A stretch of 64,000 nucleotides of DNA from assembly GCF_900155475.1 (NCBI RefSeq), contig NZ_FXAM01000001.1, positions 793,501-857,500 of the forward strand, read 5' to 3'. Positions 1-64,000 of this stretch are shown here, piece after piece. Numbering within the stretch: position 1 is the stretch's first letter; every line of letters begins with the position of its first letter. The translations under genes and the position numbers were made by a program. The notes under the pieces were generated by a model, which saw nothing but the letters and a program-made list of their open reading frames with translations, did no database searches and was not told the DNA's origin. Source of the stretch: Methylomagnum ishizawai (GTDB lineage: Bacteria > Pseudomonadota > Gammaproteobacteria > Methylococcales > Methylococcaceae).

Positions 1-1
1 C

Positions 2-1471
2 AAGGAATTGGCGGAGCAAAACCTGGAGAAGCTGGTGGAACTGTGCCCGGACCTGGGGATAGGCGTGCTGTCCGCCAGCCTGGGGCGCAAGCAATACAGC
101 CACCGGGACGACGTGGTGATCGGCACGCCCGGCACCATCGTCAAGGTGGCGGAAAAGCTCGGGTTTTTCGATTTGGTTTTGTGTGATGAAAGCCACCTCA
201 TCAACCCGAAGGATACCGGCATGTACCGGGAAATCATCCGCAAGCTGAAAACCAACAACCACTACCTGCGGGTGGTGGGCTGGACCGGGACGGCGTTCCG
301 GGGCAATGGCATCTGGCTCACCGAGGGCGGCGAAGCCCTGTTCACCGACATCGCGGCCAGCGTGGGCATGAAGGAATTGCTCAAAAAGGGATTCCTGGCC
401 CCCCTGGTGATCGGGGCCACCGCCACCCAGGTTTCCGGCGACGGCCTCCGCACGGCGAGCGGCGACTACGTGGTGTCGGAGCTGGCCCAGCGCCTGGACC
501 GCGACGAACTCACGGAGAAGATCGTCGGCGAGATCATGGAGCAGGGCCGGGACCGCAAGAAATGGCTGGTGTTCTGCGTCACAGTGGCCCACGCCGAACA
601 CATGGCCGCCGAGTTCAAGCGGCGCGGCATCGCGTCCGCCGTCGTCAGCGAGAAGACCCCCAAGTCGGAACGGGAGGCCATCGTCAAGGGCTTCAAGCTC
701 GGGCGCGTCAAGGCGCTGTGCAACGTCGCCTGCCTCACCACCGGCTTCGACGTGCCCGACCTGGATTTGATCGCCCTGGTCCGCAACACCAAATCCCCCG
801 TGCTGTATGTCCAGATCGCCGGGCGCGGGATGCGCATCGCGGGCAAGGACATCGAGGAATCCATCCGCAACGGCAAGGCCGACTGCCTGTGGCTCGACTT
901 CACCGACACCACGGCCTTGCTCGGCCCCGTGGACGATATCCGCGGGCGTCCCGCGCCCCGCAAGAAAGACGGGGAAAACCACGGAACCCCGTTCAAGCCG
1001 TGCGCCGAATGCGGGGCCATCAACCCGGCGGGCGCCACCCGCTGCAAGACCTGCGGCACGGCCTTCCCGCCGCCCGCCCCCACCCTCAACACCGTGGCCT
1101 CCCAGGCCACCATCCTGACGGCGACCGGCCCGCGCCTGGAAACCTTCCCCGTCGATGGCATCGGCTACCAATCCCCGATATCCAACAAAACCGGAAAACC
1201 TTATCTACAAATCCTGTTCCAAAGCGACCTGTCGTATTTCCGCATCAATCTCTTTTTGGAACACGAGGGTTATGCGCGGGATAAATCGATCAGGCAATGG
1301 AAGGAATTGACCACGCCCCCCACGGAACCCCGCGACGTGGTGGATGCCGTTCAAAAAATCCAGCGCGGAGAGGTTCGGTTCAAGGACGTGGAATCGATAG
1401 CGGTGGATATGGTTTCCAAATGGAAGGACATAACCCAGGTGAATTATCGGCGGGAAGCGGAGGCGGCGTAA
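2..1471 (+). CDS. SF2 DEAD/DEAH-type helicase, 5'-truncated by window edge
   Basis: This is the C-terminal part of a superfamily 2 nucleic-acid helicase; the frame is open to the first bases, so the true start and the Walker A motif lie upstream. What is visible: a Walker B box of the form LCDESH (about nt 182-196), motif III as GWTGTAF, a second RecA-like domain with LTTGFDVP, and motif VI as QIAGRGMR. A four-cysteine zinc ribbon follows (CAECG, then CKTCG, about nt 1000-1056), and then a C-terminal tail of about 130 residues I do not recognise. The next gene begins 3 nt after the stop. With a phage-type nuclease and RdgC downstream, a role in prophage DNA replication or recombination is likely. 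The TTG at nt 8 is probably an internal codon. Confidence 0.85.
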   Translation, partial: KELAEQNLEKLVELCPDLGIGVLSASLGRKQYSHRDDVVIGTPGTIVKVAEKLGFFDLVLCDESHLINPKDTGMYREIIRKLKTNNHYLRVVGWTGTAFRGNGIWLTEGGEALFTDIAASVGMKELLKKGFLAPLVIGATATQVSGDGLRTASGDYVVSELAQRLDRDELTEKIVGEIMEQGRDRKKWLVFCVTVAHAEHMAAEFKRRGIASAVVSEKTPKSEREAIVKGFKLGRVKALCNVACLTTGFDVPDLDLIALVRNTKSPVLYVQIAGRGMRIAGKDIEESIRNGKADCLWLDFTDTTALLGPVDDIRGRPAPRKKDGENHGTPFKPCAECGAINPAGATRCKTCGTAFPPPAPTLNTVASQATILTATGPRLETFPVDGIGYQSPISNKTGKPYLQILFQSDLSYFRINLFLEHEGYARDKSIRQWKELTTPPTEPRDVVDAVQKIQRGEVRFKDVESIAVDMVSKWKDITQVNYRREAEAA

Positions 1472-1474
1472 TGG

Positions 1475-2806
1475 ATGAAACCCTCCCCCAAACCCATCGA
1501 CATCGAAATCCGCAACGGCAACGGCAAGGTATGCCTGCTGCATCCCGGCCCCTATCCCACCCCCGTAACCTTTTGCTTTTGGGATGAAAGACACCCTATG
1601 AACAATACCCCCGAAGATGAAGAAAGCCTGATCCTCGATACCACGGTCCACCGCATGGACGAGGTGCTGGAAAGCGAGCGGTTCATGGGCGGCGGCATCG
1701 GGTTCGGCGCCATCGGCGAAGCCGACGACAGGCTGCTGTGGCTGAATTTCCGCTGGTCGTTCGCCGATGCCCCGGTGCCGGACCGCCGCCGCACCATGAT
1801 GATGGGCAACGCCATCGAAAAGGACATCGCGGCAACCCTGGCCAAAATCCAGGGCCTGGAATTCCTGGACCGCGACCCGAACACCGGCAAGCAGTTCAAG
1901 CACCAGTTCCTGGGCGGGCATTTCGCCGGGAAGATGGACGGGGTGGGCCTGGGTTTCCCCGAAGCCCCCAAGACCTGGCATGTGGTGGAGATCAAGGGGG
2001 TTTCCCACAAGGCCTTCCTGGAGGCCATCAAGCGGGGCGTCGAAAACTGGCGTCCCGAATATTGGGTGAACGTGCAATGCCACATGGGGGCCGCGGGCCT
2101 CGACCGGACACTGTTCATCGTCCAGGACCGCGACACCGGGGCCGTCCACGCCGAACGGATCAAGCTCGACGACACCGTGTTCGGCGCCTGCCTGGCCCGC
2201 GCCGAGCGGATCGTCCTGGCCGAAGAACCCCCGGCCCCGATGTACGAAACCCGGTCCAGGGTTCCGCACGACGTCATGGCCTTCAAGCCGGAATACAACA
2301 CCCATATCTATTGGGGAATAGAACTACCCCGTCCCCATTGCCGGAATTGCCGGTTCGCCATCCCCCTGGTCGAGGGCACTTCCGGGGATTGGCTGTGCCA
2401 GATCGATTCCACCTCGTCGGCGACCGGCGCGCGCCTGGATTATTCCCAGCAGCGGGCCGGATGCCCCCGGCATAACTACCTGCCGTCCCTGCTATCCGAA
2501 CTCGCGGAAGTCGTCCGGCAATACCCCGATTGCGTGGAGTACCGCGTGGGCCGGACCGTGTTCTGGAACGCCGAGGAAATGGTGGGCGAAACGCATCCCG
2601 GCGTGTTCTCCTCCAAGGAATTATGCGCCCTGAGCGGCAACGTCGCGGCGAATGGGCTATGCGAGGAATCGATCAAGGCGCGGTCGGGTTTGGCTGGGGT
2701 TAAACAGGGGGCATACACGATTGGGGGCGAAACGGTCATCGTCGATGAACCCAAGTCGGGTGCCGGGGGTGTCGATGATTATGACGACGATGATATCCCT
2801 TTTTGA
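1475..2806 (+). CDS. PD-(D/E)XK nuclease with C-terminal cysteine cluster
   Basis: Predicted phage exonuclease of the RecB/YqaJ-like PD-(D/E)XK superfamily, 443 residues. The nuclease core is visible as GKMDGVG (catalytic Asp, near residue 151) followed by HVVEIKG (the ExK pair, near residue 169). A later cluster of cysteines (HCRNC near residue 289, WLC near 308, AGCPRHN near 330) could bind zinc or a 4Fe-4S cluster as in Cas4/AddB-type nucleases; that is inference. The tail is acidic (DDYDDDDIPF). Its stop overlaps the weak upstream extension of the rdgC frame. The ATG at 1475 follows the helicase stop by 3 nt. An internal ATG at 1600 is an alternative start, and the nuclease domain begins after it. 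Confidence 0.8.
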   Translation: MKPSPKPIDIEIRNGNGKVCLLHPGPYPTPVTFCFWDERHPMNNTPEDEESLILDTTVHRMDEVLESERFMGGGIGFGAIGEADDRLLWLNFRWSFADAPVPDRRRTMMMGNAIEKDIAATLAKIQGLEFLDRDPNTGKQFKHQFLGGHFAGKMDGVGLGFPEAPKTWHVVEIKGVSHKAFLEAIKRGVENWRPEYWVNVQCHMGAAGLDRTLFIVQDRDTGAVHAERIKLDDTVFGACLARAERIVLAEEPPAPMYETRSRVPHDVMAFKPEYNTHIYWGIELPRPHCRNCRFAIPLVEGTSGDWLCQIDSTSSATGARLDYSQQRAGCPRHNYLPSLLSELAEVVRQYPDCVEYRVGRTVFWNAEEMVGETHPGVFSSKELCALSGNVAANGLCEESIKARSGLAGVKQGAYTIGGETVIVDEPKSGAGGVDDYDDDDIPF

Positions 2807-2844
2807 CGGGCGCTTCCTTTTTGATAAACCAAGAGATAACCCAC

Positions 2845-3765
2845 ATGTTCTTCAAAAACCTCCTGTTATTCCTATTCACCGAACCTTTCCCCCTGGACGC
2901 CACCGACCTGGATGGGCGCATCCGGCAACGTCGGTTCCAGGGCTGTGGCTCCCTTGAGCCCGCCAGCCTGGGGTGGGTTCCACCGACGGGCAAATCCGAC
3001 GCCGCGTCCCTGGTCCACGCCGCCAACGGCTTCCTGATGATCTGCCTGCGCCGGGAAGAGAAGATACTCCCGGCCGGCGTGGTGAACGAGGTGCTGGCCG
3101 ACCGGATTGAAGAGATCGAATCCCGGCGTGGAACCCCGGTGCGGCGCAAGGAGAAGGACGCGCTGCGCGACGAGGTGATGCAGGACTTGCTGCCGCGGGC
3201 CTTCGTCCACAGCAAGCGGACCTATGCCTACATCGATCCCAAGGGCGGCTGGCTGGTGGTGGACAGCGCCAGCGCCAAGAAGGCCGACGAACTCACCAGC
3301 CTGTTGCGGCAATGCCTGGGCAGTCTGCCGGTGGTGCCGTTCGCCACCAAGTACATGCCAAGCACCATCATGACCCATTGGTTGGCCGAGGATGGCCCGC
3401 CCGCCGGGGTCGTGCTGGACACCGATGCCGAACTGCGTTCCCCGGAGGAGGATGGCGGCACCGTGCGCTGCCGCAAGCACGACCTGGGCGCCCCGGAAAT
3501 CCAGAATCACCTTGAGGCCGGGAAGGAGGTCATCAAGCTGGCCTTGACCTACCGGGACCGCATCGGCTTCGTGCTGGACGAGGCTTTGACCATCAAGCGC
3601 CTGCGGTTCCTCGACCTGGTGCAGGAGAAGGCGGAGGAGGTGGACACGGACGACGCGGAGGAACGGTTCGATGCGGATTTCGCGGTGATGACGCTGGAGT
3701 TGGCGGAATTCCTTCCGGCGCTGGCGGGGATGTTCGGGGGGGTGAATGTGGAGCGGCGGAAATGA
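2845..3765 (+). CDS. rdgC: Recombination-associated protein RdgC
   Basis: RdgC family protein of about 306 residues, a ring-shaped, sequence-independent double-stranded DNA binder that limits RecA and is found on chromosomes and in prophages. The family N-terminus is recognisable (MFFKNLLLFLFTEPF, then GWVPPTGK), as is the KRTYAYID and WLVVDSAS region. I chose the ATG at 2845 because the family begins with M-F/W-FKNL and an AAGAGATAA purine-rich stretch lies just upstream; the frame is open back to 2803 but that extension does not resemble RdgC. Its last codons overlap the next gene as ATGA. Its position between nuclease and integrase genes points to a phage copy, not the housekeeping copy. 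Confidence 0.9.
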   Translation: MFFKNLLLFLFTEPFPLDATDLDGRIRQRRFQGCGSLEPASLGWVPPTGKSDAASLVHAANGFLMICLRREEKILPAGVVNEVLADRIEEIESRRGTPVRRKEKDALRDEVMQDLLPRAFVHSKRTYAYIDPKGGWLVVDSASAKKADELTSLLRQCLGSLPVVPFATKYMPSTIMTHWLAEDGPPAGVVLDTDAELRSPEEDGGTVRCRKHDLGAPEIQNHLEAGKEVIKLALTYRDRIGFVLDEALTIKRLRFLDLVQEKAEEVDTDDAEERFDADFAVMTLELAEFLPALAGMFGGVNVERRK

Positions 3766-3947
3766 GCGCAGATACCGGGAAAACGATAGCGATGCCAGAG
3801 CGGGCGTTTTTCAACGCCCATCCGATTAGCGGAATTTTGGAAGAGGGTACGGACGGCACGGAGTACCTTCGCGCCGACCTCGCCCAATCCCAAATAGACG
3901 CGGCACGGGCCGGGGGAGTACGGGAAGGGCTGGAAAGGGTGACATGA
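3762..3947 (+). CDS. Small hypothetical phage protein (61 aa)
   Basis: A 61-residue protein of unknown function that I do not recognise. It starts in an ATGA overlap with rdgC and ends in another ATGA overlap with the next gene, which is the best evidence that it is translated. Composition is ordinary and soluble, with no cysteine pairs, signal peptide or membrane segment. The pattern (short, coupled, between recombination genes and an AlpA-like gene) is typical of accessory genes at phage ends. Confidence 0.55.
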   Translation: MSADTGKTIAMPERAFFNAHPISGILEEGTDGTEYLRADLAQSQIDAARAGGVREGLERVT

Positions 3948-4162
3948 ACTCCGAACCCTTCATGACCTGCACCTGCGGTGCCCAAACCCCGCTTTCGGCC
4001 ATGCCCAACCACCTGCCCATCGATCATTTCGAGTGCGGCCAATGCCGGTCGATCCTGATCCGGCGGCACGCGCGCCCCACGGTCTATCCATCCGGGTTTG
4101 TCCTGCCGGGGAAAGTCACTGTCGAGCGGGTTGGATTTGGATTGCTGGGGGGTGTGGCATGA
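3944..4162 (+). CDS. Small zinc-ribbon-like protein (72 aa)
   Basis: A 72-residue protein with two cysteine pairs, TCTCG near residue 9 and CGQC near residue 31, spaced as in a compact zinc ribbon. This suggests a small nucleic-acid-binding or structural zinc protein, but no specific family is recognised. It is coupled on both sides: its ATG overlaps the preceding stop as ATGA, and its own stop overlaps a further ATG at 4159. Confidence 0.55.
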   Translation: MNSEPFMTCTCGAQTPLSAMPNHLPIDHFECGQCRSILIRRHARPTVYPSGFVLPGKVTVERVGFGLLGGVA

Positions 4163-4212
4163 CTATTCTGACTATCGCCCAAGTAGCTGGAGAGAGAGGA
4201 ACCGAAGGATGA
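4159..4212 (+). CDS. 17-codon mini-ORF coupled to both neighbours
   Basis: A very short frame encoding MTILTIAQVAGERGTEG. Its ATG overlaps the stop of the zinc-ribbon gene as ATGA, and its TGA overlaps the ATG of the AlpA-like gene as another ATGA. Two perfect couplings in a row are unlikely to be pure accident, so it may act as a translational relay or leader peptide for the AlpA-like gene. It could also be the decayed start of a longer helix-turn-helix protein. Only the overlaps are seen directly; function is unknown. Confidence 0.35.
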   Translation: MTILTIAQVAGERGTEG

Positions 4213-4484
4213 GACCAGAGCAAGCAATCCTCTACATCGCCGACGTAGCGGCCTTATTGGGGAAAAGCTACCCAGCAATCCAGGGGATGGATAGGCGCGG
4301 AGATTTGCCCCCATCGTTCCGGCTGGGCGGAAAGGTCGCATGGAAGCGTGAGACCATCATGGCGTGGATCGATGGCCAGGAATCCGAGGCCAGGGCGAAG
4401 CGGGAGGCGAAGGAAAAGGAGAAGGGGAGGGCGGGGCGGAAGCGGTTAGGGTATGAGGTGGAGATCGTGAGGGCATCAACCTAA
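4209..4484 (+). CDS. AlpA/excisionase-like DNA-binding protein
   Basis: A 91-residue protein with an AlpA/MerR-like winged helix near the N-terminus (ADVAALLGKSYPAIQGM, then LPPSFRLGGKVAWKRETI) followed by a long Lys/Arg/Glu-rich helix. Family members regulate or direct excision of integrated elements, which fits the integrase gene converging on it. The ATG at 4209 was chosen for the AGAGAGAGGAACC-type purine run just upstream and the ATGA coupling; the frame is open to 4098 without family resemblance. Its last 9 bp overlap the 3' end of the integrase gene on the other strand. Confidence 0.75.
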   Translation: MRPEQAILYIADVAALLGKSYPAIQGMDRRGDLPPSFRLGGKVAWKRETIMAWIDGQESEARAKREAKEKEKGRAGRKRLGYEVEIVRAST

Positions 4485-5447
4485 CTTGTCCGCCAGCCTT
4501 TCCGCGCTCATATGGGTGTAGCGCCTGAGCATCGCCAGGGTTTTATGCCCGGTGATGGTGGCGACCTCCATAATCCCCAATCCCTTCTCGAAAAACCGGC
4601 TTGTGGCTTCGTGCCGCAGGTCGTGGAAGCGGATTTCCGGGCATCCGGCCCGCGCCGCCGCTTCCCCGAACGCTTTCGTCACCCAATCCAGGTCCATCCC
4701 CAGCACGCGCCCATCGATCCGGCGGGGCAGGGCGGACAGCACATCCTGGGCGCGGGGGGACAGCGGCACATCGCGGGCGCTTCCGTTCTTCGTGTCCGGC
4801 AACCGCGCTACGCGGCCCTTGATCCACTCCCAGCGCAGTCCCGCCACCTCGCCTCGCCGCATCCCCGTCTCGACCGCCAGGACGATCCACGCGGGCAACT
4901 CGGGGTTAATTTGAGCGGCTTCGGCCAGGATGGCGGTTTCCTGGGTGGGCGACATACGGACCTCCCGGCCCGGCCCGGCACTGGGCTTGCGGATGTTGGC
5001 GCAGGGGTTGACGACGGGAAGCCCCCACTCTTTGGCGGCAATGGTGTAGAGATGGGAAATCAGGGCGAGTTCCAGGCGCACGGAGTTCGGCGACAGCCCG
5101 ATCCTGATCTTGGCGTCGCGCCATGCGGCAAGATCGGAACTGCGGAGCGCGGCGATGGACTTGGACGCCAGGGGGTCGGCACGCCACCGCTCGATGCGGT
5201 CGGCCTCGCGCTTCGCGCCCTTCTTGCCAGGGGTGACCTCGCGCTTGTAGCGGTTCAGGGCGTCGGCGACCGTGAGAGATTCGGCCTCCCTGGTGTCCAC
5301 ATAGCGCCCGCCCAGCATCTGGGCCTCCACTTCCTTGCTCCATTTCTCGGCGTCGGCCTTGCGGTCGAAGGTCCGGGAAATCGGCTTGAAGCCTTTGCGG
5401 ATGACTTCGGCCTGCCAGGAGTCGCCGCGTTTACGGATGCGGGCCAT
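4476..5447 (-). CDS. Tyrosine-type site-specific integrase
   Basis: Phage integrase of 323 residues that would catalyse integration and excision of the element to its left. Order: an N-terminal arm-binding segment (MARIRKRGDSWQAEV), a core-binding SAM-like domain (about 70-150), and the catalytic domain. Catalytic residues are all visible: Arg in ETGMRRGE, Lys in DTKNG, HDLRHE (HxxR), His in TGHKT, and Tyr in RRYTHM near the C-terminus. The gene reads away from tRNA-Leu, whose 3' end lies 87 bp from its start, the classic layout for an element integrated at a tRNA. It looks intact. Confidence 0.93.
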   Translation of the reverse strand: MARIRKRGDSWQAEVIRKGFKPISRTFDRKADAEKWSKEVEAQMLGGRYVDTREAESLTVADALNRYKREVTPGKKGAKREADRIERWRADPLASKSIAALRSSDLAAWRDAKIRIGLSPNSVRLELALISHLYTIAAKEWGLPVVNPCANIRKPSAGPGREVRMSPTQETAILAEAAQINPELPAWIVLAVETGMRRGEVAGLRWEWIKGRVARLPDTKNGSARDVPLSPRAQDVLSALPRRIDGRVLGMDLDWVTKAFGEAAARAGCPEIRFHDLRHEATSRFFEKGLGIMEVATITGHKTLAMLRRYTHMSAERLADKLG

Positions 5448-5456
5448 TTTTAGCGG

Positions 5457-5495
5457 ATCGGACAGGAATCGGACAAACCGCGAGGGAATTGTCCG
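5457..5495. promoter_or_regulatory. Repeated ATCGGACA sites upstream of integrase
   Basis: Two direct copies of ATCGGACA at 5457-5464 and 5468-5475 are spaced 11 bp apart, one helical turn. An inverted TTGTCCG at 5489-5495 pairs in sequence with the second copy (CGGACAA). They lie between the integrase start and tRNA-Leu. Integrase arm-type sites or an operator for the integrase promoter are the likely roles; this is inference from position and spacing. Confidence 0.4.
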
Positions 5496-5534
5496 CGCGG
5501 AATCCCTTTCACCGGCCTATCCCCTTTGTTTGTA

Positions 5535-5580
5535 TGGTGCCCCGGGCCGGGGTCGAACCGGCACGGATTTTACTCCGAGG
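5535..5580. other. Probable attachment site of the left-hand element
   Basis: Elements using tyrosine integrases often recombine within the 3' half of a tRNA and leave the tRNA intact. Here the integrase gene lies 87 bp from the tRNA-Leu 3' end, and phage-type genes occupy everything to its left. The matching second copy should lie left of the window and cannot be seen, so the exact core is not defined. Confidence 0.35.
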
Positions 5581-5621
5581 GATTTTAAGTCCCTTGTGTC
5601 TACCAATTTCACCACCGGGGC
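5535..5621 (-). tRNA. tRNA-Leu (anticodon UAA)
   Basis: An 87-nt leucine tRNA read on the minus strand, with acceptor stem GCCCCGG/CCGGGGC, a long variable arm as expected for Leu, the GGTTCGACCCC T-arm, anticodon TAA in the ACTTAAAAT loop, and an encoded CCA end. Its 5' end overlaps the last 13 bases of the upstream response-regulator gene on the same strand. Its 3' end faces the integrase gene and is the probable attachment target. Confidence 0.95.
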
Positions 5622-6274
5622 TGTTTGGAAGCGATCAATTCATCCCGCGCCAAGTCGAACTGGACAGCTAATTTGGTCAGCTCCACGCCGTTTTTCACGC
5701 CCAGCTTCTCGAAGGCACGGTAACGGTAGGTGGTCACGGTCTTAGGGCTGATGTTCAGCAGGTCGCCCATTTGCTGCATCGATTTGCCTTGCAGGGTCAT
5801 GAGGACGAACTGTAATTCCCGGTACGACAGTTGGTCGAAAGGGGTCGTGGTCTGGCCGGGGAGCGAGGCCAGGGCCATCTTGTTCGCCACGTCCTGGCTC
5901 AGATATTTCCCGCCCCCGTGGACCGTCCGCACGGCGGCCATGAGTTCGCTGGGCGGACAGTTCTTCGAGAGATAACCGTCAGCGCCCTGGCTCAGCAGTT
6001 GGTGCGGGTATGGGCCGTCGGCATAGACGCTCAGGGCCACGATCTTCACTTGCGGATGCTTGTGGTTGATCTTGCGGCAGGCTTCGATACCACCCATGCC
6101 GGGCATGTTGATGTCCATCAGGATGACATCGGGGCCGAGTTGTTCGGTCAACTCGATGGCCTCTTCCCCCGAAGCGCCCACGCCCACCACGTTCATATCC
6201 TTGCCCGCCCGCAACAGGTGTTCGATGCCAGTGCGAACCAGTTCATGATCGTCTACCAGCAGGATATTGATCAT
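5609..6274 (-). CDS. LuxR/NarL-family response regulator (UvrY/GacA-like)
   Basis: A 221-residue two-component response regulator that probably activates transcription when phosphorylated. The receiver domain has the acidic pair (VDDHE), the phospho-acceptor Asp in ILMDINMPG near residue 54, and the conserved Lys in YLSKNC. The C-terminal LuxR-type helix-turn-helix reads LSYRELQF to SPKTVTTYRYRAFEKL. The length and the N-terminus MINILLVDDHELVR closely resemble UvrY/GacA, which pair with BarA/GacS sensors to drive CsrB-type small RNAs. The stop codon lies inside the tRNA-Leu gene, so the final residues (KQPRW) are encoded by tRNA sequence. No partner sensor is adjacent. Confidence 0.88.
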   Translation of the reverse strand: MINILLVDDHELVRTGIEHLLRAGKDMNVVGVGASGEEAIELTEQLGPDVILMDINMPGMGGIEACRKINHKHPQVKIVALSVYADGPYPHQLLSQGADGYLSKNCPPSELMAAVRTVHGGGKYLSQDVANKMALASLPGQTTTPFDQLSYRELQFVLMTLQGKSMQQMGDLLNISPKTVTTYRYRAFEKLGVKNGVELTKLAVQFDLARDELIASKQPRW

Positions 6275-6301
6275 AGGATCGTGTGGGGTCGTTTCCAGGG
6301 G

Positions 6302-6391
6302 TGGCGGAGAGGGAGGGATTCGAACCCCCGGACGGGATCAACCGTCAACGGTTTTCAAGACCGCCGCTTTAAACCGCTCAGCCACCTCTCC
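6302..6391 (-). tRNA. tRNA-Ser (anticodon UGA)
   Basis: A 90-nt serine tRNA on the minus strand with acceptor stem GGAGAGG, a long variable arm typical of Ser, the GGTTCGAATCC T-arm, anticodon TGA in the CTTGAAAA loop and an encoded CCA. It sits between the response regulator and dnaQ. Confidence 0.95.
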
Positions 6392-6448
6392 TCGTGCTTG
6401 TGGCGCGTCGTCGAGCGGGCAAAGGATAACCGATTAGCGCCCCGGTTT

Positions 6449-7186
6449 CTATCCTTCGCCCTGCCAGAGGCAGCGCCCGCCCGCCGCCTTGGCGATTTCG
6501 GCCAGGCGGGCGGCGTGGGCTTCCAGTTCGGTCTCGGTGCAGCGCACGACTTTCAGCCGGGGGTGGTCGCCGGGGCGGGGCGCGCGGGGTTGGAGGCTCA
6601 GCGGCGTGGCGGTGGCTTGGGTGGCCGGGATGTCCGGCTCGGATTCGGGTTCCAGGACCAACAGCGTCTGGCCACCGGTCATGGCGAGATAGACCTCGGC
6701 CAGGATTTCGGCGTCGAGCAAGGCGCCGTGCAAATCGCGGTGGCGGTTATCGACGCCATAGCGCTTGCAGAGGGCGTCCAGGTTGTTGCGCTGTCCGGGG
6801 TGCTTTTTACGGGCCAGCAGCAGGGTGTCGAGGATGGGGCAGCGTGCGGCGAGTTCCGGTAGGGCCGGATTCCAGCGCCGCAATTCGTGGTTGAGGAAAC
6901 CCACGTCGAAAGCCGCGTTGTGGATGACCAATTCCGCGCCGGTCACGAAGTCCAGGAACCGTTGGGCGACCTGGGCGAAGCGCGGTTTGTCGGCCAGGAA
7001 ATCCCGGCTCAGGCCATGGACTTTGACCGCCTCGGCGTCGATATCGCGCTCGGGGTTCAGATAGGTATGGAAATGGTTGCCGGTCAGCTTGCGGTTGAGG
7101 ATTTCGACGCAGCCGATTTCGATGATGCGATGGCCTTGGGCGGGTTCGAGGCCGGTGGTTTCGGTGTCGAGGACGATTTGGCGCAT
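6449..7186 (-). CDS. dnaQ: DNA polymerase III epsilon subunit (3'-5' proofreading exonuclease)
   Basis: DnaQ, 245 residues, the DEDDh exonuclease that proofreads for the replicative polymerase. Exo I is seen as VLDTETTGLE, Exo II as IHNAAFDVGFLNHE and Exo III as HGALLDAEILAEVY with the catalytic His. The C-terminal 60 residues, after a Pro-rich linker, correspond to the alpha-subunit-binding region. It follows rnhA on the same strand with a 6-bp gap, the arrangement known from E. coli and relatives. Confidence 0.95.
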   Translation of the reverse strand: MRQIVLDTETTGLEPAQGHRIIEIGCVEILNRKLTGNHFHTYLNPERDIDAEAVKVHGLSRDFLADKPRFAQVAQRFLDFVTGAELVIHNAAFDVGFLNHELRRWNPALPELAARCPILDTLLLARKKHPGQRNNLDALCKRYGVDNRHRDLHGALLDAEILAEVYLAMTGGQTLLVLEPESEPDIPATQATATPLSLQPRAPRPGDHPRLKVVRCTETELEAHAARLAEIAKAAGGRCLWQGEG

Positions 7187-7192
7187 GGTGGA

Positions 7193-7642
7193 TTAACGGC
7201 GGGCGGGGGGAAGTTCGTCGATGCCCCGGTTGGCGAGGCGGTCGGCGCGTTCGTTTTCGGGGTGGCCGGCGTGGCCTTTCACCCATTGCCATTCGACCTG
7301 ATGATCGCGGCGGGCGGCGTCCAACAGCCGCCACAAATCGGCGTTCTTGACCGGGCTGTTGCCGGCGGTGCGCCAGCCCCGGCGGACCCAATTGGGCAGC
7401 CATTCCGAGATGCCCTTCATCACGTATTGCGAATCGGTGGCGAGCGTGACTATGCTGGGGCGCTTGAGGGCTTCCAAACCCCGGATGGCGGCGGTGAGTT
7501 CCATGCGGTTGTTGGTGGTGGCGGGTTCGCCGCCATATAACTCCAATTCCTTGTCCTTATAGCGCAACAAAACGCCCCAGCCGCCGGGACCGGGATTGCC
7601 CCGGCAGGCGCCGTCGGTGTAGATATAAACGGTATCGCTCAT
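7193..7642 (-). CDS. rnhA: Ribonuclease HI
   Basis: RNase HI, 149 residues, degrades the RNA strand of RNA-DNA hybrids. The catalytic carboxylates are visible in [21 protein letters not shown] and LATDSQYV, followed by the basic [15 protein letters not shown] segment. I chose the ATG at 7642 ([11 protein letters not shown]) because the family starts there; the longer frame to 7711 lies inside the upstream gene. The start overlaps the stop of the methyltransferase gene as ATGA, so the two are translationally coupled. Confidence 0.95.
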
Positions 7643-8388
7643 TCGTCGAGGGTGAGTATCTTGGGTTGTTCGAACATATGCCCCGCCGCCAAGCTCGGGG
7701 CGTTGATCCACTGGGGTTTGAGCGGGATCAAAGTGTAACGCCGTTTAATGGCTTTAATGGCGTAGGCGAAGGACAGCTCGGCCTTGGTGCGGTCCCAGAG
7801 GCTATCGGGCCGGCCCAGCACCTGCGAGGTGGAAATGGAAAAGGCCGCGTTGTATTCGGCCTCGAATTTCAAAAGCCCCAGCCAATCCAGCATGCGGTGG
7901 CTGCTGACGGAGCGGGTGTGCCAGACGGCGGGTTCGCGGGGCAGATGGCCGATGAGGCCATGCGGGTTCCAGGGGTTGATCCCCAGGATGAACAAGCGGC
8001 CCTCCGGCTTCAGGACGCGCTCGGCTTCCCGCAGGACCTGGTGGCGGTCGGTCTCGAATTCGATGACATGGGGCAGGATCAAGACATCGACACTTTCGCT
8101 ATCGATGGGGAGTTCGGTGGCGGCGGCGATCAGCGAATGCGGCCTTAAACTGGAGGCGGGGGGAATATCATCGACCAGCACGAAATCGCCCAGGAATTCG
8201 GGGTCGATATATAGCGTTTCCGAGCCTAATAAACCAACTTGTAATGTTTTTTGATTATAAGTAAGCTTTAGGGCCGATTGCAGGTAGGATGCCTCTATTG
8301 TTTGCAGGATTTGTCCAAGGGTCGAGACGAGATACCATTCCAGAAACTTTTCACGCGAGTGGAGCAACGGCGTTTGATTGGTTTTCAT
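7639..8388 (-). CDS. YafS-like class I SAM-dependent methyltransferase
   Basis: A 249-residue methyltransferase in the position of E. coli yafS, just before rnhA. The C-terminal half shows typical features: [16 protein letters not shown] (post-motif I acidic region), [21 protein letters not shown] (motif III-like), and a basic tail. The glycine-rich motif I is weak (QVGLLGSE), as in YafS. Substrate unknown. The ATG at 8388 ([11 protein letters not shown]) was preferred; the frame continues to 8703 but that part lies within mltD on the other strand. Start codons of this gene and mltD are 58 bp apart, implying a shared divergent promoter region. Confidence 0.8.
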
Positions 8389-8446
8389 ACATGAAGCGCT
8401 GGCGTGCCGCAATAACCTACCCGAATTGAACGCAGAGGAAACGACC

Positions 8447-10552
8447 ATGACCCGGCCTAAACCCAACGCGCAGTGGCTGTGCTGCGCATCGATCATCGTC
8501 CTGTCCTTGAGCGCCTGCTCGCATAACGGGGGTAAGCTGAAGAATGGGGCCAATTTAACCGAGAACGCGCAACCAGCGTCAACGTCCGGCGAAAAAAAAT
8601 CCCGCTCATCGACCGCCCGGACTTCCGGCAAGTGGCTCCGCAAGAAGGATAAGACCGTAGCTTCCACGGGAGGCTCATCCAGTAGTACCTCGCAATACGA
8701 CAACCTCTGGGAACGATTGTTCGATCTCTACGACCTCCCGCCCATCGAACACGAGGAGATCGACCGCGAGTTCTCGTGGTTCCTGAACCACCCGACCTAC
8801 ATCCAGCGCGTGCAGCAACGCGCCGAGCCTTTCCTCTATTCCATCGTCCGCCAGGTCGAGAAACACGATATTCCGGGCGAAATCGCGCTGTTGCCGGTGA
8901 TCGAGAGCGCGTTCCAGCCGCATGTGGTGTCCCCGGCCAACGCCGCCGGCATCTGGCAATTCATCCCGTCCACCGGGCGCATGTACGGGCTGAAGCAGAG
9001 CCGCTATTACGACGGGCGGCGCGATGTCTACGCCTCCACCCGCGCCGCCATCAAATACCTGAAGAAGCTGCACAAGGATTTCAATGGCGATTGGCTGCTC
9101 GCCATCGCCGCCTACAATTGCGGCGAGGGCGCGGTGGGCCGGGCGGTCCAGCGGAACGCCAACCGTGGCCTGCCCACCGATTTCTGGTCCTTGGATTTGC
9201 CGCAGGAAACCCGGACCTACGTGCCGCGGTTGCTGGCGGTATCGAAAATCTTCGTCGAAGCCGACCAACACGGTATCGACCTCCGCGCCATCCCCAACCA
9301 AGCCCAATACAAAGCTGTCAAGCTTAACCAACCGCTTGATCTGGCCCTGGCCGCCGATGCCGCCGATATGTCGCTGGATCAACTGTTCGCGCTGAATCCG
9401 GGCTTCAAGCGCCAGCATACCGATGTCTCCGGCAGCTATCACCTGTTCATCCCCGCCGACAAGAAGACCGCCGATTTCAAGGAGGAATTGGAGCGGCTGG
9501 TCCAGGAAAGGCAGACCTCCGGCGGTTTCCAGGTCGGACAGCAAGAACTGGGATCGGATAGCGCCGCCGCTGTCGAGAGTAGCCCGGCCTTGGCTACTCT
9601 CGACAGCGTGGAGCCGGAAGCGACCCCGGTCGCCTATACGCCGGACCCAACCCCTGTTAAATCCAGGTTTTCGGCGCGGCAGGCGGCGGCCACCCTGGCC
9701 GTCTATCAGCCGGACGGCCCGGAACCCACCGCCACGCCCCAGCCCGTGGCCGAACCGGAACCGCCCCAGGACGGCCAGGAATCCGATTTTTCCAAGCCCT
9801 TGTCGGAACGGGAACTGACCCCGGTGTCCCCTTCTTCCAGCTATCGGCTTGATAGCCAGGATTCCACCGCCCCGGATGACGCGGCCCTTGAGGAAGAACA
9901 ACGGGAAGCCAGGGCGCGCGCCGCCCGTGAGGAACGCGCCGCCGCCAAGGCCCGCGAGCGGGAAGAGCGCGAGGCCCAGAAAGAGCGCCTAGCCCGTGCC
10001 GAGCGTGAATCCGCCAAGGAACGGGAGAAGGAGGCCAAGGCACGCGAATTGCGCGAAAAGTTCGCCCATCGCGACGAAGCCACCGGCAAGCATTCCGCCA
10101 AGGACGCGGACAAAGGCCGCGACGCCCACGACCGTCGCCACCCAGGCGAACTCGCCGCCGCCGAGGACAAATTCCGCGATGCCGGTTCGAAGAAAGGCAA
10201 TTACACCGTGCAGCCCGGCGAAACCCTGTGGGCCGTGGCCCGCAAGCATTCGGTCGATGTCGGGCAACTGGCCAAATGGAACAATATCTCCGAGCAAACC
10301 CAGGTCAAGGCCGGGCAGAACCTGGTGGTCTGGGGTAAGGATGCCGGTAAGAAGCTGGTGATGGCGAGTGCCGGGATACGGCCTTCCCAGTCGATCAAGA
10401 GCTACACCATCAAGGCCGGCGATACCCTGTTCTCGATTTCCCGCCGCTTCAATGTCAGCGTGGCAGAATTGCGCAAGTGGAACGGCGGCTCCAGCCTCGA
10501 CAAGCAAATCCAGCCGGGCAAGAACATCACCGTCCAGAACGAGAAGGACTGA
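8447..10552 (+). CDS. mltD: Membrane-bound lytic murein transglycosylase D, lipoprotein with LysM repeats
   Basis: MltD, about 701 residues, cleaves peptidoglycan glycan strands from the outer membrane. The start at 8447 gives a lipoprotein signal with lipobox LSAC (Cys24). The goose-type lysozyme domain follows at about residues 130-260, with the catalytic Glu in ALLPVIESAF and IWQFIPSTGRMYGL. Then come a Pro-rich linker, a highly charged Arg/Glu/Lys/Ala helix of about 80 residues (nt 9880-10130), and two LysM domains (YTVQPGETLWAVA and YTIKAGDTLFSIS). The charged coiled-coil insertion is longer than in E. coli MltD. The neighbouring gloB gene found in many relatives is missing. Confidence 0.93.
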   Translation: MTRPKPNAQWLCCASIIVLSLSACSHNGGKLKNGANLTENAQPASTSGEKKSRSSTARTSGKWLRKKDKTVASTGGSSSSTSQYDNLWERLFDLYDLPPIEHEEIDREFSWFLNHPTYIQRVQQRAEPFLYSIVRQVEKHDIPGEIALLPVIESAFQPHVVSPANAAGIWQFIPSTGRMYGLKQSRYYDGRRDVYASTRAAIKYLKKLHKDFNGDWLLAIAAYNCGEGAVGRAVQRNANRGLPTDFWSLDLPQETRTYVPRLLAVSKIFVEADQHGIDLRAIPNQAQYKAVKLNQPLDLALAADAADMSLDQLFALNPGFKRQHTDVSGSYHLFIPADKKTADFKEELERLVQERQTSGGFQVGQQELGSDSAAAVESSPALATLDSVEPEATPVAYTPDPTPVKSRFSARQAAATLAVYQPDGPEPTATPQPVAEPEPPQDGQESDFSKPLSERELTPVSPSSSYRLDSQDSTAPDDAALEEEQREARARAAREERAAAKAREREEREAQKERLARAERESAKEREKEAKARELREKFAHRDEATGKHSAKDADKGRDAHDRRHPGELAAAEDKFRDAGSKKGNYTVQPGETLWAVARKHSVDVGQLAKWNNISEQTQVKAGQNLVVWGKDAGKKLVMASAGIRPSQSIKSYTIKAGDTLFSISRRFNVSVAELRKWNGGSSLDKQIQPGKNITVQNEKD

Positions 10553-10577
10553 TCCGGTCCTTGCCGCTTTCCGACCC

Positions 10578-10597
10578 GCCCCGCCGCCCGGCGGGGC
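10578..10597. terminator. Hairpin between convergent genes
   Basis: A perfect 9-bp stem, GCCCCGCCG pairing with CGGCGGGGC across 2 bases, lies between mltD and the converging PaaK-like gene. There is no T-tract on either side, so it would be a weak or factor-assisted bidirectional terminator. Confidence 0.5.
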
Positions 10598-10605
10598 AGT
10601 TGCCC

Positions 10606-11982
10606 TCACTCCCGCGGCGTCAAGTTTCCCGGCAGCGCTACATGGCTGATCACGTAGCGGTGCTTGCCGGAAGCCTCGGGCGGGAGGCTCCCCACCAGGT
10701 TCACCTCCACCCGCACCGGGCTTGCCATCCGCAGCCGTAACAGCCGGACGATCTCCTCCCGCGCCCCGTCGCGCCAAGCGGCGTTGGGGACGATGGACAC
10801 CTCCAGATGCTCCGGCGTCCATTGCACGATCTTGAATTCCCCCACGCCCTCGACCGCTCTCGGCACGTAGATCAGCGCCAGGGCGTGCATGATGGTCCCG
10901 TCCGGGCGCACCACGAAATCCGTGGTCCGGCCCACGACCTCGGCCACGACATGCAGGCCGCGCCCGTCCCGGCAGGTTTCCCCGGAGGCGCGGGCCATGT
11001 CGCCGGTGCGGTAGCGGAGGAAGGGCTGGGCTTCGGAGCAAAGATTGGTCAGCGTGACTTCGCCGGTTTCGCCCGCCGCCACGGGCCGACCTTGCGGGTC
11101 CAGGAGTTCCAGCAGGATCGTTTCGCTATTGACCAGCAATTGCCCGGCGGGCGATTCCAGCGCGACCAGTCCGCCGTCGCGGCAGCCGTATTCGTTGGCG
11201 ACCGGCACGCCGAATACTTCCCCGATGAGGCGCCGTTGTTCCGGCAACAGGGGTTCCCCGGTGGCGCAGACCACCTTGAGCCGGTGCGTGTTGAGGCTCG
11301 CGCCCCGGTTGCGGGCGTGTTGGGCCAATAGGGCCAGGCTGCTGGCATAGCCGTAGACGCAGGCGGGATCGAAACGCTGTATCCGCCCGAGATATTCGTC
11401 CATAGCCGGGACCGACATGGCGAAGGCATTCAACAGCAATTGGTTGAACAGCCGGTCGCGGAAGGTCTTGATCCGGTCGGTCTTGTTCAACTCCACCGGC
11501 GCACCCCACAGGAACACTTCCGGCTCGCCGACCTCGATCCCCCACCAACGCCGCGCCCGCATCCTCGTGGCGGCGTCGGCGGCCTGCCGGGACCGGCCAT
11601 AGTAGAAGATCAAGGGCTGGCCGCTGGAACCGCCGGTGTTGTAGCGGAACGCCCCGCCCGGCACGGACTTCCAGACCATGGCCTCGCGGTGGGCCTGGGC
11701 ATCGGTCTTGTCCATGGTCGGCAGCCGCCGGAAGTCCTCCAGGCTCAATTCCGCGTCGCCGTCGAGCGCCAGCCCGGCGGCGCGGAGGCGTCCGGCGTGC
11801 CAAGGGCTGTGTGCCAGGGCGGTGTGGAGCAACGCCTTGAGCTTCCGCAGTTGCAGGCGTTCCAGCGCCGTCCGGTCCAGCCATTGGCTGCGTTCCAATT
11901 CGGCCAGATAGGCGAAGGTCGGGCGTTGCATCAGGCGTTCGTGCAGCGGGAACCAGAGGTGTCGGACCAGGGCGGGATGCAT
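10606..11982 (-). CDS. PaaK/CapK-like AMP-forming adenylating enzyme
   Basis: A 458-residue member of the phenylacetate-CoA ligase-like branch of the ANL superfamily. The phosphate-binding loop reads YNTGGSSGQPL, followed by the NEYGCRDGG motif and the hinge region YRTGDMAR. Family members (PaaK, CapK-like proteins) activate carboxylic acids and many sit near surface polysaccharide genes. Here the neighbours are mltD and lgt, so the substrate cannot be assigned. The ATG at 11982 (MHPALVRHLWFP) was chosen over the 14-codon longer frame because it matches relatives better. Confidence 0.75.
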   Translation of the reverse strand: MHPALVRHLWFPLHERLMQRPTFAYLAELERSQWLDRTALERLQLRKLKALLHTALAHSPWHAGRLRAAGLALDGDAELSLEDFRRLPTMDKTDAQAHREAMVWKSVPGGAFRYNTGGSSGQPLIFYYGRSRQAADAATRMRARRWWGIEVGEPEVFLWGAPVELNKTDRIKTFRDRLFNQLLLNAFAMSVPAMDEYLGRIQRFDPACVYGYASSLALLAQHARNRGASLNTHRLKVVCATGEPLLPEQRRLIGEVFGVPVANEYGCRDGGLVALESPAGQLLVNSETILLELLDPQGRPVAAGETGEVTLTNLCSEAQPFLRYRTGDMARASGETCRDGRGLHVVAEVVGRTTDFVVRPDGTIMHALALIYVPRAVEGVGEFKIVQWTPEHLEVSIVPNAAWRDGAREEIVRLLRLRMASPVRVEVNLVGSLPPEASGKHRYVISHVALPGNLTPRE

Positions 11983-12030
11983 GGGATTCCGTCGGGTTGG
12001 GGTGGGCGGGACGGATTGTAACACCCGGTT

Positions 12031-12834
12031 TCAACCGAGGGCCGTAACGGGCTTGTCCGCGCGCCGCGCCCGCCAGATCAAGACCAGGCCGAACGCCACC
12101 GCCGGGAGGCTGAGCCATTGCCCCATGCTAATGCTCCAACCGCCCTCGAATTCGGCCTGTCCTTCCTTGAAGAATTCCAGGAAGAACCGCGCCCCGAACA
12201 CCAGCGCCAAGCAGCGCCCGAACAGATAACCCTCCGGACCGGCATCGCCGCGCTTCAGGTAATAGCGGAACTGGAACAGGAAAATCAGCAGGTAGCCCAG
12301 TGCCTCGTAAAGCTGCACCGGATGGCGCGGCACCAGATCGACACGGGAAAACACCACCGCCCAGGGCATGTCGGTGGCGCGGCCCAGGATTTCCGAATTG
12401 AAGAAATTGCCGATGCGGATCAACGCGCCGGACAGGGGCACGGCCATGCCGATGCGGTCGCAGACCCAGAGGAAGGAGGGGCCGGCGGCCCGCCGCGAAT
12501 ACAGCCAAACCCCGAGCAGGATGCCCGCCACCGCGCCATGGCTGGCCAGCCCGCCCTCCCACACCGCCGGTATCTTCCACGGATGGCTGAGGTAGAAGCC
12601 GGGTTGGTAGAACAACACATGGCCCAGTCGCGCCCCCAGCACCGTGCCGCCGATGACATAGAGGACTAAGTCGTAGACCTCGTCCTCCGGGCGGCCTTCG
12701 CGCCGGTAGAGCCAACGGAACAACAAGGTGCCGTAAACGAAGGTCGAGGCGAACAGCAGCCCGTACCAATAGACCGGATAGTGGAATTGGTTGAACGAAA
12801 GCGTGAACGCGACGGGGGAAATATCCCAGGTCAT
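12031..12834 (-). CDS. lgt: Prolipoprotein diacylglyceryl transferase
   Basis: Lgt, 267 residues, an inner-membrane enzyme that moves diacylglycerol from phosphatidylglycerol to the lipobox cysteine of prolipoproteins. Several membrane helices are visible. The Lgt signature is present as GALIRIGNFFNSEILGR, with HPVQLYEALGY and GARFFLEFFKEGQ further on. The N-terminus (YWYGLLFASTF) is family-typical. The gene seems to be single-copy in the window and complete. Confidence 0.95.
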   Translation of the reverse strand: MTWDISPVAFTLSFNQFHYPVYWYGLLFASTFVYGTLLFRWLYRREGRPEDEVYDLVLYVIGGTVLGARLGHVLFYQPGFYLSHPWKIPAVWEGGLASHGAVAGILLGVWLYSRRAAGPSFLWVCDRIGMAVPLSGALIRIGNFFNSEILGRATDMPWAVVFSRVDLVPRHPVQLYEALGYLLIFLFQFRYYLKRGDAGPEGYLFGRCLALVFGARFFLEFFKEGQAEFEGGWSISMGQWLSLPAVAFGLVLIWRARRADKPVTALG

Positions 12835-12909
12835 GGTGTGGTGCCCTGTGTGGCCGGTGGATTGCGGGGCGGAATTGTAGAACGCGCCGCCGGGACGCGG
12901 TAGGCGGGT

Positions 12910-13614
12910 TTATTTCGCCATCAGGATGAGTTCGTTGTGGGCGTCGTCGATGGTCATGCGGAAGCGTTGCAGGAAGCTCATGCCGAGTAGCAAGGTGCCT
13001 TGCAACTTGTCGTCGGCGATGAAGCTGACCTGTATGTTCTGGGCCGACACCGCCCCCACCCGCACCGAATCCAGCACGCCGATCCGCACCGGCACATGGC
13101 CGCTGGCGGTTTGGCTGATGCCGGGTTGCAGGCTGTCGGGCGCGAAACCCAGTTCGGCGATGAGCGAGTCGGGCAGCACCAGGGTGGTGGCCCCGGTATC
13201 GACCAGCAGGAACAGGTTCTTGGCGACCCCGTTGGGACCGACGATGGCGGCGGGGACTTGGTGGTGGCTACCGCTGCGCTGGGTTTTGATATAGGCGCGG
13301 TCGGCGGAGGCTTTGGGACCGTCCGTGGGTTTGCGGCTGGTGATGCGGACTTGCTCGATGGCCTTGGGCGTGCCGATCAGCAGGTAGTTGTAGTCTTCGA
13401 GCAGGGTTTTGATCCGCTGGGTGGGCGTGCCTTCGGCCCGCGCCGCCACCGCGCCGGGTTCCAGCCGGTCCAGGCCTTCGATGGTGAAACGGCCTTGCCG
13501 GGCGAGGGCTTCCAGTTCGTCGCGCAAATCGCCCGGCGCGGCCTGGACCGGCAGCGAAGCGCACACCACCGACAACAAGGCGGCGACCCGGTGGCGGAGG
13601 AGGACGGTTTTCAT
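12910..13614 (-). CDS. Periplasmic retropepsin-like aspartic protease
   Basis: A 234-residue secreted protein with an N-terminal signal peptide ending near VQAAPG. The C-terminal half is a retropepsin-like domain with the active-site motif LLVDTGATTLVLP and the later LGMSFLQRF segment, as in clan AA single-domain proteases that dimerise to form the active site. Substrate unknown. Residues 30-110 form an unassigned domain. It reads in the same direction as lgt but 75 bp separate them. Confidence 0.8.
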   Translation of the reverse strand: MKTVLLRHRVAALLSVVCASLPVQAAPGDLRDELEALARQGRFTIEGLDRLEPGAVAARAEGTPTQRIKTLLEDYNYLLIGTPKAIEQVRITSRKPTDGPKASADRAYIKTQRSGSHHQVPAAIVGPNGVAKNLFLLVDTGATTLVLPDSLIAELGFAPDSLQPGISQTASGHVPVRIGVLDSVRVGAVSAQNIQVSFIADDKLQGTLLLGMSFLQRFRMTIDDAHNELILMAK

Positions 13615-13670
13615 GGAGGGCCTCGGCGTGATGAAGGAGAAGGATACGCCCGGAATAACACCGGCGACGG

Positions 13671-15380
13671 CTATTTATCGCGGATATAGTGATAGATGTT
13701 CAGATAATCCCGCCCCGGATGGTTCCAGGAAAAATCGCAGCGGATGCCGTTCCGCATCAATTCGCGGAACTCGACCGGATGCCGGTAATAACAGCTGATC
13801 GCCCGGCCCAGCGCCGATTCCAACCCGCTGTAATCGTAATCCTTGAACACGTAGCCATTGCGCTCGTCCTCGGGCCGGTCCGAATAATCCCGGTCGAACA
13901 CGGTATCGGCCAGGCCGCCGACCTCCCGCACCACCGGCACCGTGCCGTAGCGCAATGCGATCAACTGGGTCAGGCCGCACGGCTCGAAGCGGCTGGGCAC
14001 CAGGATGATATCGGCCCCGGCGTAGATGAGATGGGACAGTTCCTCGTTGAAGCCGATTTCGATATGGATGTCTGGATTGTCGTCGAGCTGGTGTTTCAAG
14101 CCCCAGAAATAATGGTTGATCTGGCCGTTGGCGCTCGCGCCCAGCAGCACGAACTGGCCGCGCCGGTGCAAGGTGTAGAACAGGGCGTGGCGCAGCAATT
14201 CCAAGCCCTTCTGCGGGTCCAGCCTGCCGATGAAGGCGATGATGGGCTTGTCGCTGTCGGCCAGCATCAGCCGGTCGCGCAGCGCCCGCTTGTTCTTGTA
14301 TTTGTCGTCGAGGCTGTCCAGTCCGTAACGGTAGGGGATGTAGGGGTCGATCTCGGGATTCCAGACCTTGTAATCGACGCCGTTGACCACGCCGCCGTAC
14401 TTGGCGTGATGGATGTGCAGGGTCGGCTCCAGCCCGAAACCCTGGCCCTGGTCCTTGGCCTCGGCGGCGTGGCGCGGCGAGACCGTGGTCACGAAGTTGG
14501 AATACACCACCCCGGCCTTCATCAGGTTGAGGGCGTGCGGGTTGAAGTTGTCGCGCATCCGGTCGTAGTGGGCGTAATACTCGGGGCGGTTGAGCCCGGT
14601 GGCGGATAGGAGTTGGGGTCCGGTCACGCCCTGGTGTTTGAAATTGTGGATGGTGAAGCACACCCTGGGATGGGTCATGCCGAGGTGCTGGTAAATCTCG
14701 TACAGGAATACCGGGGCCAGCGCGGTTTGCCAATCGTGGCAATGGAGGATGTCGGGATGCTTGCCCGATTGCCAGAGGAATTCCATCGCCGCCCGCGAGA
14801 AGAAGGCGAAGCGCAGCACATCGTCGTCGAAGCCGTAGATGCCCCCCCGGTTGAAGAAGTTATCGCTGGAATGCGGCTCGATGAAGAAACACCGCCGGCC
14901 ATGCACGAAGCCGAAGTACACGGTGCAATGGACGGTTCCGTTGAACCAGGGCACCCACAGGTCGCTATAGGCTTCGTGCAAATCCCAGATATGGTCGTGG
15001 CGCAGGCAATCGTACTTGGGCAGGAGGATTTCGACGTGGTGGCCCCTGAGCTGTAATTCGTGGGCCAGGCCGAACACCACGTCGGCCAGACCGCCGACCT
15101 TGGCGACCGGGGCCAGCTCCGGGGTGAGATGCACGATGAAGAGCTTGGGTTCCTGCGGTGTCGCGGGCGGATCGGCTTGGACTTCCGGGGTCGGGGGTTC
15201 GGGCGATTGCGGCCATTCCGGTTCGGGGATCAGGAAGGGCGGGTCCGGCTCGATGGCGGGATAGGCGGGTTCCAGCGGCGGCGCTGCGGGAGGTTCTGGG
15301 GTGGCGGCGTGGGTTGGGCGGCTTGGCGCGGTGTCCTGGAAGGGCGGTTGTCCGCCTCGGGTTGGTTGTTTCGTAGCCAT
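13671..15380 (-). CDS. glgA: Glycogen synthase
   Basis: GT5 glycogen synthase, 569 residues, extends alpha-1,4-glucan from ADP-glucose. The N-terminal nucleotide-sugar loop is KVGGLADVVFG, and the second domain holds GRLDPQKGLELL, VPSRFEPCGLTQL and the terminal GGLADTVFD. The ATG at 15380 gives a Pro/Glu-rich, probably disordered N-terminal extension of about 75 residues before the catalytic domain (which begins at KLFIVHLTPELAPVAK); that extension is longer than in E. coli GlgA. It follows the GH13 gene on the same strand with a 298-bp gap, so both probably serve glycogen turnover. Confidence 0.93.
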   Translation of the reverse strand: MATKQPTRGGQPPFQDTAPSRPTHAATPEPPAAPPLEPAYPAIEPDPPFLIPEPEWPQSPEPPTPEVQADPPATPQEPKLFIVHLTPELAPVAKVGGLADVVFGLAHELQLRGHHVEILLPKYDCLRHDHIWDLHEAYSDLWVPWFNGTVHCTVYFGFVHGRRCFFIEPHSSDNFFNRGGIYGFDDDVLRFAFFSRAAMEFLWQSGKHPDILHCHDWQTALAPVFLYEIYQHLGMTHPRVCFTIHNFKHQGVTGPQLLSATGLNRPEYYAHYDRMRDNFNPHALNLMKAGVVYSNFVTTVSPRHAAEAKDQGQGFGLEPTLHIHHAKYGGVVNGVDYKVWNPEIDPYIPYRYGLDSLDDKYKNKRALRDRLMLADSDKPIIAFIGRLDPQKGLELLRHALFYTLHRRGQFVLLGASANGQINHYFWGLKHQLDDNPDIHIEIGFNEELSHLIYAGADIILVPSRFEPCGLTQLIALRYGTVPVVREVGGLADTVFDRDYSDRPEDERNGYVFKDYDYSGLESALGRAISCYYRHPVEFRELMRNGIRCDFSWNHPGRDYLNIYHYIRDK

Positions 15381-15467
15381 GGGATGCGTCTGTTGTCCTG
15401 CGGATAAGGCTGCATATCGGCCATCGGTCCCGGTGGCGGGCTGGTGGCTGGGTATTTTCACGTTATG

Positions 15468-15532
15468 CGTGGGCACGTATTCCGTACCCACCGGGATAAC
15501 CCGGAAGCGGTGGGCATGGGGGCATGCCCACC
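15468..15532. repeat. Two hairpins in the gap between GH13 gene and glgA
   Basis: The 298-bp gap between the two glycogen genes contains two inverted repeats. The first is GTGGGCACG with CGTACCCAC (15468-15491, one G-U pair). The second is a perfect 10-bp stem, GGTGGGCATG with CATGCCCACC (15509-15532, 4-base loop). The shared GTGGGCA core suggests a REP-like repeat family or an RNA-processing structure. The rest of the gap is GC-rich with no convincing gene. Confidence 0.5.
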
Positions 15533-15678
15533 CCACGGTTGAGCGTAAACCCAAACCGCAAATGTTCTAGGTGGGTGGGCTGTAGTTTAAGCCATCCCTT
15601 ATGGCGAAAGAATTGTGGGGGAGGAGCGGCCCCGGCTTGGCGCGGACGCCCGCCCGCCGGGGTGCTGGGTTCCGGGTC

Positions 15679-16950
15679 TCAGGCCCGGTCGGCCACCAGG
15701 ATGCGCCCCATGCCGGGCGCGAGTTCGAAGCCGAACGGCGCGGGCAGGTACTCCATGGCCCATTCCGGCGAGGCATCGACCATGGGCGCGACGCTCTGCA
15801 CGTAATGGTTGAGGTTGTCGGTCTGGAAATACTGCCGGTGCCAAACGTCCTTGTTGAGGATGATGAGGGCTTCGCTATGGGTTTTGGGCGAGGCTTTCCA
15901 CAGCAACAGGATGGAATGGTTCGGGTGGTAGGGCAGCACCTCGGTGACGCTTTCCTCCATGAACACCGGATAGCGGCTCTTCACCGCGTTGACATGCTGG
16001 ATGAAGCCGGTCAGGTCGATGGCGGGGGTTTCCCAGTCTTCCGGGCGGCTGTCCACCACATGCAGGCTTTTGCGGAAGCCGTACTCGAAACCCATCGGCA
16101 TCATCACCCCGGCGGAGAACAGCGCGGCGAATAAATAGCGCTGTTTCATGGCGTCCGCGTTGCCATTGACCTCGGCGAACAAGCGGGCGGTGTCGTGGCT
16201 TTCCGGGAAGCTGATCGAGGGCACGGTTTCGCGGGTCAGATGATATTGCTCCATCAGCCACGGGCTGGAGAAATCCCACCATTTCGAGCTGTTGAAAATG
16301 TAGTCGAACCCGGCGCGGGCGGTGTCCTTGGTTTGCTCGGGATTGCAGCCCAGGGTTTCGGCGGCGAATACCGTATCCGGCCATTTTTTACGGACATCGG
16401 CGATCAGGCGCCGCCAAAAGTCGCTGGGCAATTGATAGGCCGCGTCGCAGCGCAAGCCCTTGAAACCCAATTCCAGCAGGTATTCGACCGTTTTCAGGCA
16501 ATAGCGGTACAAGCCTTCGCGGTCGGAGGTATGCAGGTGGTCGAAGCGGGCCAAATCGCGCCACACCACTTCCTGGCCGTCGTGGACGCAGGACGGATGG
16601 GCGATCTGGCCGTTCTTCTTGGCGAACCATTCGGGATGCTGCTTGAGCAGGGCCGAATCGTAGGCGCAATGGTTGATGACCAAATCCACCATCATCGACA
16701 GGCCCAGCTTTTCGGCCTCGGCCACCACGGCCTTCATCTGGGCTTCGGGGGTGGCCGTGCCTTTCTCGGACAGCAGCTTGGGATTGAGGGCGAAATAATC
16801 TTTGATCGAATACAGGCTGCCGGATTGGCCGGTCAGTTGGACGGGATTGACGAAGATCCAATCGAAACCCATATGGGCGGCGCGTTCCAAATGGGGTTTC
16901 CATTGGTTCAAGCGGCCCGCCAATAGGGGGAATAGGTTGTAGATTTTCAT
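15679..16950 (-). CDS. GH13 alpha-amylase-family enzyme, GlgE-like catalytic core
   Basis: A 423-residue GH13 protein built as a (beta/alpha)8 barrel without the extra N-terminal domains of full GlgE. The opening segment (NLFPLLAG, then NPVQLTGQSGSLYSIKDYF) and the active-site regions VDLVINH, GLRCDAAYQ (nucleophile Asp) and AAETLG (acid/base Glu) are visible. The last conserved region reads FPESHDTARL, with Ser in place of the usual Asn before HD. The resemblance is closest to maltosyltransferase-type enzymes acting on glucans, and the neighbour glgA supports a glycogen role. Exact reaction not determined. Confidence 0.8.
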   Translation of the reverse strand: MKIYNLFPLLAGRLNQWKPHLERAAHMGFDWIFVNPVQLTGQSGSLYSIKDYFALNPKLLSEKGTATPEAQMKAVVAEAEKLGLSMMVDLVINHCAYDSALLKQHPEWFAKKNGQIAHPSCVHDGQEVVWRDLARFDHLHTSDREGLYRYCLKTVEYLLELGFKGLRCDAAYQLPSDFWRRLIADVRKKWPDTVFAAETLGCNPEQTKDTARAGFDYIFNSSKWWDFSSPWLMEQYHLTRETVPSISFPESHDTARLFAEVNGNADAMKQRYLFAALFSAGVMMPMGFEYGFRKSLHVVDSRPEDWETPAIDLTGFIQHVNAVKSRYPVFMEESVTEVLPYHPNHSILLLWKASPKTHSEALIILNKDVWHRQYFQTDNLNHYVQSVAPMVDASPEWAMEYLPAPFGFELAPGMGRILVADRA

Positions 16951-17071
16951 GGACTGGGTGTACCGGATAGCGCCCGCCGCGGTATGGGCGGGAAGAAGGA
17001 GATTTTAAGTCGCGTCCGGCCTGTGGTTGGGCCAATAGACTGTTTCCCCTGGGCGCGGGCCGCGTTTGGCC

Positions 17072-18025
17072 CTATCCCGCCTTCATCGCCACGATAACTT
17101 TCCCCCGCGCCCGGCCCGTCCGGCTCTGGCCCAGGGCGGCGGCGAGTTCCGCCAGGGGATAAACGCTGTCGATCACGGTGCGGAGTTGGCCCTGCTGGGC
17201 CAATCCGGCCAGATAGACGAGGTCGGCCCGGTTCGGCTGGACGGCGGTGAAGCGCAGGCGTTGGCGCGAATACAGCGGCAGGGTCCGGGCCTGGAGCCAA
17301 GAGCCGGGTTTGGCCAACAGCGAGACGTAGACGCCCGCCTCGGCCAATAGCGGACGCCAAGTCCCGAACGGGCGGTTCATCACCGTGTCGAGGATGACAT
17401 CGAAGCCCGGCTTCGAGGCCGCGGGTTCGCCTTGGGTGTAATCGACGACTTCATCCGCGCCCAGGCTGCGCACCAGTTCGATATTGCGGGTGCTGCACAC
17501 GCCTGTGACCTCCGCGCCCAGGGCCTTGGCGATTTGCATCGCGTAATGGCCGACCCCACCCGCTGCGCCGATGATCAAGGCGCGTTGCCCGGCTTGTAAG
17601 CCGCCTTGGTCACGCAGGGCTTGCAGGGCGGTCATCCCGGCCAGGGGCAAGCCCGCCGCCGCCCGGTCGTCCAGCGCGGCGGGGACCGGGGCGGCATAGG
17701 CCGCGTCCAGCGCCAGATATTCCGCCGCCGCGCCCTGGGTTTTCAACGGCGACATGCCGAACACCCGGTCGCCGGGCTTGAAATCGACGACTTCCGCGCC
17801 GATGGCCTTGACCGCGCCCGCGAAATCGAAACACGGTGTGGCGGGAAAACCGGCCAGTCCCACCACCCAGCGCAGCACGCCACCGCGCAATTTCCAATCG
17901 ATGGGGTTCACCGAACTGGCAGCCACTTCGACCAGGATTTGCCGGGAACCGGGCGTGGGGATGGGCGTTGCGACCGGGCCGAGTTGGGCGAGGCCGCCAT
18001 AGGGTTTGAATTGCATGGTTTGCAT
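17072..18025 (-). CDS. Zinc-independent MDR-family NAD(P)H oxidoreductase
   Basis: A 317-residue medium-chain dehydrogenase/reductase of the quinone-oxidoreductase type. The N-terminal substrate domain begins MQTMQFKPYGG, contains SVNPIDWKLRGG and PCFDFAGAV, and the Rossmann fold is LIIGAAGGVGHYAMQIAKALGAEVTG-like (about residues 150-170). No catalytic zinc cysteines are present. Members reduce quinones or enones with NADPH. The start at 18025 was chosen from family alignment; the longer frame adds 25 unrelated residues. Confidence 0.85.
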   Translation of the reverse strand: MQTMQFKPYGGLAQLGPVATPIPTPGSRQILVEVAASSVNPIDWKLRGGVLRWVVGLAGFPATPCFDFAGAVKAIGAEVVDFKPGDRVFGMSPLKTQGAAAEYLALDAAYAAPVPAALDDRAAAGLPLAGMTALQALRDQGGLQAGQRALIIGAAGGVGHYAMQIAKALGAEVTGVCSTRNIELVRSLGADEVVDYTQGEPAASKPGFDVILDTVMNRPFGTWRPLLAEAGVYVSLLAKPGSWLQARTLPLYSRQRLRFTAVQPNRADLVYLAGLAQQGQLRTVIDSVYPLAELAAALGQSRTGRARGKVIVAMKAG

Positions 18026-18057
18026 GGGGGATTGCTCCTGTTGCGGGCTGGCGTGGC

Positions 18058-18354
18058 TCACCATTTCAGGCGGATGCCGATGGATAGGGTGGAACTCCAT
18101 AGTTTACGCACCGAGCGCAGTTGGAACGACAAGGCTTTCGGCGCGGCGGGCAGCGGGGTGTAGGCATCGAGCAGGGCGCGGAGGAAGCTGCCGCGGGCCG
18201 TGCCGTGCCGGGCCGGGACCAGCCAGCGCAGGAAGGTGGTGGCGATCCGTTCGACGTGGGAGGCCGCCGGACCGCCATCCCGCCAAGAGCGCAGCAGCGC
18301 GGGCAGTGGATTCCTGGAGCGTGACCGTGGGCGTCTGGCCAGGGGGATTCGCAT
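18058..18354 (-). CDS. Hypothetical Arg-rich protein (98 aa), doubtful
   Basis: An ORF of 98 residues starting MRIPLARRPRSR and ending SIGIRLKW. It begins Arg-rich and ends with alternating hydrophobic residues. No known domain is recognised. It lies immediately upstream of the MDR gene on the same strand and could be its co-transcribed partner, a decayed gene fragment, or a chance frame in GC-rich DNA. Confidence 0.3.
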   Translation of the reverse strand: MRIPLARRPRSRSRNPLPALLRSWRDGGPAASHVERIATTFLRWLVPARHGTARGSFLRALLDAYTPLPAAPKALSFQLRSVRKLWSSTLSIGIRLKW

Positions 18355-18514
18355 GGTGGGTTTCCTCGGGATGGGCCTGGGCGGTTGCGGGGATGTAGCC
18401 GGTGGACCGGAACGCCGCGCCATCATAGCCCAAACCCGTGCGGGGATCGCGGGGTCGCCGGGAGCGCGCCGGTTTGCTAGAGTTCCCCCCGCGCTAAGCG
18501 AACCGGAGGCGAAC

Positions 18515-18823
18515 ATGACCGCGATACTGTCGATGCTGGCCGTGCTGGGGACGGCCCTGTGGTATTACCAAACCGCCGGGCGGCGGGGCTTGCCGGGCTT
18601 GGCCTGGGCCATCGCCGGGGTGTTGGTCTATTACGGCGGGTTTTTGTTCTGGATGCACGCCATCCTGCGCCCCGCCATGGGTGGCGGGTTCCAGGTCCAT
18701 GGCTTTTGGACCGGCATCGGCATGGACCTGACCGCGATTGCCTGCGGAGCGCTGTGCATGGCAGGTTTCCGTCGCCAGGTCTTGCTGAAGAAGGGCAACC
18801 CGCCCGCCGCAACCCCGTCCTGA
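18515..18823 (+). CDS. Small integral membrane protein (102 aa)
   Basis: A 102-residue hydrophobic protein with about three membrane segments (MTAILSMLAVLGTALWYY; GLAWAIAGVLVYYGGFLFWM; LTAIACGALCMAGF). A good GGAGG-type ribosome site lies 8 bp before the ATG, which decides the start. Function unknown. It converges on the Crp/Fnr regulator gene with only 13 bp between the stops. Confidence 0.7.
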   Translation: MTAILSMLAVLGTALWYYQTAGRRGLPGLAWAIAGVLVYYGGFLFWMHAILRPAMGGGFQVHGFWTGIGMDLTAIACGALCMAGFRRQVLLKKGNPPAATPS

Positions 18824-18836
18824 ACCGGCGCGGCGC

Positions 18837-19505
18837 TCACCAGGAGGTCGGCAGTTTGCGGACGATGCGCAGCACCTTGCCCTCGGTCTCGATATAGCCG
18901 CCCCGGCCCAAATCCTTCATGATCCGGCTGACCATCTCGCGGGAACAGCCCACCACGTTCGCCAAATCCTGGTGGCTGGGCTTGCCCCGGATCATCCAAC
19001 CGCCTTCGCATTCCACCGCCATATTCTGCAAGGTCTTTACCAAGCGCCCGTAGACATCGGACAAGGCCAACCCGCGCACGCTCTCGGTCAGGGTGCGGAT
19101 GCGCTTGGTCAGGTTGTGGATGATCGAGCCCGCCGCGTCGGGGTGGTCCTTCAGCCAGTTCTGGAAGGCGGTGCGCGGGATCAGGAAGCAGGAGGTGGGT
19201 TCTAGGGTGATGACCGAGGCCGAGCGCGGCTCGCCGTCGAGCAGGGACAGTTCGCCGAACACCGACCCGGCCTCCTGGGTCGAGAGTGTCACGGTGCGGC
19301 CCGATTCGTTGCTGAGATAGGCCTGTATCTTCCCGCTCAGCACGATGAACAGGGCACCGGCCTCGTCGCCCTCGTTGATGACCACGGCGTTTTTCGGGTA
19401 GGTCTTCTTGAGCGCGGATCCGGCCAGCCGTTCCAGCGCTTCGTCGGACACTTCCATGAAATAAGGGATGGTTTTCAATCCCGCCAGTGCTGGATTCGGC
19501 GCCAT
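18837..19505 (-). CDS. Crp/Fnr-family transcriptional regulator
   Basis: A 222-residue regulator. Residues 15-130 form a cyclic-nucleotide-binding-type beta barrel (VVINEGDEAGALFIVLSGKI, GSVFGELSLLDGEPRSASV, the phosphate-binding-cassette region). A dimer helix follows, and then a winged helix-turn-helix (KPSHQDLANVVGCSREMVSRIMKDL). The GELSLLDGEPRSAS segment is close to the cAMP-binding cassette of CRP. The four cysteines that bind the Fnr iron-sulfur cluster are absent, so oxygen sensing through such a cluster is not expected. Targets unknown. Confidence 0.88.
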   Translation of the reverse strand: MAPNPALAGLKTIPYFMEVSDEALERLAGSALKKTYPKNAVVINEGDEAGALFIVLSGKIQAYLSNESGRTVTLSTQEAGSVFGELSLLDGEPRSASVITLEPTSCFLIPRTAFQNWLKDHPDAAGSIIHNLTKRIRTLTESVRGLALSDVYGRLVKTLQNMAVECEGGWMIRGKPSHQDLANVVGCSREMVSRIMKDLGRGGYIETEGKVLRIVRKLPTSW

Positions 19506-19689
19506 GGGCTAGAGCTCGCTGCGAATAGGGTGAAATCCTTCGCATTGTCCGGTTTAGGACGGCACTAGGCAAGGTAGGCGTTCAGTGCTGTGATGGGGTT
19601 CACGCCGGTCCCCCGGTTTGGGCGGGGGCGGCGGGGAGGAGGGGACGGGTAGGGGAGTCTTGTCCAAGGACCTGTGGGGGGCGCGGGGA

Positions 19690-19992
19690 TTAGCGGTCCA
19701 AGCCCCGGATTTCGCGACGCAAGGTGGCGACTTCGGTTTCCAGGGTTCTGACCCGCTCGCGCAGCCTTTCTAGTTCGCGTTGGGAATCGACCCACTCCAA
19801 ATCCTCCCGCTCCGGCACGCCGTCGGAATTGGTGGCGTTGACGATGGTCGGTGCGGGCCAAGCGCTCGGCGCCCTGCTTCCATGGGCATTCTCGTCATGC
19901 CGCAAAATCAACAGGCTCGCCACCGCGAGTATCAAGCCGCCCCATAATATTTTCATGCCGTTATCGCTGCTGCTATTTTCATGGTGTGACAT
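19690..19992 (-). CDS. Single-pass membrane protein with coiled coil (100 aa)
   Basis: A small protein with a His/Ser-rich N-terminus, one membrane helix (ILWGGLILAVASLLIL), a Pro/Ala linker and a C-terminal coiled coil (LERLRERVRTLETEVATLRREI). It probably anchors in the inner membrane with the coiled coil exposed; function unknown. The start is uncertain: ATG at 19992 (MSHHENSS) is used, and an ATG 7 codons further upstream is also possible. The frame stays open to 20115. Confidence 0.6.
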   Translation of the reverse strand: MSHHENSSSDNGMKILWGGLILAVASLLILRHDENAHGSRAPSAWPAPTIVNATNSDGVPEREDLEWVDSQRELERLRERVRTLETEVATLRREIRGLDR

Positions 19993-20293
19993 ATGCCAAA
20001 GACCTAGCTTCATCTTGATTTTGATTGTCTTTCCGCCGCGGCTTAGGGTTTGGGTCGAACCCATCGCGCCTCTTTTCCTGCGTGTTTCAGGATACAACGC
20101 GGACGCGGTATTCATAGTGAAGATTACCGCTGAAGTTGTGAACTATTCACATTCTTGGATTTCCCGCTTGACAAATACGCCCTGAGGGGGTGCCGATCCG
20201 GGGCAATCCGGTGGGGATCGGCGCTGGACGTGGACGGGGGATGGATCATGGGGGAGGTGGGGCTGCCCATTGGGGCAATGGGCGCGGAAGCCG
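19993..20293. other. Intergenic stretch with two hairpins
   Basis: About 300 bp without a convincing gene. It contains two perfect inverted repeats: GCCGATCC with GGATCGGC (20192-20222) and GCCCATTG with CAATGGGC (20265-20283). The second lies just past the stop of the flippase gene on the minus strand and may help terminate it, although no T-tract follows. The part near 20000-20160 is relatively AT-rich and may hold the promoter of the small membrane-protein gene. Confidence 0.45.
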
Positions 20294-21769
20294 TCAGAGC
20301 GCCCGTAGTCGCGAGGGCCGGAAATCCGCCACGAGGCTCACGGCCAGATAAAGCCCGAGCAGGGCGCTGCCGACGCCCCAGGGATTCCAACCGCAGTTCT
20401 GCACGAACTCGCGGTCCACCCCGTAGAGCGCCAGGCCGAACAGCAGATAGGCACCGATCCGCGCCAAGGGGTAGGGCACCGGGTAATAACGCCGCCCCAG
20501 CAGATAGGACACCAGGGCCATCCCGCCATACGAGGCCAGATGCGCCCAGGCCGAACCCCGGTAGCCCAGGGTCGGAATCCACCAGATATTGAGCCCGACC
20601 GTCAGCACCGCTGCCCCCAGCGACACCCACGCCCCCATCAGGGTGCGGTCGGTCAGTTTGTACCAGACCGAGAGGTTGACGTAGACGCCCAGGAATAAGT
20701 TCGCCATGAGCAGGATGGGCACCACGTCCAAACCCTCGCGGTATTCGGGGCCGATGAACAGCTTGAAGGCGTCCAGGTACAACGTCACCAGCAGGAAGAT
20801 GAACACGCAGAGGATCACGAAATATTTCAGCACCAAGGCATAGGCTTTCTTGGCGTCGGCCCGGCCCGCATAGGCGAAGAAGAACGGCTCCCCGGCGTAG
20901 CGGAAGGCCTGCACGAACAAGGTCATCAGGATCGACAGCTTGTAGCACGCGCCATAGACGCCGAGGATGCGGAGGTTCTCGTCCGGGCCGTAGGGCAGCA
21001 TGTATTTGAGGATGGCTCGGTCCAGCATCTCGTTGATGACGCCCGCGAAGCCGATGACCACCATGGGCAGCGAATAGGCCAGCAAGGGCCGGATCACCGG
21101 CAAGCCCGCCCGCCAGTCGCAGCCGCGCAGTTGTGGCAGCAACAACAGCATCTTGAACACGCTGGCGATGAGGTTGGCGAGGAAGATATAGCCCACGCCC
21201 AGGGCGGGATCATAGGCTGCGGCCAGCGGCGAATCCGGCCAGGCACCGGCCAGCCAGGGCCAGCCCAGTAGGAACCACAGGTTCAGGCCGATGGCGGCGG
21301 CGATTTCGGTCAACTTCACGCCCGCGAAGCGCCAAGCCCGTTCCTCCGCCCGCAGCCGGGCGAAGGGCAGGGCCGAGAGCGCGTCCAGGGCCAGGATCAG
21401 GGCGAACCACACCAGATATTCGGCGTGGTCGGGATAGCGCAAGGCCTCCGCCAAGGGTTGCCGGAACGCCACCACAACGGCCACGAACATCAGGTTCGCC
21501 AGCCACAGAACGCCCAAGGCCGCCGGATAAGCCCCGGCGGCCTGGGCGCCTTCCCGGTTGCGGAAGCGGAAGTAGCCGGTTTCCAGCCCGAAGGTCAGCA
21601 GCACCGCGAAAAAGCCGGCGTAGGCATAGAACTCCGATACCACGCCATAGGCTTCCGCCTTGAAGGTGTAGGTGTAGAGCGGCACCAGCAGATAGTTGAG
21701 GAAGCGGCCCACGATGCTGCTCAGCCCGTAGACGGCGGTTTGGGTGGCGAGTTTCTTGAGCGGATTCAA
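20294..21769 (-). CDS. Wzx-type oligosaccharide flippase
   Basis: A 491-residue membrane protein of the MOP/polysaccharide-transporter superfamily with about 12-14 predicted helices. The N-terminus (VYGLSSIVGRFLNYLLVPLYT, then YGVVSEFYAYAGFFAVLLTFGLETGYFRF) is typical of lipid-linked oligosaccharide flippases. It probably moves undecaprenyl-linked glycans across the inner membrane. It stands alone here, about 24 kb from the ABC-type export cluster, so it may serve a different glycan. Confidence 0.85.
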   Translation of the reverse strand: MNPLKKLATQTAVYGLSSIVGRFLNYLLVPLYTYTFKAEAYGVVSEFYAYAGFFAVLLTFGLETGYFRFRNREGAQAAGAYPAALGVLWLANLMFVAVVVAFRQPLAEALRYPDHAEYLVWFALILALDALSALPFARLRAEERAWRFAGVKLTEIAAAIGLNLWFLLGWPWLAGAWPDSPLAAAYDPALGVGYIFLANLIASVFKMLLLLPQLRGCDWRAGLPVIRPLLAYSLPMVVIGFAGVINEMLDRAILKYMLPYGPDENLRILGVYGACYKLSILMTLFVQAFRYAGEPFFFAYAGRADAKKAYALVLKYFVILCVFIFLLVTLYLDAFKLFIGPEYREGLDVVPILLMANLFLGVYVNLSVWYKLTDRTLMGAWVSLGAAVLTVGLNIWWIPTLGYRGSAWAHLASYGGMALVSYLLGRRYYPVPYPLARIGAYLLFGLALYGVDREFVQNCGWNPWGVGSALLGLYLAVSLVADFRPSRLRAL

Positions 21770-21806
21770 GGTGGCAAAGGGTGGGAAAGGGGTTCGTCGC
21801 GGGGCT

Positions 21807-22244
21807 TCAGACCAGTCCCAGCACCAAGCCCAGGGTCAACAGCCCGAGCATGATCAGGAGCGCCTTGAGCGTGAAATCGGCGACCTGGCGGAACAAGCGG
21901 TCGCGGACCTCGATGAAGCGGGCCAGGGGTTCGGCCTGGGCGGACGGCACCTGGGCCGAGGCTTCCAATTCCAGTTCGATCTGGCGGTGGGCGCGGAGTT
22001 GTTCGTGGACCTGGCCGCAGCGGAAGGCGAAATCGGCGATCCGGGCGTCGTCCGGGTCGGGTTCGGCTTGGAGGGAGGCGTGGGTCGCCACCAGTCCGGT
22101 CAGGGCTTGCGCGAGTTCGTCGGGAAGATCGGGGCCGATGGCTTGCGCCTTGGCGGCGAAATCCGGCGGGTCGGCGCGGTATTCGGTGGCGATGAGGGCG
22201 TCGAGCCGGGCGAGGCTGGCGGCGAGGATCGAGTCTTTGTTCAT
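21807..22244 (-). CDS. Hypothetical protein with C-terminal membrane anchor (145 aa)
   Basis: A 145-residue, mainly helical and acidic protein ending in a single hydrophobic helix (FTLKALLIMLGLLTLGLVLGLV), so it is likely tail-anchored. No domain is recognised. The ATG at 22244 (MNKDSILAASLARLDALI) was chosen because the upstream open frame runs through tRNA-Thr. It precedes the flippase gene on the same strand with a 37-bp gap, so the two may be co-transcribed. Confidence 0.6.
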   Translation of the reverse strand: MNKDSILAASLARLDALIATEYRADPPDFAAKAQAIGPDLPDELAQALTGLVATHASLQAEPDPDDARIADFAFRCGQVHEQLRAHRQIELELEASAQVPSAQAEPLARFIEVRDRLFRQVADFTLKALLIMLGLLTLGLVLGLV

Positions 22245-22420
22245 GGGTTTTAGCGCGGGTTCCAGGGGCGGGAAAAGCGGCAGAGTATGCCAGATGGCGG
22301 AAAGCCAGTCCGCGGCGAACCGCCGGTTCGCGCCGGAGGTCGGGCCATGCTTTTTCCGTGCCGCGACTTCGGCTACACTTAGTACTCCCAGCCGGTCGTA
22401 CCGGCTCCCCTTTCGGAAAA

Positions 22421-22496
22421 GCTGGCGTAGCTCAGTCGGTAGAGCGGCTGATTTGTAATCAGCGGGTCGCGAGTTCGAATCTTGTCGCCAGCTCCA
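22421..22496 (+). tRNA. tRNA-Thr (anticodon UGU)
   Basis: A 76-nt threonine tRNA with acceptor stem GCTGGCG/CGCCAGC, D-arm GCTCAGTCGGTAGAGC, anticodon TGT in the ATTTGTAAT loop, the GAGTTCGAATC T-arm and an encoded CCA. Confidence 0.95.
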
Positions 22497-22504
22497 TAAA
22501 ATCA

Positions 22505-22538
22505 AAGGCTTGCGCGGTTTTACCGGCAAGCCTTTTTT
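22505..22538 (+). terminator. Intrinsic terminator of tRNA-Thr
   Basis: A perfect 9-bp stem (AAGGCTTGC with GCAAGCCTT) with a 12-base loop, running into T6, begins 9 bp after the tRNA-Thr 3' end. Confidence 0.85.
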
Positions 22539-22623
22539 GCGCGGTGGGAGCGGGGCCGAATCCCGCTCACCGGCATCCATCCCGAAGGCGGGTGGAAATC
22601 TTCCAGCATCAGCACGAGGCTCT

Positions 22624-23112
22624 ATGAAAAAACTCATGCTCCTCGCCGCCCTATGGGCCGCTTCTGCGGAGGCCGAAACCTACCGCTGTAACGTCGATGG
22701 CAAGACGGTCTATTCCCAAACCCAATGTTCTCACGGGGCGGAGCGGGTGCGGATGGCCCCGGCACCCACCGATTCCCTCGACAATCCGGAGGCGGCGGAA
22801 CGTCACCGGTTAAAACTCGAACAGGAACAGGCCCGCCAGGAAGCCGAACGCCAGGAACTCGAGCGGCAGGCGGAAGCGGCCCGCCAACGGACTTTGGAAG
22901 AGGAGCGCCTCCGCCATGACCGGGCCATGGAGTCCAATTTGGAGGTGGTCAAGTCCAAGCTGGACCGCATCGAAACCGACACCAAACAGTTGCGCCGGGA
23001 ACAGGCCGAACAGGGTTCCGCGCTGGACCAGGCTCGCTCCGAGCAGGCGCGGTCGAAAGCCTTGGGGACGACCTGCCGACCCAATGGCGGCGGCACGTTG
23101 TATTGCGACTGA
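22624..23112 (+). CDS. Exported DUF4124-type protein with coiled coil
   Basis: A 162-residue protein with a short signal peptide (MKKLMLLAALWAASAEA). A compact DUF4124-like module follows, recognised by YRCNVDGKTVYSQTQC, and then a long Glu/Gln/Arg coiled coil (residues 60-140). It ends GTTCRPNGGGTLYCD with two cysteines that could form a disulfide. It is presumably periplasmic; function unknown. Confidence 0.75.
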   Translation: MKKLMLLAALWAASAEAETYRCNVDGKTVYSQTQCSHGAERVRMAPAPTDSLDNPEAAERHRLKLEQEQARQEAERQELERQAEAARQRTLEEERLRHDRAMESNLEVVKSKLDRIETDTKQLRREQAEQGSALDQARSEQARSKALGTTCRPNGGGTLYCD

Positions 23113-23129
23113 CGGGAAGGGGAGTGCCC

Positions 23130-23232
23130 GCCGTGGTCGTCCAGCGCCCTGGCGGTGGTCCGCTCCCCGGCCTTGCTGAGCAGGCCCTTCAGCTTGGTGG
23201 AAGCCCGCTCAATGGGGTTGAGGTCCGGCCCC
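23130..23232 (-). pseudogene. IS630-family transposase C-terminal relic
   Basis: A short minus-strand stretch translating to GPDLNPIERASTKLKGLL and SKAGERTTARAL matches the C-terminal catalytic block of IS630-type transposases (the DLNPIE motif with the third catalytic Glu). No other part of a transposase or matching ends is present. This is a fragment left from an old insertion, with no sign of function. It is a different lineage from the IS630 element at 29.3 kb, which reads NPAKY at the same place. Confidence 0.6.
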
Positions 23233-23288
23233 CCTTTCCGCGCAGTGTTCCACCATCCTAATCGCTGTTGAGCGAACCAATGGCGGCC

Positions 23289-23446
23289 TCTAGGAGCCTG
23301 TCGGACTTTCCGATAAAAAGATTGAATTGACCATTTTGTGGTCAATTTTGGCGCTTCTACATGAATTTTCGATCATTCGAATTCGATGAGTCGCCAAGTA
23401 TTCGTGTACAAGCGCTTCACGCTTGGAAGTCCGACAGACTTCTAGG
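23289..23446. mobile_element. MITE-like element with imperfect terminal inverted repeats
   Basis: A 158-bp AT-rich segment in GC-rich DNA is bounded by inverted repeats matching at 17 of 20 positions (23289-23308 against the reverse complement of 23427-23446; shared inner part CTGTCGGACTT). It encodes nothing convincing. Inside is a smaller palindrome, TTGACC with GGTCAA, around 23328-23344. This is the structure of a non-autonomous MITE; the parent IS is not in the window. Its right end supplies the stop codon of the Nudix gene. Confidence 0.6.
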
Positions 23447-23996
23447 GCTTCCGCATCCGCCGCGAATCCGGCCCAATATCCTCCATCCTGAATTCGAACC
23501 CTCCCTTCCGCCGGTCCTCGAAGAAGAACCGCAAGGCCCGGTGGACCGTCTCGAACGAGATTTCGTCCCAGGGAATCTCCTCTTCCCGGAACAAGCGCAC
23601 TTCCAGGCTTTCCTCCCCGGCGGCGTAGCGCTCTTCCACCATGTTCGCCCGGAAAAAGGCGTAGACCTGCGAGATATGCGGCAGGCTGAACAGGGTATAC
23701 AAAGGCTCCAATTCAACCTCGACCGTGGCTTCCTCCCAAGCCTCGCGGCGGGCGGCTTCGGCCAGGGTTTCGCCCAATTCCATGAAACCGGCGGGCAGGG
23801 TCCAGAATCCCAGGCGCGGTTCGATGGCCCGCTTGCACAGCAACACCCGGTCGCCAAATACCGGGATGCAACCGGCGATCATCTTGGGATTCTGGTAATG
23901 GATGCTGCCGCAAACGCCGCAGATATGCCGGAGGCGGTCGTCGCCCTGGGGAATGCTTTGATGCAGCGGACCGCCGCAGTGCGTGCAAAATTTCAT
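23442..23996 (-). CDS. Nudix hydrolase with N-terminal zinc ribbon
   Basis: A 184-residue Nudix protein that would hydrolyse a nucleoside diphosphate derivative. A zinc ribbon comes first (CTHCG then CGVCG, residues 4-30), and the Nudix box follows at about residues 70-92 (GFMELGETLAEAARREAWEE). The ribbon-plus-Nudix order resembles NADH pyrophosphatase-like families, but the protein is shorter than NudC. The stop codon TAG (23442-23444) falls inside the terminal repeat of the adjacent MITE-like element, so the native C-terminus may have been altered. Confidence 0.85.
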   Translation of the reverse strand: MKFCTHCGGPLHQSIPQGDDRLRHICGVCGSIHYQNPKMIAGCIPVFGDRVLLCKRAIEPRLGFWTLPAGFMELGETLAEAARREAWEEATVEVELEPLYTLFSLPHISQVYAFFRANMVEERYAAGEESLEVRLFREEEIPWDEISFETVHRALRFFFEDRRKGGFEFRMEDIGPDSRRMRKP

Positions 23997-24056
23997 GGGG
24001 GATGCCGTGTGAGGTCGGGCGGTCCCGGCGTATGCGGAACCGCCTGGGGGCCGGGG

Positions 24057-24494
24057 TTACGAGGTCATGGCCGCGAGCAATTGGTCTTCCAGGTCGTTGC
24101 GCAATACCAGTTCCTCGCCGAGCTTGGACAGGTCTTCCGCCAGATGTTCGCGCAGGGCATCGCCGCTGAGTTTTTCGTATTTGTCGTTGAAATCCACGGC
24201 GGTGCCGGTGGCTTGGATGATGCGGGGATAGATTTTCTCCGCCACCCGGAGGATTCTGCCCCGCCGTTCGCTGCCGTCGGTCAGGCGTTGATAAATCCCG
24301 AAATGGCCCAGCGAGATGTAATCGACCAGGAGGCCGCAGAACTCCTGGATTTTGATATCCAGCGGTTCCCCGGAGGCGAAAGGTTGCATCCCGCTGAGGG
24401 CGCAATATTGCGACCAGAGTTGCTGGCGTTCTTCCAATAATTCCTGGATCAACTGGCCGGTGTTGTGCCGACGCTCTTGGAGGGTCTGGTTCAT
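24057..24494 (-). CDS. rsd: Rsd/AlgQ-family anti-sigma-70 factor
   Basis: A 145-residue homologue of Rsd (AlgQ), which binds the housekeeping sigma factor region 4 and shifts RNA polymerase toward alternative sigma factors in stationary phase. Family landmarks are FCGLLVDYISLGHFGIYQRL near the middle and ELVLRNDLEDQLLAAM at the end. The ATG at 24494 (MNQTLQERRHNTGQLI) fits the family length and has an AAGG just upstream; the longer frame adds Pro-rich unrelated residues. Confidence 0.88.
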   Translation of the reverse strand: MNQTLQERRHNTGQLIQELLEERQQLWSQYCALSGMQPFASGEPLDIKIQEFCGLLVDYISLGHFGIYQRLTDGSERRGRILRVAEKIYPRIIQATGTAVDFNDKYEKLSGDALREHLAEDLSKLGEELVLRNDLEDQLLAAMTS

Positions 24495-24734
24495 CGTCGT
24501 ACCTTGCTGGGTCTTGAGCCCCCTCGGCGCGGGGCTGTGGAGATTCGCCGCCGGATCGGGCCGGACTTGTTGTTGGGATTGGGGGTTGGCGGGGCGGGGG
24601 GAACCCGGCAACGGCAGATATTATGCCATCTTCCGGGCGGGTGGAGAGGCGGTGCCGGACGGGGCGGATGGCCTGCCGGGCGGGGGTGCCCGGAGGGCGC
24701 CCCGGCCAAGCCGCCGGGGCGGGGCCGGTCCGGG

Positions 24735-25688
24735 TTATTCGGTCGGCGGTTCCTGGCCGGGTGGGGCCGGGGTCAGCGACATGAGGAATTCGGCCACCGA
24801 TTGCGGGCGCTGTTCCGGGTGGATTTCCATGGCCCAATCGATGGCTTCCAGCCAGATCGGGGAATAGCGCCGCCGGTACGCCTTCGCCGCCGGGACCAGG
24901 ATGTCGCGCTCGGCCCGCTCGGGGGCGGAGGGCGGGAACGTCCCGTCCAGGCACATCCGCATGGTGGCCCCGAGCGCATACAGATCGCTCCAAGGGCCGA
25001 GCATCCCGTCCTGGTCGTATTGCTCGATGGGCGAGAAGCCATTGCTCAACACCTTGCCGATGCGGCTGCGCTCTTCGTAGGGGTAGGGCTGGCAAGCGCC
25101 GAAATCCAGCAGCAAGGGATCGCCGCCGGAACGGATCAGGATGTTGTGGGGCTTGATATCCAGGTGGAGGAGACCGTTGTTGTGGATGGTGCGCACCCCG
25201 TCCAACAGCGGCAGGAATACCATGGTCAGGAATTGCTCGCTCACCCCGCCTTTTTTTTCCTTCAGCAGATAATCGCCCAAGACCTTGCCGTACTCGAAGG
25301 TCATCACCAGATAGACGGTGGCATTGGCGCGGAAGAAGTTCAGCACCTCGACGATGTTGCGGTGCTTGAGCCGGGTCAGCACCTTGGCCTCTTCCAGGAA
25401 CAACTGGCGGCCGCGGATGAAGGCGCGGCGGGCGTCCTCGGTGACGGGGACGACTTCGAGCTGGCCGTTGCGGTGGGCGAGGCGGCGCGGCAGGTATTCC
25501 TTGATGGCGACCTGGGTTTGGTCCTCGGACTGGCGGGCCAGGTAGACCGAGCTGAAACCGCCGCCGGCCAAGGGGCGTTCGATGATGTACTGGTCGATCA
25601 GTGTGCCGGGTTCCAGGAAATAGGACGCCGCCCGTGGTTCCGTTGGCTCCGGTTTCCCTTCTGTCGTGCCGAACAATGGTTTTCTCAT
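24735..25688 (-). CDS. Serine/threonine protein kinase (Hanks type)
   Basis: A 317-residue eukaryotic-like kinase domain: glycine loop LAGGGFSSVYLA, ATP-binding Lys in VAIKEYL, catalytic loop HLDIKPHNIL (HRD replaced by HLD), metal-binding DFGA, and the P+1 region GFSPIEQYDQ. There is no C-terminal membrane helix or PASTA repeat, so it is probably cytoplasmic. The start at 25688 (MRKPLFGTT) is one of two nearby ATGs. It is divergent from yicC, with 53 bp between start codons. Substrate unknown; rsd lies downstream on the same strand after a 240-bp gap. Confidence 0.85.
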   Translation of the reverse strand: MRKPLFGTTEGKPEPTEPRAASYFLEPGTLIDQYIIERPLAGGGFSSVYLARQSEDQTQVAIKEYLPRRLAHRNGQLEVVPVTEDARRAFIRGRQLFLEEAKVLTRLKHRNIVEVLNFFRANATVYLVMTFEYGKVLGDYLLKEKKGGVSEQFLTMVFLPLLDGVRTIHNNGLLHLDIKPHNILIRSGGDPLLLDFGACQPYPYEERSRIGKVLSNGFSPIEQYDQDGMLGPWSDLYALGATMRMCLDGTFPPSAPERAERDILVPAAKAYRRRYSPIWLEAIDWAMEIHPEQRPQSVAEFLMSLTPAPPGQEPPTE

Positions 25689-25741
25689 GGGCGGATTTCG
25701 GCTTACCATCAATGCTTTCAATCCGCGAAGTATAAACAACA

Positions 25742-26611
25742 ATGACACACAGCATGACGGCTTTTGCCGGGGCCGAACGCGAGGTCCAGGGTTGGCGCTT
25801 TGCCTGGGAACTGCGCTCGGTCAACCACCGCTATCTCGATGTCGCCCTTAGGCTGCCGGACGCCTTGCGTTTTCTGGAGCCCGAGGCCCGCAACCGCATC
25901 GCCGGGCGGATCAAGCGGGGCCGGGTCGATGCCACCCTGTCCTGGAAGAAGACCGAACAGGGCGAGGCGGCGATCCACGTCAACCGCGCCCTGGTGGCGC
26001 AATTGCTGGCGGCGGCCCGCGAGGTGGAGGCATTGGGCGGTGCCGCCTTGGCCGGCTTCAACGCCTTCGAGGTGCTGAAATGGCCTGGCGCCCTGCATGA
26101 ACCCGAGGCCGACCGCGAGGCGCTGGCGGCGGCGGTGTTGGACCTCCTGGCCGAAGCCTTGGACAAGATGGTGGCGGGGCGCGGGGCCGAGGGCCGTTTG
26201 CTGGCCGGGTTCATCGAGGAGCGCTGCTTGAAGATGAAGGAGCAGGTCGGCGCGGCGCGGGTGCGCTTGCCGGAGGTGTTGCAGGCTATGCGGCAGAAGG
26301 TGGTGGCGCGGCTACAGGAGGTCGCCGCCAATCCCGACGCCGACCGGCTGGAACAGGAATTGGTGTATCTGGCGCAGAAGCTGGACGTGGCCGAGGAACT
26401 GGATCGGCTGGGGGCGCATATCGACGAGGTGCTGCGGACTTTGAAGCAGAAGGAGCCGGTCGGGCGGCGGCTGGATTTCCTGCTGCAAGAACTCAACCGC
26501 GAGGCCAATACCCTGGGCTCGAAATCGGCGGATGCCGAAACCACCCGCGCCTCGGTGGAGATGAAGGTGTTGATCGAGCAGATGCGGGAACAGATACAAA
26601 ACATTGAATAG
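25742..26611 (+). CDS. yicC: YicC/YloC-family endoribonuclease
   Basis: A 289-residue YicC-family protein, a conserved bacterial endoribonuclease. The family N-terminus MTHSMTAFAGAER, the ELRSVNHRYLDVALRLP segment and the C-terminal ELNREANTLGSKSAD and MKVLIEQMREQIQNIE blocks are all visible. No clear ribosome site precedes the ATG; TATAAA lies 6 bp upstream. Its downstream terminator hairpin has been used as the attachment site of an integrative element. Confidence 0.92.
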   Translation: MTHSMTAFAGAEREVQGWRFAWELRSVNHRYLDVALRLPDALRFLEPEARNRIAGRIKRGRVDATLSWKKTEQGEAAIHVNRALVAQLLAAAREVEALGGAALAGFNAFEVLKWPGALHEPEADREALAAAVLDLLAEALDKMVAGRGAEGRLLAGFIEERCLKMKEQVGAARVRLPEVLQAMRQKVVARLQEVAANPDADRLEQELVYLAQKLDVAEELDRLGAHIDEVLRTLKQKEPVGRRLDFLLQELNREANTLGSKSADAETTRASVEMKVLIEQMREQIQNIE

Positions 26612-26650
26612 CCTTCCACCCCATTTCATGCCATTCCACTTTTCCCCCGG

Positions 26651-26672
26651 AAGCCGCTAACCACGCGGCTTT
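26651..26672 (+). other. Left attachment repeat, coincident with yicC terminator hairpin
   Basis: A 22-bp sequence starting AAGCCGC and ending GCGGCTTT is repeated exactly at 31969-31990. It is a hairpin (7-bp stem, loop TAACCAC) 40 bp after the yicC stop. In this copy the T-tract is broken (TTTCTTC), whereas the right copy runs into T7, consistent with a crossover inside the terminator. Upstream, a CATTTCA-GCCATT motif is also shared by both ends. Confidence 0.75.
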
Positions 26673-26720
26673 CTTCATGCCATACTGTTTCAGGACATTT
26701 CACCGCATTCCGCTTTGAGC

Positions 26721-26772
26721 GTGTACCCAACCGTGTACCCAAGCGGATTGGGTACATATTTTTTGGGTACAC
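26721..26772. promoter_or_regulatory. GTGTACCCA cluster upstream of integrase
   Basis: Four copies of a GTGTACCCA-type motif lie between the left attachment repeat and the integrase ATG: two direct (26721-26729, 26733-26741) and two inverted (TTGGGTACA near 26748 and TGGGTACAC at 26764-26772). Two more sit near the other end of the element. Integrase or excisionase arm-type sites that may also autoregulate the int promoter are the natural reading. Confidence 0.6.
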
Positions 26773-26787
26773 ACCCAAGGGGGCGCT

Positions 26788-28050
26788 ATGGGCAAGCTGA
26801 CCGACGTGGAAATCCGTAATTGGATCAAGGCCGGGGAACGGTTCGATATGCGGAGCATCGGCGATGGGCTTTATCTCCGGTATCGCGAAGCGGACGCCGT
26901 TCCCCTCTGGCGGTTCCGCTACCGCATCGGCGGGAAGCAACGGGTGATGAACCTGGGAGGCTATGGCGACCTATCCCTAGCCGATGCCAGGAAGACCGCC
27001 AAGGAACTCAGGGCGCGTGTCGCCTTGGGCCATGACGTGGCCGCAGAGAAGCAGGAACGCAAGGCGGAAGCCGTCGCCAAGATGGAAGCCGGGAAGAACG
27101 CTTTGACCGTGGCGAAGCTATCCGATGAATACTTTGAACGCATGATCCTGGGGCGCTGGAAACATCCCAACATCGTGCGGAGCCGGATCGAGAAGGACAT
27201 CAAGCCGAGCATCGGCAAGTTGAAGGTCGAGGATGTGAAGCCCTCCCACATAGACGCGATGCTCCAAACCATCGTCAAGCGCGGCGCTCCCACCATCGCG
27301 AACGATGTACTGCGGTGGGCGCGGCGCATATTCGATTACGGCATCAAGCGCCACATGCTGCAATACAATCCGGCGTCTGCGTTCGACCTGTCCGATGCGG
27401 GCGGCAGGGAGGAAGCGCGGGAACGGGCGCTGTCCGGGGATGAACTGGTGTTGTTGTTCCAGGCCATGCGCGACGCCAAGGGTTTCAGCTATGAAAACCT
27501 GCTGGCCGTGAAGCTGTTGCTGCTGCTGGCTGTGCGGAAGGGCGAACTGGTCGGGGCGCGGTGGGCCGAATTCAACCTTGACCAAGCCGTCTGGTGTCTG
27601 CCAGCCGAGCGCACGAAAACCGAAGCGGCCATCGATATTCCCTTGCCGGTCCCGGCTGTGGACGCCTTGCGCGAGTTGCACCGGCTGGCGTGCGGTTCCG
27701 AGTGGGTATTTCCGGCGCGGAAGGTCCAACACCGGATGATTCCGCATATCCACGAAAATACCTTGAACGTCGCGCTTTCCAAGGTGAAGCCGCTTATGCC
27801 CGGCGTGGAACCCTTCTGCGTCCATGATTTCCGGCGCACGGCCCGTACCCACTTGGCGGCGCTTGGCGTCGATCCGCATATCGCCGAACGGTGCTTGAAC
27901 CACAAAATCAAGGGTGTTGAGGGCATCTATAACCGGCACGATTATTTCGAGGAACGCCGGAAAGCCTTGGAGCTTTGGGCGAAGTATCTCGAATCGTGCG
28001 AGAAGGGGGAGGGCTGGAATGTGGTGCCATTCCGGCGCTCAATGGGGTGA
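26788..28050 (+). CDS. P4-type tyrosine integrase
   Basis: A 420-residue integrase with an N-terminal DUF4102-like arm-binding domain (SIGDGLYLRYREADA, then GKQRVMNLGGYGDLSLADAR), a core-binding domain (about 105-200) and a catalytic domain. Catalytic residues are present: Arg in LAVRKGE, Lys in ERTKTE, HDFRRTA (HxxR), His in LNHK and Tyr in GIYNRHDY. It appears intact and would recombine the 22-bp repeats flanking this element. Confidence 0.93.
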   Translation: MGKLTDVEIRNWIKAGERFDMRSIGDGLYLRYREADAVPLWRFRYRIGGKQRVMNLGGYGDLSLADARKTAKELRARVALGHDVAAEKQERKAEAVAKMEAGKNALTVAKLSDEYFERMILGRWKHPNIVRSRIEKDIKPSIGKLKVEDVKPSHIDAMLQTIVKRGAPTIANDVLRWARRIFDYGIKRHMLQYNPASAFDLSDAGGREEARERALSGDELVLLFQAMRDAKGFSYENLLAVKLLLLLAVRKGELVGARWAEFNLDQAVWCLPAERTKTEAAIDIPLPVPAVDALRELHRLACGSEWVFPARKVQHRMIPHIHENTLNVALSKVKPLMPGVEPFCVHDFRRTARTHLAALGVDPHIAERCLNHKIKGVEGIYNRHDYFEERRKALELWAKYLESCEKGEGWNVVPFRRSMG

Positions 28051-28721
28051 AAACCGATTCCACGGTTCTACCCTCATTCCAATCAGAACCGGAAACCCTT
28101 GATTGGCGCGGGTTCCGGCGGGTGGGCGTTTTTAGATGCCCCCAAAAATGCCCCCCGTTTTGGATTTCAGCCTATTCCATGCCGTATCATCCCCGCTCAT
28201 TTTCCCCGAATTGCCGCGCCTAGCCTTTGGCCGGGCGAAAACCGGGCACCCTTCACCCGGCGGGCGCGGCTCCTGAACCTTGGGTGGCTGGCCCGAAAAG
28301 GGTGGTCGTGGGCGATGCCCTGGCCGGAACCAAGGCGGGTGGCTGGGTGGCTGGCCCGGACAGCGGGGATAGCCGCCCCCCCACCCCCCCCGCGCACCCC
28401 GCACCCCCCATTCACCCGGCCCACGCCGAGAATCTTGAATTTTTTTCAAGCCCGGCCCGGCTGTCGCGCCGGAGGGTTGGTTTCCGGGGTTTGCCCTCCT
28501 GGTGCCAGGACCGGCCCCGTACCCAAGGACCAAGCCCGGCGGTCTCCCCCTCCTGGAGCTTGGGGCGGGTTTCCCTCCATCCCATGCCACGCCGTGCCAT
28601 GGCGTATCATTGCCGCCCAGTCCGAATGGCCGCGCCCAGCCTTTGGCCGGGCAAACCACGGGATACCCTTCACCCGTTGGGCGCGGCCCCCATCTCGAAG
28701 GGCAAGCCCGAAGGGGGCCAT
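28051..28721. repeat. GC-rich non-coding stretch with a 95-bp imperfect direct repeat
   Basis: About 670 bp with no convincing gene: open frames here are Pro/Gly/Arg-rich shadows on both strands. A segment of about 95 bp at 28177-28270 recurs at 28597-28687, sharing CGTATCAT, CAGCCTTTGGCCGGGC-like and CCCTTCACCCG blocks. Between them are shorter internal repeats (GGGTGGCTGG units near 28280-28350) and a C-rich run. Role unknown; this may be decayed sequence assembled by repeat expansion. Confidence 0.5.
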
Positions 28722-29303
28722 GTGGAAATCAAAGATAAAACCGCCCAATATTGGTCCGCCCCCAGGCACAACGATTTCGATGAACGGCTTGCCGTATTTT
28801 TGATATGCGATTTTGAGCCGGGAGAAAGATTGGATGGCGGCGAGAAAATCATATTTGAAAGAGAGCGGGACCAATTAAAAAGGACGGTTTACCCTGCCTT
28901 TAGCGATGCGATTGACTTTCATGTCAAATCCGAAGGATATAGGTATAAAGCGCAAGAGTTAAGTTATTCCAGAAAGCAGATTGAAGAGTATTGAGAAAAA
29001 AGAGGGATTAGACCGAAATTTTTATTATCAAGCACAAGAATAGAGAAATTAAATCCAATTCAATCACCGCTCAAAGGAAGGAAAAAAATCGAAACAAATT
29101 TTGAAGAGCTTACTTGCCTAAATATAATTGGCGCAATGCTTGAAATTATAAAGGGAGAAATGCCAAAGCCAGGTGCCAAAGAAAGCAGTGCCTTTAAAAG
29201 TGAAGCCGAGCTTATAAGATTTATCGAAGACAAATATAAAGGCATACACGGGCTATCCAAGGCATCACTTGAAAGGGTTTTTGCCATGGCAAAAAAGAGC
29301 TTA
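28722..29303 (+). pseudogene. Degraded hypothetical mobile-element gene, nonsense codon and IS insertion
   Basis: A GTG start (28722) with AGGGGG upstream opens a frame beginning VEIKDKTAQYWSAP. It stops at TGA (28992-28994) but continues in the same frame as EKRGIRPKFLL and later NIIGAMLEIIKGEMPKPG and SKASLERVFAMAKKSL. The context EEY-stop-EKRGIRP suggests a Trp TGG mutated to TGA. The C-terminal pattern recalls small hypothetical proteins found near integrases. The IS630 element begins right after the last of these codons. Base composition is clearly more AT-rich than its surroundings, pointing to transfer. Confidence 0.55.
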
Positions 29304-30494
29304 CTCCCTTCCCGGCCTAAGACCACCCACTTTTTGGCAGGCGGTAGATATGCCTGAGGATGTTTTTGATCTGCTGGGGCGTTTGCGGAGGGGCCTGGGC
29401 CAAGTGCCGACGGACACGCTCGGCCCGCTGCTGGACGGTCATGGCGTGGGGCAGGTGGTAGAGGGAGTTCTTCCTGACGAGGTGGATGAGGTATTTGGCC
29501 GGGTTGAACTTGGGGGAGTAGGCCGGGGTGTGGAGGAAGTCCACGGCGATGCCCTGGGCCAGGGCGATTTCCGCCAGCAGGTCTGCCAGCGCGGCCTTCA
29601 TGGAGTCGTTGTGGATGGAGCAGTTGTCGAGGATGAACAGGATGTGGCGGAAGCCCAGGCGGGCATATCGCAGGACGATCAGGGCGATGACGTAGACGGC
29701 GTTGCCGGTTTTGGCCTGGGGCTGGAAGTCCACGGTGGTCCGGCCACTGTTCAGGTCCAGGGCCAGGAAGCCGTTCAGTTTCTCCCGCCGCTTCTCGTTG
29801 CTCGGCGGCGCCGGGGCGGTGTTCTTCTCCGCCCAGGCATAATGGGTGCCGGTCGTGGACAGCAGGGCGAACTCGTCGAGGGCTACAAGGGCGGTGTCGG
29901 TTCCGGCCTCGGCGGTTTTTTTTCGAGATCCTTCACGAAGCTGGCCCGCTCGGCGGGCTTGGCGGGGCCGTAGTCGCGGTGGGCGCGCTGGAGGGAGAGA
30001 CCCAGTTCGTCGAAGATTTCGTAAAGCCGGTTGGCGCTCAGCGACAGGCCCCATTTCTTGCTGAGCAAGTCCTGGACGTGGACCGCCGTCCATTGGTAGC
30101 TGTCGATGCCATAGTCCGCCGGCGCCTTGTGGAGCAGGATGTAGCGCAGAACCTTGCGCCGCTGCGGGTTCAGGGTTTGCGGGCGGGGCCGCCTTTGCGG
30201 GGCCAGCAGGGCGTCGAAGCCGCCATGAAGGTAGCTGTCCAGCCACTTCTCCAGCGTCTTGCGCTGGACTCCCTGGCTGCGGCAGACCTCGGCCATGCTC
30301 TCGCCGTCCCACAGGGACCTCAAGGCCAGCAGCCTACGCCGCCGGCTCTGCTGCTGGTGGCGGTAGAACAGCGCCTGCCACCGTTCGCGGTCCTGCGGGG
30401 CCAGCCGTTGGATGCGGATAGAGCGGTTCATCTTGCCTTTCCCGGTCTAGTTCCATTGCCTAGAAGCTTAGCCGTTCTTTAGGCGGGAAGGGAG
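29304..30494 (-). mobile_element. IS630-family insertion sequence, 1191 bp
   Basis: Ends are inverted repeats: CTCCCTTCCCG at the left and its complement CGGGAAGGGAG at the right, extending imperfectly with a one-base gap (GCCTAAG against CCTAAAG). A TA dinucleotide flanks both sides (29302-29303 and 30495-30496), matching the TA target duplication of IS630/Tc1-type elements. It carries one transposase gene split into two frames. The element sits between two broken genes inside the integrative element. Confidence 0.85.
29317..30431 (-). CDS. IS630-family transposase, two frames joined at an A8 slippery run
   Basis: The upstream frame (30431 to 29883) starts MNRSIRIQRLAP and carries helix-turn-helix regions (ESMAEVCRSQGVQRKTLEKWL). 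The downstream frame holds the DDE domain and ends at 29317. They join at eight A residues on the coding strand (29916-29923), where a -1 shift gives KKTAEAG, so programmed frameshifting is likely. Catalytic Asp residues are seen in ALDEFALL and ILDNCSIH. At the third position, where the family has NPxE, this copy reads FNPAKYLI, Lys in place of Glu, so it may be inactive unless complemented. Confidence 0.8.
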
Positions 30495-30496
30495 TA

Positions 30497-31405
30497 GCCG
30501 GAGATTTTGACGTGCCAGGAGAAACAGCGCGTCAATGGCTATTAAAGCCAAACCCACATGGCACGCCAAACAGCGAGATATTGCGCCCATTACGCAACGG
30601 AAACGACATTCTAAAAATCAACAAAGACAGATGGGTAATTGACTTTGGGACATCCACCGAAGAATTAGAAGCGGCTTTTTTTGAGCTTCCTTTTTAATAT
30701 CTTTTAAAACATGTCAAACCCAAAAGGGAAATAAATAGAGAAGCTATTCGAGTACAAAAATGGTGGCGACTTGGGAGGCCAAGACCGGAATTGAGAAAGT
30801 CTTTGATTGGCTTAGATCGTTATATTGCTACAGTCGAGACAGCTAAGCATAGAGTCTTTTTCTGGCTTCCCGTCATAATCGCCTCTGAACACAAGCTTAT
30901 AGTGATTCCTAGGCAAGATGAAACAACCTTTGGAGTATTATCTTCCCGGTTCCACGTTATTTGGGCTATTACCTCTGGTGGAAGGCTTGGAGTAGGGAAT
31001 GATCCTGTCTATAACTCAACTCGATGCTTTGAAACCTTCCCCTTCCCCGAAGGCGTCTTAACCCACGAAAACCCGGACACCGCTTTTCCCGCCATCGCCG
31101 AAGCCGCCCAGCGCTTGCACGAATTGCGGGAAAACTGGCTCAACCCGCCCGAATGGACCGAGCGCGTGCCGGAAGTGGTGCCGGGCTATCCCGACCGCAT
31201 CCTCCCCAAGCCGGGCCACGCAGCCGACCTGAAAAAGCGCACCCTGACCCACCTCTACAACACCCGCCCCGCTTGGCTGGATAACGCCCATAAAGCCTTG
31301 GATCAAGCCGTGGCCGCTGCCTACGGCTGGACCGACTACACGGAGGCCATGTCCGACGCGGAAATCCTGGGGCGGCTCTTGAAACTCAACCTGGAACGGG
31401 CGTGA
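30497..31405 (+). pseudogene. C-terminal remnant of class I SAM-dependent DNA methyltransferase
   Basis: One frame runs from the IS border to 31405 with a single TAA at 30695-30697. It reads GDFDVPGETARQWLLKPNP, then DRWVIDFG, FFELPF-stop-YLLKHVKP, WWRLGRPRPELR, a TRD-like stretch (RYIATVETAKHRVFFWLP, GVGNDPVYNSTRCFETFPFPEG), and ends LLKLNLERA. This is the target-recognition and C-terminal part of large single-chain DNA methyltransferases of the MmeI/type IIG-like kind. The catalytic NPPY half is missing. The stop is one base change from GAA (PFEYLLKH). The gene is dead. Confidence 0.75.
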
Positions 31406-31968
31406 GGGGGCGGAACTGGACGGGCCGGTTCCGCGCTTCACCGGGGCCGGGCGTGGCTTGGGCCGTGTCTTGAAAAGTAAACCTTGCGGGACGTTCCGAA
31501 ACCATGTCTTAAAACATGTCTTCTTGGGAAGTTCCCGAATCCTTTAAAACGATTCGAGACACCAGTCCGGCCTTTCGGTTCGATCCGGCCCACGGCCAGC
31601 ACCAGCACCAACCCGGCCCGTTGATCCGGGGCCGGGCTTCCTGGGACAGTGCCAGGGCGCGGCCACGGCCACGGCCACGGCCTCCCGCCCCGAACTTTCC
31701 CGCCCGGCACCAGCCCGACCTTGCCCGCTCTTGATCCGGGGCCGGATTTCCTGGGACTGCACCAGGACGCGGCCTTGCTGCCGATGAATTACCCCCACCA
31801 TCCCGGCCTAAATTTTCCGCACCGGGCTTTTCGCGTGTACCCATATGTGTACCCGTGGAAAAGGCACAGTAAAACAATCCATTTGTAATCAGTGATTTAA
31901 GTCGTCACTCTAGGTTCAGATACGAGTGACATTTCAGGCCATTTCACAACGTCCCGCTAATCCTCTGA
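31406..31968. other. Non-coding right end of the integrative element
   Basis: No convincing gene. It contains a 44-bp imperfect direct repeat (31621-31664 and 31731-31774, both starting TTGATCCGGGGCCGG), a short tandem run of GGCCAC near 31661-31683, and a small hairpin CGAATC with GATTCG near 31530. Two GTGTACCC motifs occur at 31835-31843 and 31847-31854, matching the cluster next to the integrase. A CATTTCA-GCCATT motif just before the right attachment repeat matches the left flank. Confidence 0.5.
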
Positions 31969-31990
31969 AAGCCGCTAACCACGCGGCTTT
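31969..31990 (+). other. Right attachment repeat of the integrative element
   Basis: An exact second copy of the 22-bp AAGCCGC...GCGGCTTT repeat at 26651-26672. Here the hairpin is followed by an uninterrupted T-run, which is probably the original end of the yicC terminator. The distance between repeats gives an element of about 5.3 kb. Confidence 0.75.
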
Positions 31991-32450
31991 TTTTATGTCT
32001 TGACGGTACGCGGGGTCGCCCAATGGCCGCGCACCACCACCGCCAAGGCTTCCGGCAAACCCGCCAATACGATGAACCGGGGTGTTCCTGGCCGAACGCC
32101 TGGAGTCTGGCGGAAAACCCATTTTTCTAGGGGAAAGGTCGATATGCCGCATGGACCGGGTTGATCTTTTGTGAAAATCTTCTATACCTCTACATTGTCC
32201 ATGATAAATCCATGGCTTTTTCTGCGGATTGATCTGCCTATAGGGAAAAGGCGCAGTATTGCTTGAGCTTTATATGAGTATGTTGAATGGGTAAACAAAA
32301 GACGAAATTGGCTGCGGCGATGGCATTTTCTGCTGCTTTGGTATGAATGCTAAAAACTCGGATTAAACCCTGATAAAACCAAGATATAGTTTATCTGATC
32401 AATGGCGGGAGAATGGCGATCCCAGTCAATCGATTAATTATTTACAGGAA
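31991..32450. other. Intergenic region with truncated signal-peptide-like ORF
   Basis: About 460 bp of mixed composition, AT-rich after 32160. At 32288 a 19-codon frame encodes MGKQKTKLAAAMAFSAALV and then stops. It looks like the signal peptide of an exported protein whose body has been lost or frameshifted. No intact gene or RNA family is recognised. Confidence 0.35.
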
Positions 32451-32702
32451 GTGGCGCAGCTTGTGTTTATGAATATTGCTCATGGTTTTTCTCGGTATTT
32501 TGTGGGTGGATATATCACGCCCACCAAAATCGAAGGAGTCCAGCACGGGGTGAATATGGCGAGCGGATGTTCCACGGAGATACTGACGATCATCACCGCT
32601 ACCAGCGCCTCTACCGTTGAGGTATCGATGAAGGGTTTGGATTCGAACGGTGACTTGGCGAAGGATTGGGTCGCCGTGGGTGTAGGCACTAGGGTCCGGT
32701 GA
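32451..32702 (+). CDS. Small hypothetical protein (83 aa)
   Basis: An 83-residue frame with a GTG start preceded by AGGA; an ATG six codons later (32469) is an alternative. The sequence is Thr/Ser/Val-rich and beta-like (TEILTIITATSASTVEVSMKGLD). No family is recognised. It may be a short secreted-type fragment linked to the signal-peptide-like ORF upstream. Confidence 0.4.
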   Translation: MAQLVFMNIAHGFSRYFVGGYITPTKIEGVQHGVNMASGCSTEILTIITATSASTVEVSMKGLDSNGDLAKDWVAVGVGTRVR

Positions 32703-32801
32703 TTTTATGGATTTGTCTCTATAATGTTGTGAGCCTATTTGGGCCCGTCAACAACGGCGATAACTGCTGGCGAGGGATTGCCCTCTTCCGGGATTTTGAA
32801 T

Positions 32802-34691
32802 ATGACGATCTATAAGAAAATGTTGCTACTGATAAGCTTCAGCTTATTGGGGTTGATCGGGCTGGCGGTCTTGGCGAACCACCAAATCCAACAAGTGTTC
32901 GTCGCGGCCAATTATGCCAACGTCAATAGCGTGCCTTCTTTGGTCGCCGTGAATTCGGCTATTAAAACATTCGGTCAGGTGCGGGTGCGCCTGTTCCGGC
33001 ATGTGCTCAACGAGGACCGGAGCAAGCAGGATCGATTGGATCAGGAGTTGAAAAGCGCCGAGAGCGATTTGGCGGCGGCCTTCACGGCGTATGAACCGTT
33101 GATCTCGAATGACGAGGATCGCCGCTTATACCAAGCTAATCTGGTGAAATGGAGCCAATATGAGGCCGGGATTGTCCCGGTACAGACTTTTTCCCAGAAC
33201 ATGGATAAAAAACAGGCCCGGGAAGCCCTTGACCGGTTGACCGATCCTGGTCGGGATTTGCAGAACAGCCTTGAGGCCCATGCCAAATACAATGCCGACC
33301 TGGCGGGGAAGGCCGCCGCCGACGCCGCGCAAATCCAAGCGGCCGCTGTGTGGCAAAGCTGGGGCGGGGCGTTGCTCACGGCGTTCCTGGTCGCCGGGGT
33401 CGGCTACTACATCGTTCGGACCGTGGTGCGTCAATTGGGTGGCGAGCCAGAAATGGCCGCCGCCATCGCCAACCGCATCGCCGAGGGCGATCTATCCATG
33501 CCCATTACCTTGAAGGCCGGCGATACCGACAGTTTGATGGCCGCCATGGCGCATATGTCCGCCAATATCAAGGCCCTGGTCGATGACGCGCTGAGGCTGT
33601 CCCAAGCCGGCATAGAGGGCCAACTCGCCGTCCGCACGGACGCCGCCAAGCACCGTGGCGACTACCGCAGGATCGTCGAAGGCGTGAACGCCACCCTCGA
33701 CGCCGTGGTCGGGCCGATGGAACGCATCCGCGAAGTCATGGGCCGCGTGGCCGGGGGCGACCTGACCGCCAGCGTCGATGGGGATTGCCGGGGCACTTTC
33801 CTGGATTTGCAGGAGGCGATCAATGCCAGCCTGCGCAAGTTGGCGGAAACCCTATCCGAGGTCAGCAACCTGGTGGGCACTTTGTCCAGCGCATCCGAAC
33901 AACTGAGCGCCACTTCCCAATCCCTGTCCCAGGCCGCTTCCGAGCAGGCCGCCAGCGTCGAGGAGACCTCTTCCTCCACCGAGCAGATGGCGGCCTCCAT
34001 CAACCAGAACAAGGACAATGCCAAGATCACCGACAACATCGCCGAGAAATCCTCCCGTGAGGCGGCGGAAGGCGGCGAGGCCGTCGCCCGGACCGTTCAG
34101 GCCATGAAGCAGATCGCCGGCAAGATCGGCATCATCGACGATATCGCCTACCAGACCAACCTGCTCGCCCTGAACGCCGCCATCGAAGCGGCCCGGGCCG
34201 GCGAGCATGGCAAGGGCTTCGCGGTGGTGGCCGCCGAGGTGCGGAAACTGGCCGAGCGTTCCCAGGTCGCCGCCCAGGAGATCGGTGAACTGGCCGCGTC
34301 CAGCGTCGGTATGGCCGAGCGGGCCGGGACGCTGCTGGGCGAGATCGTGCCCTCGATCAGGAAAACCGCCGGTTTGGTGCAGGAAATCGCCGCGGCCTCC
34401 GAGGAACAGGCGTCCGGCGCCAAGCAGATATCGGAAGCCATGAACCAACTGAGCCGGACCACCCAGCAGAATGCCTCGGCTTCCGAGGAACTGTCCGCCA
34501 CGGCGGAGGAGATGAGCGGGCAGGCCATGGAATTGCAGCGGACCCTGGGTTTCTTCAAAACCTCGGTGGTCGAGGACAAGGACCCTATGGTCCTGCGCCA
34601 CACGGCGAGGTCGGAACCCGTCCATCCCCAGGTCCGGCTGCGGGACGGTGCGAATCGGGGATGCGGCGAGCAGGGTTTCTCCCGCTTCTGA
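32802..34691 (+). CDS. Methyl-accepting chemotaxis protein
   Basis: A 629-residue receptor. N-terminal membrane helix ([19 protein letters not shown]), periplasmic four-helix-bundle ligand domain (about 30-185), second membrane helix ([16 protein letters not shown]), HAMP region beginning at [23 protein letters not shown], a further HAMP-like segment, and the cytoplasmic signalling domain with the hairpin tip [23 protein letters not shown]. It would report a periplasmic stimulus to CheA. The ATG at 32802 gives the correct N-in helix. No che genes are adjacent and no C-terminal NWETF tether is present. Confidence 0.93.
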
Positions 34692-34792
34692 GCCGGGACC
34701 GATGGGGATAAGGTTCGGGACGCCGCCGCGGTGTGGGGGATAGCGTAAGCTATGGGATTCATCCATCGCCGTCCCGAGAGGAATCCGCATCT

Positions 34793-35566
34793 ATGAAGCA
34801 TCCCGTCCGCCTTCCCGGCTTGTCCATCCTGTGCATCGCCCTTGCCGCTTGCGCCAGCGTGCGCGACGGGGCCAACGCGGTCAAGGCCCAGGCCGTCGCC
34901 CCCGCTCCCGACCAGGGCTTCATCTGGCAGCCGGAGCAAGCCTCCCATCGTAACGATTTGCCGTTCCAGAAGGTTTGGATCAAGCCCGGCTTCGACAAGG
35001 GCGGCTATGGCGAATTGGTGGTCGCGCCGGTCAACACCCAGTACATGATGGAGATGGATTGGCTGCACAAGGCCAGTTCGGCCAGTTGGATCGGCGATGT
35101 GAAGAAGGATATCGCCGAACTCGCCGTGTATTTCCATGACCGCTTGGTGAAGGCGTTCAAGGAAGACCCCAACCACCGTTTCATGGTCCTGGAAAATCCC
35201 GCCGACCATAAGCGCCCGGCCCTAAGGCTGGAATTGGCCCTGATCGAGATCGATCCTTCAACCCCCGTCCTGCACGCGTTGTCCTGGGCCGGGCCAATCG
35301 GCACGGGTTCGGCCATGGGTGCGGTGAACCAGCGCCGGGCGGCGTTCGAGGGTCGCCTGCGCGATTTGCAGACCGGCGAGGTGGTCGCGACCTTCGCCGA
35401 CCGCGACATGGCCGATGTCGGGCCGCTGGACCTGACCCGGCTTACTTGGTATGGCCCGGCCAAGGGCATCATGGACCGCTGGGCGCGGCAATTCGTGCAG
35501 ATCGCCAATAAGAAGCCCGGCGAGGCCGTCACCGATCCCGTTCCGTATACCTTGAGGCCGTTCTAA
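34793..35566 (+). CDS. DUF3313-type lipoprotein
   Basis: A 257-residue lipoprotein: signal peptide MKHPVRLPGLSILCIALAAC with the lipobox cysteine at residue 20. The mature part matches the DUF3313 pattern (FQKVWIKPGFDKGGYGELVVAPVNTQYM, later GAVNQRRAAFEGRLRDLQTGEVVATFADRD). Such proteins are outer-membrane-associated with unknown function. A GAGAGGAA ribosome site precedes the ATG. Confidence 0.75.
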   Translation: MKHPVRLPGLSILCIALAACASVRDGANAVKAQAVAPAPDQGFIWQPEQASHRNDLPFQKVWIKPGFDKGGYGELVVAPVNTQYMMEMDWLHKASSASWIGDVKKDIAELAVYFHDRLVKAFKEDPNHRFMVLENPADHKRPALRLELALIEIDPSTPVLHALSWAGPIGTGSAMGAVNQRRAAFEGRLRDLQTGEVVATFADRDMADVGPLDLTRLTWYGPAKGIMDRWARQFVQIANKKPGEAVTDPVPYTLRPF

Positions 35567-35664
35567 AGCATTTTCGGTTGGGTGAAGGCCGGGCCGGTCC
35601 ATCGATGGGCGACCCCCGCGCCGCCCTTGTATCATGGTCCGCCATCACCACGCCCGACACCGCC

Positions 35665-37308
35665 ATGGATACCCATACACCCGCGTCCGCCCTGCTCACC
35701 GTCACCGATCTCCACATCGGTTTCCAACAAGGCCGGGACTACGCTCCCGCCGTGGCCGGCGTCTCCTTCGGGATAGGCCGGGGCGAAAGTTTCGCCCTGG
35801 TCGGCGAATCCGGCTCGGGGAAATCGGTCACGGCCTTGTCGGTGCTGCGCTTGTTGCCGCACAACGGGCGTGTCCGGGGCGGTTCGGTGCGGCTGGGCGA
35901 AACCGATGTGTTCGCCCTGCCCGAATACGCCATGGGCGGGGTGCGTGGACGGCGCATCGGCATCGTGTTCCAAGACCCCATGAGTTCGCTCAACCCGGTC
36001 ATGGCTATCGGGCGGCAACTCGGCGAAACCCTGCGCCTGCACCTGGGCTTGAAGGGCGCGGCTTTGCGCCGCCGCGCCCTGGAACTTTTGGATCAGGTCG
36101 GCCTGCCCGACCCGGCCCGCCATCTGGACGAATACCCGCACCAACTCTCCGGCGGGATGCGCCAACGGGTCATGATCGCCCTGGCCCTGGCCGGGGAACC
36201 CGAACTCCTGATCGCCGACGAACCCACCACCGCCCTGGACGTGACCCTGCAAGCGCAAATCCTGGAGTTGCTCAAGCGCCTGCGCCGGGAACGCGGCATG
36301 GCGCTCTGGCTCATCACCCACGATTTCGGCATCGTCGCCGAACTGGCCGACCGGGTGGCGGTGATGCGCTCGGGCCGGATCGTCGAGCAGGGCGGTCCCG
36401 AATTCTTCCAGCGCCAGAAGCACGACTACAGCCGCGAGCTACTGGCCGCCATGCCCCGGATCGATGCCTGTCTGGATCGGCCCGTCCGCACCGAAACCGG
36501 CCCGGCGCTGTTGGAGGTCGAGGATTTCCGGGTGCATTACCCGATCAAGCGCGGGCTGTTGCAGCGCACGGTGGACCGAGTGCGGGCGGTGGACGGGGTG
36601 TCGTTCCGTCTGGGCCAGGGCGAGACCCTGGCCCTGGTGGGCGAATCGGGTTGCGGCAAGACCACGCTGGGCAAGGGCATCCTCAATCTGATCGAAACCT
36701 CCAGCGGGCGGGTGCGGTTCGAGGGCGCGGAAATCGCGGGGCTGGCGCGGGAAGCGCGGCGCAAACGCTGCGCCGAGATGCAGATCGTGTTCCAAGACCC
36801 TTATTCGTCCATGAATCCGCGCATGGTGGTGGGCGATATCATCGAGGAAGGTTTACGCGCCCAGCGCCCCGAACTCGGGGCCGGGGAACGGCGCGAGCGC
36901 TGCGAGGAGTTGCTGCGGGCGGTGGGTTTACCGGTGGCGGCGCGGCTCCGCTATCCGCACGAGTTTTCCGGGGGCCAGCGCCAGCGCATCTGCATCGCCC
37001 GCGCTCTGGCGGTCGAACCCAAGCTCATCGTCTGCGACGAGCCGACCAGCGCCTTGGATGTCTCGGTACAGGCGCAAATCCTCAAGCTGCTCAAGCAATT
37101 GCGGGAACGGCGCGGCTTGAGCTATCTCTTCATCACCCATGATTTGGCGGTGGTGGCGGAGCTGGCCGACCGGGTGGCGGTGATGCACCGGGGCCGCATC
37201 GTCGAGCTGGGGGAAACCCGCCAGGTGCTATACGAACCGGCCCACGACTACACCCGCAAGCTATTGGCCGCCGTGCCCAAACTGCGCTTGGGCCAAGCCG
37301 CGCGGTAG
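35665..37308 (+). CDS. Fused dipeptide/oligopeptide-type ABC transporter ATPase
   Basis: A 547-residue protein with two complete ATP-binding domains, like YejF or GsiA (a DppD-DppF fusion). Domain 1: Walker A GESGSGKS, signature LSGGMRQRV, Walker [13 protein letters not shown]. Domain 2: Walker [10 protein letters not shown], signature FSGGQRQRI, Walker [13 protein letters not shown]. It would energise import of peptides or similar substrates. No permease or binding protein of this class is next to it. The ATG at 35665 ([20 protein letters not shown]) was chosen from domain position; the frame is open to 35578. Confidence 0.92.
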
Positions 37309-37320
37309 CGGGTGGGGCCG

Positions 37321-37983
37321 TCAACGCCCGCCCCGCTCTGCCAAGGCGTCGCGCAGGATTTCCCGGATCGCTGCTGGAACGCCCGGTGCCGCCGCCCCGG
37401 CCTGGAATCCGGCCCGTAGCGCCCGGTCGCGTTTAGACCCCGTTTCGTCATGGGCGAGGAACCCGCCGAGGCTGCCCACCGCCGCCATCCCCACCGTGAT
37501 ATCCGGGTCTTGCAGCGCCGCGAACAGCGCGTCCAAGGTGGCTGGATTGGGTTTGCGGACATGGCCCAGGCTGCGGGCGGCGGCGGCGCGGACTTCGGCT
37601 GCGGGGTCGCCGGCCAGCGCCTGGACCAGGGCGGTTTCCGCCGCCCGGTTGGCGTAGGCGGCGAGTTGCTCGGCGGCGTCGGCACGGCGTCCTGGGTCGA
37701 TATCCCCGAGCCGGGCCAGGGCCGAGTCGCGTTGCCGCCCGGTGGGGGTTTCGTCTTCCCCGGCGGGGAGCGCGGGGCGCGGCGCTATGGAGGATGGGCC
37801 GGGCATCTGGGGAGCCACGGGCCGGGGAGATACCTGGGGCGGTGGGGTATCGGCAGGGCCCTGAGGCGTTTCCGGGGGAGGGCGATTCCCGGATGGCGCG
37901 ATGGTTTCATGGAAGGTAAATACTATTATGGCGAAACCGGCGATCCAGGCGGCGGCGATAATTTTGTTGCGGTAATTGGACAT
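37321..37983 (-). CDS. Membrane-anchored HEAT-repeat protein A
   Basis: A 220-residue protein with an N-terminal signal anchor (IIAAAWIAGFAIIVFTF), a Pro-rich linker, and HEAT/PBS-lyase-like helical repeats (RADAAEQLAAYANRAAETALVQALAGDPAAEVRAAAA onward). It ends IREILRDALAERGG. Likely a periplasm-exposed protein-binding scaffold. It is one of three related proteins within 3 kb; the C-terminal pattern (GSKRDRALRAGFQ...IREILRDAL) parallels protein C at 39.7 kb. Confidence 0.7.
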   Translation of the reverse strand: MSNYRNKIIAAAWIAGFAIIVFTFHETIAPSGNRPPPETPQGPADTPPPQVSPRPVAPQMPGPSSIAPRPALPAGEDETPTGRQRDSALARLGDIDPGRRADAAEQLAAYANRAAETALVQALAGDPAAEVRAAAARSLGHVRKPNPATLDALFAALQDPDITVGMAAVGSLGGFLAHDETGSKRDRALRAGFQAGAAAPGVPAAIREILRDALAERGGR

Positions 37984-38175
37984 GACGGTGGTTTATCGTG
38001 GATTCAGAGGGATGGGGTTTGGAAGCCATGGACGCGGGGCGGCGGGGTTTTATGGGCTTGTCCAAAAAACTGGGCGGATTCCCTTGAAATCCGAATCGCC
38101 GCTTGGATAATTGCCCGGTCGATTCTACGGGGTCGACCCGCGTCTTAATGGGCTTAGAAGAATTGGAGTGGACCT

Positions 38176-39003
38176 ATGCATAAGAAGATACTCGACGGCG
38201 TTATCGCCGCGTTATTGGCCGTTTCGGCTTCCGGGGTTTGGGCCAAGTGCAACGATGTTTCCGACACCGACCTGGAAAATGCTATCGCGGCGGCGGCTAA
38301 GGCCAAAACCGGCGGCTATGGCTTGAAAATGTGGATCACTTGGGTCGATGAAACCGGCATGGTTTGCCGGGTTGAAACCAATGGCAGGGAAGGTCCCTTC
38401 GCGGGCAACCGGGAATGGTTGGGCAGCCGGGTGATCTCGGCCCAGAAAGCCTTCACCGCCAACGCCTTCAGCTTGGACGGCTACGCCATTTCCACCGCCA
38501 ACCTCTACACCCCGGTGCAGCCGGGCGGTAGCCTCTACGGCCTGCAAGCGAGCAACCCGGTCGATGCCAGCCAAGCCTATTTGGGTTCCCCCAAGCTGTA
38601 CGGCACCGAGAACGACCCGTTGGTCGGCAAGCGTATCGGCGGTATCAACGTCTTCGGCGGTGGTTTGGCGCTGTACAAGGATGGCAAGAAGATCGGGGCC
38701 ATCGGCGTATCCGGCGATACCTCCTGCCGCGACCACGCTTTCGCATGGCAGGTGCGCGGGGCTTTGAACGCGCATCCGGGCGCGGGCACCGTGGGTATCA
38801 CCACCTTCAACTACGGCGCGGACGGCACCGTGTACAGCGCGGCCCAGGGCAACCTGCTGCCCAATGCCGCGGTGGGCGACGAACTGGTCATGGGGAGCGG
38901 TACCGGCGGGCCTAGCACCTACTGGAGCGCCTGGGCGCACCCGATGTGCCCGAACTCCTTGCCCTTCGCCAACGCGGGCAACGGCACCTTGATGGCTCCC
39001 TGA
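38176..39003 (+). CDS. Exported GlcG/HbpS-family (heme-binding-like) protein
   Basis: A 275-residue protein with a cleavable signal peptide (ending VWAKC). The GlcG/HbpS-type fold is recognised by SRVISAQKAFTANAFS and VGKRIGGINVFGGGLALYKDGKKIGAIGVSGDTSCRDHAFA. Family members bind heme or small molecules; the specific ligand here is unknown. A GGAGTGG ribosome site precedes the ATG. It is flanked by HEAT-repeat proteins and followed by a strong terminator. Confidence 0.8.
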   Translation: MHKKILDGVIAALLAVSASGVWAKCNDVSDTDLENAIAAAAKAKTGGYGLKMWITWVDETGMVCRVETNGREGPFAGNREWLGSRVISAQKAFTANAFSLDGYAISTANLYTPVQPGGSLYGLQASNPVDASQAYLGSPKLYGTENDPLVGKRIGGINVFGGGLALYKDGKKIGAIGVSGDTSCRDHAFAWQVRGALNAHPGAGTVGITTFNYGADGTVYSAAQGNLLPNAAVGDELVMGSGTGGPSTYWSAWAHPMCPNSLPFANAGNGTLMAP

Positions 39004-39035
39004 TACGGGGCGGTCCGGGTTGGCCACAAGGCCGG

Positions 39036-39062
39036 AAGCGGGCGGTCGCGCCCGCTTTTTTA
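39036..39062 (+). terminator. Intrinsic terminator after GlcG-like gene
   Basis: A perfect 9-bp stem (AAGCGGGCG with CGCCCGCTT), loop GTCG, followed by a T-run, 33 bp after the stop codon. Confidence 0.85.
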
Positions 39063-39079
39063 ATGCCTACGCAATGCTT

Positions 39080-39685
39080 ATGCCGAACAAATCCTTGCCT
39101 ACCCTGGTTTTGGCGGGCCTGCTCGCGGCCTGCGCCACCGACCGCCGGAGCCCGCTCCCCGCCGGTCCGCCCGCGCCGCCCGACCTCGCGGCCCTGGCCG
39201 CCGGATTGGGCGCGGGCCTTGCGCCCACGCCCGGCCAAGCCGCCGAACAGCGGCGCTTGGTAGATGCCCAGGTGGCCGCGGCTTCCCATTTGCTGGACAG
39301 CCCGGAGGCCGAAGCGCAGATCGCCGGGGCGGAGCAATTGGCGGCCTATCCCACGCCGGAAGCCGAGCGGGCGCTGCTGCGGTTCCTGGACGCGCCGCGC
39401 CGGGCCGAGGCCCAGGTCGCGGCGCTGCGGGCGCTGATGGCGTTCAAGGAGCCGGAAGCGGCCACGGTCGCCCTGCTGCTGAAGGCGGTGGAATGGCGCG
39501 GGGCGGGGGTTCAGGCGGCGGCGCTGGCCAGCCTGTCGGCCTACCTCGACCATCTCGACCCCGGCTCGGCGCGGTTCCGGGAGGTGTATCGGGGGCTTGA
39601 GGGTGCGGCGCGGTCAAAGCGGGTGGAACCGGCGGTCCGGCAGGGGATCAAGGACATGCTGGCCGGGTTCCCGCCCCTGGGCTGA
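39080..39685 (+). CDS. HEAT-repeat lipoprotein B
   Basis: A 201-residue lipoprotein: signal peptide MPNKSLPTLVLAGLLAAC (lipobox LAAC), short Pro/Ala linker, then alpha-helical repeats (AGAEQLAAYPTPEAERALLRFL, AQVAALRALMAFKEPEAATV, GVQAAALASLSAYLDHLD). The region GSARFREVYRGLEG...VRQGIKDMLAGF aligns with the ends of the two neighbouring HEAT proteins. The ATG at 39080 was chosen because it begins the signal peptide; an ATG two codons earlier is possible. Confidence 0.65.
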   Translation: MPNKSLPTLVLAGLLAACATDRRSPLPAGPPAPPDLAALAAGLGAGLAPTPGQAAEQRRLVDAQVAAASHLLDSPEAEAQIAGAEQLAAYPTPEAERALLRFLDAPRRAEAQVAALRALMAFKEPEAATVALLLKAVEWRGAGVQAAALASLSAYLDHLDPGSARFREVYRGLEGAARSKRVEPAVRQGIKDMLAGFPPLG

Positions 39686-39700
39686 GGGGCGGGCCGGGAC

Positions 39701-40381
39701 TCAGTGGGTGGCCTGTTCCGCCTGGTCTTGCAGGATATCGTGGATGGCTTCCCGGATATCCTTGGGCGTGCCCCGGTTGTCCATCTTGGCCCGGAGGCCG
39801 GCGTCGAGTTGGCGGTAGCGCTTGGAGCCTTCGTCGGTGGCGGCGAGGTAATCCTCCAGGGAAGACAGGGCGCTGGCCCGGACCTCCTCGTTTTGATCCT
39901 CCAGCGCGGCCATCAGGGCGGCGACGGTGTCGTCCGAGGGTTGTTCCACATAGCCGAGGCTTTGCGCCGCCGCATTGCGGACATCGGCCTCCGGGTCGCT
40001 ATTCAGCACCTGGGCCAGGGCCAGCTCGGTTTCCTCGCTGGGATAGGCCCCCAAAATCTCGGCCCCTTCCAGGCGTTGCGCCGGATCGGGGCTACCGAGC
40101 TGGGCCAGGGCGGCGTCCATTTCCTCTTGTTCGGTCCGGTCTTCTTCCTCTTCCGCGGCGGGCGTGGCCTGGGGCGGTGGCGGGACCGGACGCGCCGTGG
40201 ACGGCGGCGGGATCGGGCGCGGCGTGGGTTGCGCCATGGAGGGTTTGGGCGGGGTCGGCGCGGCTTCGGGGGTCGGGACGGGTTCCGGCATGGGCGGGAA
40301 CAGCGTGTCCACGAGGTACCACGATGCGGCGGCGAAGGACAATATCACCAGGATAAGCAGGCTGATTCTTTGGAACGACAT
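39701..40381 (-). CDS. Membrane-anchored HEAT-repeat protein C
   Basis: A 226-residue protein with an N-terminal anchor helix (ISLLILVILSFAAASWYLV), a long Pro-rich linker with acidic EEEED, and HEAT repeats (LEGAEILGAYPSEETELALAQVL, DVRNAAAQSLGYVEQPSDDTV, EVRASALSSLEDYLAATDE). It ends DIREAIHDILQDQAEQ. The plan (anchor, Pro-rich spacer, about three HEAT repeats, IRE-type C-terminus) matches protein A at 37.3 kb, implying tandem duplication and divergence. Confidence 0.7.
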   Translation of the reverse strand: MSFQRISLLILVILSFAAASWYLVDTLFPPMPEPVPTPEAAPTPPKPSMAQPTPRPIPPPSTARPVPPPPQATPAAEEEEDRTEQEEMDAALAQLGSPDPAQRLEGAEILGAYPSEETELALAQVLNSDPEADVRNAAAQSLGYVEQPSDDTVAALMAALEDQNEEVRASALSSLEDYLAATDEGSKRYRQLDAGLRAKMDNRGTPKDIREAIHDILQDQAEQATH

Positions 40382-40477
40382 GGGCGGTCGGCGGGTGCTG
40401 GGGGAAGGTAGGGGGCGGCTCGGCGCCTGTTGCCATAGTCTAGCAATTTATGGGGCACGGCTATCGGTAGGGTTCCG

Positions 40478-41461
40478 CTATGGGCCGGGCGGGGTCCAGA
40501 ACACGCCCGCCGGTAGCGTGCCGCCCACCGCCGGGGACGCGCCGCCCGCGACCTCGCCCAGCCGCCGGTAAATCTCCCCGGCGGCTTGGATTTCCTGGGG
40601 GCCGAAGCCCACGACCCGGCCCGCGCAATAATCCCGCCGCAGGGCGTCCTGGACCTTGGGGTCGGTTTCCTGGGTCAGCGGGACGATCTTATGCCACGCG
40701 GCGTCGGATTCGCACAGGCGGCGCTGGGCCTCCGTGGCCATTTTCAGGAAGGCGTCCAAAGGGGCGGGATGGGCCTTGGCCCAGCGTTCGTGGAAGATAT
40801 AGCCCAAGGCCGGCACCGGCACCTCCACCCCCAAGCCTTTCAATAGGCTGTGCCCGTCCAGGACCCGCCGGTAGCCCTGGGCTTCCAGCTTGGCGGCCGG
40901 GTTCCAATAGTTCAGCACGGCGTCGAGCCGGCCTTGTTCCAATTGCTGGTTCAGCAGCGGCGGGGCACCGAAGGTTTTTTCGACCACCCGGTCCAGGTCC
41001 AGCCCGTCGCGTTGCCGGGCCAGGGCGCGTAGCAGCAGCCAGTTCTTATCCAGACCGCCGCCGGCGATGCCGAGCTTCTTGCCCTTGAGGTCGGCGATGC
41101 CCTGGATCGGCGAGCCGGCCGGGACCATCAGGGCGCCATGGCTGGTGGAGTAGGGCGCGAAGCTGAAATCGGCCCCTTGCCCGCGCTGCTGGGCGACCCA
41201 AATCCAATCCCCCACGATCATATCCACGCCACCGCCTTGCAGGGCGATCCTGCCCGCCTCGGCGCTGGCGAGCGGGGTGGGTTCGAGCCGGACGCCCCGG
41301 CCCTGGTCCAGTCCTTCGCTTTGGATCGTGGCAAGTTCCCAGTTCAAGGTGCCGAAGGCCAGCACGCCGATGCGGAGGGTCTCGGGCGGGGCTTCGGCCA
41401 GGGCGGGCCGGGCCAGTCCGAGCAGCAGGAGCAGGGCGGGGAGGATGCGGGGGCGGTGCAT
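40478..41461 (-). CDS. NMT1/SsuA-like periplasmic substrate-binding protein
   Basis: A 327-residue exported protein (signal peptide ending ARPALAEA) of the NitT/TauT/SsuA-type binding-protein class: RIGVLAFGTLNWELATI, LASAEAGRIALQGGGVDMIVGDWIW, and PIQGIADLKGKKLGIAGGG. Ligand unknown; such proteins bind sulfonates, nitrate, pyrimidines or related small molecules. No ABC permease or ATPase of this class is adjacent, so it is an orphan or works with a distant system. Confidence 0.8.
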   Translation of the reverse strand: MHRPRILPALLLLLGLARPALAEAPPETLRIGVLAFGTLNWELATIQSEGLDQGRGVRLEPTPLASAEAGRIALQGGGVDMIVGDWIWVAQQRGQGADFSFAPYSTSHGALMVPAGSPIQGIADLKGKKLGIAGGGLDKNWLLLRALARQRDGLDLDRVVEKTFGAPPLLNQQLEQGRLDAVLNYWNPAAKLEAQGYRRVLDGHSLLKGLGVEVPVPALGYIFHERWAKAHPAPLDAFLKMATEAQRRLCESDAAWHKIVPLTQETDPKVQDALRRDYCAGRVVGFGPQEIQAAGEIYRRLGEVAGGASPAVGGTLPAGVFWTPPGP

Positions 41462-41609
41462 GGTCGGGGAAACCGGAAGTGGATGGAAGCCTTATTGTAA
41501 GCCGGGGTGGGGGATAAACCACTAGGACATGATGCGCCTTGCGTCCGGCCCGGTTTTTTTTGGCCAAATTCCTGGGATATTTGATAGAATTTGATAATCA
41601 CCGGCCTGA

Positions 41610-41698
41610 CCATCCATTTGGGGCACGAGAGGGGTGTCCCAACGGATGGAAGCATGCTCCGTGGTGTCGGCGGTTTTACCGCGATCCATCCACCACGG
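41610..41698 (+). promoter_or_regulatory. Candidate structured RNA leader of hybrid histidine kinase
   Basis: The 310-bp gap upstream of the kinase contains nested inverted repeats. First hairpin: CCATCC (41610-41615) with GGATGG (41644-41649), enclosing TTGGGGCAC with GTGTCCCAA. Second: CCGTGGTG (41659-41666) with CACCACGG (41691-41698), enclosing GCGGT-TTT-ACCGC. A second CCATCC (41686-41691) could compete for GGATGG, giving two exclusive folds. This resembles a riboswitch-like or attenuator leader, but no known RNA family is recognised. Confidence 0.4.
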
Positions 41699-41771
41699 GC
41701 CGGGCCGGACACGCCGACCATCTACGCCATTTTCCTGGTTTTCAATGCCTATTTTGCCTAGCGAGGGGACT

Positions 41772-44700
41772 ATGCACACGGCGCGGCCATCCAAGGGCCG
41801 GTTTCCCGCCGACAGCCACGGGCCGTTGCTGGCGGGGTTTTTGGTCTTGCTCGTGGTGTTGGGCTTGGGCGGCGTGGCCGGGGTGGCGTTCTACCATGAC
41901 CAGGTCGGGCAGTTGCGGCAAAAGGTCGAGACCGAACTCAACACGCTCGGAACCTTGAAGGTGGAAGCGCTGAGCGCTTGGCGGGCCCAGCAACTCGGCA
42001 ACGCGGGCACGCTGATGGACGATCCGTTCTTGATCGCGGCCCTGACCCGTTGGCGTGCCGCGCCCAAGCCGGAACTGGGGCGGCAAGTCCTCGCCAAGTT
42101 CCAGAGCCTCGGGCGGCGCCATGGCTACCGGGATGTGTTGTTCGTGGCCCCGGATGGGCGGGTCGGCCCGAGCCTCACCGGCGTCACCGACACCGGGGGG
42201 GACAGGGACCGCAGCTTTGTCGAACTGGCCCTGCGCGAACACCGCCCCATCCTCACCGAACTGCACTACGATCCCAACCATGGCTTCCCGCATTTGGGGC
42301 TCATCGCGCCGCTGTTCGACCAGGACCGGCCGGTCGGGGCGCTCGAACTGATCATCGATGCCCGTCAATCGCTCTATCCCTTGCTGTTGTCCGCGCCTAT
42401 CGCCAGCGCCACCCTGGAGAGTTTCCTGGTCCGGCGCGACCGGGGCGGGGCTTTGGTGCTGAGCCCGCTCCGGCACCGCGCCGAGGCCGAATTGGATTTC
42501 CATATGCCCTCCCAGCAGAACTGGCTACCTTCGGTGCGGGCGGTACGGGGACAGGTCGGCGTGGTCTACACGCGGAATTACCGGGGCCGGGAGGTGGCGG
42601 CCCTGTTGTCGCCGGTGCCGGAGTCGTCCTGGTTCCTGATCACCCAGATCGACACCGCCGAGGCCTTGGCGGAAGGGCGCCAGCGCGTCGCTGCCAGCCT
42701 GGGGATGTCGGTGCTGGGCGCGGGCTTGCTGGCCGTCTCGCTCTGGGGGCTGTGGTCGCGGCAAAAACGGGCCGAATACCAAGCCCTGTACGAGGCCGAG
42801 GCGGCCCGCCGCGCCAGCGAGGAGCGCTATGCCCTGGTGGTCCGTGGCATCAACGATGGGATTTGGGATTGGAACCTCGAAACCCACACGGCCTATATTT
42901 CCCCGCGTTGGAAGGCCATCCTGGGGTTCGCCCCGGACGAACTGCCGGACGCCGAGGCCAGCTTTTTCGAGCGACTGCACCCGGACGACCGGGTCGGCGT
43001 CCAGGAAGCCGTCCACCGCCATCTGGAGGCGGGCGAACCCTACAAGGCCGAATTCCGCCTCCGGCACAAGGATGGCGAATACCGTTGGGTGTTGTCGCGG
43101 GGCGAGGCCCTGCGCGACGCCGAGGGACGGCCCCTGCGCTTGTTGGGGGCGATCACCGATATCACCGAGCGCAAGCGCACCGAGCGGCAATTGCGCGAGG
43201 AGGTGGAGGCCCGCCGTAAGCGCGAGGTCGAGGTCGAGTCGCTCAACCGCCTGTACGCGGCGCTGGGCCAACTCAACCAGGCGCTGCTGCTCAGCCGGAC
43301 GCGGGACGAGATTTTCGGGGAGGTCTGCCGCATCCTGGTGGATACCGGCCAAATCGCCATGGCCTGGGTGGGCTGGCTCGACCTCCCGACCCGGATCGTG
43401 GTGCCGGTGGCCGCGGTGGGCGACGACACCGGCTATCTGGACAGCGTCGCGATCCGGGTCGGGGACGCCTGCCCGGAAAGCCGGGGTCCGACCGGCATCG
43501 CGATCCGGGAGGACCGCATCCAGATTTGCCAGGAGTTTTTCCAGGACGAGAGTACCCGGCCCTGGCGGGCGGCGGCGGCGCGGGCCGGTTGGGTGGCCTC
43601 GGCCAGCCTGCCCATCCATTGGAACGGGCGGGTCGGCGGGGCCTTGACCCTGTACGCCCGCCAGCCGGGGGTGTTCGATGGCGGGGTGGCGGCCCTGTTG
43701 GAACGGGCGGCGGCCAATATTTCCTTCGCCCTGGAAACCTTGGACCGGGAGGAGCGGCGGCGGCGGGCCGAGGCCGGTTTGGCGCGGGCGGCGGATCGTT
43801 ACGCCCGGATGCTGGCCACCACCAACGACGGTTTCTGGGTGGTTGACGCGGGCACCGGGCTGCTGCTGGACGTGAACGAAGCCGCCATCAGGATGAGCGG
43901 CTATGCGCGGGAGGAGTTGCTGGCGATGCGGGTGGTCGATTTGGATATTGAGTACGCCGAGGCGGGCCGGGGTGCCTGCGCCCACACGGGGGGGTGGGAG
44001 GTGTTCGAGACCCGGCACCGCACCAAGTCGGGCCAAATCGTCGATGTGGAAATGAGCGTGATGCCGGAGGCCGATTCCCAGACCCTGCTGGCCTTCCTGC
44101 GCGATATCACCGGGCGCAAGCGCGCCGAGCGCGAAATCCTGGCGCTGAACGCCGACCTGGAGGCGCGGGTCGCGGCGCGTACCGCCGAACTGGCCAAGGC
44201 CAGCCAGGAGGCCGAGGCCGCCAGCCGGGCCAAAAGCATGTTCCTCGCCAACATGAGCCACGAAATCCGCACGCCCATGAACGCCATCCTGGGTTTCACC
44301 TATCTGTTGCAGCGCGAGTTGTCCGACCCCACCCACCTGGACAAGCTCGGCAAGATCGATAGCTCGGCCAAGCATCTCCTGGGGATCATCAACGATATCC
44401 TCGACCTCTCCAAGATCGAGGCCGAGCATCTGATATTGGAGGCCATCCCCATCAACGTGTTCTCCATCACCGAACACGCCTACGCCATGGTGGCCGAACG
44501 CGCCGGGCAGAAACACCTGCTGCTGGTCAAGGAGATCGACCCGTGCTTGTTGGACCTGCCCTTGCTGGGCGATCCACTGCGCCTGGGCCAAATCCTGCTG
44601 AACTACCTGAGCAACGCCGTCAAGTTCACCGAGCAGGGCGGCATCACCCTCCGGGCCGGGGTGATCGAGGAGGACGCGGATTCGGCCCTGTTGATCTTCG

Positions 44701-45980
44701 AGGTCCAGGACACCGGCATCGGCATCTCCGAGGAACAGCAGGCGCGGGTGTTCGGGGCGTTCGAGCAGGCCGAGAACTCCACCACCCGGCTCTATGGCGG
44801 CACCGGCCTGGGGCTGGCCATCAGCCGGCACCTGGTGCGGATGATGGGGGGCGAGGTCGGCGTGGTCAGCGCTCCTGGGCAGGGCAGCCTGTTCTGGTTC
44901 ACCGCGCGTTTGAAACGCGGGCTGGCCCTGCCGATGGCGGCCGCGAGGGGCGAGCGGCCCCGGCTGCGGGCCGGGGCGCGGGTCTTGCTGGCCGAGGACA
45001 ACCCGATCAACCAGGAAGTCACCCTGGCCTTGCTGGACGAGGCCGGGCTGTGGGTGGAGGTGGCCGGGAACGGGGCCGAAGCCGTGGAACAAGCGCGGAC
45101 CGGCGGCTACGACCTGATCCTGATGGATATGCGGATGCCGGTCATGGACGGCTTGGAAGCCACCCGCCGCATCCGGGCGCTGGACGCGGGCCGGAGCGTG
45201 CCCATCCTCGCCATGACCGCCAACGCCTTCGAGGAGGACCGCCAACTCTGCCTGGACGCCGGGATGAACGGCCATGTCGCCAAGCCGGTCGATCCCGACA
45301 ACCTCTACGCCACCTTGGCCTGTTGGATACCCGCCGATCCGGCCCAGTTGCCGACGGCGTGCGCGGCCATGGAACGCCAACGCGCCGCCCGGTCCGGGAC
45401 TCCGTGCTTGATCGACCAGGAAGACGGGTTGCGGCGCTTCGGCGGCCGGCTTGACCATTACCACCAAGTGTTGGGCGGTTTCGCCAGGTTGCACGGTGGC
45501 GACGCCGACGCGCTCCGGGCCGCGCTGGCCGGGGGCGACCAGGAAACGGCGGAGCGCATGGCCCATTCGCTTAAGAGCGCCGCCGCCACCCTGGGCGCGG
45601 AGCGTGTGTGGCGCTCGGCCCAAGACTTGGAAGCCCATATCCGCGAGGGCCGGGATGTCGGCGGCCTCGCGGGAGAATTGGACGGACTGGCCGAGAACCT
45701 GGCCGCGACCTGCGCCGAGGTCCAAATGCTTAGGATCGCCCGGCCGGTCTCGCAACCGCCCGACCCGGAGCGCCTCGAAGGCTTGCTGGAAGAGTTGGAA
45801 TTCCTGCTGGACCAGGACGATATCCGGGCCATGAACGTGTGGCGGGAATTGCGGCCGCTCTTGATCCTCGTCCAGGGCGAGGTGCCGGTCATGCCCTTGG
45901 AGCGCCGCATCGACGGCTTCGATTTCCCGGTCGCCCTGGACCTCTTACGCGGCTTGCGTTTGCGTAGCCGGTCGAGTTAA
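41772..45980 (+). CDS. Hybrid sensor histidine kinase (Cache-like/PAS/GAF/PAS/HisKA/HATPase/REC/HPt)
   Basis: A 1402-residue membrane sensor. Order: TM1 (about 18-40), a periplasmic Cache-like domain, TM2 (about 312-333), PAS (about 355-480), GAF-like region (about 500-660), PAS (about 670-800), HisKA with the phospho-His in [10 protein letters not shown] (about 830), HATPase (N box [12 protein letters not shown] about 942, G1 DTGIGIS about 980), receiver with [10 protein letters not shown] and Asp in LILMDMRMP (about 1118), and an HPt domain with His in [12 protein letters not shown] (about 1264). It can run a full phosphorelay internally; no response regulator is adjacent. The ATG at 41772 has GAGGGG upstream. 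Confidence 0.92.
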
Positions 45981-46039
45981 ATGGGCCGCTTTGCCGTAGC
46001 GCCGAGGTCGGCGGACGGGCGTGATCGATCATCGACAGG

Positions 46040-47491
46040 GTGGCTTATGGCGGGAATGGCGTTGCTGACGGGGATGGACGGTGGAACCGGCTCCGGTCCT
46101 CCAGGCCATGGCCGTTCCGCCGCCCTGGGGCTGGGCAAGGAATCCCGGCTTTGAGGGCGGGCCGTTCCAGCCAGGGGTCGGACGCCGCCGCGCATCCCGC
46201 CGATGTGTTCGCCCAATTGGGCTTGATGGTCTTCGCCCTGCTGGCGTTTTGCGCCCCTTTGGCCAGCGCGTCCGGTCTGGGACTGATCTTCCTGGCCGCG
46301 CTGTTTTCCCCCGAGGCCCGCCAATCCTTCCGCCGCGACCCCCTTCTGCGCTGGTCCTTGGTGTTGTGCGCCTATCTGGCGGTGGAAGCCGCCTGGGCCA
46401 CCATCCGCTTCCCGGAAACCTGGGCGGTCCAACTCCGGTTCCTCGGCCAATGGAGCCTGTGCCTGGGGTTCCCGGTGCTGGCTTGGGGTTTGCGGGGCCG
46501 ACCCGAGCGGGTCGGTTGGGTGTTGCTGGCGGCGTTCGCCGGTTTGGTGTTCGGGACGGCCTTGCACCTGCGTGGGGCCGACCTCTGGGCCTTCCGGGTC
46601 GGCCAGCAGACCGGCTTCCAGATGCGGGCGGGCTGCGCCGGGTTGGTGTGGGCCACGGCCTTGCTGGGGTTGCTCCTGTATGCGGGACCGGCGCTGCGGG
46701 CCGTGTGGGGCACGCCTAGGCTGTGGCCGCGGCTGCTGTTTTTCGGGGGAGGGCTTTATCTGGCGGTCTACACCTTGGTGGCGAGCCAGTCCCGGATTTC
46801 CTGGATCGCCCTGGCGCTGGCCGTGGCAGCCGGCGTCGTCTACCGCGTCCGCGACTCATGGGGTCGGGAAGATGGAGCCAAACGGCCCTACGTCCTGGTG
46901 TTGGCCCTGGTCCTGGTCGGCGCGGGCATCGCCCTCAACACGGATAGGATCGGGGAGCGCGTCGCCGCCGACCGTGTGGTGGTGGCGAAAATCCTGAGCG
47001 GCGATACCGCCGACCTGCCGCTGTCTTCCTTCAAATACCGATATTATGTGCAACGGTTCGGCCTGGAAAAATGGTGGGAAAGTCCTTGGTTCGGTTGGGG
47101 ACCGGGTTCCACCGCGTATTTGATCAAACTGGCCGACCGCAAGGAACTCGTCAACGAGACCGACAACGGGCGGATGATGGGCCAGTTGCACAATACCTAT
47201 CTGGAAATACTGATGCAGGGCGGTCTCGTGGGCCTGGGTTTGTTCCTGACCTGGGCGGCGATATTCGCCAAGCCATTGTTGCGGCCCGAATATCGCGACC
47301 GCTTGCCCGAACCCCTCGGGCTATTCGTCCTGGGTGGATGCTCGATACTCGCCATCTGGGGGTTCGCCGCCTATGGGATGATCGTCGAGAATTGGCCTTA
47401 TTGGCGCTGCTATTGGCTATTATTGGCAGGTATCGCCCATACCTTTGTCGTCTACCCGCCCGTTGTGCGGGCGGGTGCTTTACATACCTGA
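46040..47491 (+). CDS. O-antigen ligase/polymerase-family membrane protein
   Basis: A membrane protein of up to 483 residues with about 11 helices and the Wzy_C/WaaL-type loop LGWGPGSTAYL-like (FGWGPGSTAYL) followed by HNTYLEILMQGGLVGLGLF. It would ligate or polymerise lipid-linked glycan at the periplasmic face. The start is uncertain: the first 37 residues from ATG 46040 look unrelated, and a TTG at 46151 (LRAGRSSQGSD) would put the first helix near residue 25. It opens the polysaccharide cluster and is followed immediately by the ABC permease gene. Confidence 0.8.
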   Translation: MAYGGNGVADGDGRWNRLRSSRPWPFRRPGAGQGIPALRAGRSSQGSDAAAHPADVFAQLGLMVFALLAFCAPLASASGLGLIFLAALFSPEARQSFRRDPLLRWSLVLCAYLAVEAAWATIRFPETWAVQLRFLGQWSLCLGFPVLAWGLRGRPERVGWVLLAAFAGLVFGTALHLRGADLWAFRVGQQTGFQMRAGCAGLVWATALLGLLLYAGPALRAVWGTPRLWPRLLFFGGGLYLAVYTLVASQSRISWIALALAVAAGVVYRVRDSWGREDGAKRPYVLVLALVLVGAGIALNTDRIGERVAADRVVVAKILSGDTADLPLSSFKYRYYVQRFGLEKWWESPWFGWGPGSTAYLIKLADRKELVNETDNGRMMGQLHNTYLEILMQGGLVGLGLFLTWAAIFAKPLLRPEYRDRLPEPLGLFVLGGCSILAIWGFAAYGMIVENWPYWRCYWLLLAGIAHTFVVYPPVVRAGALHT

Positions 47492-47493
47492 TT

Positions 47494-48321
47494 ATGAGCG
47501 CAACTCGGGAAATCGTCATTACCCCAGGCCGGGCCATGAGCAATTATTGGCTGGACCTGTGGCGGTATCGGGAATTGTTTTACTTCATGGCGTGGCGCGA
47601 TATTTTGCTGCGCTACAAGCGGATGAGTATCGGTTTCGCCTGGGCGGTGATCCGGCCCGTGCTGACCATGTTGATATTTACCCTGGTTTTCAGCCGCATC
47701 GCCAAATTGCCATCCGGGGGGGTACCCTATCCCCTTTTGATTTATACCGCCATGTTGCCTTGGCAGTTTTTCGCTACGGCTTTCACCGACGCGGGTAATA
47801 GCCTGACCAACAAGGAATCGATCATCGCCAAGGTGTATTTCCCCAGGTTGATCGTGCCGGCCAGCGCGGTCATCGTGAGCTTCGCCGATTTCGTGGTGGC
47901 CTTGGTGGTTTTGGCCGGGCTGATGGTGTGGTATGGCATCGTTCCCGATCTGCGGCTCTGTGCCTTGCCCGCGTTCGCGCTGCTGGTGGTCTTGGTCGCC
48001 CTGGGGGCGGGGCTGTGGATTTCCGCCCTCAGCGTCAAATACAAGGATTTCCGTTATATCATTCCGTTCGCGGTGCAACTGGGCTTATATATTTCTCCGG
48101 TGGGTTTCAATAGCACGGTGGTGCCGGAAACTTGGCGCTGGGTTTTCGCCTTGAATCCCATGGTGGGGGTCATCGATGGTTTCCGCTGGTCGGTGCTGGG
48201 GATGGAGCCGCCCGATCTGAGGTATAGCTTGGGGGTTTCCCTGGCACTCGCCCTATTTTTGCTAGTTAGCGGTACCGCTTACTTCCGTAGGTTGGAACGT
48301 TCCATAGCGGAGTTATTATGA
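47494..48321 (+). CDS. wzm: Polysaccharide ABC exporter permease (Wzm-like)
   Basis: A 275-residue ABC-2-type permease with six predicted helices. Typical features: FMAWRDILLRYKRMSIGFAW, VIRPVLTMLIFTLVF, YPLLIYTAMLPWQFFA, and WRWVFALNPMVGVIDGFRW near the end. With the next gene it forms the inner-membrane exporter for a lipid-linked polysaccharide. The start lies 2 bp after the ligase stop and the stop overlaps the ATPase start as ATGA. Confidence 0.9.
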   Translation: MSATREIVITPGRAMSNYWLDLWRYRELFYFMAWRDILLRYKRMSIGFAWAVIRPVLTMLIFTLVFSRIAKLPSGGVPYPLLIYTAMLPWQFFATAFTDAGNSLTNKESIIAKVYFPRLIVPASAVIVSFADFVVALVVLAGLMVWYGIVPDLRLCALPAFALLVVLVALGAGLWISALSVKYKDFRYIIPFAVQLGLYISPVGFNSTVVPETWRWVFALNPMVGVIDGFRWSVLGMEPPDLRYSLGVSLALALFLLVSGTAYFRRLERSIAELL

Positions 48322-49580
48322 CGGTCGCCGTTGCCATCGAAGGTCTGGGCAAGAAATTCGCCCTGCACCATCAAGCCGGGCGCAAATCCTATTCCACATT
48401 CCGCGATGCTTTGACCGACGGGGTGAAAGCCCTGGGCAAAAAACTCGTGGGCCGGGGGAGCGGCAAGGATTCCATAGAGGAATTCTGGGCGCTCGACGAT
48501 ATTACCCTGGATATCCGCGAAGGCGAGAAAGTGGGTGTGATTGGGCGCAATGGGGCCGGGAAATCCACCTTGTTGAAAGTATTGTCCAGGATCATCGAGC
48601 CGACCCGTGGCCGTATCCGTATCCGTGGCCGCGTGGCCAGCCTATTGGAGGTGGGTACGGGGTTCCACCCGGAATTGACGGGCCGGGAGAATATCTTTTT
48701 CAATGGTTCGATTCTGGGAATGACCAAGGCCGAGATCGTCCGCAAATTCGACGAGATCGTCGCCTTCGCCGAGGTGGAGAAATTCCTCGATACCCCGGTC
48801 AAGCATTATTCGTCGGGGATGTATGTGCGTTTGGGATTTGCGGTGGCCGCCCATTTGGAACCGGAAATTCTGGTGGTGGACGAGGTCTTGGCGGTGGGGG
48901 ATGCCAGATTCCAGAAAAAATGCCTGGGTAAACTTGAAGAGGTTGGGCGGCAGGGCCGGACCGTCATGTTTGTCAGCCACAATATGAGTTCCATACTGCA
49001 ATTCACCGACCGCACTATTTTGCTGGGGGGCGGGCGCGTCCTGTTCGATGGCGATAGCGAAGCCGGGGTCATGCAATATATCCGGGTCAACGAGGAAGCC
49101 GGCAAAGCCACCGATCTCGATACCCATTTGCCTTGGTTCAAAATCGATAGCCTGATTTTCGACCAAAGCGATATGGCGATTGGTTTCAACCGGCCTTTGC
49201 GTTTCCGCCTGGATTTATCGGTGGGACGCAAGGTGAAGGAACTCATGATGACTTTCGGCATTTTCAATAGTATCGGTGCCCGCATTATCACCGCCCGGGG
49301 AATGCTGCCATTCTTGCCTTCCGGTACCCATGGCATCGCCTTGGAGATACCCGATCACCGCCTGATTCCGGGTAATTATTCTATTTCGGTGGTGCTGCGG
49401 TCCGGGGAGGATTTGATTTTCTCCAAGGAGCAGGTGATCGCTTTTGAATTATTAGCCGATGATATCGACGATCCCTTGTTGCTTCCTATCGTGGCGCGGG
49501 CCAAGGATCGTTGGGGGTCTTATTGCGCGATGAGCGCCAAACTCGATGGTTTCAAACGGACTGAATCTGCGGATAGCTGA
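48318..49580 (+). CDS. wzt: Polysaccharide ABC exporter ATPase (Wzt-like) with C-terminal domain
   Basis: A 420-residue ATPase: Walker A GRNGAGKST, signature YSSGMYVRLGFA, Walker B ILVVDEVLAVGD, H-loop VSHNM. Residues about 270-410 form a Wzt_C-like beta-sandwich, the module that reads the modified end of the O-polysaccharide before export. Its presence implies chain-terminator-dependent export, so the glycan may carry a non-reducing-end cap. Coupled to wzm by ATGA. Confidence 0.92.
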   Translation: MTVAVAIEGLGKKFALHHQAGRKSYSTFRDALTDGVKALGKKLVGRGSGKDSIEEFWALDDITLDIREGEKVGVIGRNGAGKSTLLKVLSRIIEPTRGRIRIRGRVASLLEVGTGFHPELTGRENIFFNGSILGMTKAEIVRKFDEIVAFAEVEKFLDTPVKHYSSGMYVRLGFAVAAHLEPEILVVDEVLAVGDARFQKKCLGKLEEVGRQGRTVMFVSHNMSSILQFTDRTILLGGGRVLFDGDSEAGVMQYIRVNEEAGKATDLDTHLPWFKIDSLIFDQSDMAIGFNRPLRFRLDLSVGRKVKELMMTFGIFNSIGARIITARGMLPFLPSGTHGIALEIPDHRLIPGNYSISVVLRSGEDLIFSKEQVIAFELLADDIDDPLLLPIVARAKDRWGSYCAMSAKLDGFKRTESADS

Positions 49581-49590
49581 GGGGGTTGCG

Positions 49591-50439
49591 ATGAAGAACA
49601 GTTATCGGGTGCGTTCGGAAAATCCGATGCGGACCTTGGCCCGTTCTGTCCGGGATTTTCTGGTATGGGAGCGCTATCGATGGCATTGCCCGTTGGTGAA
49701 GGCGGCTTTGAAATATAAGCCCCCGCAAGACTTGTTGTTCAGCACCAATGTATCCCCGTGTTATCGGTATGTATATTTGGGGAATCCGAAAACCGGGGCT
49801 TCGAGCTTGAAGTCGGCCTTGGCGGACTTGGAGGCACGCACTCTCGATACCGATATGGATAAGTATGATATGGAGTTGATTCATAATACAGAAATTTCGC
49901 CTTTGAAAAGAATAACCTATTTCGGGGCACCAAACCCGTTATCGTATTTGGTGGATCATGGATTTCGCTTTTTCACCTTCGTGAGGAATCCTTATCATAG
50001 GTTATTGTCTTGCTATCGCGATAAGATTTTGAATTACCAAGCATACCAGATGCAAAAACCCAGGTTATTGCGGGCCATGGGGCGTTCAGAAAAAGATTTG
50101 GCGATGTCGATCACTTTCGAGCAATTTATCAGGGCCATCGTGCCGCAGAGCGATTACCGGATGGACCCCCATTGGCGCCCCCAGACTTCCAATACCTTGT
50201 ACGAGGTACTGGATATTGCCTTTGTCGGCAGGTTCGAGAGGTATTCGGAGGATTTCGCGGCGGTGTTCGAGTGGATCGGCGTGGAGCCGGACCGGATACC
50301 GCGATACCGCCATTTGAACCGGTCGGGAGCGGCGACCGGCTGTGCCGAATTTTATACCCGAGAATTGCAGGATTTGGTTTATCAGAGATATGAAAAAGAT
50401 TTCATCAACTTTTCCTATGGCTATGATCTCCCGGATTGA
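49591..50439 (+). CDS. Sulfotransferase family 2-type carbohydrate sulfotransferase
   Basis: A 282-residue protein with the PAPS-binding elements of Golgi-type carbohydrate sulfotransferases: YVYLGNPKTGASSLKSAL (5'-phosphosulfate loop) and FFTFVRNPYHRLLSCYRD (3'-phosphate region). It would transfer sulfate from PAPS to a sugar hydroxyl. The ATG at 49591 has GAGGGGG upstream. Composition is clearly more AT-rich than its neighbours, suggesting separate acquisition. The stop is followed directly by the GT2 gene. Confidence 0.8.
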   Translation: MKNSYRVRSENPMRTLARSVRDFLVWERYRWHCPLVKAALKYKPPQDLLFSTNVSPCYRYVYLGNPKTGASSLKSALADLEARTLDTDMDKYDMELIHNTEISPLKRITYFGAPNPLSYLVDHGFRFFTFVRNPYHRLLSCYRDKILNYQAYQMQKPRLLRAMGRSEKDLAMSITFEQFIRAIVPQSDYRMDPHWRPQTSNTLYEVLDIAFVGRFERYSEDFAAVFEWIGVEPDRIPRYRHLNRSGAATGCAEFYTRELQDLVYQRYEKDFINFSYGYDLPD

Positions 50440-50492
50440 GGCTGGATAAATCGGATTGGAGGGGCATCTGGCTGAAGTTGTGGGTGGAAGAT

Positions 50493-51524
50493 ATGCCTAG
50501 GGTTACAGTTTTGATGCCGGTCTATAATGGCGGGGAATTCCTGCGACCGGCCATCGAAAGCGTTATCGGACAGACTTATACCGATTTCGAGTTTTTGATT
50601 ATCGACGATGGCTCCACGGATTCCAGCTTCGCGGTCTGCCAGGAATACCGGGACCGGCGCATCCGCTTGGTCAGGAATGAAGCCAACCTGGGTTTGATCG
50701 CAACCTTGAACAAGGGTTTGGAGTTATGCGAGGGCGAGTTCATCGCCCGCATGGATTGCGACGATATTTGCCTGCCCTGGCGTTTGGAAAAGCAACTGGC
50801 CTTTTTGGACGCGCACCCCGATATCGGTATCTGCGGGACGTGGTTCGAGAAGTTCTATGGGAATTGCTCCCAGATCATGCGGGTGCCGGTGGAGGATGCC
50901 CATATCCGGTTTTCCCTGGTGATGGATAACGCCTTCGGCCATAACACCATCCTCATGCGGCGGGAGGTTTTGGAACGGCATGGCCTGCGCTACGACCCGG
51001 ATTACCGCTATGCCGAGGATTATGAATTCTGGGTGCGCTGTTCGGCCCATACCCGCCTCGCCAACCTGCCCGAGGTGATGGTGCGCTACCGTTACCATCC
51101 CGGCAATACCAGCAACCGCTTCCGGCGCGAACAGGGCGCGACCGCCGACCGGGTCCGGCGGCGGCAGTTCGAGCGGCTGGGGCTGGCCTTGGACGAGGAC
51201 GCGCTGGCCCTGTTCAACAGCTTGGTCAAATTCGAATTCCGGGGCGATTTCCGGCGTCTGGCCCAGGCCGGTTCGGGTTTGGTGGCGTTGGCCGACCGGG
51301 TCGCGGACCGGCTGGGGATTCCCAGGGCCTTCGCCTACCGCAAGCTCGGCCCGCATTGGTATGGGGCTTGCGGCAGTTTGGCGGACGAAGGCTTGCGGGT
51401 GTGGAGTTTGTTCCTCTCGACGCCGATAGGCCGGAGGGCGCTGTGGACCTGGGGCTGGAAACTGTTGGCCCGTTGCGCGGCGCACCGGCCCATCACCGGG
51501 CCGGGCCTGGGGGAAGGGCTATGA
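50493..51524 (+). CDS. GT2-family glycosyltransferase
   Basis: A 343-residue GT-A fold enzyme: VTVLMPVYNGGEFLRPAIES, FLIIDDGSTDSS, and the metal-binding region ARMDCDDIC. It adds a sugar from a nucleotide donor to the growing polysaccharide unit; donor and acceptor unknown. The ATG at 50493 (MPRVTVLMPVY) is preferred; a TTG at 50436 overlapping the previous stop would extend it by 19 residues. The end overlaps the next gene as ATGA. Confidence 0.88.
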   Translation: MPRVTVLMPVYNGGEFLRPAIESVIGQTYTDFEFLIIDDGSTDSSFAVCQEYRDRRIRLVRNEANLGLIATLNKGLELCEGEFIARMDCDDICLPWRLEKQLAFLDAHPDIGICGTWFEKFYGNCSQIMRVPVEDAHIRFSLVMDNAFGHNTILMRREVLERHGLRYDPDYRYAEDYEFWVRCSAHTRLANLPEVMVRYRYHPGNTSNRFRREQGATADRVRRRQFERLGLALDEDALALFNSLVKFEFRGDFRRLAQAGSGLVALADRVADRLGIPRAFAYRKLGPHWYGACGSLADEGLRVWSLFLSTPIGRRALWTWGWKLLARCAAHRPITGPGLGEGL

Positions 51525-52636
51525 GGCTGGTCCTGTTGATTCCGGCGCTGGGCGCGGGCGGAGCGGAGCGGGTGATGTCGCTGATGGCGAACCACTGGGC
51601 TGGGCGGGGTTGGGATATCCGCCTCCTGACCCTGGACGACGGGACGCGGCCACCGTTCTTCCCCTTGCGCAAAGAAGTCCGGCACCGGCCCTTGGGCTTG
51701 CTGCGGGATTCCGCCAACCCGGTCCAGGCCGTGTGGAACAACGCGCGACGGCTCCTGGGGCTGCGGGCGGCGATCCGCGCCGAGCGGCCCGAGGCCGTCA
51801 TCAGCTTCCTCGACACCACCAACGTCCTGTGCTTGCTGGCGACCCTGGGCCTGGGCCTGCCGGTGGTGGTGTCCGAACATACCAATCCAGAGCGCTACTG
51901 GCTGAAGCCGATATGGCACCGGCTGCGGCGCTGGGTCTATCCCCTGGCCCACCGGGTGGTGGTACTGACGCCCCGCACGCTGGATTTTTTCCCGGTTTCG
52001 CTGCGCCCGAAATTGCGGGTCGTCCCCAATCCCGTGGTCCCATCCGCGGCCGGGGGCCGGGTCGATATCGCCCTGCCCGCGGGCCGTTGGGTCGTTGCCT
52101 TGGGGCGTTTGGTGGAATCGAAGGGCTTCGATCTTTTGATCGAGGCGTTCGCCCGTTTGGGTCCGCGCTATCCAGACTGGTCCTTGCTGATCCTGGGCGA
52201 AGGCCCGGCCCGGACCGGGCTGGAAGCTTTGCGCGACCGCTTGGGACTCGGCGGGCGGGTGGGTTTACCGGGCTGGGTGTCCCGGCCCGAGGCGGTGCTG
52301 GGCCGGGCCGATTTGTTCGTGCTGTCCTCACGCTTCGAGGGCTTCCCGATGGCGCTGTGCGAGGCCATGGCGGCGGGGGTGGCGGTGGTCGCGGCGGATT
52401 GCCCGACCGGCCCGCGCGAAATCGTCCGCGATGGTGTCGATGGGCTGTTGGTGCCCGCCGAGGACGCCGCCGCCCTGGCGGCGGCGATGGAACGCTTGAT
52501 GGCCGACGGGGCGGAACGGGAGCGGTTCGCGGCGCGGGCGGTCGAGGTGGCCGAACGGTTCGGCATGGACCGGGTCATGGCGCTGTGGGAGGCAGTACTC
52601 GAAGGGTGTGGCGATTTGCCCCGGACGGGGTTATGA
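51521..52636 (+). CDS. GT4-family glycosyltransferase 1
   Basis: A 371-residue GT-B enzyme. N-terminal domain starts LVLLIPALGAGGAERVMSLMA; the C-terminal nucleotide-sugar domain includes ALGRLVESKGFDLLIEAF, ILGEGPAR and the acidic site SSRFEGFPMALCEAMA. Retaining transferase, probable step in repeat-unit assembly. The start overlaps the GT2 stop as ATGA. Confidence 0.88.
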   Translation: MRLVLLIPALGAGGAERVMSLMANHWAGRGWDIRLLTLDDGTRPPFFPLRKEVRHRPLGLLRDSANPVQAVWNNARRLLGLRAAIRAERPEAVISFLDTTNVLCLLATLGLGLPVVVSEHTNPERYWLKPIWHRLRRWVYPLAHRVVVLTPRTLDFFPVSLRPKLRVVPNPVVPSAAGGRVDIALPAGRWVVALGRLVESKGFDLLIEAFARLGPRYPDWSLLILGEGPARTGLEALRDRLGLGGRVGLPGWVSRPEAVLGRADLFVLSSRFEGFPMALCEAMAAGVAVVAADCPTGPREIVRDGVDGLLVPAEDAAALAAAMERLMADGAERERFAARAVEVAERFGMDRVMALWEAVLEGCGDLPRTGL

Positions 52637-52646
52637 GGGTATGGGA

Positions 52647-53387
52647 ATGAAATATAAAAGTGTACTCGTCGTGACTTATGGGCGGAGCGGATCTACCCTA
52701 TTGCAGGGGGTTTTGAATGGCATTCCCGGATGCTTGGTCCGGGGCGAGAATTATAATTTCATTTTCGATCTATATTCCGCCCACACCAAGCTAGTCGCGG
52801 CCAAGGCGAAAAAAGGCGAAAAACCCTCGAATTCCTGGTATGGGGCGGATTTGCTGGATGATAGCTTGTTTCTCAGGGAAACCACCGATCTGATCCGGCG
52901 GCTATTGCTGGCCGACCGCGCCGGGGACGCCTCGGTCCGCGCCTATGGCTTCAAGGAAATCCGCTATTTCCAGGTCGTGGACGGGTTGGAGGGATATTTG
53001 GATTTCCTGGGCCTGGTTTTCCCGGAGGTGGCTTTCGTTTTCCTGACCCGCGACCTGGACGAGGTATTGCAATCGGGTTGGTGGGTATTCGCCAATCCTT
53101 GGAAAACCAAGCGGTCCTTGCTGCGCTTCGAACAAAAATGCGCCGCTTATCGCGCCGGGAAGGCCAATTGCTTCCATGTGGATTATCGGGACATGGTGGA
53201 GAAAACCCCCAGGTTCCGGGAAATGTTCGCCTTCCTGGGCGCGGACTACGATCCTGCCGTGGTCGATGGGATACTGGCCGTGCGCCATAGTTATCCGGGC
53301 GGGCGGGAAGTGCCGCGTTGGCGGCGGCTACTCCATTATTACCGGGAGAAATGGCGGGGTGTGAACACCGACGGGTCGGCCCCGTGA
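52647..53387 (+). CDS. Sulfotransferase-family protein 2
   Basis: A 246-residue P-loop-like sulfotransferase: VVTYGRSGSTLLQGVLN is the 5'-phosphosulfate-binding motif, and VAFVFLTRDLDEVLQSGWW carries the 3'-phosphate-binding Arg. Likely substrate is the polysaccharide or its precursor. Two in-frame ATGs (52641, 52647) compete; 52647 has GAGGG at better spacing. This is the second sulfotransferase in the cluster and only distantly like the first. Confidence 0.75.
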   Translation: MKYKSVLVVTYGRSGSTLLQGVLNGIPGCLVRGENYNFIFDLYSAHTKLVAAKAKKGEKPSNSWYGADLLDDSLFLRETTDLIRRLLLADRAGDASVRAYGFKEIRYFQVVDGLEGYLDFLGLVFPEVAFVFLTRDLDEVLQSGWWVFANPWKTKRSLLRFEQKCAAYRAGKANCFHVDYRDMVEKTPRFREMFAFLGADYDPAVVDGILAVRHSYPGGREVPRWRRLLHYYREKWRGVNTDGSAP

Positions 53388-54508
53388 AAATCATCCTGTT
53401 CATCCGCGCCTTGACCGTCGGCGGGGCCGAGCGGCGGGCGGCTTTGCTGGCCAGGGGGCTGCGCGGGCGCGGCCATGACGCCAAGGTCGTGGTGTATTAC
53501 GGCGGCGGTGCCTTGGAGGACGACTTGCGCGCGGCGGACGTGCCCTTGATCGTGGTCGGCAAAAGCGGGCGCTGGGATGTGTTCGGTTTCCTGTGGCGCT
53601 TGGTCCGCGTCCTGCGGCGGGAGCGGCCCGATGTGGTGTATTCCTGGCTGCCGTCCTCGAACCTCCTGGCCTTGGCGCTCAAGCCTTTCGTGCCGGGGAC
53701 CGGGTTGGCTTGGGCCGTTTGCGCTTCGAACCTGGATTTGAGCCGCTACGACGGGGTGTCGCGTTGGGCCATACGGGCGGAGGCGTGGGCCTCGCGCTTC
53801 GTGGCCCGCAGCATCGCCAATTCCCAGGCGGGCCGGGACCATGCCATCGGCGCGGGTTTCCCGGCGGATCGCCTCAAGGTGGTGCCGAACGGCATCGACA
53901 CCGCCCGTTTCCATCCCGACCGGGCCTTGGGCCTGCCGCTCCGCGCCGAATGGGGCGTGGACGCGGGGCAAACCTTGATCGGCTTGGTCGGGCGGCTCGA
54001 TCCCATGAAGGGCCATCCGGTGTTCCTGCGGGCGGCGGCGCGGTTGGCCGCAGGCCATCCCGAAGCGCGGTTCGTCTGCGTCGGCGATGGCGCGGCGGAT
54101 TACCGCCTCGGCCTCCACGCCCTGGCGGCCGGGCTGGGCCTCGATGGCAAACTGGTCTGGGCCGGTACCCGCGTCGATATGCCGGAGGTCTACAACGCCC
54201 TGGATATTGCCGTGTCCGCCTCGTCCTATGGCGAGGGCTTGTCGAATATGCTGGGCGAGGCGATGGCCTGCGGCCTGCCTTGCGTGGCGACGGCGGTGGG
54301 CGATTCGGCCTGGGTGGTGGGCGATACCGGCATCGTGGTACTGCCCGAGGCGCCGGAAGCCCTGGCCGAAGCCCTGGCGGCGCTGCTGCTGCGGCGGGCG
54401 GAGCAAGGCCCGGAACTGGCGCGGGCGGCGCGGCAGCGTATCGTGGACCGGCTCAGTGTCGAGGCCATGGTGGCCGATACCCTGGCCGAGTTGGAGGCGC
54501 TGTCTTGA
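53384..54508 (+). CDS. GT4-family glycosyltransferase 2
   Basis: A 374-residue GT-B enzyme with a GTG start (53384) overlapping the previous stop as GTGA. Motifs: IILFIRALTVGGAERRAALL, VVPNGIDTARF, GLVGRLDPMKGHPVFLRA, and SSYGEGLSNMLGEAMACG. Retaining family; sugar unknown. The longer frame to 53318 lies in the preceding gene and is unlikely. Confidence 0.88.
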   Translation: MKIILFIRALTVGGAERRAALLARGLRGRGHDAKVVVYYGGGALEDDLRAADVPLIVVGKSGRWDVFGFLWRLVRVLRRERPDVVYSWLPSSNLLALALKPFVPGTGLAWAVCASNLDLSRYDGVSRWAIRAEAWASRFVARSIANSQAGRDHAIGAGFPADRLKVVPNGIDTARFHPDRALGLPLRAEWGVDAGQTLIGLVGRLDPMKGHPVFLRAAARLAAGHPEARFVCVGDGAADYRLGLHALAAGLGLDGKLVWAGTRVDMPEVYNALDIAVSASSYGEGLSNMLGEAMACGLPCVATAVGDSAWVVGDTGIVVLPEAPEALAEALAALLLRRAEQGPELARAARQRIVDRLSVEAMVADTLAELEALS

Positions 54509-55644
54509 CCCGCGTTTGCCATATCATCAGCGGACTGGGCACCGGCGGGGCCGAGATGATGCTTTATAACCTCGTCGGGCGGATGGACCGCTCGCGCTTC
54601 GATGTTTCGGTGATTTCGCTGCTGGACCGGGGCGATCTGGGCGGGCGGATCGAGCGGACCGGGACGCAGGTGCGGGTATTGGGCATGCAGCGCGGCCTAC
54701 CCACGCCCACCGCGCTGTGGCGGCTGCGCAAGCAACTCAAGGCGCTGCGCCCGGAGGTGATCCAAGGCTGGATGTATCACGGCAATCTGGCGGCGACGCT
54801 GGGCGCGGCCCTGGCGGGCGGCGATATCCCGGTGGTCTGGGGCATCCATCATTCGCTGTACGACCTCGGCCAAGAGCGTTTTTTAACCCGGCAGGTGGTC
54901 CGGCTCGGTGCCCGGCTGTCCCGGAGTCCGGCGGCGACGGTCTATGTCAGTCGCCTGGGGGCCGGACAGCACGCGGCTTTCGGTTTCGATAACACGAGGG
55001 CGCGGGTGATCCCGAACGGCTTCGACGGCGAGCGCTTCCAGCCCGACCCGGATACCCGCGAAGCGGTACGCGCCGAACTGGGGTTGGCGGCGGATGCGGT
55101 CCTGGTCGGCCTGTTCGCCCGCTATCATCCGATGAAGGATCATGGCAATTTGCTCCGCGCCGCCGCCCGCTTGATCGGCAGCCAGCCCCAAGCCCGCTTC
55201 CTGTTGGCCGGTACCGGGGTGGATGCGGCCAATCCCGAACTCCGCGGCCAGATCGACCGGCTCGGCTTGCAAGGCAAGGTGATCCTCTTGGGCGAGCGCC
55301 GCGATATTCCGCGCTGGATGGCCGGGCTGGATATCCTGTGCATGAGTTCCTCGCATGGCGAAGCCTTCCCCATGGTGGTGGGCGAGGCCATGGCGTCCGG
55401 GGTGCCCTGTGTCGTGACCGACGTGGGCGATGCCGGGGGGTTGGTGGGCGATACGGGCCGGGTGGTGCCGCCCAGGGACGCCGAAGCCTTGGCCGCCGCG
55501 CTGGCCGCTCTGGTCGCGCTGAAGCCGCAACAACGGCTGGCGCTGGGCTTGGCGGCGCGGCGGCGGGTGCTGGAGCATTTTTCGCTGGACGGCGTGGTCG
55601 GCGAATACCAAGCCCTGTATCAAGCCCTGGCCCGGCCCCGCTGA
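54505..55644 (+). CDS. GT4-family glycosyltransferase 3
   Basis: A 379-residue GT-B enzyme with a TTG start overlapping the previous stop as TTGA. Motifs: VCHIISGLGTGGAEMMLYNLV, VIPNGFDGERF, GLFARYHPMKDHGNLLRA, and SSSHGEAFPMVVGEAMASG. It is closely similar in plan to the preceding gene, so the pair may come from duplication. A 71-bp gap separates it from the amidotransferase gene. Confidence 0.87.
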   Translation: MTRVCHIISGLGTGGAEMMLYNLVGRMDRSRFDVSVISLLDRGDLGGRIERTGTQVRVLGMQRGLPTPTALWRLRKQLKALRPEVIQGWMYHGNLAATLGAALAGGDIPVVWGIHHSLYDLGQERFLTRQVVRLGARLSRSPAATVYVSRLGAGQHAAFGFDNTRARVIPNGFDGERFQPDPDTREAVRAELGLAADAVLVGLFARYHPMKDHGNLLRAAARLIGSQPQARFLLAGTGVDAANPELRGQIDRLGLQGKVILLGERRDIPRWMAGLDILCMSSSHGEAFPMVVGEAMASGVPCVVTDVGDAGGLVGDTGRVVPPRDAEALAAALAALVALKPQQRLALGLAARRRVLEHFSLDGVVGEYQALYQALARPR

Positions 55645-55715
55645 ATACGCGATTACGCGGCTGGATCGCGGGTTCCCGCCGCCATCCCTCAACCATCTCA
55701 CGAGAGCAACCTCCC

Positions 55716-57725
55716 ATGTGCGGATTCGCCGGCTTCCTGGACCGTTCCGAAAACACCTCTGCCGAGGATTTGGCCGTCATCGCGGGCCGCATGGCCGCTA
55801 CCCTGGTCCATCGCGGTCCCGACGATGGCGGGGTGTGGACCGACGCTTTTTCCGGTTTGGCGCTGGGCCATCGGCGCTTGTCCATCCTCGATTTGTCGGT
55901 CGCGGGGCACCAGCCCATGCTGTCGCGGGGTGGGCGCTACGTGGTGGCGTTCAACGGGGAAATCTACAACCACCTGGACTTGCGCCGGGAGCTGGATCGC
56001 GGCGGGGCGGTGCCGGACCATCCCTTGTTCGATACGCCTGCCGAGGCGTTCGCCACCCAGGCCGGGACGGGCTGGCGCGGCCATTCCGACACCGAAACCC
56101 TGTTGGCGGCGGTGGAAACCTGGGGCGTGGGCGAGGCGCTGAAGCGATGCGTGGGCATGTTCGCCTTCGCGTTGTGGGACCGGCATGACCGGGTGTTGTA
56201 CCTGGCCCGCGACCGGCTGGGCGAAAAGCCGCTGTATTACGGCTGGCAGGACGGGATGTTGCTGTTCGGCTCGGAGCTCAAGGCGTTCAAGCCGCATCCC
56301 GCTTTCAAGGCCGAAATCGACCGTTCCGCCCTGAGCTTGCTGCTGCGCTACGGCTATATCCCGGCCCCCTACACCATTTACCAGGGCATCCGAAAACTCC
56401 CGCCCGGCACCTTCATCGCCCTGAGCGCCCGCCGCCAAGACGGCGTGCCGGTGTCGTATTGGAGCGCCCACGATGTGGCTTTGCGCGGCCAGATGCAGCC
56501 TTTCGCCGGGACCGAAGCCGAGGCGGTCGAAACCTTGGATGGCCTGCTGCGGCAAGCGGTGGCCGGGCAGATGCTGGCCGATGTGCCGTTGGGCGCGTTC
56601 TTGTCGGGAGGGTTCGATTCCTCGACCGTGGTGGCCCTGATGCAGGCGCAATCATCCCGGCCGGTGCGGACCTTCAGCATCGGTTTCCACGAAACCGGCT
56701 ACAACGAGGCCGAACACGCCAAGGCCGTGGCCGCGCATCTGGGCACCGACCATACCGAACTCTATGTCACCCCCGAACAAGCCATGGCGGTGATTCCCAA
56801 TCTGCCGACCCTGTACGACGAGCCGTTCGCCGATTCTTCGCAGATTCCCACTTTCCTGGTGTCGCAACTGGCCCGTGGACAGGTCACGGTGAGCCTGTCG
56901 GGCGATGGCGGCGACGAGGTGTTCTGTGGCTATACCCGCTATCCCTCGGCGGCGAGTGTTTGGCGGCGGATCGGCTATGTGCCGCCGCCGCTGCGGGGCG
57001 CGGTCGCCGCCCTGGCAACCGTGGTGCCGCCGCATTTCTGGGATGCTTTGTTCCGGGGCGTGGGATTCGCGCTGCCGGGCGGGCTGCGGGCCGCGACGCC
57101 CGGCGACAAGCTCCGCAAGCTGGCTTTGTTGTTGCGGGCGCGGCAGCCGGAGGAGGTTTACCGGGAACTGGTTTCGCAATGGAAGGAACCGGCCCGCGTG
57201 GTGCGTGGCGCGACAGAGCCGGGGACGGTGCTGGACGATCCGGCGCAATGGCCGCGTTTGCGTGAATTCGAGCATCGCATGATGTTCCTCGATACCGTGA
57301 GCTACCTGCCCGACGATATTTTGGTGAAGGTGGACCGCGCCGCCATGGGCGTGAGCCTGGAGACGCGGGTGCCCTTGCTCGATCACCGGGTGGTGGAATT
57401 CGCCTGGAGCTTGCCAGCGTCGATGAAGCTGCGCGATGGGGTGGGCAAATGGCCGCTGCGGCAGGTCTTGTACCGCTACGTCCCCAAGGAGTTGATGGAC
57501 CGGCCCAAGATGGGCTTCGGCGTGCCCATCGACCAATGGCTACGCGGCCCGCTCAAGGACTGGGCCGGGGCGCTGCTCGACCGTAAGCGCCTGAAACAGG
57601 AAGGCTATTTCAATCCCGCCTTGGTCCACGAGAAATGGACTCAGCATCTCGCGGGGCGGCGTGATTGGTCTTATTACCTGTGGGATGTGCTGATGTTCCA
57701 GGCCTGGCGGGAGGCCAACCCTTGA
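55716..57725 (+). CDS. asnB: Asparagine-synthase-like glutamine amidotransferase
   Basis: A 669-residue AsnB-type protein: catalytic Cys2 in MCGFAGFLD, glutaminase domain with VHRGPDDGGVW and FNGEIYNHLDLR, and the ATP-pyrophosphatase loop LSGGFDSSTVVAL. Such enzymes in polysaccharide clusters often amidate a uronic acid or other carboxylate instead of making free asparagine. The substrate cannot be told from sequence. The length is at the longer end of the family. The ATG at 55716 exposes the catalytic Cys and decides the start. Confidence 0.85.
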   Translation: MCGFAGFLDRSENTSAEDLAVIAGRMAATLVHRGPDDGGVWTDAFSGLALGHRRLSILDLSVAGHQPMLSRGGRYVVAFNGEIYNHLDLRRELDRGGAVPDHPLFDTPAEAFATQAGTGWRGHSDTETLLAAVETWGVGEALKRCVGMFAFALWDRHDRVLYLARDRLGEKPLYYGWQDGMLLFGSELKAFKPHPAFKAEIDRSALSLLLRYGYIPAPYTIYQGIRKLPPGTFIALSARRQDGVPVSYWSAHDVALRGQMQPFAGTEAEAVETLDGLLRQAVAGQMLADVPLGAFLSGGFDSSTVVALMQAQSSRPVRTFSIGFHETGYNEAEHAKAVAAHLGTDHTELYVTPEQAMAVIPNLPTLYDEPFADSSQIPTFLVSQLARGQVTVSLSGDGGDEVFCGYTRYPSAASVWRRIGYVPPPLRGAVAALATVVPPHFWDALFRGVGFALPGGLRAATPGDKLRKLALLLRARQPEEVYRELVSQWKEPARVVRGATEPGTVLDDPAQWPRLREFEHRMMFLDTVSYLPDDILVKVDRAAMGVSLETRVPLLDHRVVEFAWSLPASMKLRDGVGKWPLRQVLYRYVPKELMDRPKMGFGVPIDQWLRGPLKDWAGALLDRKRLKQEGYFNPALVHEKWTQHLAGRRDWSYYLWDVLMFQAWREANP

Positions 57726-58837
57726 ACCGGCGGCTGTTGTTCTTCTGCACGGAAGATTGGTTCGTCTGCTCGCACTGGCTGCCGCAGATCGCCGCCGCGC
57801 AGCGGGCGGGCTACGAGGTGCATGTCGTTACCCGCGTGCGCGAACATGCCGCCCCTATCGAAGCCACCGGGGCCAAGCTGGTGCCGCTCGACCTGTCGCG
57901 GCGTGGCATGAATCCGCTGGCCGAACTCAAACTGCTGTTCCGGTTGATCCGGTTGTACCGCCGCTTGCGGCCCGATCTGGTCCACCATGTCGCCATGAAG
58001 CCGATGGTTTATGGCACGCTCGCCGCCCGTCTCGCCGGTACCCGCGCCATCGTCAACTACATGGCCGGACTGGGCTGGCTGTTCACCGCCGACAGCGCCC
58101 AGGCCCGGCTGTTGCGGCCTATCGTGCGCTGGACGTTGGGGCGGTTGTTGGCGGCGGGGCGGGTGATCGTCGAGAACCCGGACGACTATGCCCAAATGCT
58201 GGCCTTGGGTTTGGAGGCCGGGCGCTTGCACCGGATACGCGGGGCCGGGGTGGATTTGGCCGTGTTCAGCCCCAGGCCGGAAGCGGCGGGCGTGCCCTTG
58301 GTGGTGTTGCCGGCCCGGATGTTGTGGACCAAGGGCGTGGGCGAATTCGTGGAAGCGGCGCGGCGCTTGAAGGCGGCGGGCGTGGCGGCCCGATTCGCCC
58401 TGGTCGGCGACCCCGACCCCGAGAATCCCGCCAGCGTGCCACAGGAACAACTCGAAGCCTGGGCCGAGGAAGGCGCGGTGGAATGCTGGGGGCGGCGCGG
58501 GGACATGCCGCAGGTGTTGGCCGAGGCCCATATCGTCTGCCTGCCGTCCTACCGCGAGGGCTTGCCCAAGGCTTTGATCGAGGCCGCCGCCGCCGGGCGG
58601 GCCATCGTCGCCACCGATGTGCCGGGCTGCCGGGAAGTGGTGGCGGCGGGCGATAACGGGCGGTTGGTCCCGGCCCGGAACGCGGCGGCCTTGGCGGAAG
58701 CCTTGCGGGCACTCATCGCCGATCCCGGCTCGCGGCGGCGGATGGGACGGCGCGGGCGGGAAATCGCCGAAGCGGAGTTCGCGGTGGAGCGGATCGTGGC
58801 GGAGACCTTGGCGGTCTACCGGGCCTTCTCCGCCTGA
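57722..58837 (+). CDS. GT4-family glycosyltransferase 4
   Basis: A 371-residue GT-B enzyme with TTG start overlapping the previous stop as TTGA. Motifs: LLFFCTEDWFVCSHWLPQI, DLVHHVAMKPMVYGTLAAR, MLWTKGVGEFVEAARRL, and LPSYREGLPKALIEAAAAG. The N-terminus resembles PglA/TuaC-type transferases that act early on undecaprenyl-linked sugars; that is inference. Last gene of the cluster; its end overlaps the opposite-strand ELM1-type gene by 22 bp. Confidence 0.87.
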   Translation: MNRRLLFFCTEDWFVCSHWLPQIAAAQRAGYEVHVVTRVREHAAPIEATGAKLVPLDLSRRGMNPLAELKLLFRLIRLYRRLRPDLVHHVAMKPMVYGTLAARLAGTRAIVNYMAGLGWLFTADSAQARLLRPIVRWTLGRLLAAGRVIVENPDDYAQMLALGLEAGRLHRIRGAGVDLAVFSPRPEAAGVPLVVLPARMLWTKGVGEFVEAARRLKAAGVAARFALVGDPDPENPASVPQEQLEAWAEEGAVECWGRRGDMPQVLAEAHIVCLPSYREGLPKALIEAAAAGRAIVATDVPGCREVVAAGDNGRLVPARNAAALAEALRALIADPGSRRRMGRRGREIAEAEFAVERIVAETLAVYRAFSA

Positions 58838-59829
58838 AAGACACGGGGAGCCTCCTTCCGGTCCAGCAATTCCCGGATCGCCGCCGCCACCGCCCCCGCC
58901 GGGTCGGGCGGCGTATAGGTCCAAGGCTCGAAACCGCCGTCCAGATGCCGGGCCGCGCCATATTCGAGCAACTTGCCGACGATGGCGCGATGGAAGCTTT
59001 CGGTGGCGCTCTCAGCCAGGTCCACCAACAAGGGTTTGCCGGTATGGCTGGCCTCGGAACACATCGAGACCGAATCCCCGGTGGCGATGAACACATCGCC
59101 TTCCGCCAGCAGGGCCGGATAGAGTCCGGGGTCTTGCCGCCAGTCGAAGCAACGGCAATCCAGGCTGTCGAATTCCGCCAACAGCGCCGCCCAGGCGTCC
59201 GCCGGGGTGCGGCGGCTGTTGGTCGCCACCAGGCTTCCGCCCAGGGATTCCACCACCCGCCGTGTCTTGCGGCCCAACGCCTGGGCGTGCGCCACGTCGA
59301 AGCCCGCGCAATAACGGGTGTTCCCGCCCACCAGCAGGCCCACCAGGGGCCGTTCCAGTCCCGCGAACCTGTCGGCGTGCGCCCGCCGCGCCGCTGCCAG
59401 CCGCGCCGGGTTGAGCTTATGGGCGACGCCCAGGGTGGTCACGACCTTGTCGCCCTGGATTTGGGGCGAGGCGATCAGGTCGTATTCGTGGAGGCGCGGA
59501 TCGGGCGGGTCCGGTAGGATCGAAGCCAGGAAGACGTTCAACAGACGGCCATCGAAGTCGTGCCGGAGGTCGGCGACGGGGCCGAGGGTATCTTCGCCGG
59601 TGCCGCTCAACAGCACCAGGGACCGTCCGCCCCCCGCCCCGCAGGCGAGTTGGTAGCGCGCCCTGAGCATCCGGGCGTATGCCGCCGCGTCGGTGCCGGG
59701 GAGCGGGATGGTGTCGTAGCCGTAGCCTAGGCGTTCGGCCACGCCGACGCGGGCGCCGAGTTCGCCGGTATAGGTGCTGTCCAAGACCCAGACCAGCGGT
59801 TCGGCGGTGGGCGGGATGGGTTTGCTCAT
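58816..59829 (-). CDS. ELM1/GtrOC1-family protein
   Basis: A 337-residue member of the ELM1-like family, thought to be related to GT-B glycosyltransferases. Features: WVLDSTYTGELGARVGVAE, LIASPQIQGDKVVTTLGVAH, PLVGLLVGGNTRYCAGFD, and FIATGDSVSMCSEASHTGKP. Reaction unknown; bacterial members may modify surface glycans. It is coupled to the flavoprotein gene upstream by ATGA and overlaps the end of the polysaccharide cluster. Confidence 0.75.
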   Translation of the reverse strand: MSKPIPPTAEPLVWVLDSTYTGELGARVGVAERLGYGYDTIPLPGTDAAAYARMLRARYQLACGAGGGRSLVLLSGTGEDTLGPVADLRHDFDGRLLNVFLASILPDPPDPRLHEYDLIASPQIQGDKVVTTLGVAHKLNPARLAAARRAHADRFAGLERPLVGLLVGGNTRYCAGFDVAHAQALGRKTRRVVESLGGSLVATNSRRTPADAWAALLAEFDSLDCRCFDWRQDPGLYPALLAEGDVFIATGDSVSMCSEASHTGKPLLVDLAESATESFHRAIVGKLLEYGAARHLDGGFEPWTYTPPDPAGAVAAAIRELLDRKEAPRVFQAEKAR

Positions 59830-60833
59830 GGGGAAATCGGGGGGCTAGGGGCCGTGAGGTCCAGCGCGAGGGTCCGCGCCGCCATCGCGCCGTTGGCGAT
59901 GGCGGCGACCACGGCGGGCAGGGCCGGATTGGCGACATCGCCGATGGCGTAGACGCCGGGTTGGGAGGCGCGGCGTTGCGCATCCACCCGCACATAGCCT
60001 TCGGCGTCCAGGTCCAGCCGGGCCAAGGGACCGAGCGCGGCGGGGAAATCGGTGTTGGGGACCAGCCCCGCCCGCACGAATATGCGGTCCACTTCGATGT
60101 GGTGCTGTCGGCCTTCCCGGTAGAAATCGATGGCGATGCCGTCGGCGGTGGTCTGGAAGGCGTCGAGGGTGGCACCGGGATATTCGGCCAATCCGCCCCG
60201 TTCCGCCAGCGCCCGGACTTCGGCCTGGAAGCGGGCTTGCGCCTTGGGTTGGCCGCGCAGCAGCAAATGGACCTGGACGGCCTGTCCGGCCAAGTCCAGG
60301 GCGGTGCAATAGGCGTTGTCGCCGCCGCCCAGCACCGCCACCCGCAGGCCGGGCTGCGCCAAGGCCGGGTCCAGATGGTCCAGTGGGAAATAGGACACCT
60401 GGCCGCTTGCGTGCGCCGTGCCGCCGCCGGGGATGGGGTCCAGCACTTCGCGGCTTCTGGGCCTGAGGCCGGTGGCGACGACCAGGGCGCGGGCCGTCAG
60501 GTTTTCCTTTCCCGCCGCGCCGTCCAGGTCCAGCCGGAACCCGCCGTCCGCCGCCGCGACCGCCACCACGCGCCGACCCAGCCAGGGTTCGATGCCCTCG
60601 TCCCGGACATGCCCGGCATAGAGCGCGGCCAGTTCCGGTCCGGTCTGCCCCGGCAAGCCCAGCACCCAGCGGTTCACCCGGTCGAGGCGCAGCAATTGTC
60701 CGCCGGGTGCCGCGCCGGGATCGATCAATACGGGCCGGAATCCCAAATGCTTGAGCCATAGGGCACAGGATAATCCCGCCGGGCCGCAGCCCAGGATGGC
60801 GACGCTATCCGCCGGAGGCCGGGTGGGTTCCAT
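59826..60833 (-). CDS. Thioredoxin-reductase-like FAD/NAD(P)H oxidoreductase lacking the CxxC pair
   Basis: A 335-residue two-domain flavoprotein: FAD-binding ILGCGPAGLSCALWL, NAD(P)-binding VAVLGGGDNAYCTALDL, and the closing GVYAIGDVANPALPAVVAAIANG. The redox-active CxxC of thioredoxin reductase is absent (the corresponding area reads TAHASGQVSYF), so it is more like a ferredoxin/flavodoxin-NADP reductase. Acceptor unknown. It overlaps the ELM1-type gene by 4 bp. Confidence 0.83.
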   Translation of the reverse strand: MEPTRPPADSVAILGCGPAGLSCALWLKHLGFRPVLIDPGAAPGGQLLRLDRVNRWVLGLPGQTGPELAALYAGHVRDEGIEPWLGRRVVAVAAADGGFRLDLDGAAGKENLTARALVVATGLRPRSREVLDPIPGGGTAHASGQVSYFPLDHLDPALAQPGLRVAVLGGGDNAYCTALDLAGQAVQVHLLLRGQPKAQARFQAEVRALAERGGLAEYPGATLDAFQTTADGIAIDFYREGRQHHIEVDRIFVRAGLVPNTDFPAALGPLARLDLDAEGYVRVDAQRRASQPGVYAIGDVANPALPAVVAAIANGAMAARTLALDLTAPSPPISP

Positions 60834-60843
60834 GGGGCGCGGT

Positions 60844-61197
60844 TCAGGCGGGGTATTCGGAAAGCGGGGGTGGATCGGCGGATTCCAGATCGAACACGAA
60901 ATACAGCCGCTCCGATAGTTCCTCCACGAACAGCAGTCCTACCCGTTGTTGCGCCAGATCGACATGGTGGTAGGGCTGGCGGCGGAATACCGTCCCCGGA
61001 TATTGCGCTTGCAAGAACGGAATGGCCCGGAACAACCCGTCCCAGCCGCCCGCGGTGGATGTGGGCGAGAAGGGCACCAATTGTTGAAACAAGGTGGCGG
61101 GAATCGGATCGTAGATTTCGGCATTCAAAGTGGGAATCCCCCAAAAACCATACAGAATTGTTTTGGTTCCACCCGAAATATAACGGCGGCGCATCAC
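60844..61197 (-). CDS. Hypothetical protein (117 aa)
   Basis: A 117-residue soluble protein I do not recognise. Aromatic-rich, with FQQLVPFSPTSTAGGWDGLF, YHHVDLAQQRVGLLFVEEL and RLYFVFDLESADPPPL. It lies 10 bp before the flavoprotein gene on the same strand and is probably in the same operon. The start (ATG 61197) follows another in-frame ATG choice one codon later. Confidence 0.55.
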   Translation of the reverse strand: MMRRRYISGGTKTILYGFWGIPTLNAEIYDPIPATLFQQLVPFSPTSTAGGWDGLFRAIPFLQAQYPGTVFRRQPYHHVDLAQQRVGLLFVEELSERLYFVFDLESADPPPLSEYPA

Positions 61198-61235
61198 AAG
61201 ACGATGAAACCGCCGAGGGTGGACCGGCAGGGGCG

Positions 61236-62600
61236 TTATTCGGCGGAGCCGTCCTGGCCGCCGGCCACCGTCATCTTATCGATCAAGATCGAGCCGGTCC
61301 GGGTATTGCCGCGCAAATCCACATCGCTCCCCACCGCTTGTATCCCGAGGTACATATCGCGCAGATTCCCGGCGATGGTGATTTCCTCGACCGGGTATTG
61401 GATGACGCCGTCCTCGACCCAGAATCCCGCCGCCCCGCGCGAATAATCCCCCGTCACCAGGTTCACGCCCTGGCCCATCAGGTCGGTGACGAGCAGTCCT
61501 GTGCCCATCCGCGCCAAGAGCGCCGCGAGGTCCAGTTCGCCCGGCTGTATGACGAGGTTATGCACCCCGCCCGCGTTGCCGGTGGTTTTCATGCCGAGCT
61601 TGCGGGCCGAGTAGGTGCTGAGGACGTAAGATTCCAGGATGCCTTCTCGCACCAGGTCGTGCGGCACGGTGCGGACGCCCTCGGCGTCGTAGGGCATGCT
61701 GCCCAAAGCCTTGATGAGATGCGGCTCCTCGCGGATGCATACGAACTCCGGGAAGACCCGCTTGCCCAGATGGTCCAGCAGGAACGAAGACTTGCGGTAC
61801 AGGTTGCCGCCGCGGATGGCCCCGATGAAATGCCCGAGCAGGGTGGAGGCGATATCCGCCGCGTAGATCACGGGGCATTGCCGGGTGGTCAGCGTGCGCG
61901 AGCCGAGTTTGCGGATGGCGCGTTCCGCCGCCTTGCGGCCCACGGCCTCGGGGGCTTCGAGGTCGCGGGCGTCGCGGGCCACGGTCCACCAGTCGTCGCG
62001 CTGCATCTCGTCGCCGCGCTCGCCGATGACCGAACAACTCAGGCTGTGGCGGCTGGAAGCGTAGCCGTGCAGGAACCCGAGGCTGTTGCCCATGACCCGG
62101 ACCCCTTGGAAGGTGTTGAGGCTCGCGCCCTCGGAATTGGCGATCTCGGGATGGTAGCCGCGGGCGGCGTCCTCGCAGGCGACGGCGATGCCGATGGCGG
62201 TTTCGGCGTCGGGTTCCCAGGGGTGGTAGACATCGAGATCGGGGAATTCGATGGCCAGCATGTCCTGATCGGGAAGCCCCGAGTATGTGTCCTCGGCGGC
62301 GTAGCGGGCGATGCGGACGGCGGCTTCGACCGTCTCGCGCATGGCTTCGCGGCTGAGATCGGTGGTGCTGGCCGAGCCTTTGCGCTGGCCGATGTAGACC
62401 GTGAGCCCCAGGCCGCGGCTGCGGTGGTGTTCGACGGTTTCCACCTCGCCCATGCGGGCGGTGACGGAAAGGCCCAGTTCGACGCTGACCCCGGCTTCGG
62501 TGCCGGTCGCGCCTTGCTTGGCGGCTTCTTCCAGGCAGTCGGCGACCAGTGATTCGAGGTGGGCGAGTTGGGCTTGGGTGGGGGCGGGTAGGTTGGACAC
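61236..62600 (-). CDS. pmbA: Metalloprotease PmbA (TldE)
   Basis: PmbA/TldE, 454 residues, partner of TldD in the heterodimeric zinc protease that matures modified peptides and degrades unfolded peptides. Family blocks: YIGQRKGSASTTDLS, SEGASLNTFQGVRVMGNSLGFLHGY, and GAAGFWVEDGVIQYPVEEITIAGNLRDM. A GTG start at 62600 is chosen because CAGGAGT lies 5 bp upstream; the longer frame to 62651 begins with unrelated residues. TldD is 92 bp upstream on the same strand, so they are likely co-transcribed. Confidence 0.93.
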   Translation of the reverse strand: MSNLPAPTQAQLAHLESLVADCLEEAAKQGATGTEAGVSVELGLSVTARMGEVETVEHHRSRGLGLTVYIGQRKGSASTTDLSREAMRETVEAAVRIARYAAEDTYSGLPDQDMLAIEFPDLDVYHPWEPDAETAIGIAVACEDAARGYHPEIANSEGASLNTFQGVRVMGNSLGFLHGYASSRHSLSCSVIGERGDEMQRDDWWTVARDARDLEAPEAVGRKAAERAIRKLGSRTLTTRQCPVIYAADIASTLLGHFIGAIRGGNLYRKSSFLLDHLGKRVFPEFVCIREEPHLIKALGSMPYDAEGVRTVPHDLVREGILESYVLSTYSARKLGMKTTGNAGGVHNLVIQPGELDLAALLARMGTGLLVTDLMGQGVNLVTGDYSRGAAGFWVEDGVIQYPVEEITIAGNLRDMYLGIQAVGSDVDLRGNTRTGSILIDKMTVAGGQDGSAE

Positions 62601-62692
62601 GGGGACTCCTGGTGAAATTGATCTTCGTGCGTGCTTGCTGGGCGGGGTCAAAAAGCGGGGGGGGTTATTCCTGGGTTATACGTTTTGGATGC

Positions 62693-64000
62693 TCAAACCC
62701 TGGTCCCGCCCACCGTCAACCCATCCACCCGTAAGGTTGGCTGGCCCACGCCCACCGGCACGCTTTGCCCATCCTTGCCGCAGGTGCCGACGCCGAAATC
62801 GAGTTCCAGGTCGTTGCCCACCATGCTGACGCGGGTCAGCACATCGGGGCCGTTGCCGATCAGGGTCGCGCCCTTCACCGGGCGGGTGATCTTGCCGTCC
62901 TCGATCAAATACGCCTCGCTGGCCGAGAACACGAACTTGCCGGAGGTGATATCCACCTGCCCGCCGCCGAAATTCTTGGCGTACAGGCCGTGCTTGACCG
63001 AACGCAGGATTTCCTCGGGGTCGTGCGGGCCGGGCAGCATATAGGTATTGGTCATGCGCGGCATGGGCAGATGGGCATAGGACTCGCGGCGGCCATTGCC
63101 GGTCGGGGCCACGCCCATCAGCCGGGCGTTGAGCCGGTCCTGCATATAACCCTTGAGGATGCCGTTCTCGATTAGGGTGGTGCAGTGGGTCGGCGTGCCT
63201 TCGTCGTCGATGGTCAGGGAACCGCGCCGTCCCGGCAGGGTGCCGTCGTCCACCACGGTGCAGAGCGGCGAGGCCACCCGCTCGCCCACCCGGCCCGAGA
63301 AGGCCGAGGTGCCTTTGCGGTTGAAATCGCCTTCCAGGCCGTGGCCGATGGCTTCGTGCAGCAGGATGCCCGGCCAGCCGGAACCCAGCACCACGGTCAG
63401 GGTGCCCGCCGGGGCTTCCTCGGCTTCGAGGTTGACCAGGGCGAGCCGCACGGCTTCGCGGGCATAGCCGGAAGCGGTATCGCCTTCCAGGAAGGTGCGG
63501 TAATCGGTGCGTCCGCCGCCACCGCAGCTGCCTTGTTCGCGGCGTCCGTCCTGCTCCACGATCACGCTGACATTGAGCCGCACCAAGGGCCGCACATCGC
63601 CGTGCATCGTGCCGTCCTGGCCGATCACCATCACCACGTCGTGGCAGCCGGTGAGGCTCACGAAGACCTGTTCCACCCTGGGATCGAGTTGGCGGCATTC
63701 CTGGTCCAGCCGTTTCAGCAGGGCGATTTTTTCTTCTTCCGGCAGGGATTGCAGTGGGTCGATGGGGAGATAAAGCGCGGGCGGGCGTTCCACCGGGGCG
63801 ATGGCGCTGCGGCCTTCGCCACCTAGCCGGGCGATGGCGCGGGCGTTCTTGGCGGCTTCGAGCAGGGTGGGGAGGGCGATCTCGTCGCTGTAGGCGAAGC
63901 CGGTTTTTTCGCCCGACACGGCGCGGACCCCGGCTCCTTGTTCGATGCTGTGGCTGCCTTCCTTGACGATGCCGTCTTCCAGCGCCCAGGACTCGTAGCG
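62693..64000 (-). CDS. tldD: Metalloprotease TldD, N-terminus beyond window edge
   Basis: TldD, at least 435 residues visible; the frame is open to the right edge, so the start lies outside. The zinc-binding motif is [11 protein letters not shown]. Other family blocks: [47 protein letters not shown], and [20 protein letters not shown]. The catalytic subunit of the TldD/PmbA heterodimer. Confidence 0.95.

Follow-up and report, generated by a model that had tools for sequence, protein, structure and literature searches.

A decayed integrative element at the 3' end of yicC in Methylomagnum ishizawai, with a crossover most likely in the last yicC codons

A 64,000-nt stretch of the Methylomagnum ishizawai genome, here called the window, was analyzed around a 22-bp hairpin that is repeated on either side of an integrase gene behind yicC. 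We interpret the segment as a decayed yicC-specific element that has its core in the last yicC codons and its own predicted terminator, followed by a right hairpin that would derive from an older element, and we give this reading a probability of roughly 0.82. The crossover most likely took place in the final codons of yicC, not in the hairpin, and we infer that the element spans approximately 26591 to 31923, 5326 bp from core to core. The parts of the element and its surroundings are listed in Table 1.

Table 1 Features of the element at yicC, in window coordinates.
Feature	Position	Strand	Basis
yicC, target gene	25742..26611 (stop codon 26609-26611)	+	YicC-like N and C domains
Putative attL core heptamer CAGATAC, inside yicC	26591..26597	+	Matches position of duplicated core in E. 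coli
Last yicC codons, presumably element-supplied	26598..26611	+	Relatives; parallel at nifA-type gene
Three 10-bp repeats, TTCCAC/TTTCAT/TTCCAC type	26613..26642	+	Sequence; similar layout in relatives
Left hairpin, broken T-tract; putative element-borne replacement terminator	26649..26673	+	
Second array, three 10-bp repeats	26687..26716	+	Sequence; relatives
Three GTGTACCC arm-type sites	26721..26772	26721 +, 26733 +, 26765 -	
IntyicC-type tyrosine integrase, 420 aa, open frame	26788..28050	+	
IS630-type insertion, 21-nt inverted ends, transposase in two overlapping frames	29302..30496	-	
MmeI-like restriction-modification enzyme fragment, C-terminal part	30791..31405	+	MmeI_TRD and MmeI_C just above cut-off
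Two GTGTACCC arm-type sites, right end	31835..31854	+	
Putative attR core CAGATAC, then GAGTGA: yicC-like end 8 nt shorter than at attL	31917..31923	+	
Right module, putatively outside the element: TTTCAC repeats, hairpin 31967-31991, T7 31988-31994	31930..31994	+	

Domain analysis of the integrase identified Arm-DNA-bind_3, Phage_int_M and Phage_integrase, corresponding to the arm-binding, central and catalytic domains of a tyrosine recombinase, and the reading frame contains the R/H/R/H/Y motifs. The insertion lies at the yicC 3' end with the integrase gene adjoining attL, as in IntyicC elements. A first-pass annotation of this DNA had described an integrated element of about 5.3 kb with a P4-type integrase beside the left hairpin copy at the yicC 3' end, and this description is borne out. 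The window contains five GTGTACCC arm-type sites, all inside the element, three at the left end and two at the right; the mean in shuffled controls was 0.87, and none of 100 shuffles reached five.

One scan of genome contigs returned 30 relatives of the integrase, with 63–81% identity over the best segment. The hosts include Methylocaldum, Gallionellaceae, Nitrosospira, Dechloromonas, Aromatoleum, Rubrivivax-type Burkholderiales, Dickeya, Pantoea, Buttiauxella and others, which we take to represent Gammaproteobacteria and Betaproteobacteria. All 30 relatives are found at yicC-derived sites. For 29 of them yicC lies directly upstream of the integrase gene, at a distance of 171–241 nt in 27; the outliers are 95 nt in L045, an incomplete locus containing Ns, and 555 nt in L040. 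The remaining relative (L049), from Erwinia psidii, shares a contig with yicC (124736–125596) and has its integrase gene near 138492. In this genome a first element, which encodes an integrase of its own (L100), comes between yicC and L049; the left end of L049 adjoins a yicC-end core that is preceded, at 81 and 69 bp, by arm sites. We read L049 as the second of two apparently yicC-specific elements in tandem (G067:C5 124736–140456), whose integrases are both about 67% identical to that of the window. The layout of the relatives includes 10-bp repeats on both sides of the hairpin, between the core and the arm sites. DNA 60–80% identical to a Dickeya yicC-type integrase gene was also detected in 541 of 5426 E. 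coli genomes, a count of gene matches rather than of individually checked sites.

Comparison of occupied (L066, L067, L068) and empty (L072, L073) yicC loci of E. coli revealed the position of the core in these relatives. At the empty loci the yicC 3' end is followed by CTCGTAAC and then by a native terminator-like hairpin. At the occupied loci yicC, complete with a 3' end, is followed by element DNA carrying a different hairpin, and at the far end of the element a second copy of the yicC 3' end precedes the native sequence and native hairpin. The yicC 3' end common to both element ends amounts to 22 nt with two mismatches in L066 and is down to 8 nt in L067; both L067 and L068 have a shortened second copy. 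Each element also has similar arm-site regions at its two ends, and for L067 and L068 it is these, not the core, that local alignment picks out. The two hairpins of one E. coli element are unrelated, and so the hairpin is not the core; in this comparison, which concerns the relatives rather than the junctions of the window itself, the hairpin did not behave as a core shared by attL and attR.

A motif for the yicC end yielded seven more right ends (L035, L039, L050, L051, L054, L056 and L058). A GTAC arm was observed 67–69 bp before the core in 11 of 11 other elements, comprising the three from E. coli, these seven and L049, although five of the 11 right ends are near-identical Burkholderiales-type sequences and are not independent. 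L039 has extra GTACs nearer the core, and the count excludes L090, a possible second right end from the L058 genome that has no arm site. The duplicated core corresponds to the 3' end of the yicC reading frame in the three E. coli and eight further elements. At the right end of the window element an arm lies 68 bp before a CAGATAC heptamer at 31917, which is also present at 26591 within yicC. The heptamer at 31917 is followed by GAGTGA, a usual yicC ending, with 8 nt missing, giving a core match of 7 identical bp plus GAGTGA with an 8-nt gap, at the expected distance from the arm. Based on this shared arm–core geometry, we place the window core at CAGATAC, 26591–26597 and 31917–31923. The right hairpin, 52 bp beyond 31917, would then fall outside the element, and the earlier proposal that the hairpins form its boundaries is not upheld.

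The hairpin repeat itself was confirmed by a window search, with copies of AAGCCGCTAACCACGCGGCTTT at 26651–26672 and 31969–31990. The tail is TTTCTTCATG after the left copy and TTTTTTTATG after the right, and thus reads, as previously described, as a broken T-tract and a T7. In the whole genome (G000) the pattern AAGCCGC-N7-GCGGCTTT is confined to these two places, a third match being the opposite-strand reading of the right copy, and a chance repeat was therefore rejected as the origin of the two copies. At the two ends of the window element no exact repeat is longer than the 22-bp hairpin, and local alignment of these ends picks the hairpin region, not the proposed core. Beyond the 22 bp the ends show a longer but weaker similarity of 66 nt at 76%, which takes in the TTTCAC-type 10-bp repeats left of the hairpin. 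A terminator scan of 25500–33000 listed the right copy but not the left. It found five sites in total against a shuffle mean of 10.3, and so is by itself no proof of termination.

To compare the sequence behind yicC across loci, a hairpin rule was applied, leaving out two duplicates (L001, L009) and two loci with no complete yicC end (L045, L049). Behind yicC, the rule detected a terminator-like hairpin in 19 of 33 integrase-bearing loci and in 3 of 30 that lack the integrase, the latter an undercount of native terminators, since the rule misses the native E. coli terminator with its loop of more than 10 nt. Mononucleotide shuffles gave 0.15 and 0.20 for the same rule. In relatives passing it, the hairpin starts at +34 to +49 after the yicC stop, apart from one at +29. 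The 14 integrase loci that fail are seven of Burkholderiales type, with bulged stems and poor T-runs, and seven others; visible hairpins in L040, L055, L067 and L068 are rejected by the rule. Among the three hairpin-positive loci without the integrase, L005 (G018) contains an integrase remnant, L011 an apparent integrase scar and L013 neither. In L011 (G032), the apparent first residues of an IntyicC-like protein are fused to the end of another recombinase, possibly the scar of a lost element.

Stem variation was analyzed in an alignment of 12 hairpins, those of the window and of 11 relatives chosen for a 7-nt loop, with the mispaired L040 included. Four of nine stem pairs are changed on both sides, and 97.2% of cells are paired, compared with 88.5% after shuffling and no more than 67.6% after sliding. 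The covariation applies to this chosen subset, which does not include the enteric hairpins, those of Burkholderiales type and several others. Four doubly changed pairs were reached by 12 of 500 shuffles, and the observed number of pair types by 16 of 500. Judged from this alignment, the stem is conserved in its structure more than in its sequence, a pattern that fits a terminator better than the core of a recombination site. Several relatives have hairpins almost identical to that of the window, with one mismatch in 22 (L035), two (L037, L057) or three (L034, L055, L061). Equal hairpins therefore need not be the attL and attR of one element. The left hairpin would be an element-borne terminator, predicted from sequence, that has replaced the one native to yicC. 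The first-pass annotation had proposed that yicC was left with an altered terminator; yicC does now end in a terminator unlike that at the right end, but the difference would arise because the element brings its own, as the relatives suggest, and not because recombination splits the hairpin.

A second case of 3' end replacement was found in the same genome (G000), where a second integrase, 55–57% identical, lies behind a gene that we read from its sequence as nifA-type. This element (L101, G000:C1:3772500–3792400) is approximately 12 kb in length, with the integrase gene at 1888 and the right end at about 13618. The locus is arranged as gene end, 10-bp repeats, hairpin with a T-run, repeats, arm sites and integrase gene. 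In the sister species G018 the nifA-type gene has no element, encodes the same KRI residues by other codons, and is followed by a different terminator-like hairpin, which indicates that the element replaced both codons and terminator. Both the E. coli elements and the one behind the nifA-type gene carry what appear, by comparison, to be terminators of their own. The right end of the nifA-type element repeats the left-end module over 150 nt, including the first arm site, and we read this repeated module as the likely left end of an older element.

A different role for the hairpin and the 10-bp repeats, in recombination through binding of the integrase or an excision factor with termination incidental, is in our view doubtful. 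The position of the repeats, flanking the hairpin between core and arm sites in the relatives, is compatible with it, as are the poor T-runs of the Burkholderiales-type copies. The compensatory stem changes and the T-tails in 19 of 33 loci, however, fit an RNA terminator, and the place taken by the hairpin of the nifA-type element is occupied in the sister species by a different terminator-like hairpin.

The right hairpin module of the window probably formed the left end of a family member that had inserted earlier at the same spot. It is read in this way because such remnants are seen at L035, where the right copy is followed by arm-like sites, and at the nifA-type locus. The likeness of the two window hairpins would then reflect conservation of the module and not a crossover repeat. 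Alternatively, the right hairpin could be the native yicC terminator of the host, with the core in the yicC codons and the left module copied from a related host. The better T-tract of the right copy would agree with this, and the right module ends soon after the hairpin, with no arm-type site visible beyond it in the window. The integrase-less loci L006 and L008 also have TTTCAC repeats behind yicC that are possibly native, but neither has the hairpin. Since, in addition, the module is absent from the right flanks in E. coli and in the Burkholderiales-type group, and older left ends with arm sites are present at L035 and the nifA-type gene, we consider a native right hairpin unlikely. TTTCAC-like 10-bp repeats behind yicC, with neither hairpin nor integrase, occur in L006, L008, L010, L016 and L020, perhaps as scars of earlier elements.

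A crossover inside the hairpin, as the first-pass annotation had suggested, with the 7-nt loop as overlap and the stem arms as core sites, would account for the longest exact repeat of the two ends and for 7–8-bp inverted arms around 7 bp, a form known in general for tyrosine recombinase cores, but was rejected as highly improbable on the E. coli core position, the arm distances and the compensatory stem changes: in E. coli elements, whose integrases are 63–65% identical, the hairpins behind the two ends are unrelated and the yicC 3' end is what both ends have in common; the stems differ from element to element by compensatory changes; 9 of 12 right ends (window included) have no hairpin module beyond the core while those of the window, L035 and L049 have one; and 120 bp separate the right arm from the hairpin, against 67–69 bp between arm and core in the 11 others.

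These observations are consistent with the following pathway for a decayed element with its core in yicC. The integrase would recombine the element attP with the CAGATAC core in the last yicC codons, presumably with a 7-bp overlap. Integration would leave yicC without its original final codons and terminator; the element would make good this loss with final codons and a stop, an array of 10-bp repeats and an intrinsic terminator of its own. Downstream of this terminator would follow the second repeat array, the arm-type sites and the integrase gene. The terminator most likely ends yicC transcripts, thereby shielding the co-directional integrase gene, and the right hairpin beyond attR would most likely be the left-end module of an earlier family member. 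A more speculative extension, to which we attach a low probability, is that the left-end module serves as a conserved switch, in which the terminator silences the integrase gene in the integrated state until a repeat-bound factor lifts this block or enables recombination. In this view the family, since the related integrase at the nifA-type gene uses the same module, would provide quite different genes with self-supplied 3' ends.

The cargo of the element is wrecked. The IS630-type insertion sits within older AT-rich cargo, and breaks up the AT-rich remnants behind the integrase gene. Each half of its transposase scores under the NCBIfam cut-off for the whole IS630 transposase; a transposase in two frames is common in this family. 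Nine ORFs scanned with an excision factor (rdfM/xis) in view, two of them also covered by the domain analysis above, gave no Pfam match of any kind above cut-off, and no mobilisation domain was found among the proteins scanned. Although the integrase frame is open, this decayed mobile element is probably stuck in place, as suggested by the lack of a recognised excision factor and the shortened right core.

Integrases targeting yicC are already known, and the window element joins this yicC-specific kind. MGIVflInd1, MGIVmi1 and IEEcoMOD1 are described, in the excerpts of the reports used here, as carrying the tyrosine integrase IntyicC and integrating at the yicC 3' end (PMC8409611, PMC4344509, PMC5704250, PMC7449626). 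The choice of yicC, which the first-pass annotation had thought notable for a P4-type integrase, is therefore not unusual. Like these elements, the window element has a tyrosine integrase at the yicC 3' end, a likeness of gene and position. It differs from them as excerpted in its 5.3-kb length, its wrecked cargo, the lack of a recognised rdfM/xis or mobilisation gene, and its host in the Methylococcaceae. The Shewanella yicC islands GISpuPO1 and GISspANA3 have 21 bp attachment sites and an integrase at the left end (PMC8978831, excerpt). The window element and the related GI21 share this integrase position with them, a likeness of arrangement. According to the same excerpt, the Shewanella islands are larger than the window element and their excision with Xis has been demonstrated, while GI21, unlike the window element, is part of a composite island and has genes for restriction-modification and HipAB (PMC8978831).

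Terminators near element ends have been described elsewhere. The excerpts state that ICEKp1 displaces a tRNA terminator and has terminator-like stem-loops before the integrase gene (PMC13023037), and that Tn916 has an insulating terminator near one end (PMC11658703). The ICEKp1 target, as excerpted, is a tRNA gene, whereas that of the window element is a protein gene whose last codons would also be replaced. A terminator module for yicC islands was not reported in the titles and abstract openings among the matches listed. The present comparison indicates that yicC islands replace the terminator of the gene with their own. It also indicates that a short hairpin module behind yicC can be the remnant of an earlier island, which aids the delimitation of such elements. 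A terminator repeated perfectly at the two ends of an island is not necessarily its attachment site.

The first-pass annotation had suggested a search of related genomes for an empty yicC 3' end. None was found in the genus, where the one other congeneric genome covered, G018, has a hairpin and an integrase remnant at this position and a YicC protein 99% identical to that of the window; in E. coli the empty loci L072 and L073 exist and carry the native hairpin. A large rearrangement has given the two species different right flanks, so the flank of the window is no proof of an empty site and attB is not demonstrable. Behind yicC, G018 has a hydrolase-like gene and yebC. An MCP gene takes this place in the window; in G018 the MCP gene is found next to rpoD, at 4.21 Mb. 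In G000, yebC is at 4.08 Mb and rpoD at 4.10 Mb, with approximately 21 kb between them that starts with transposase-like ORFs (gene names other than MCP were read from translations). Neither yebC nor ruvC is near yicC in the gene order of G005 and G008 (L070, L071). The difference in flanks would be explained by a large inversion that has one breakpoint at the yicC island and its second next to rpoD. The apparent breakpoints are at 31990–32086 in the window, at 973856 and 4214438 in G018:C1, and at 4079426 and 4100653 in G000:C1.
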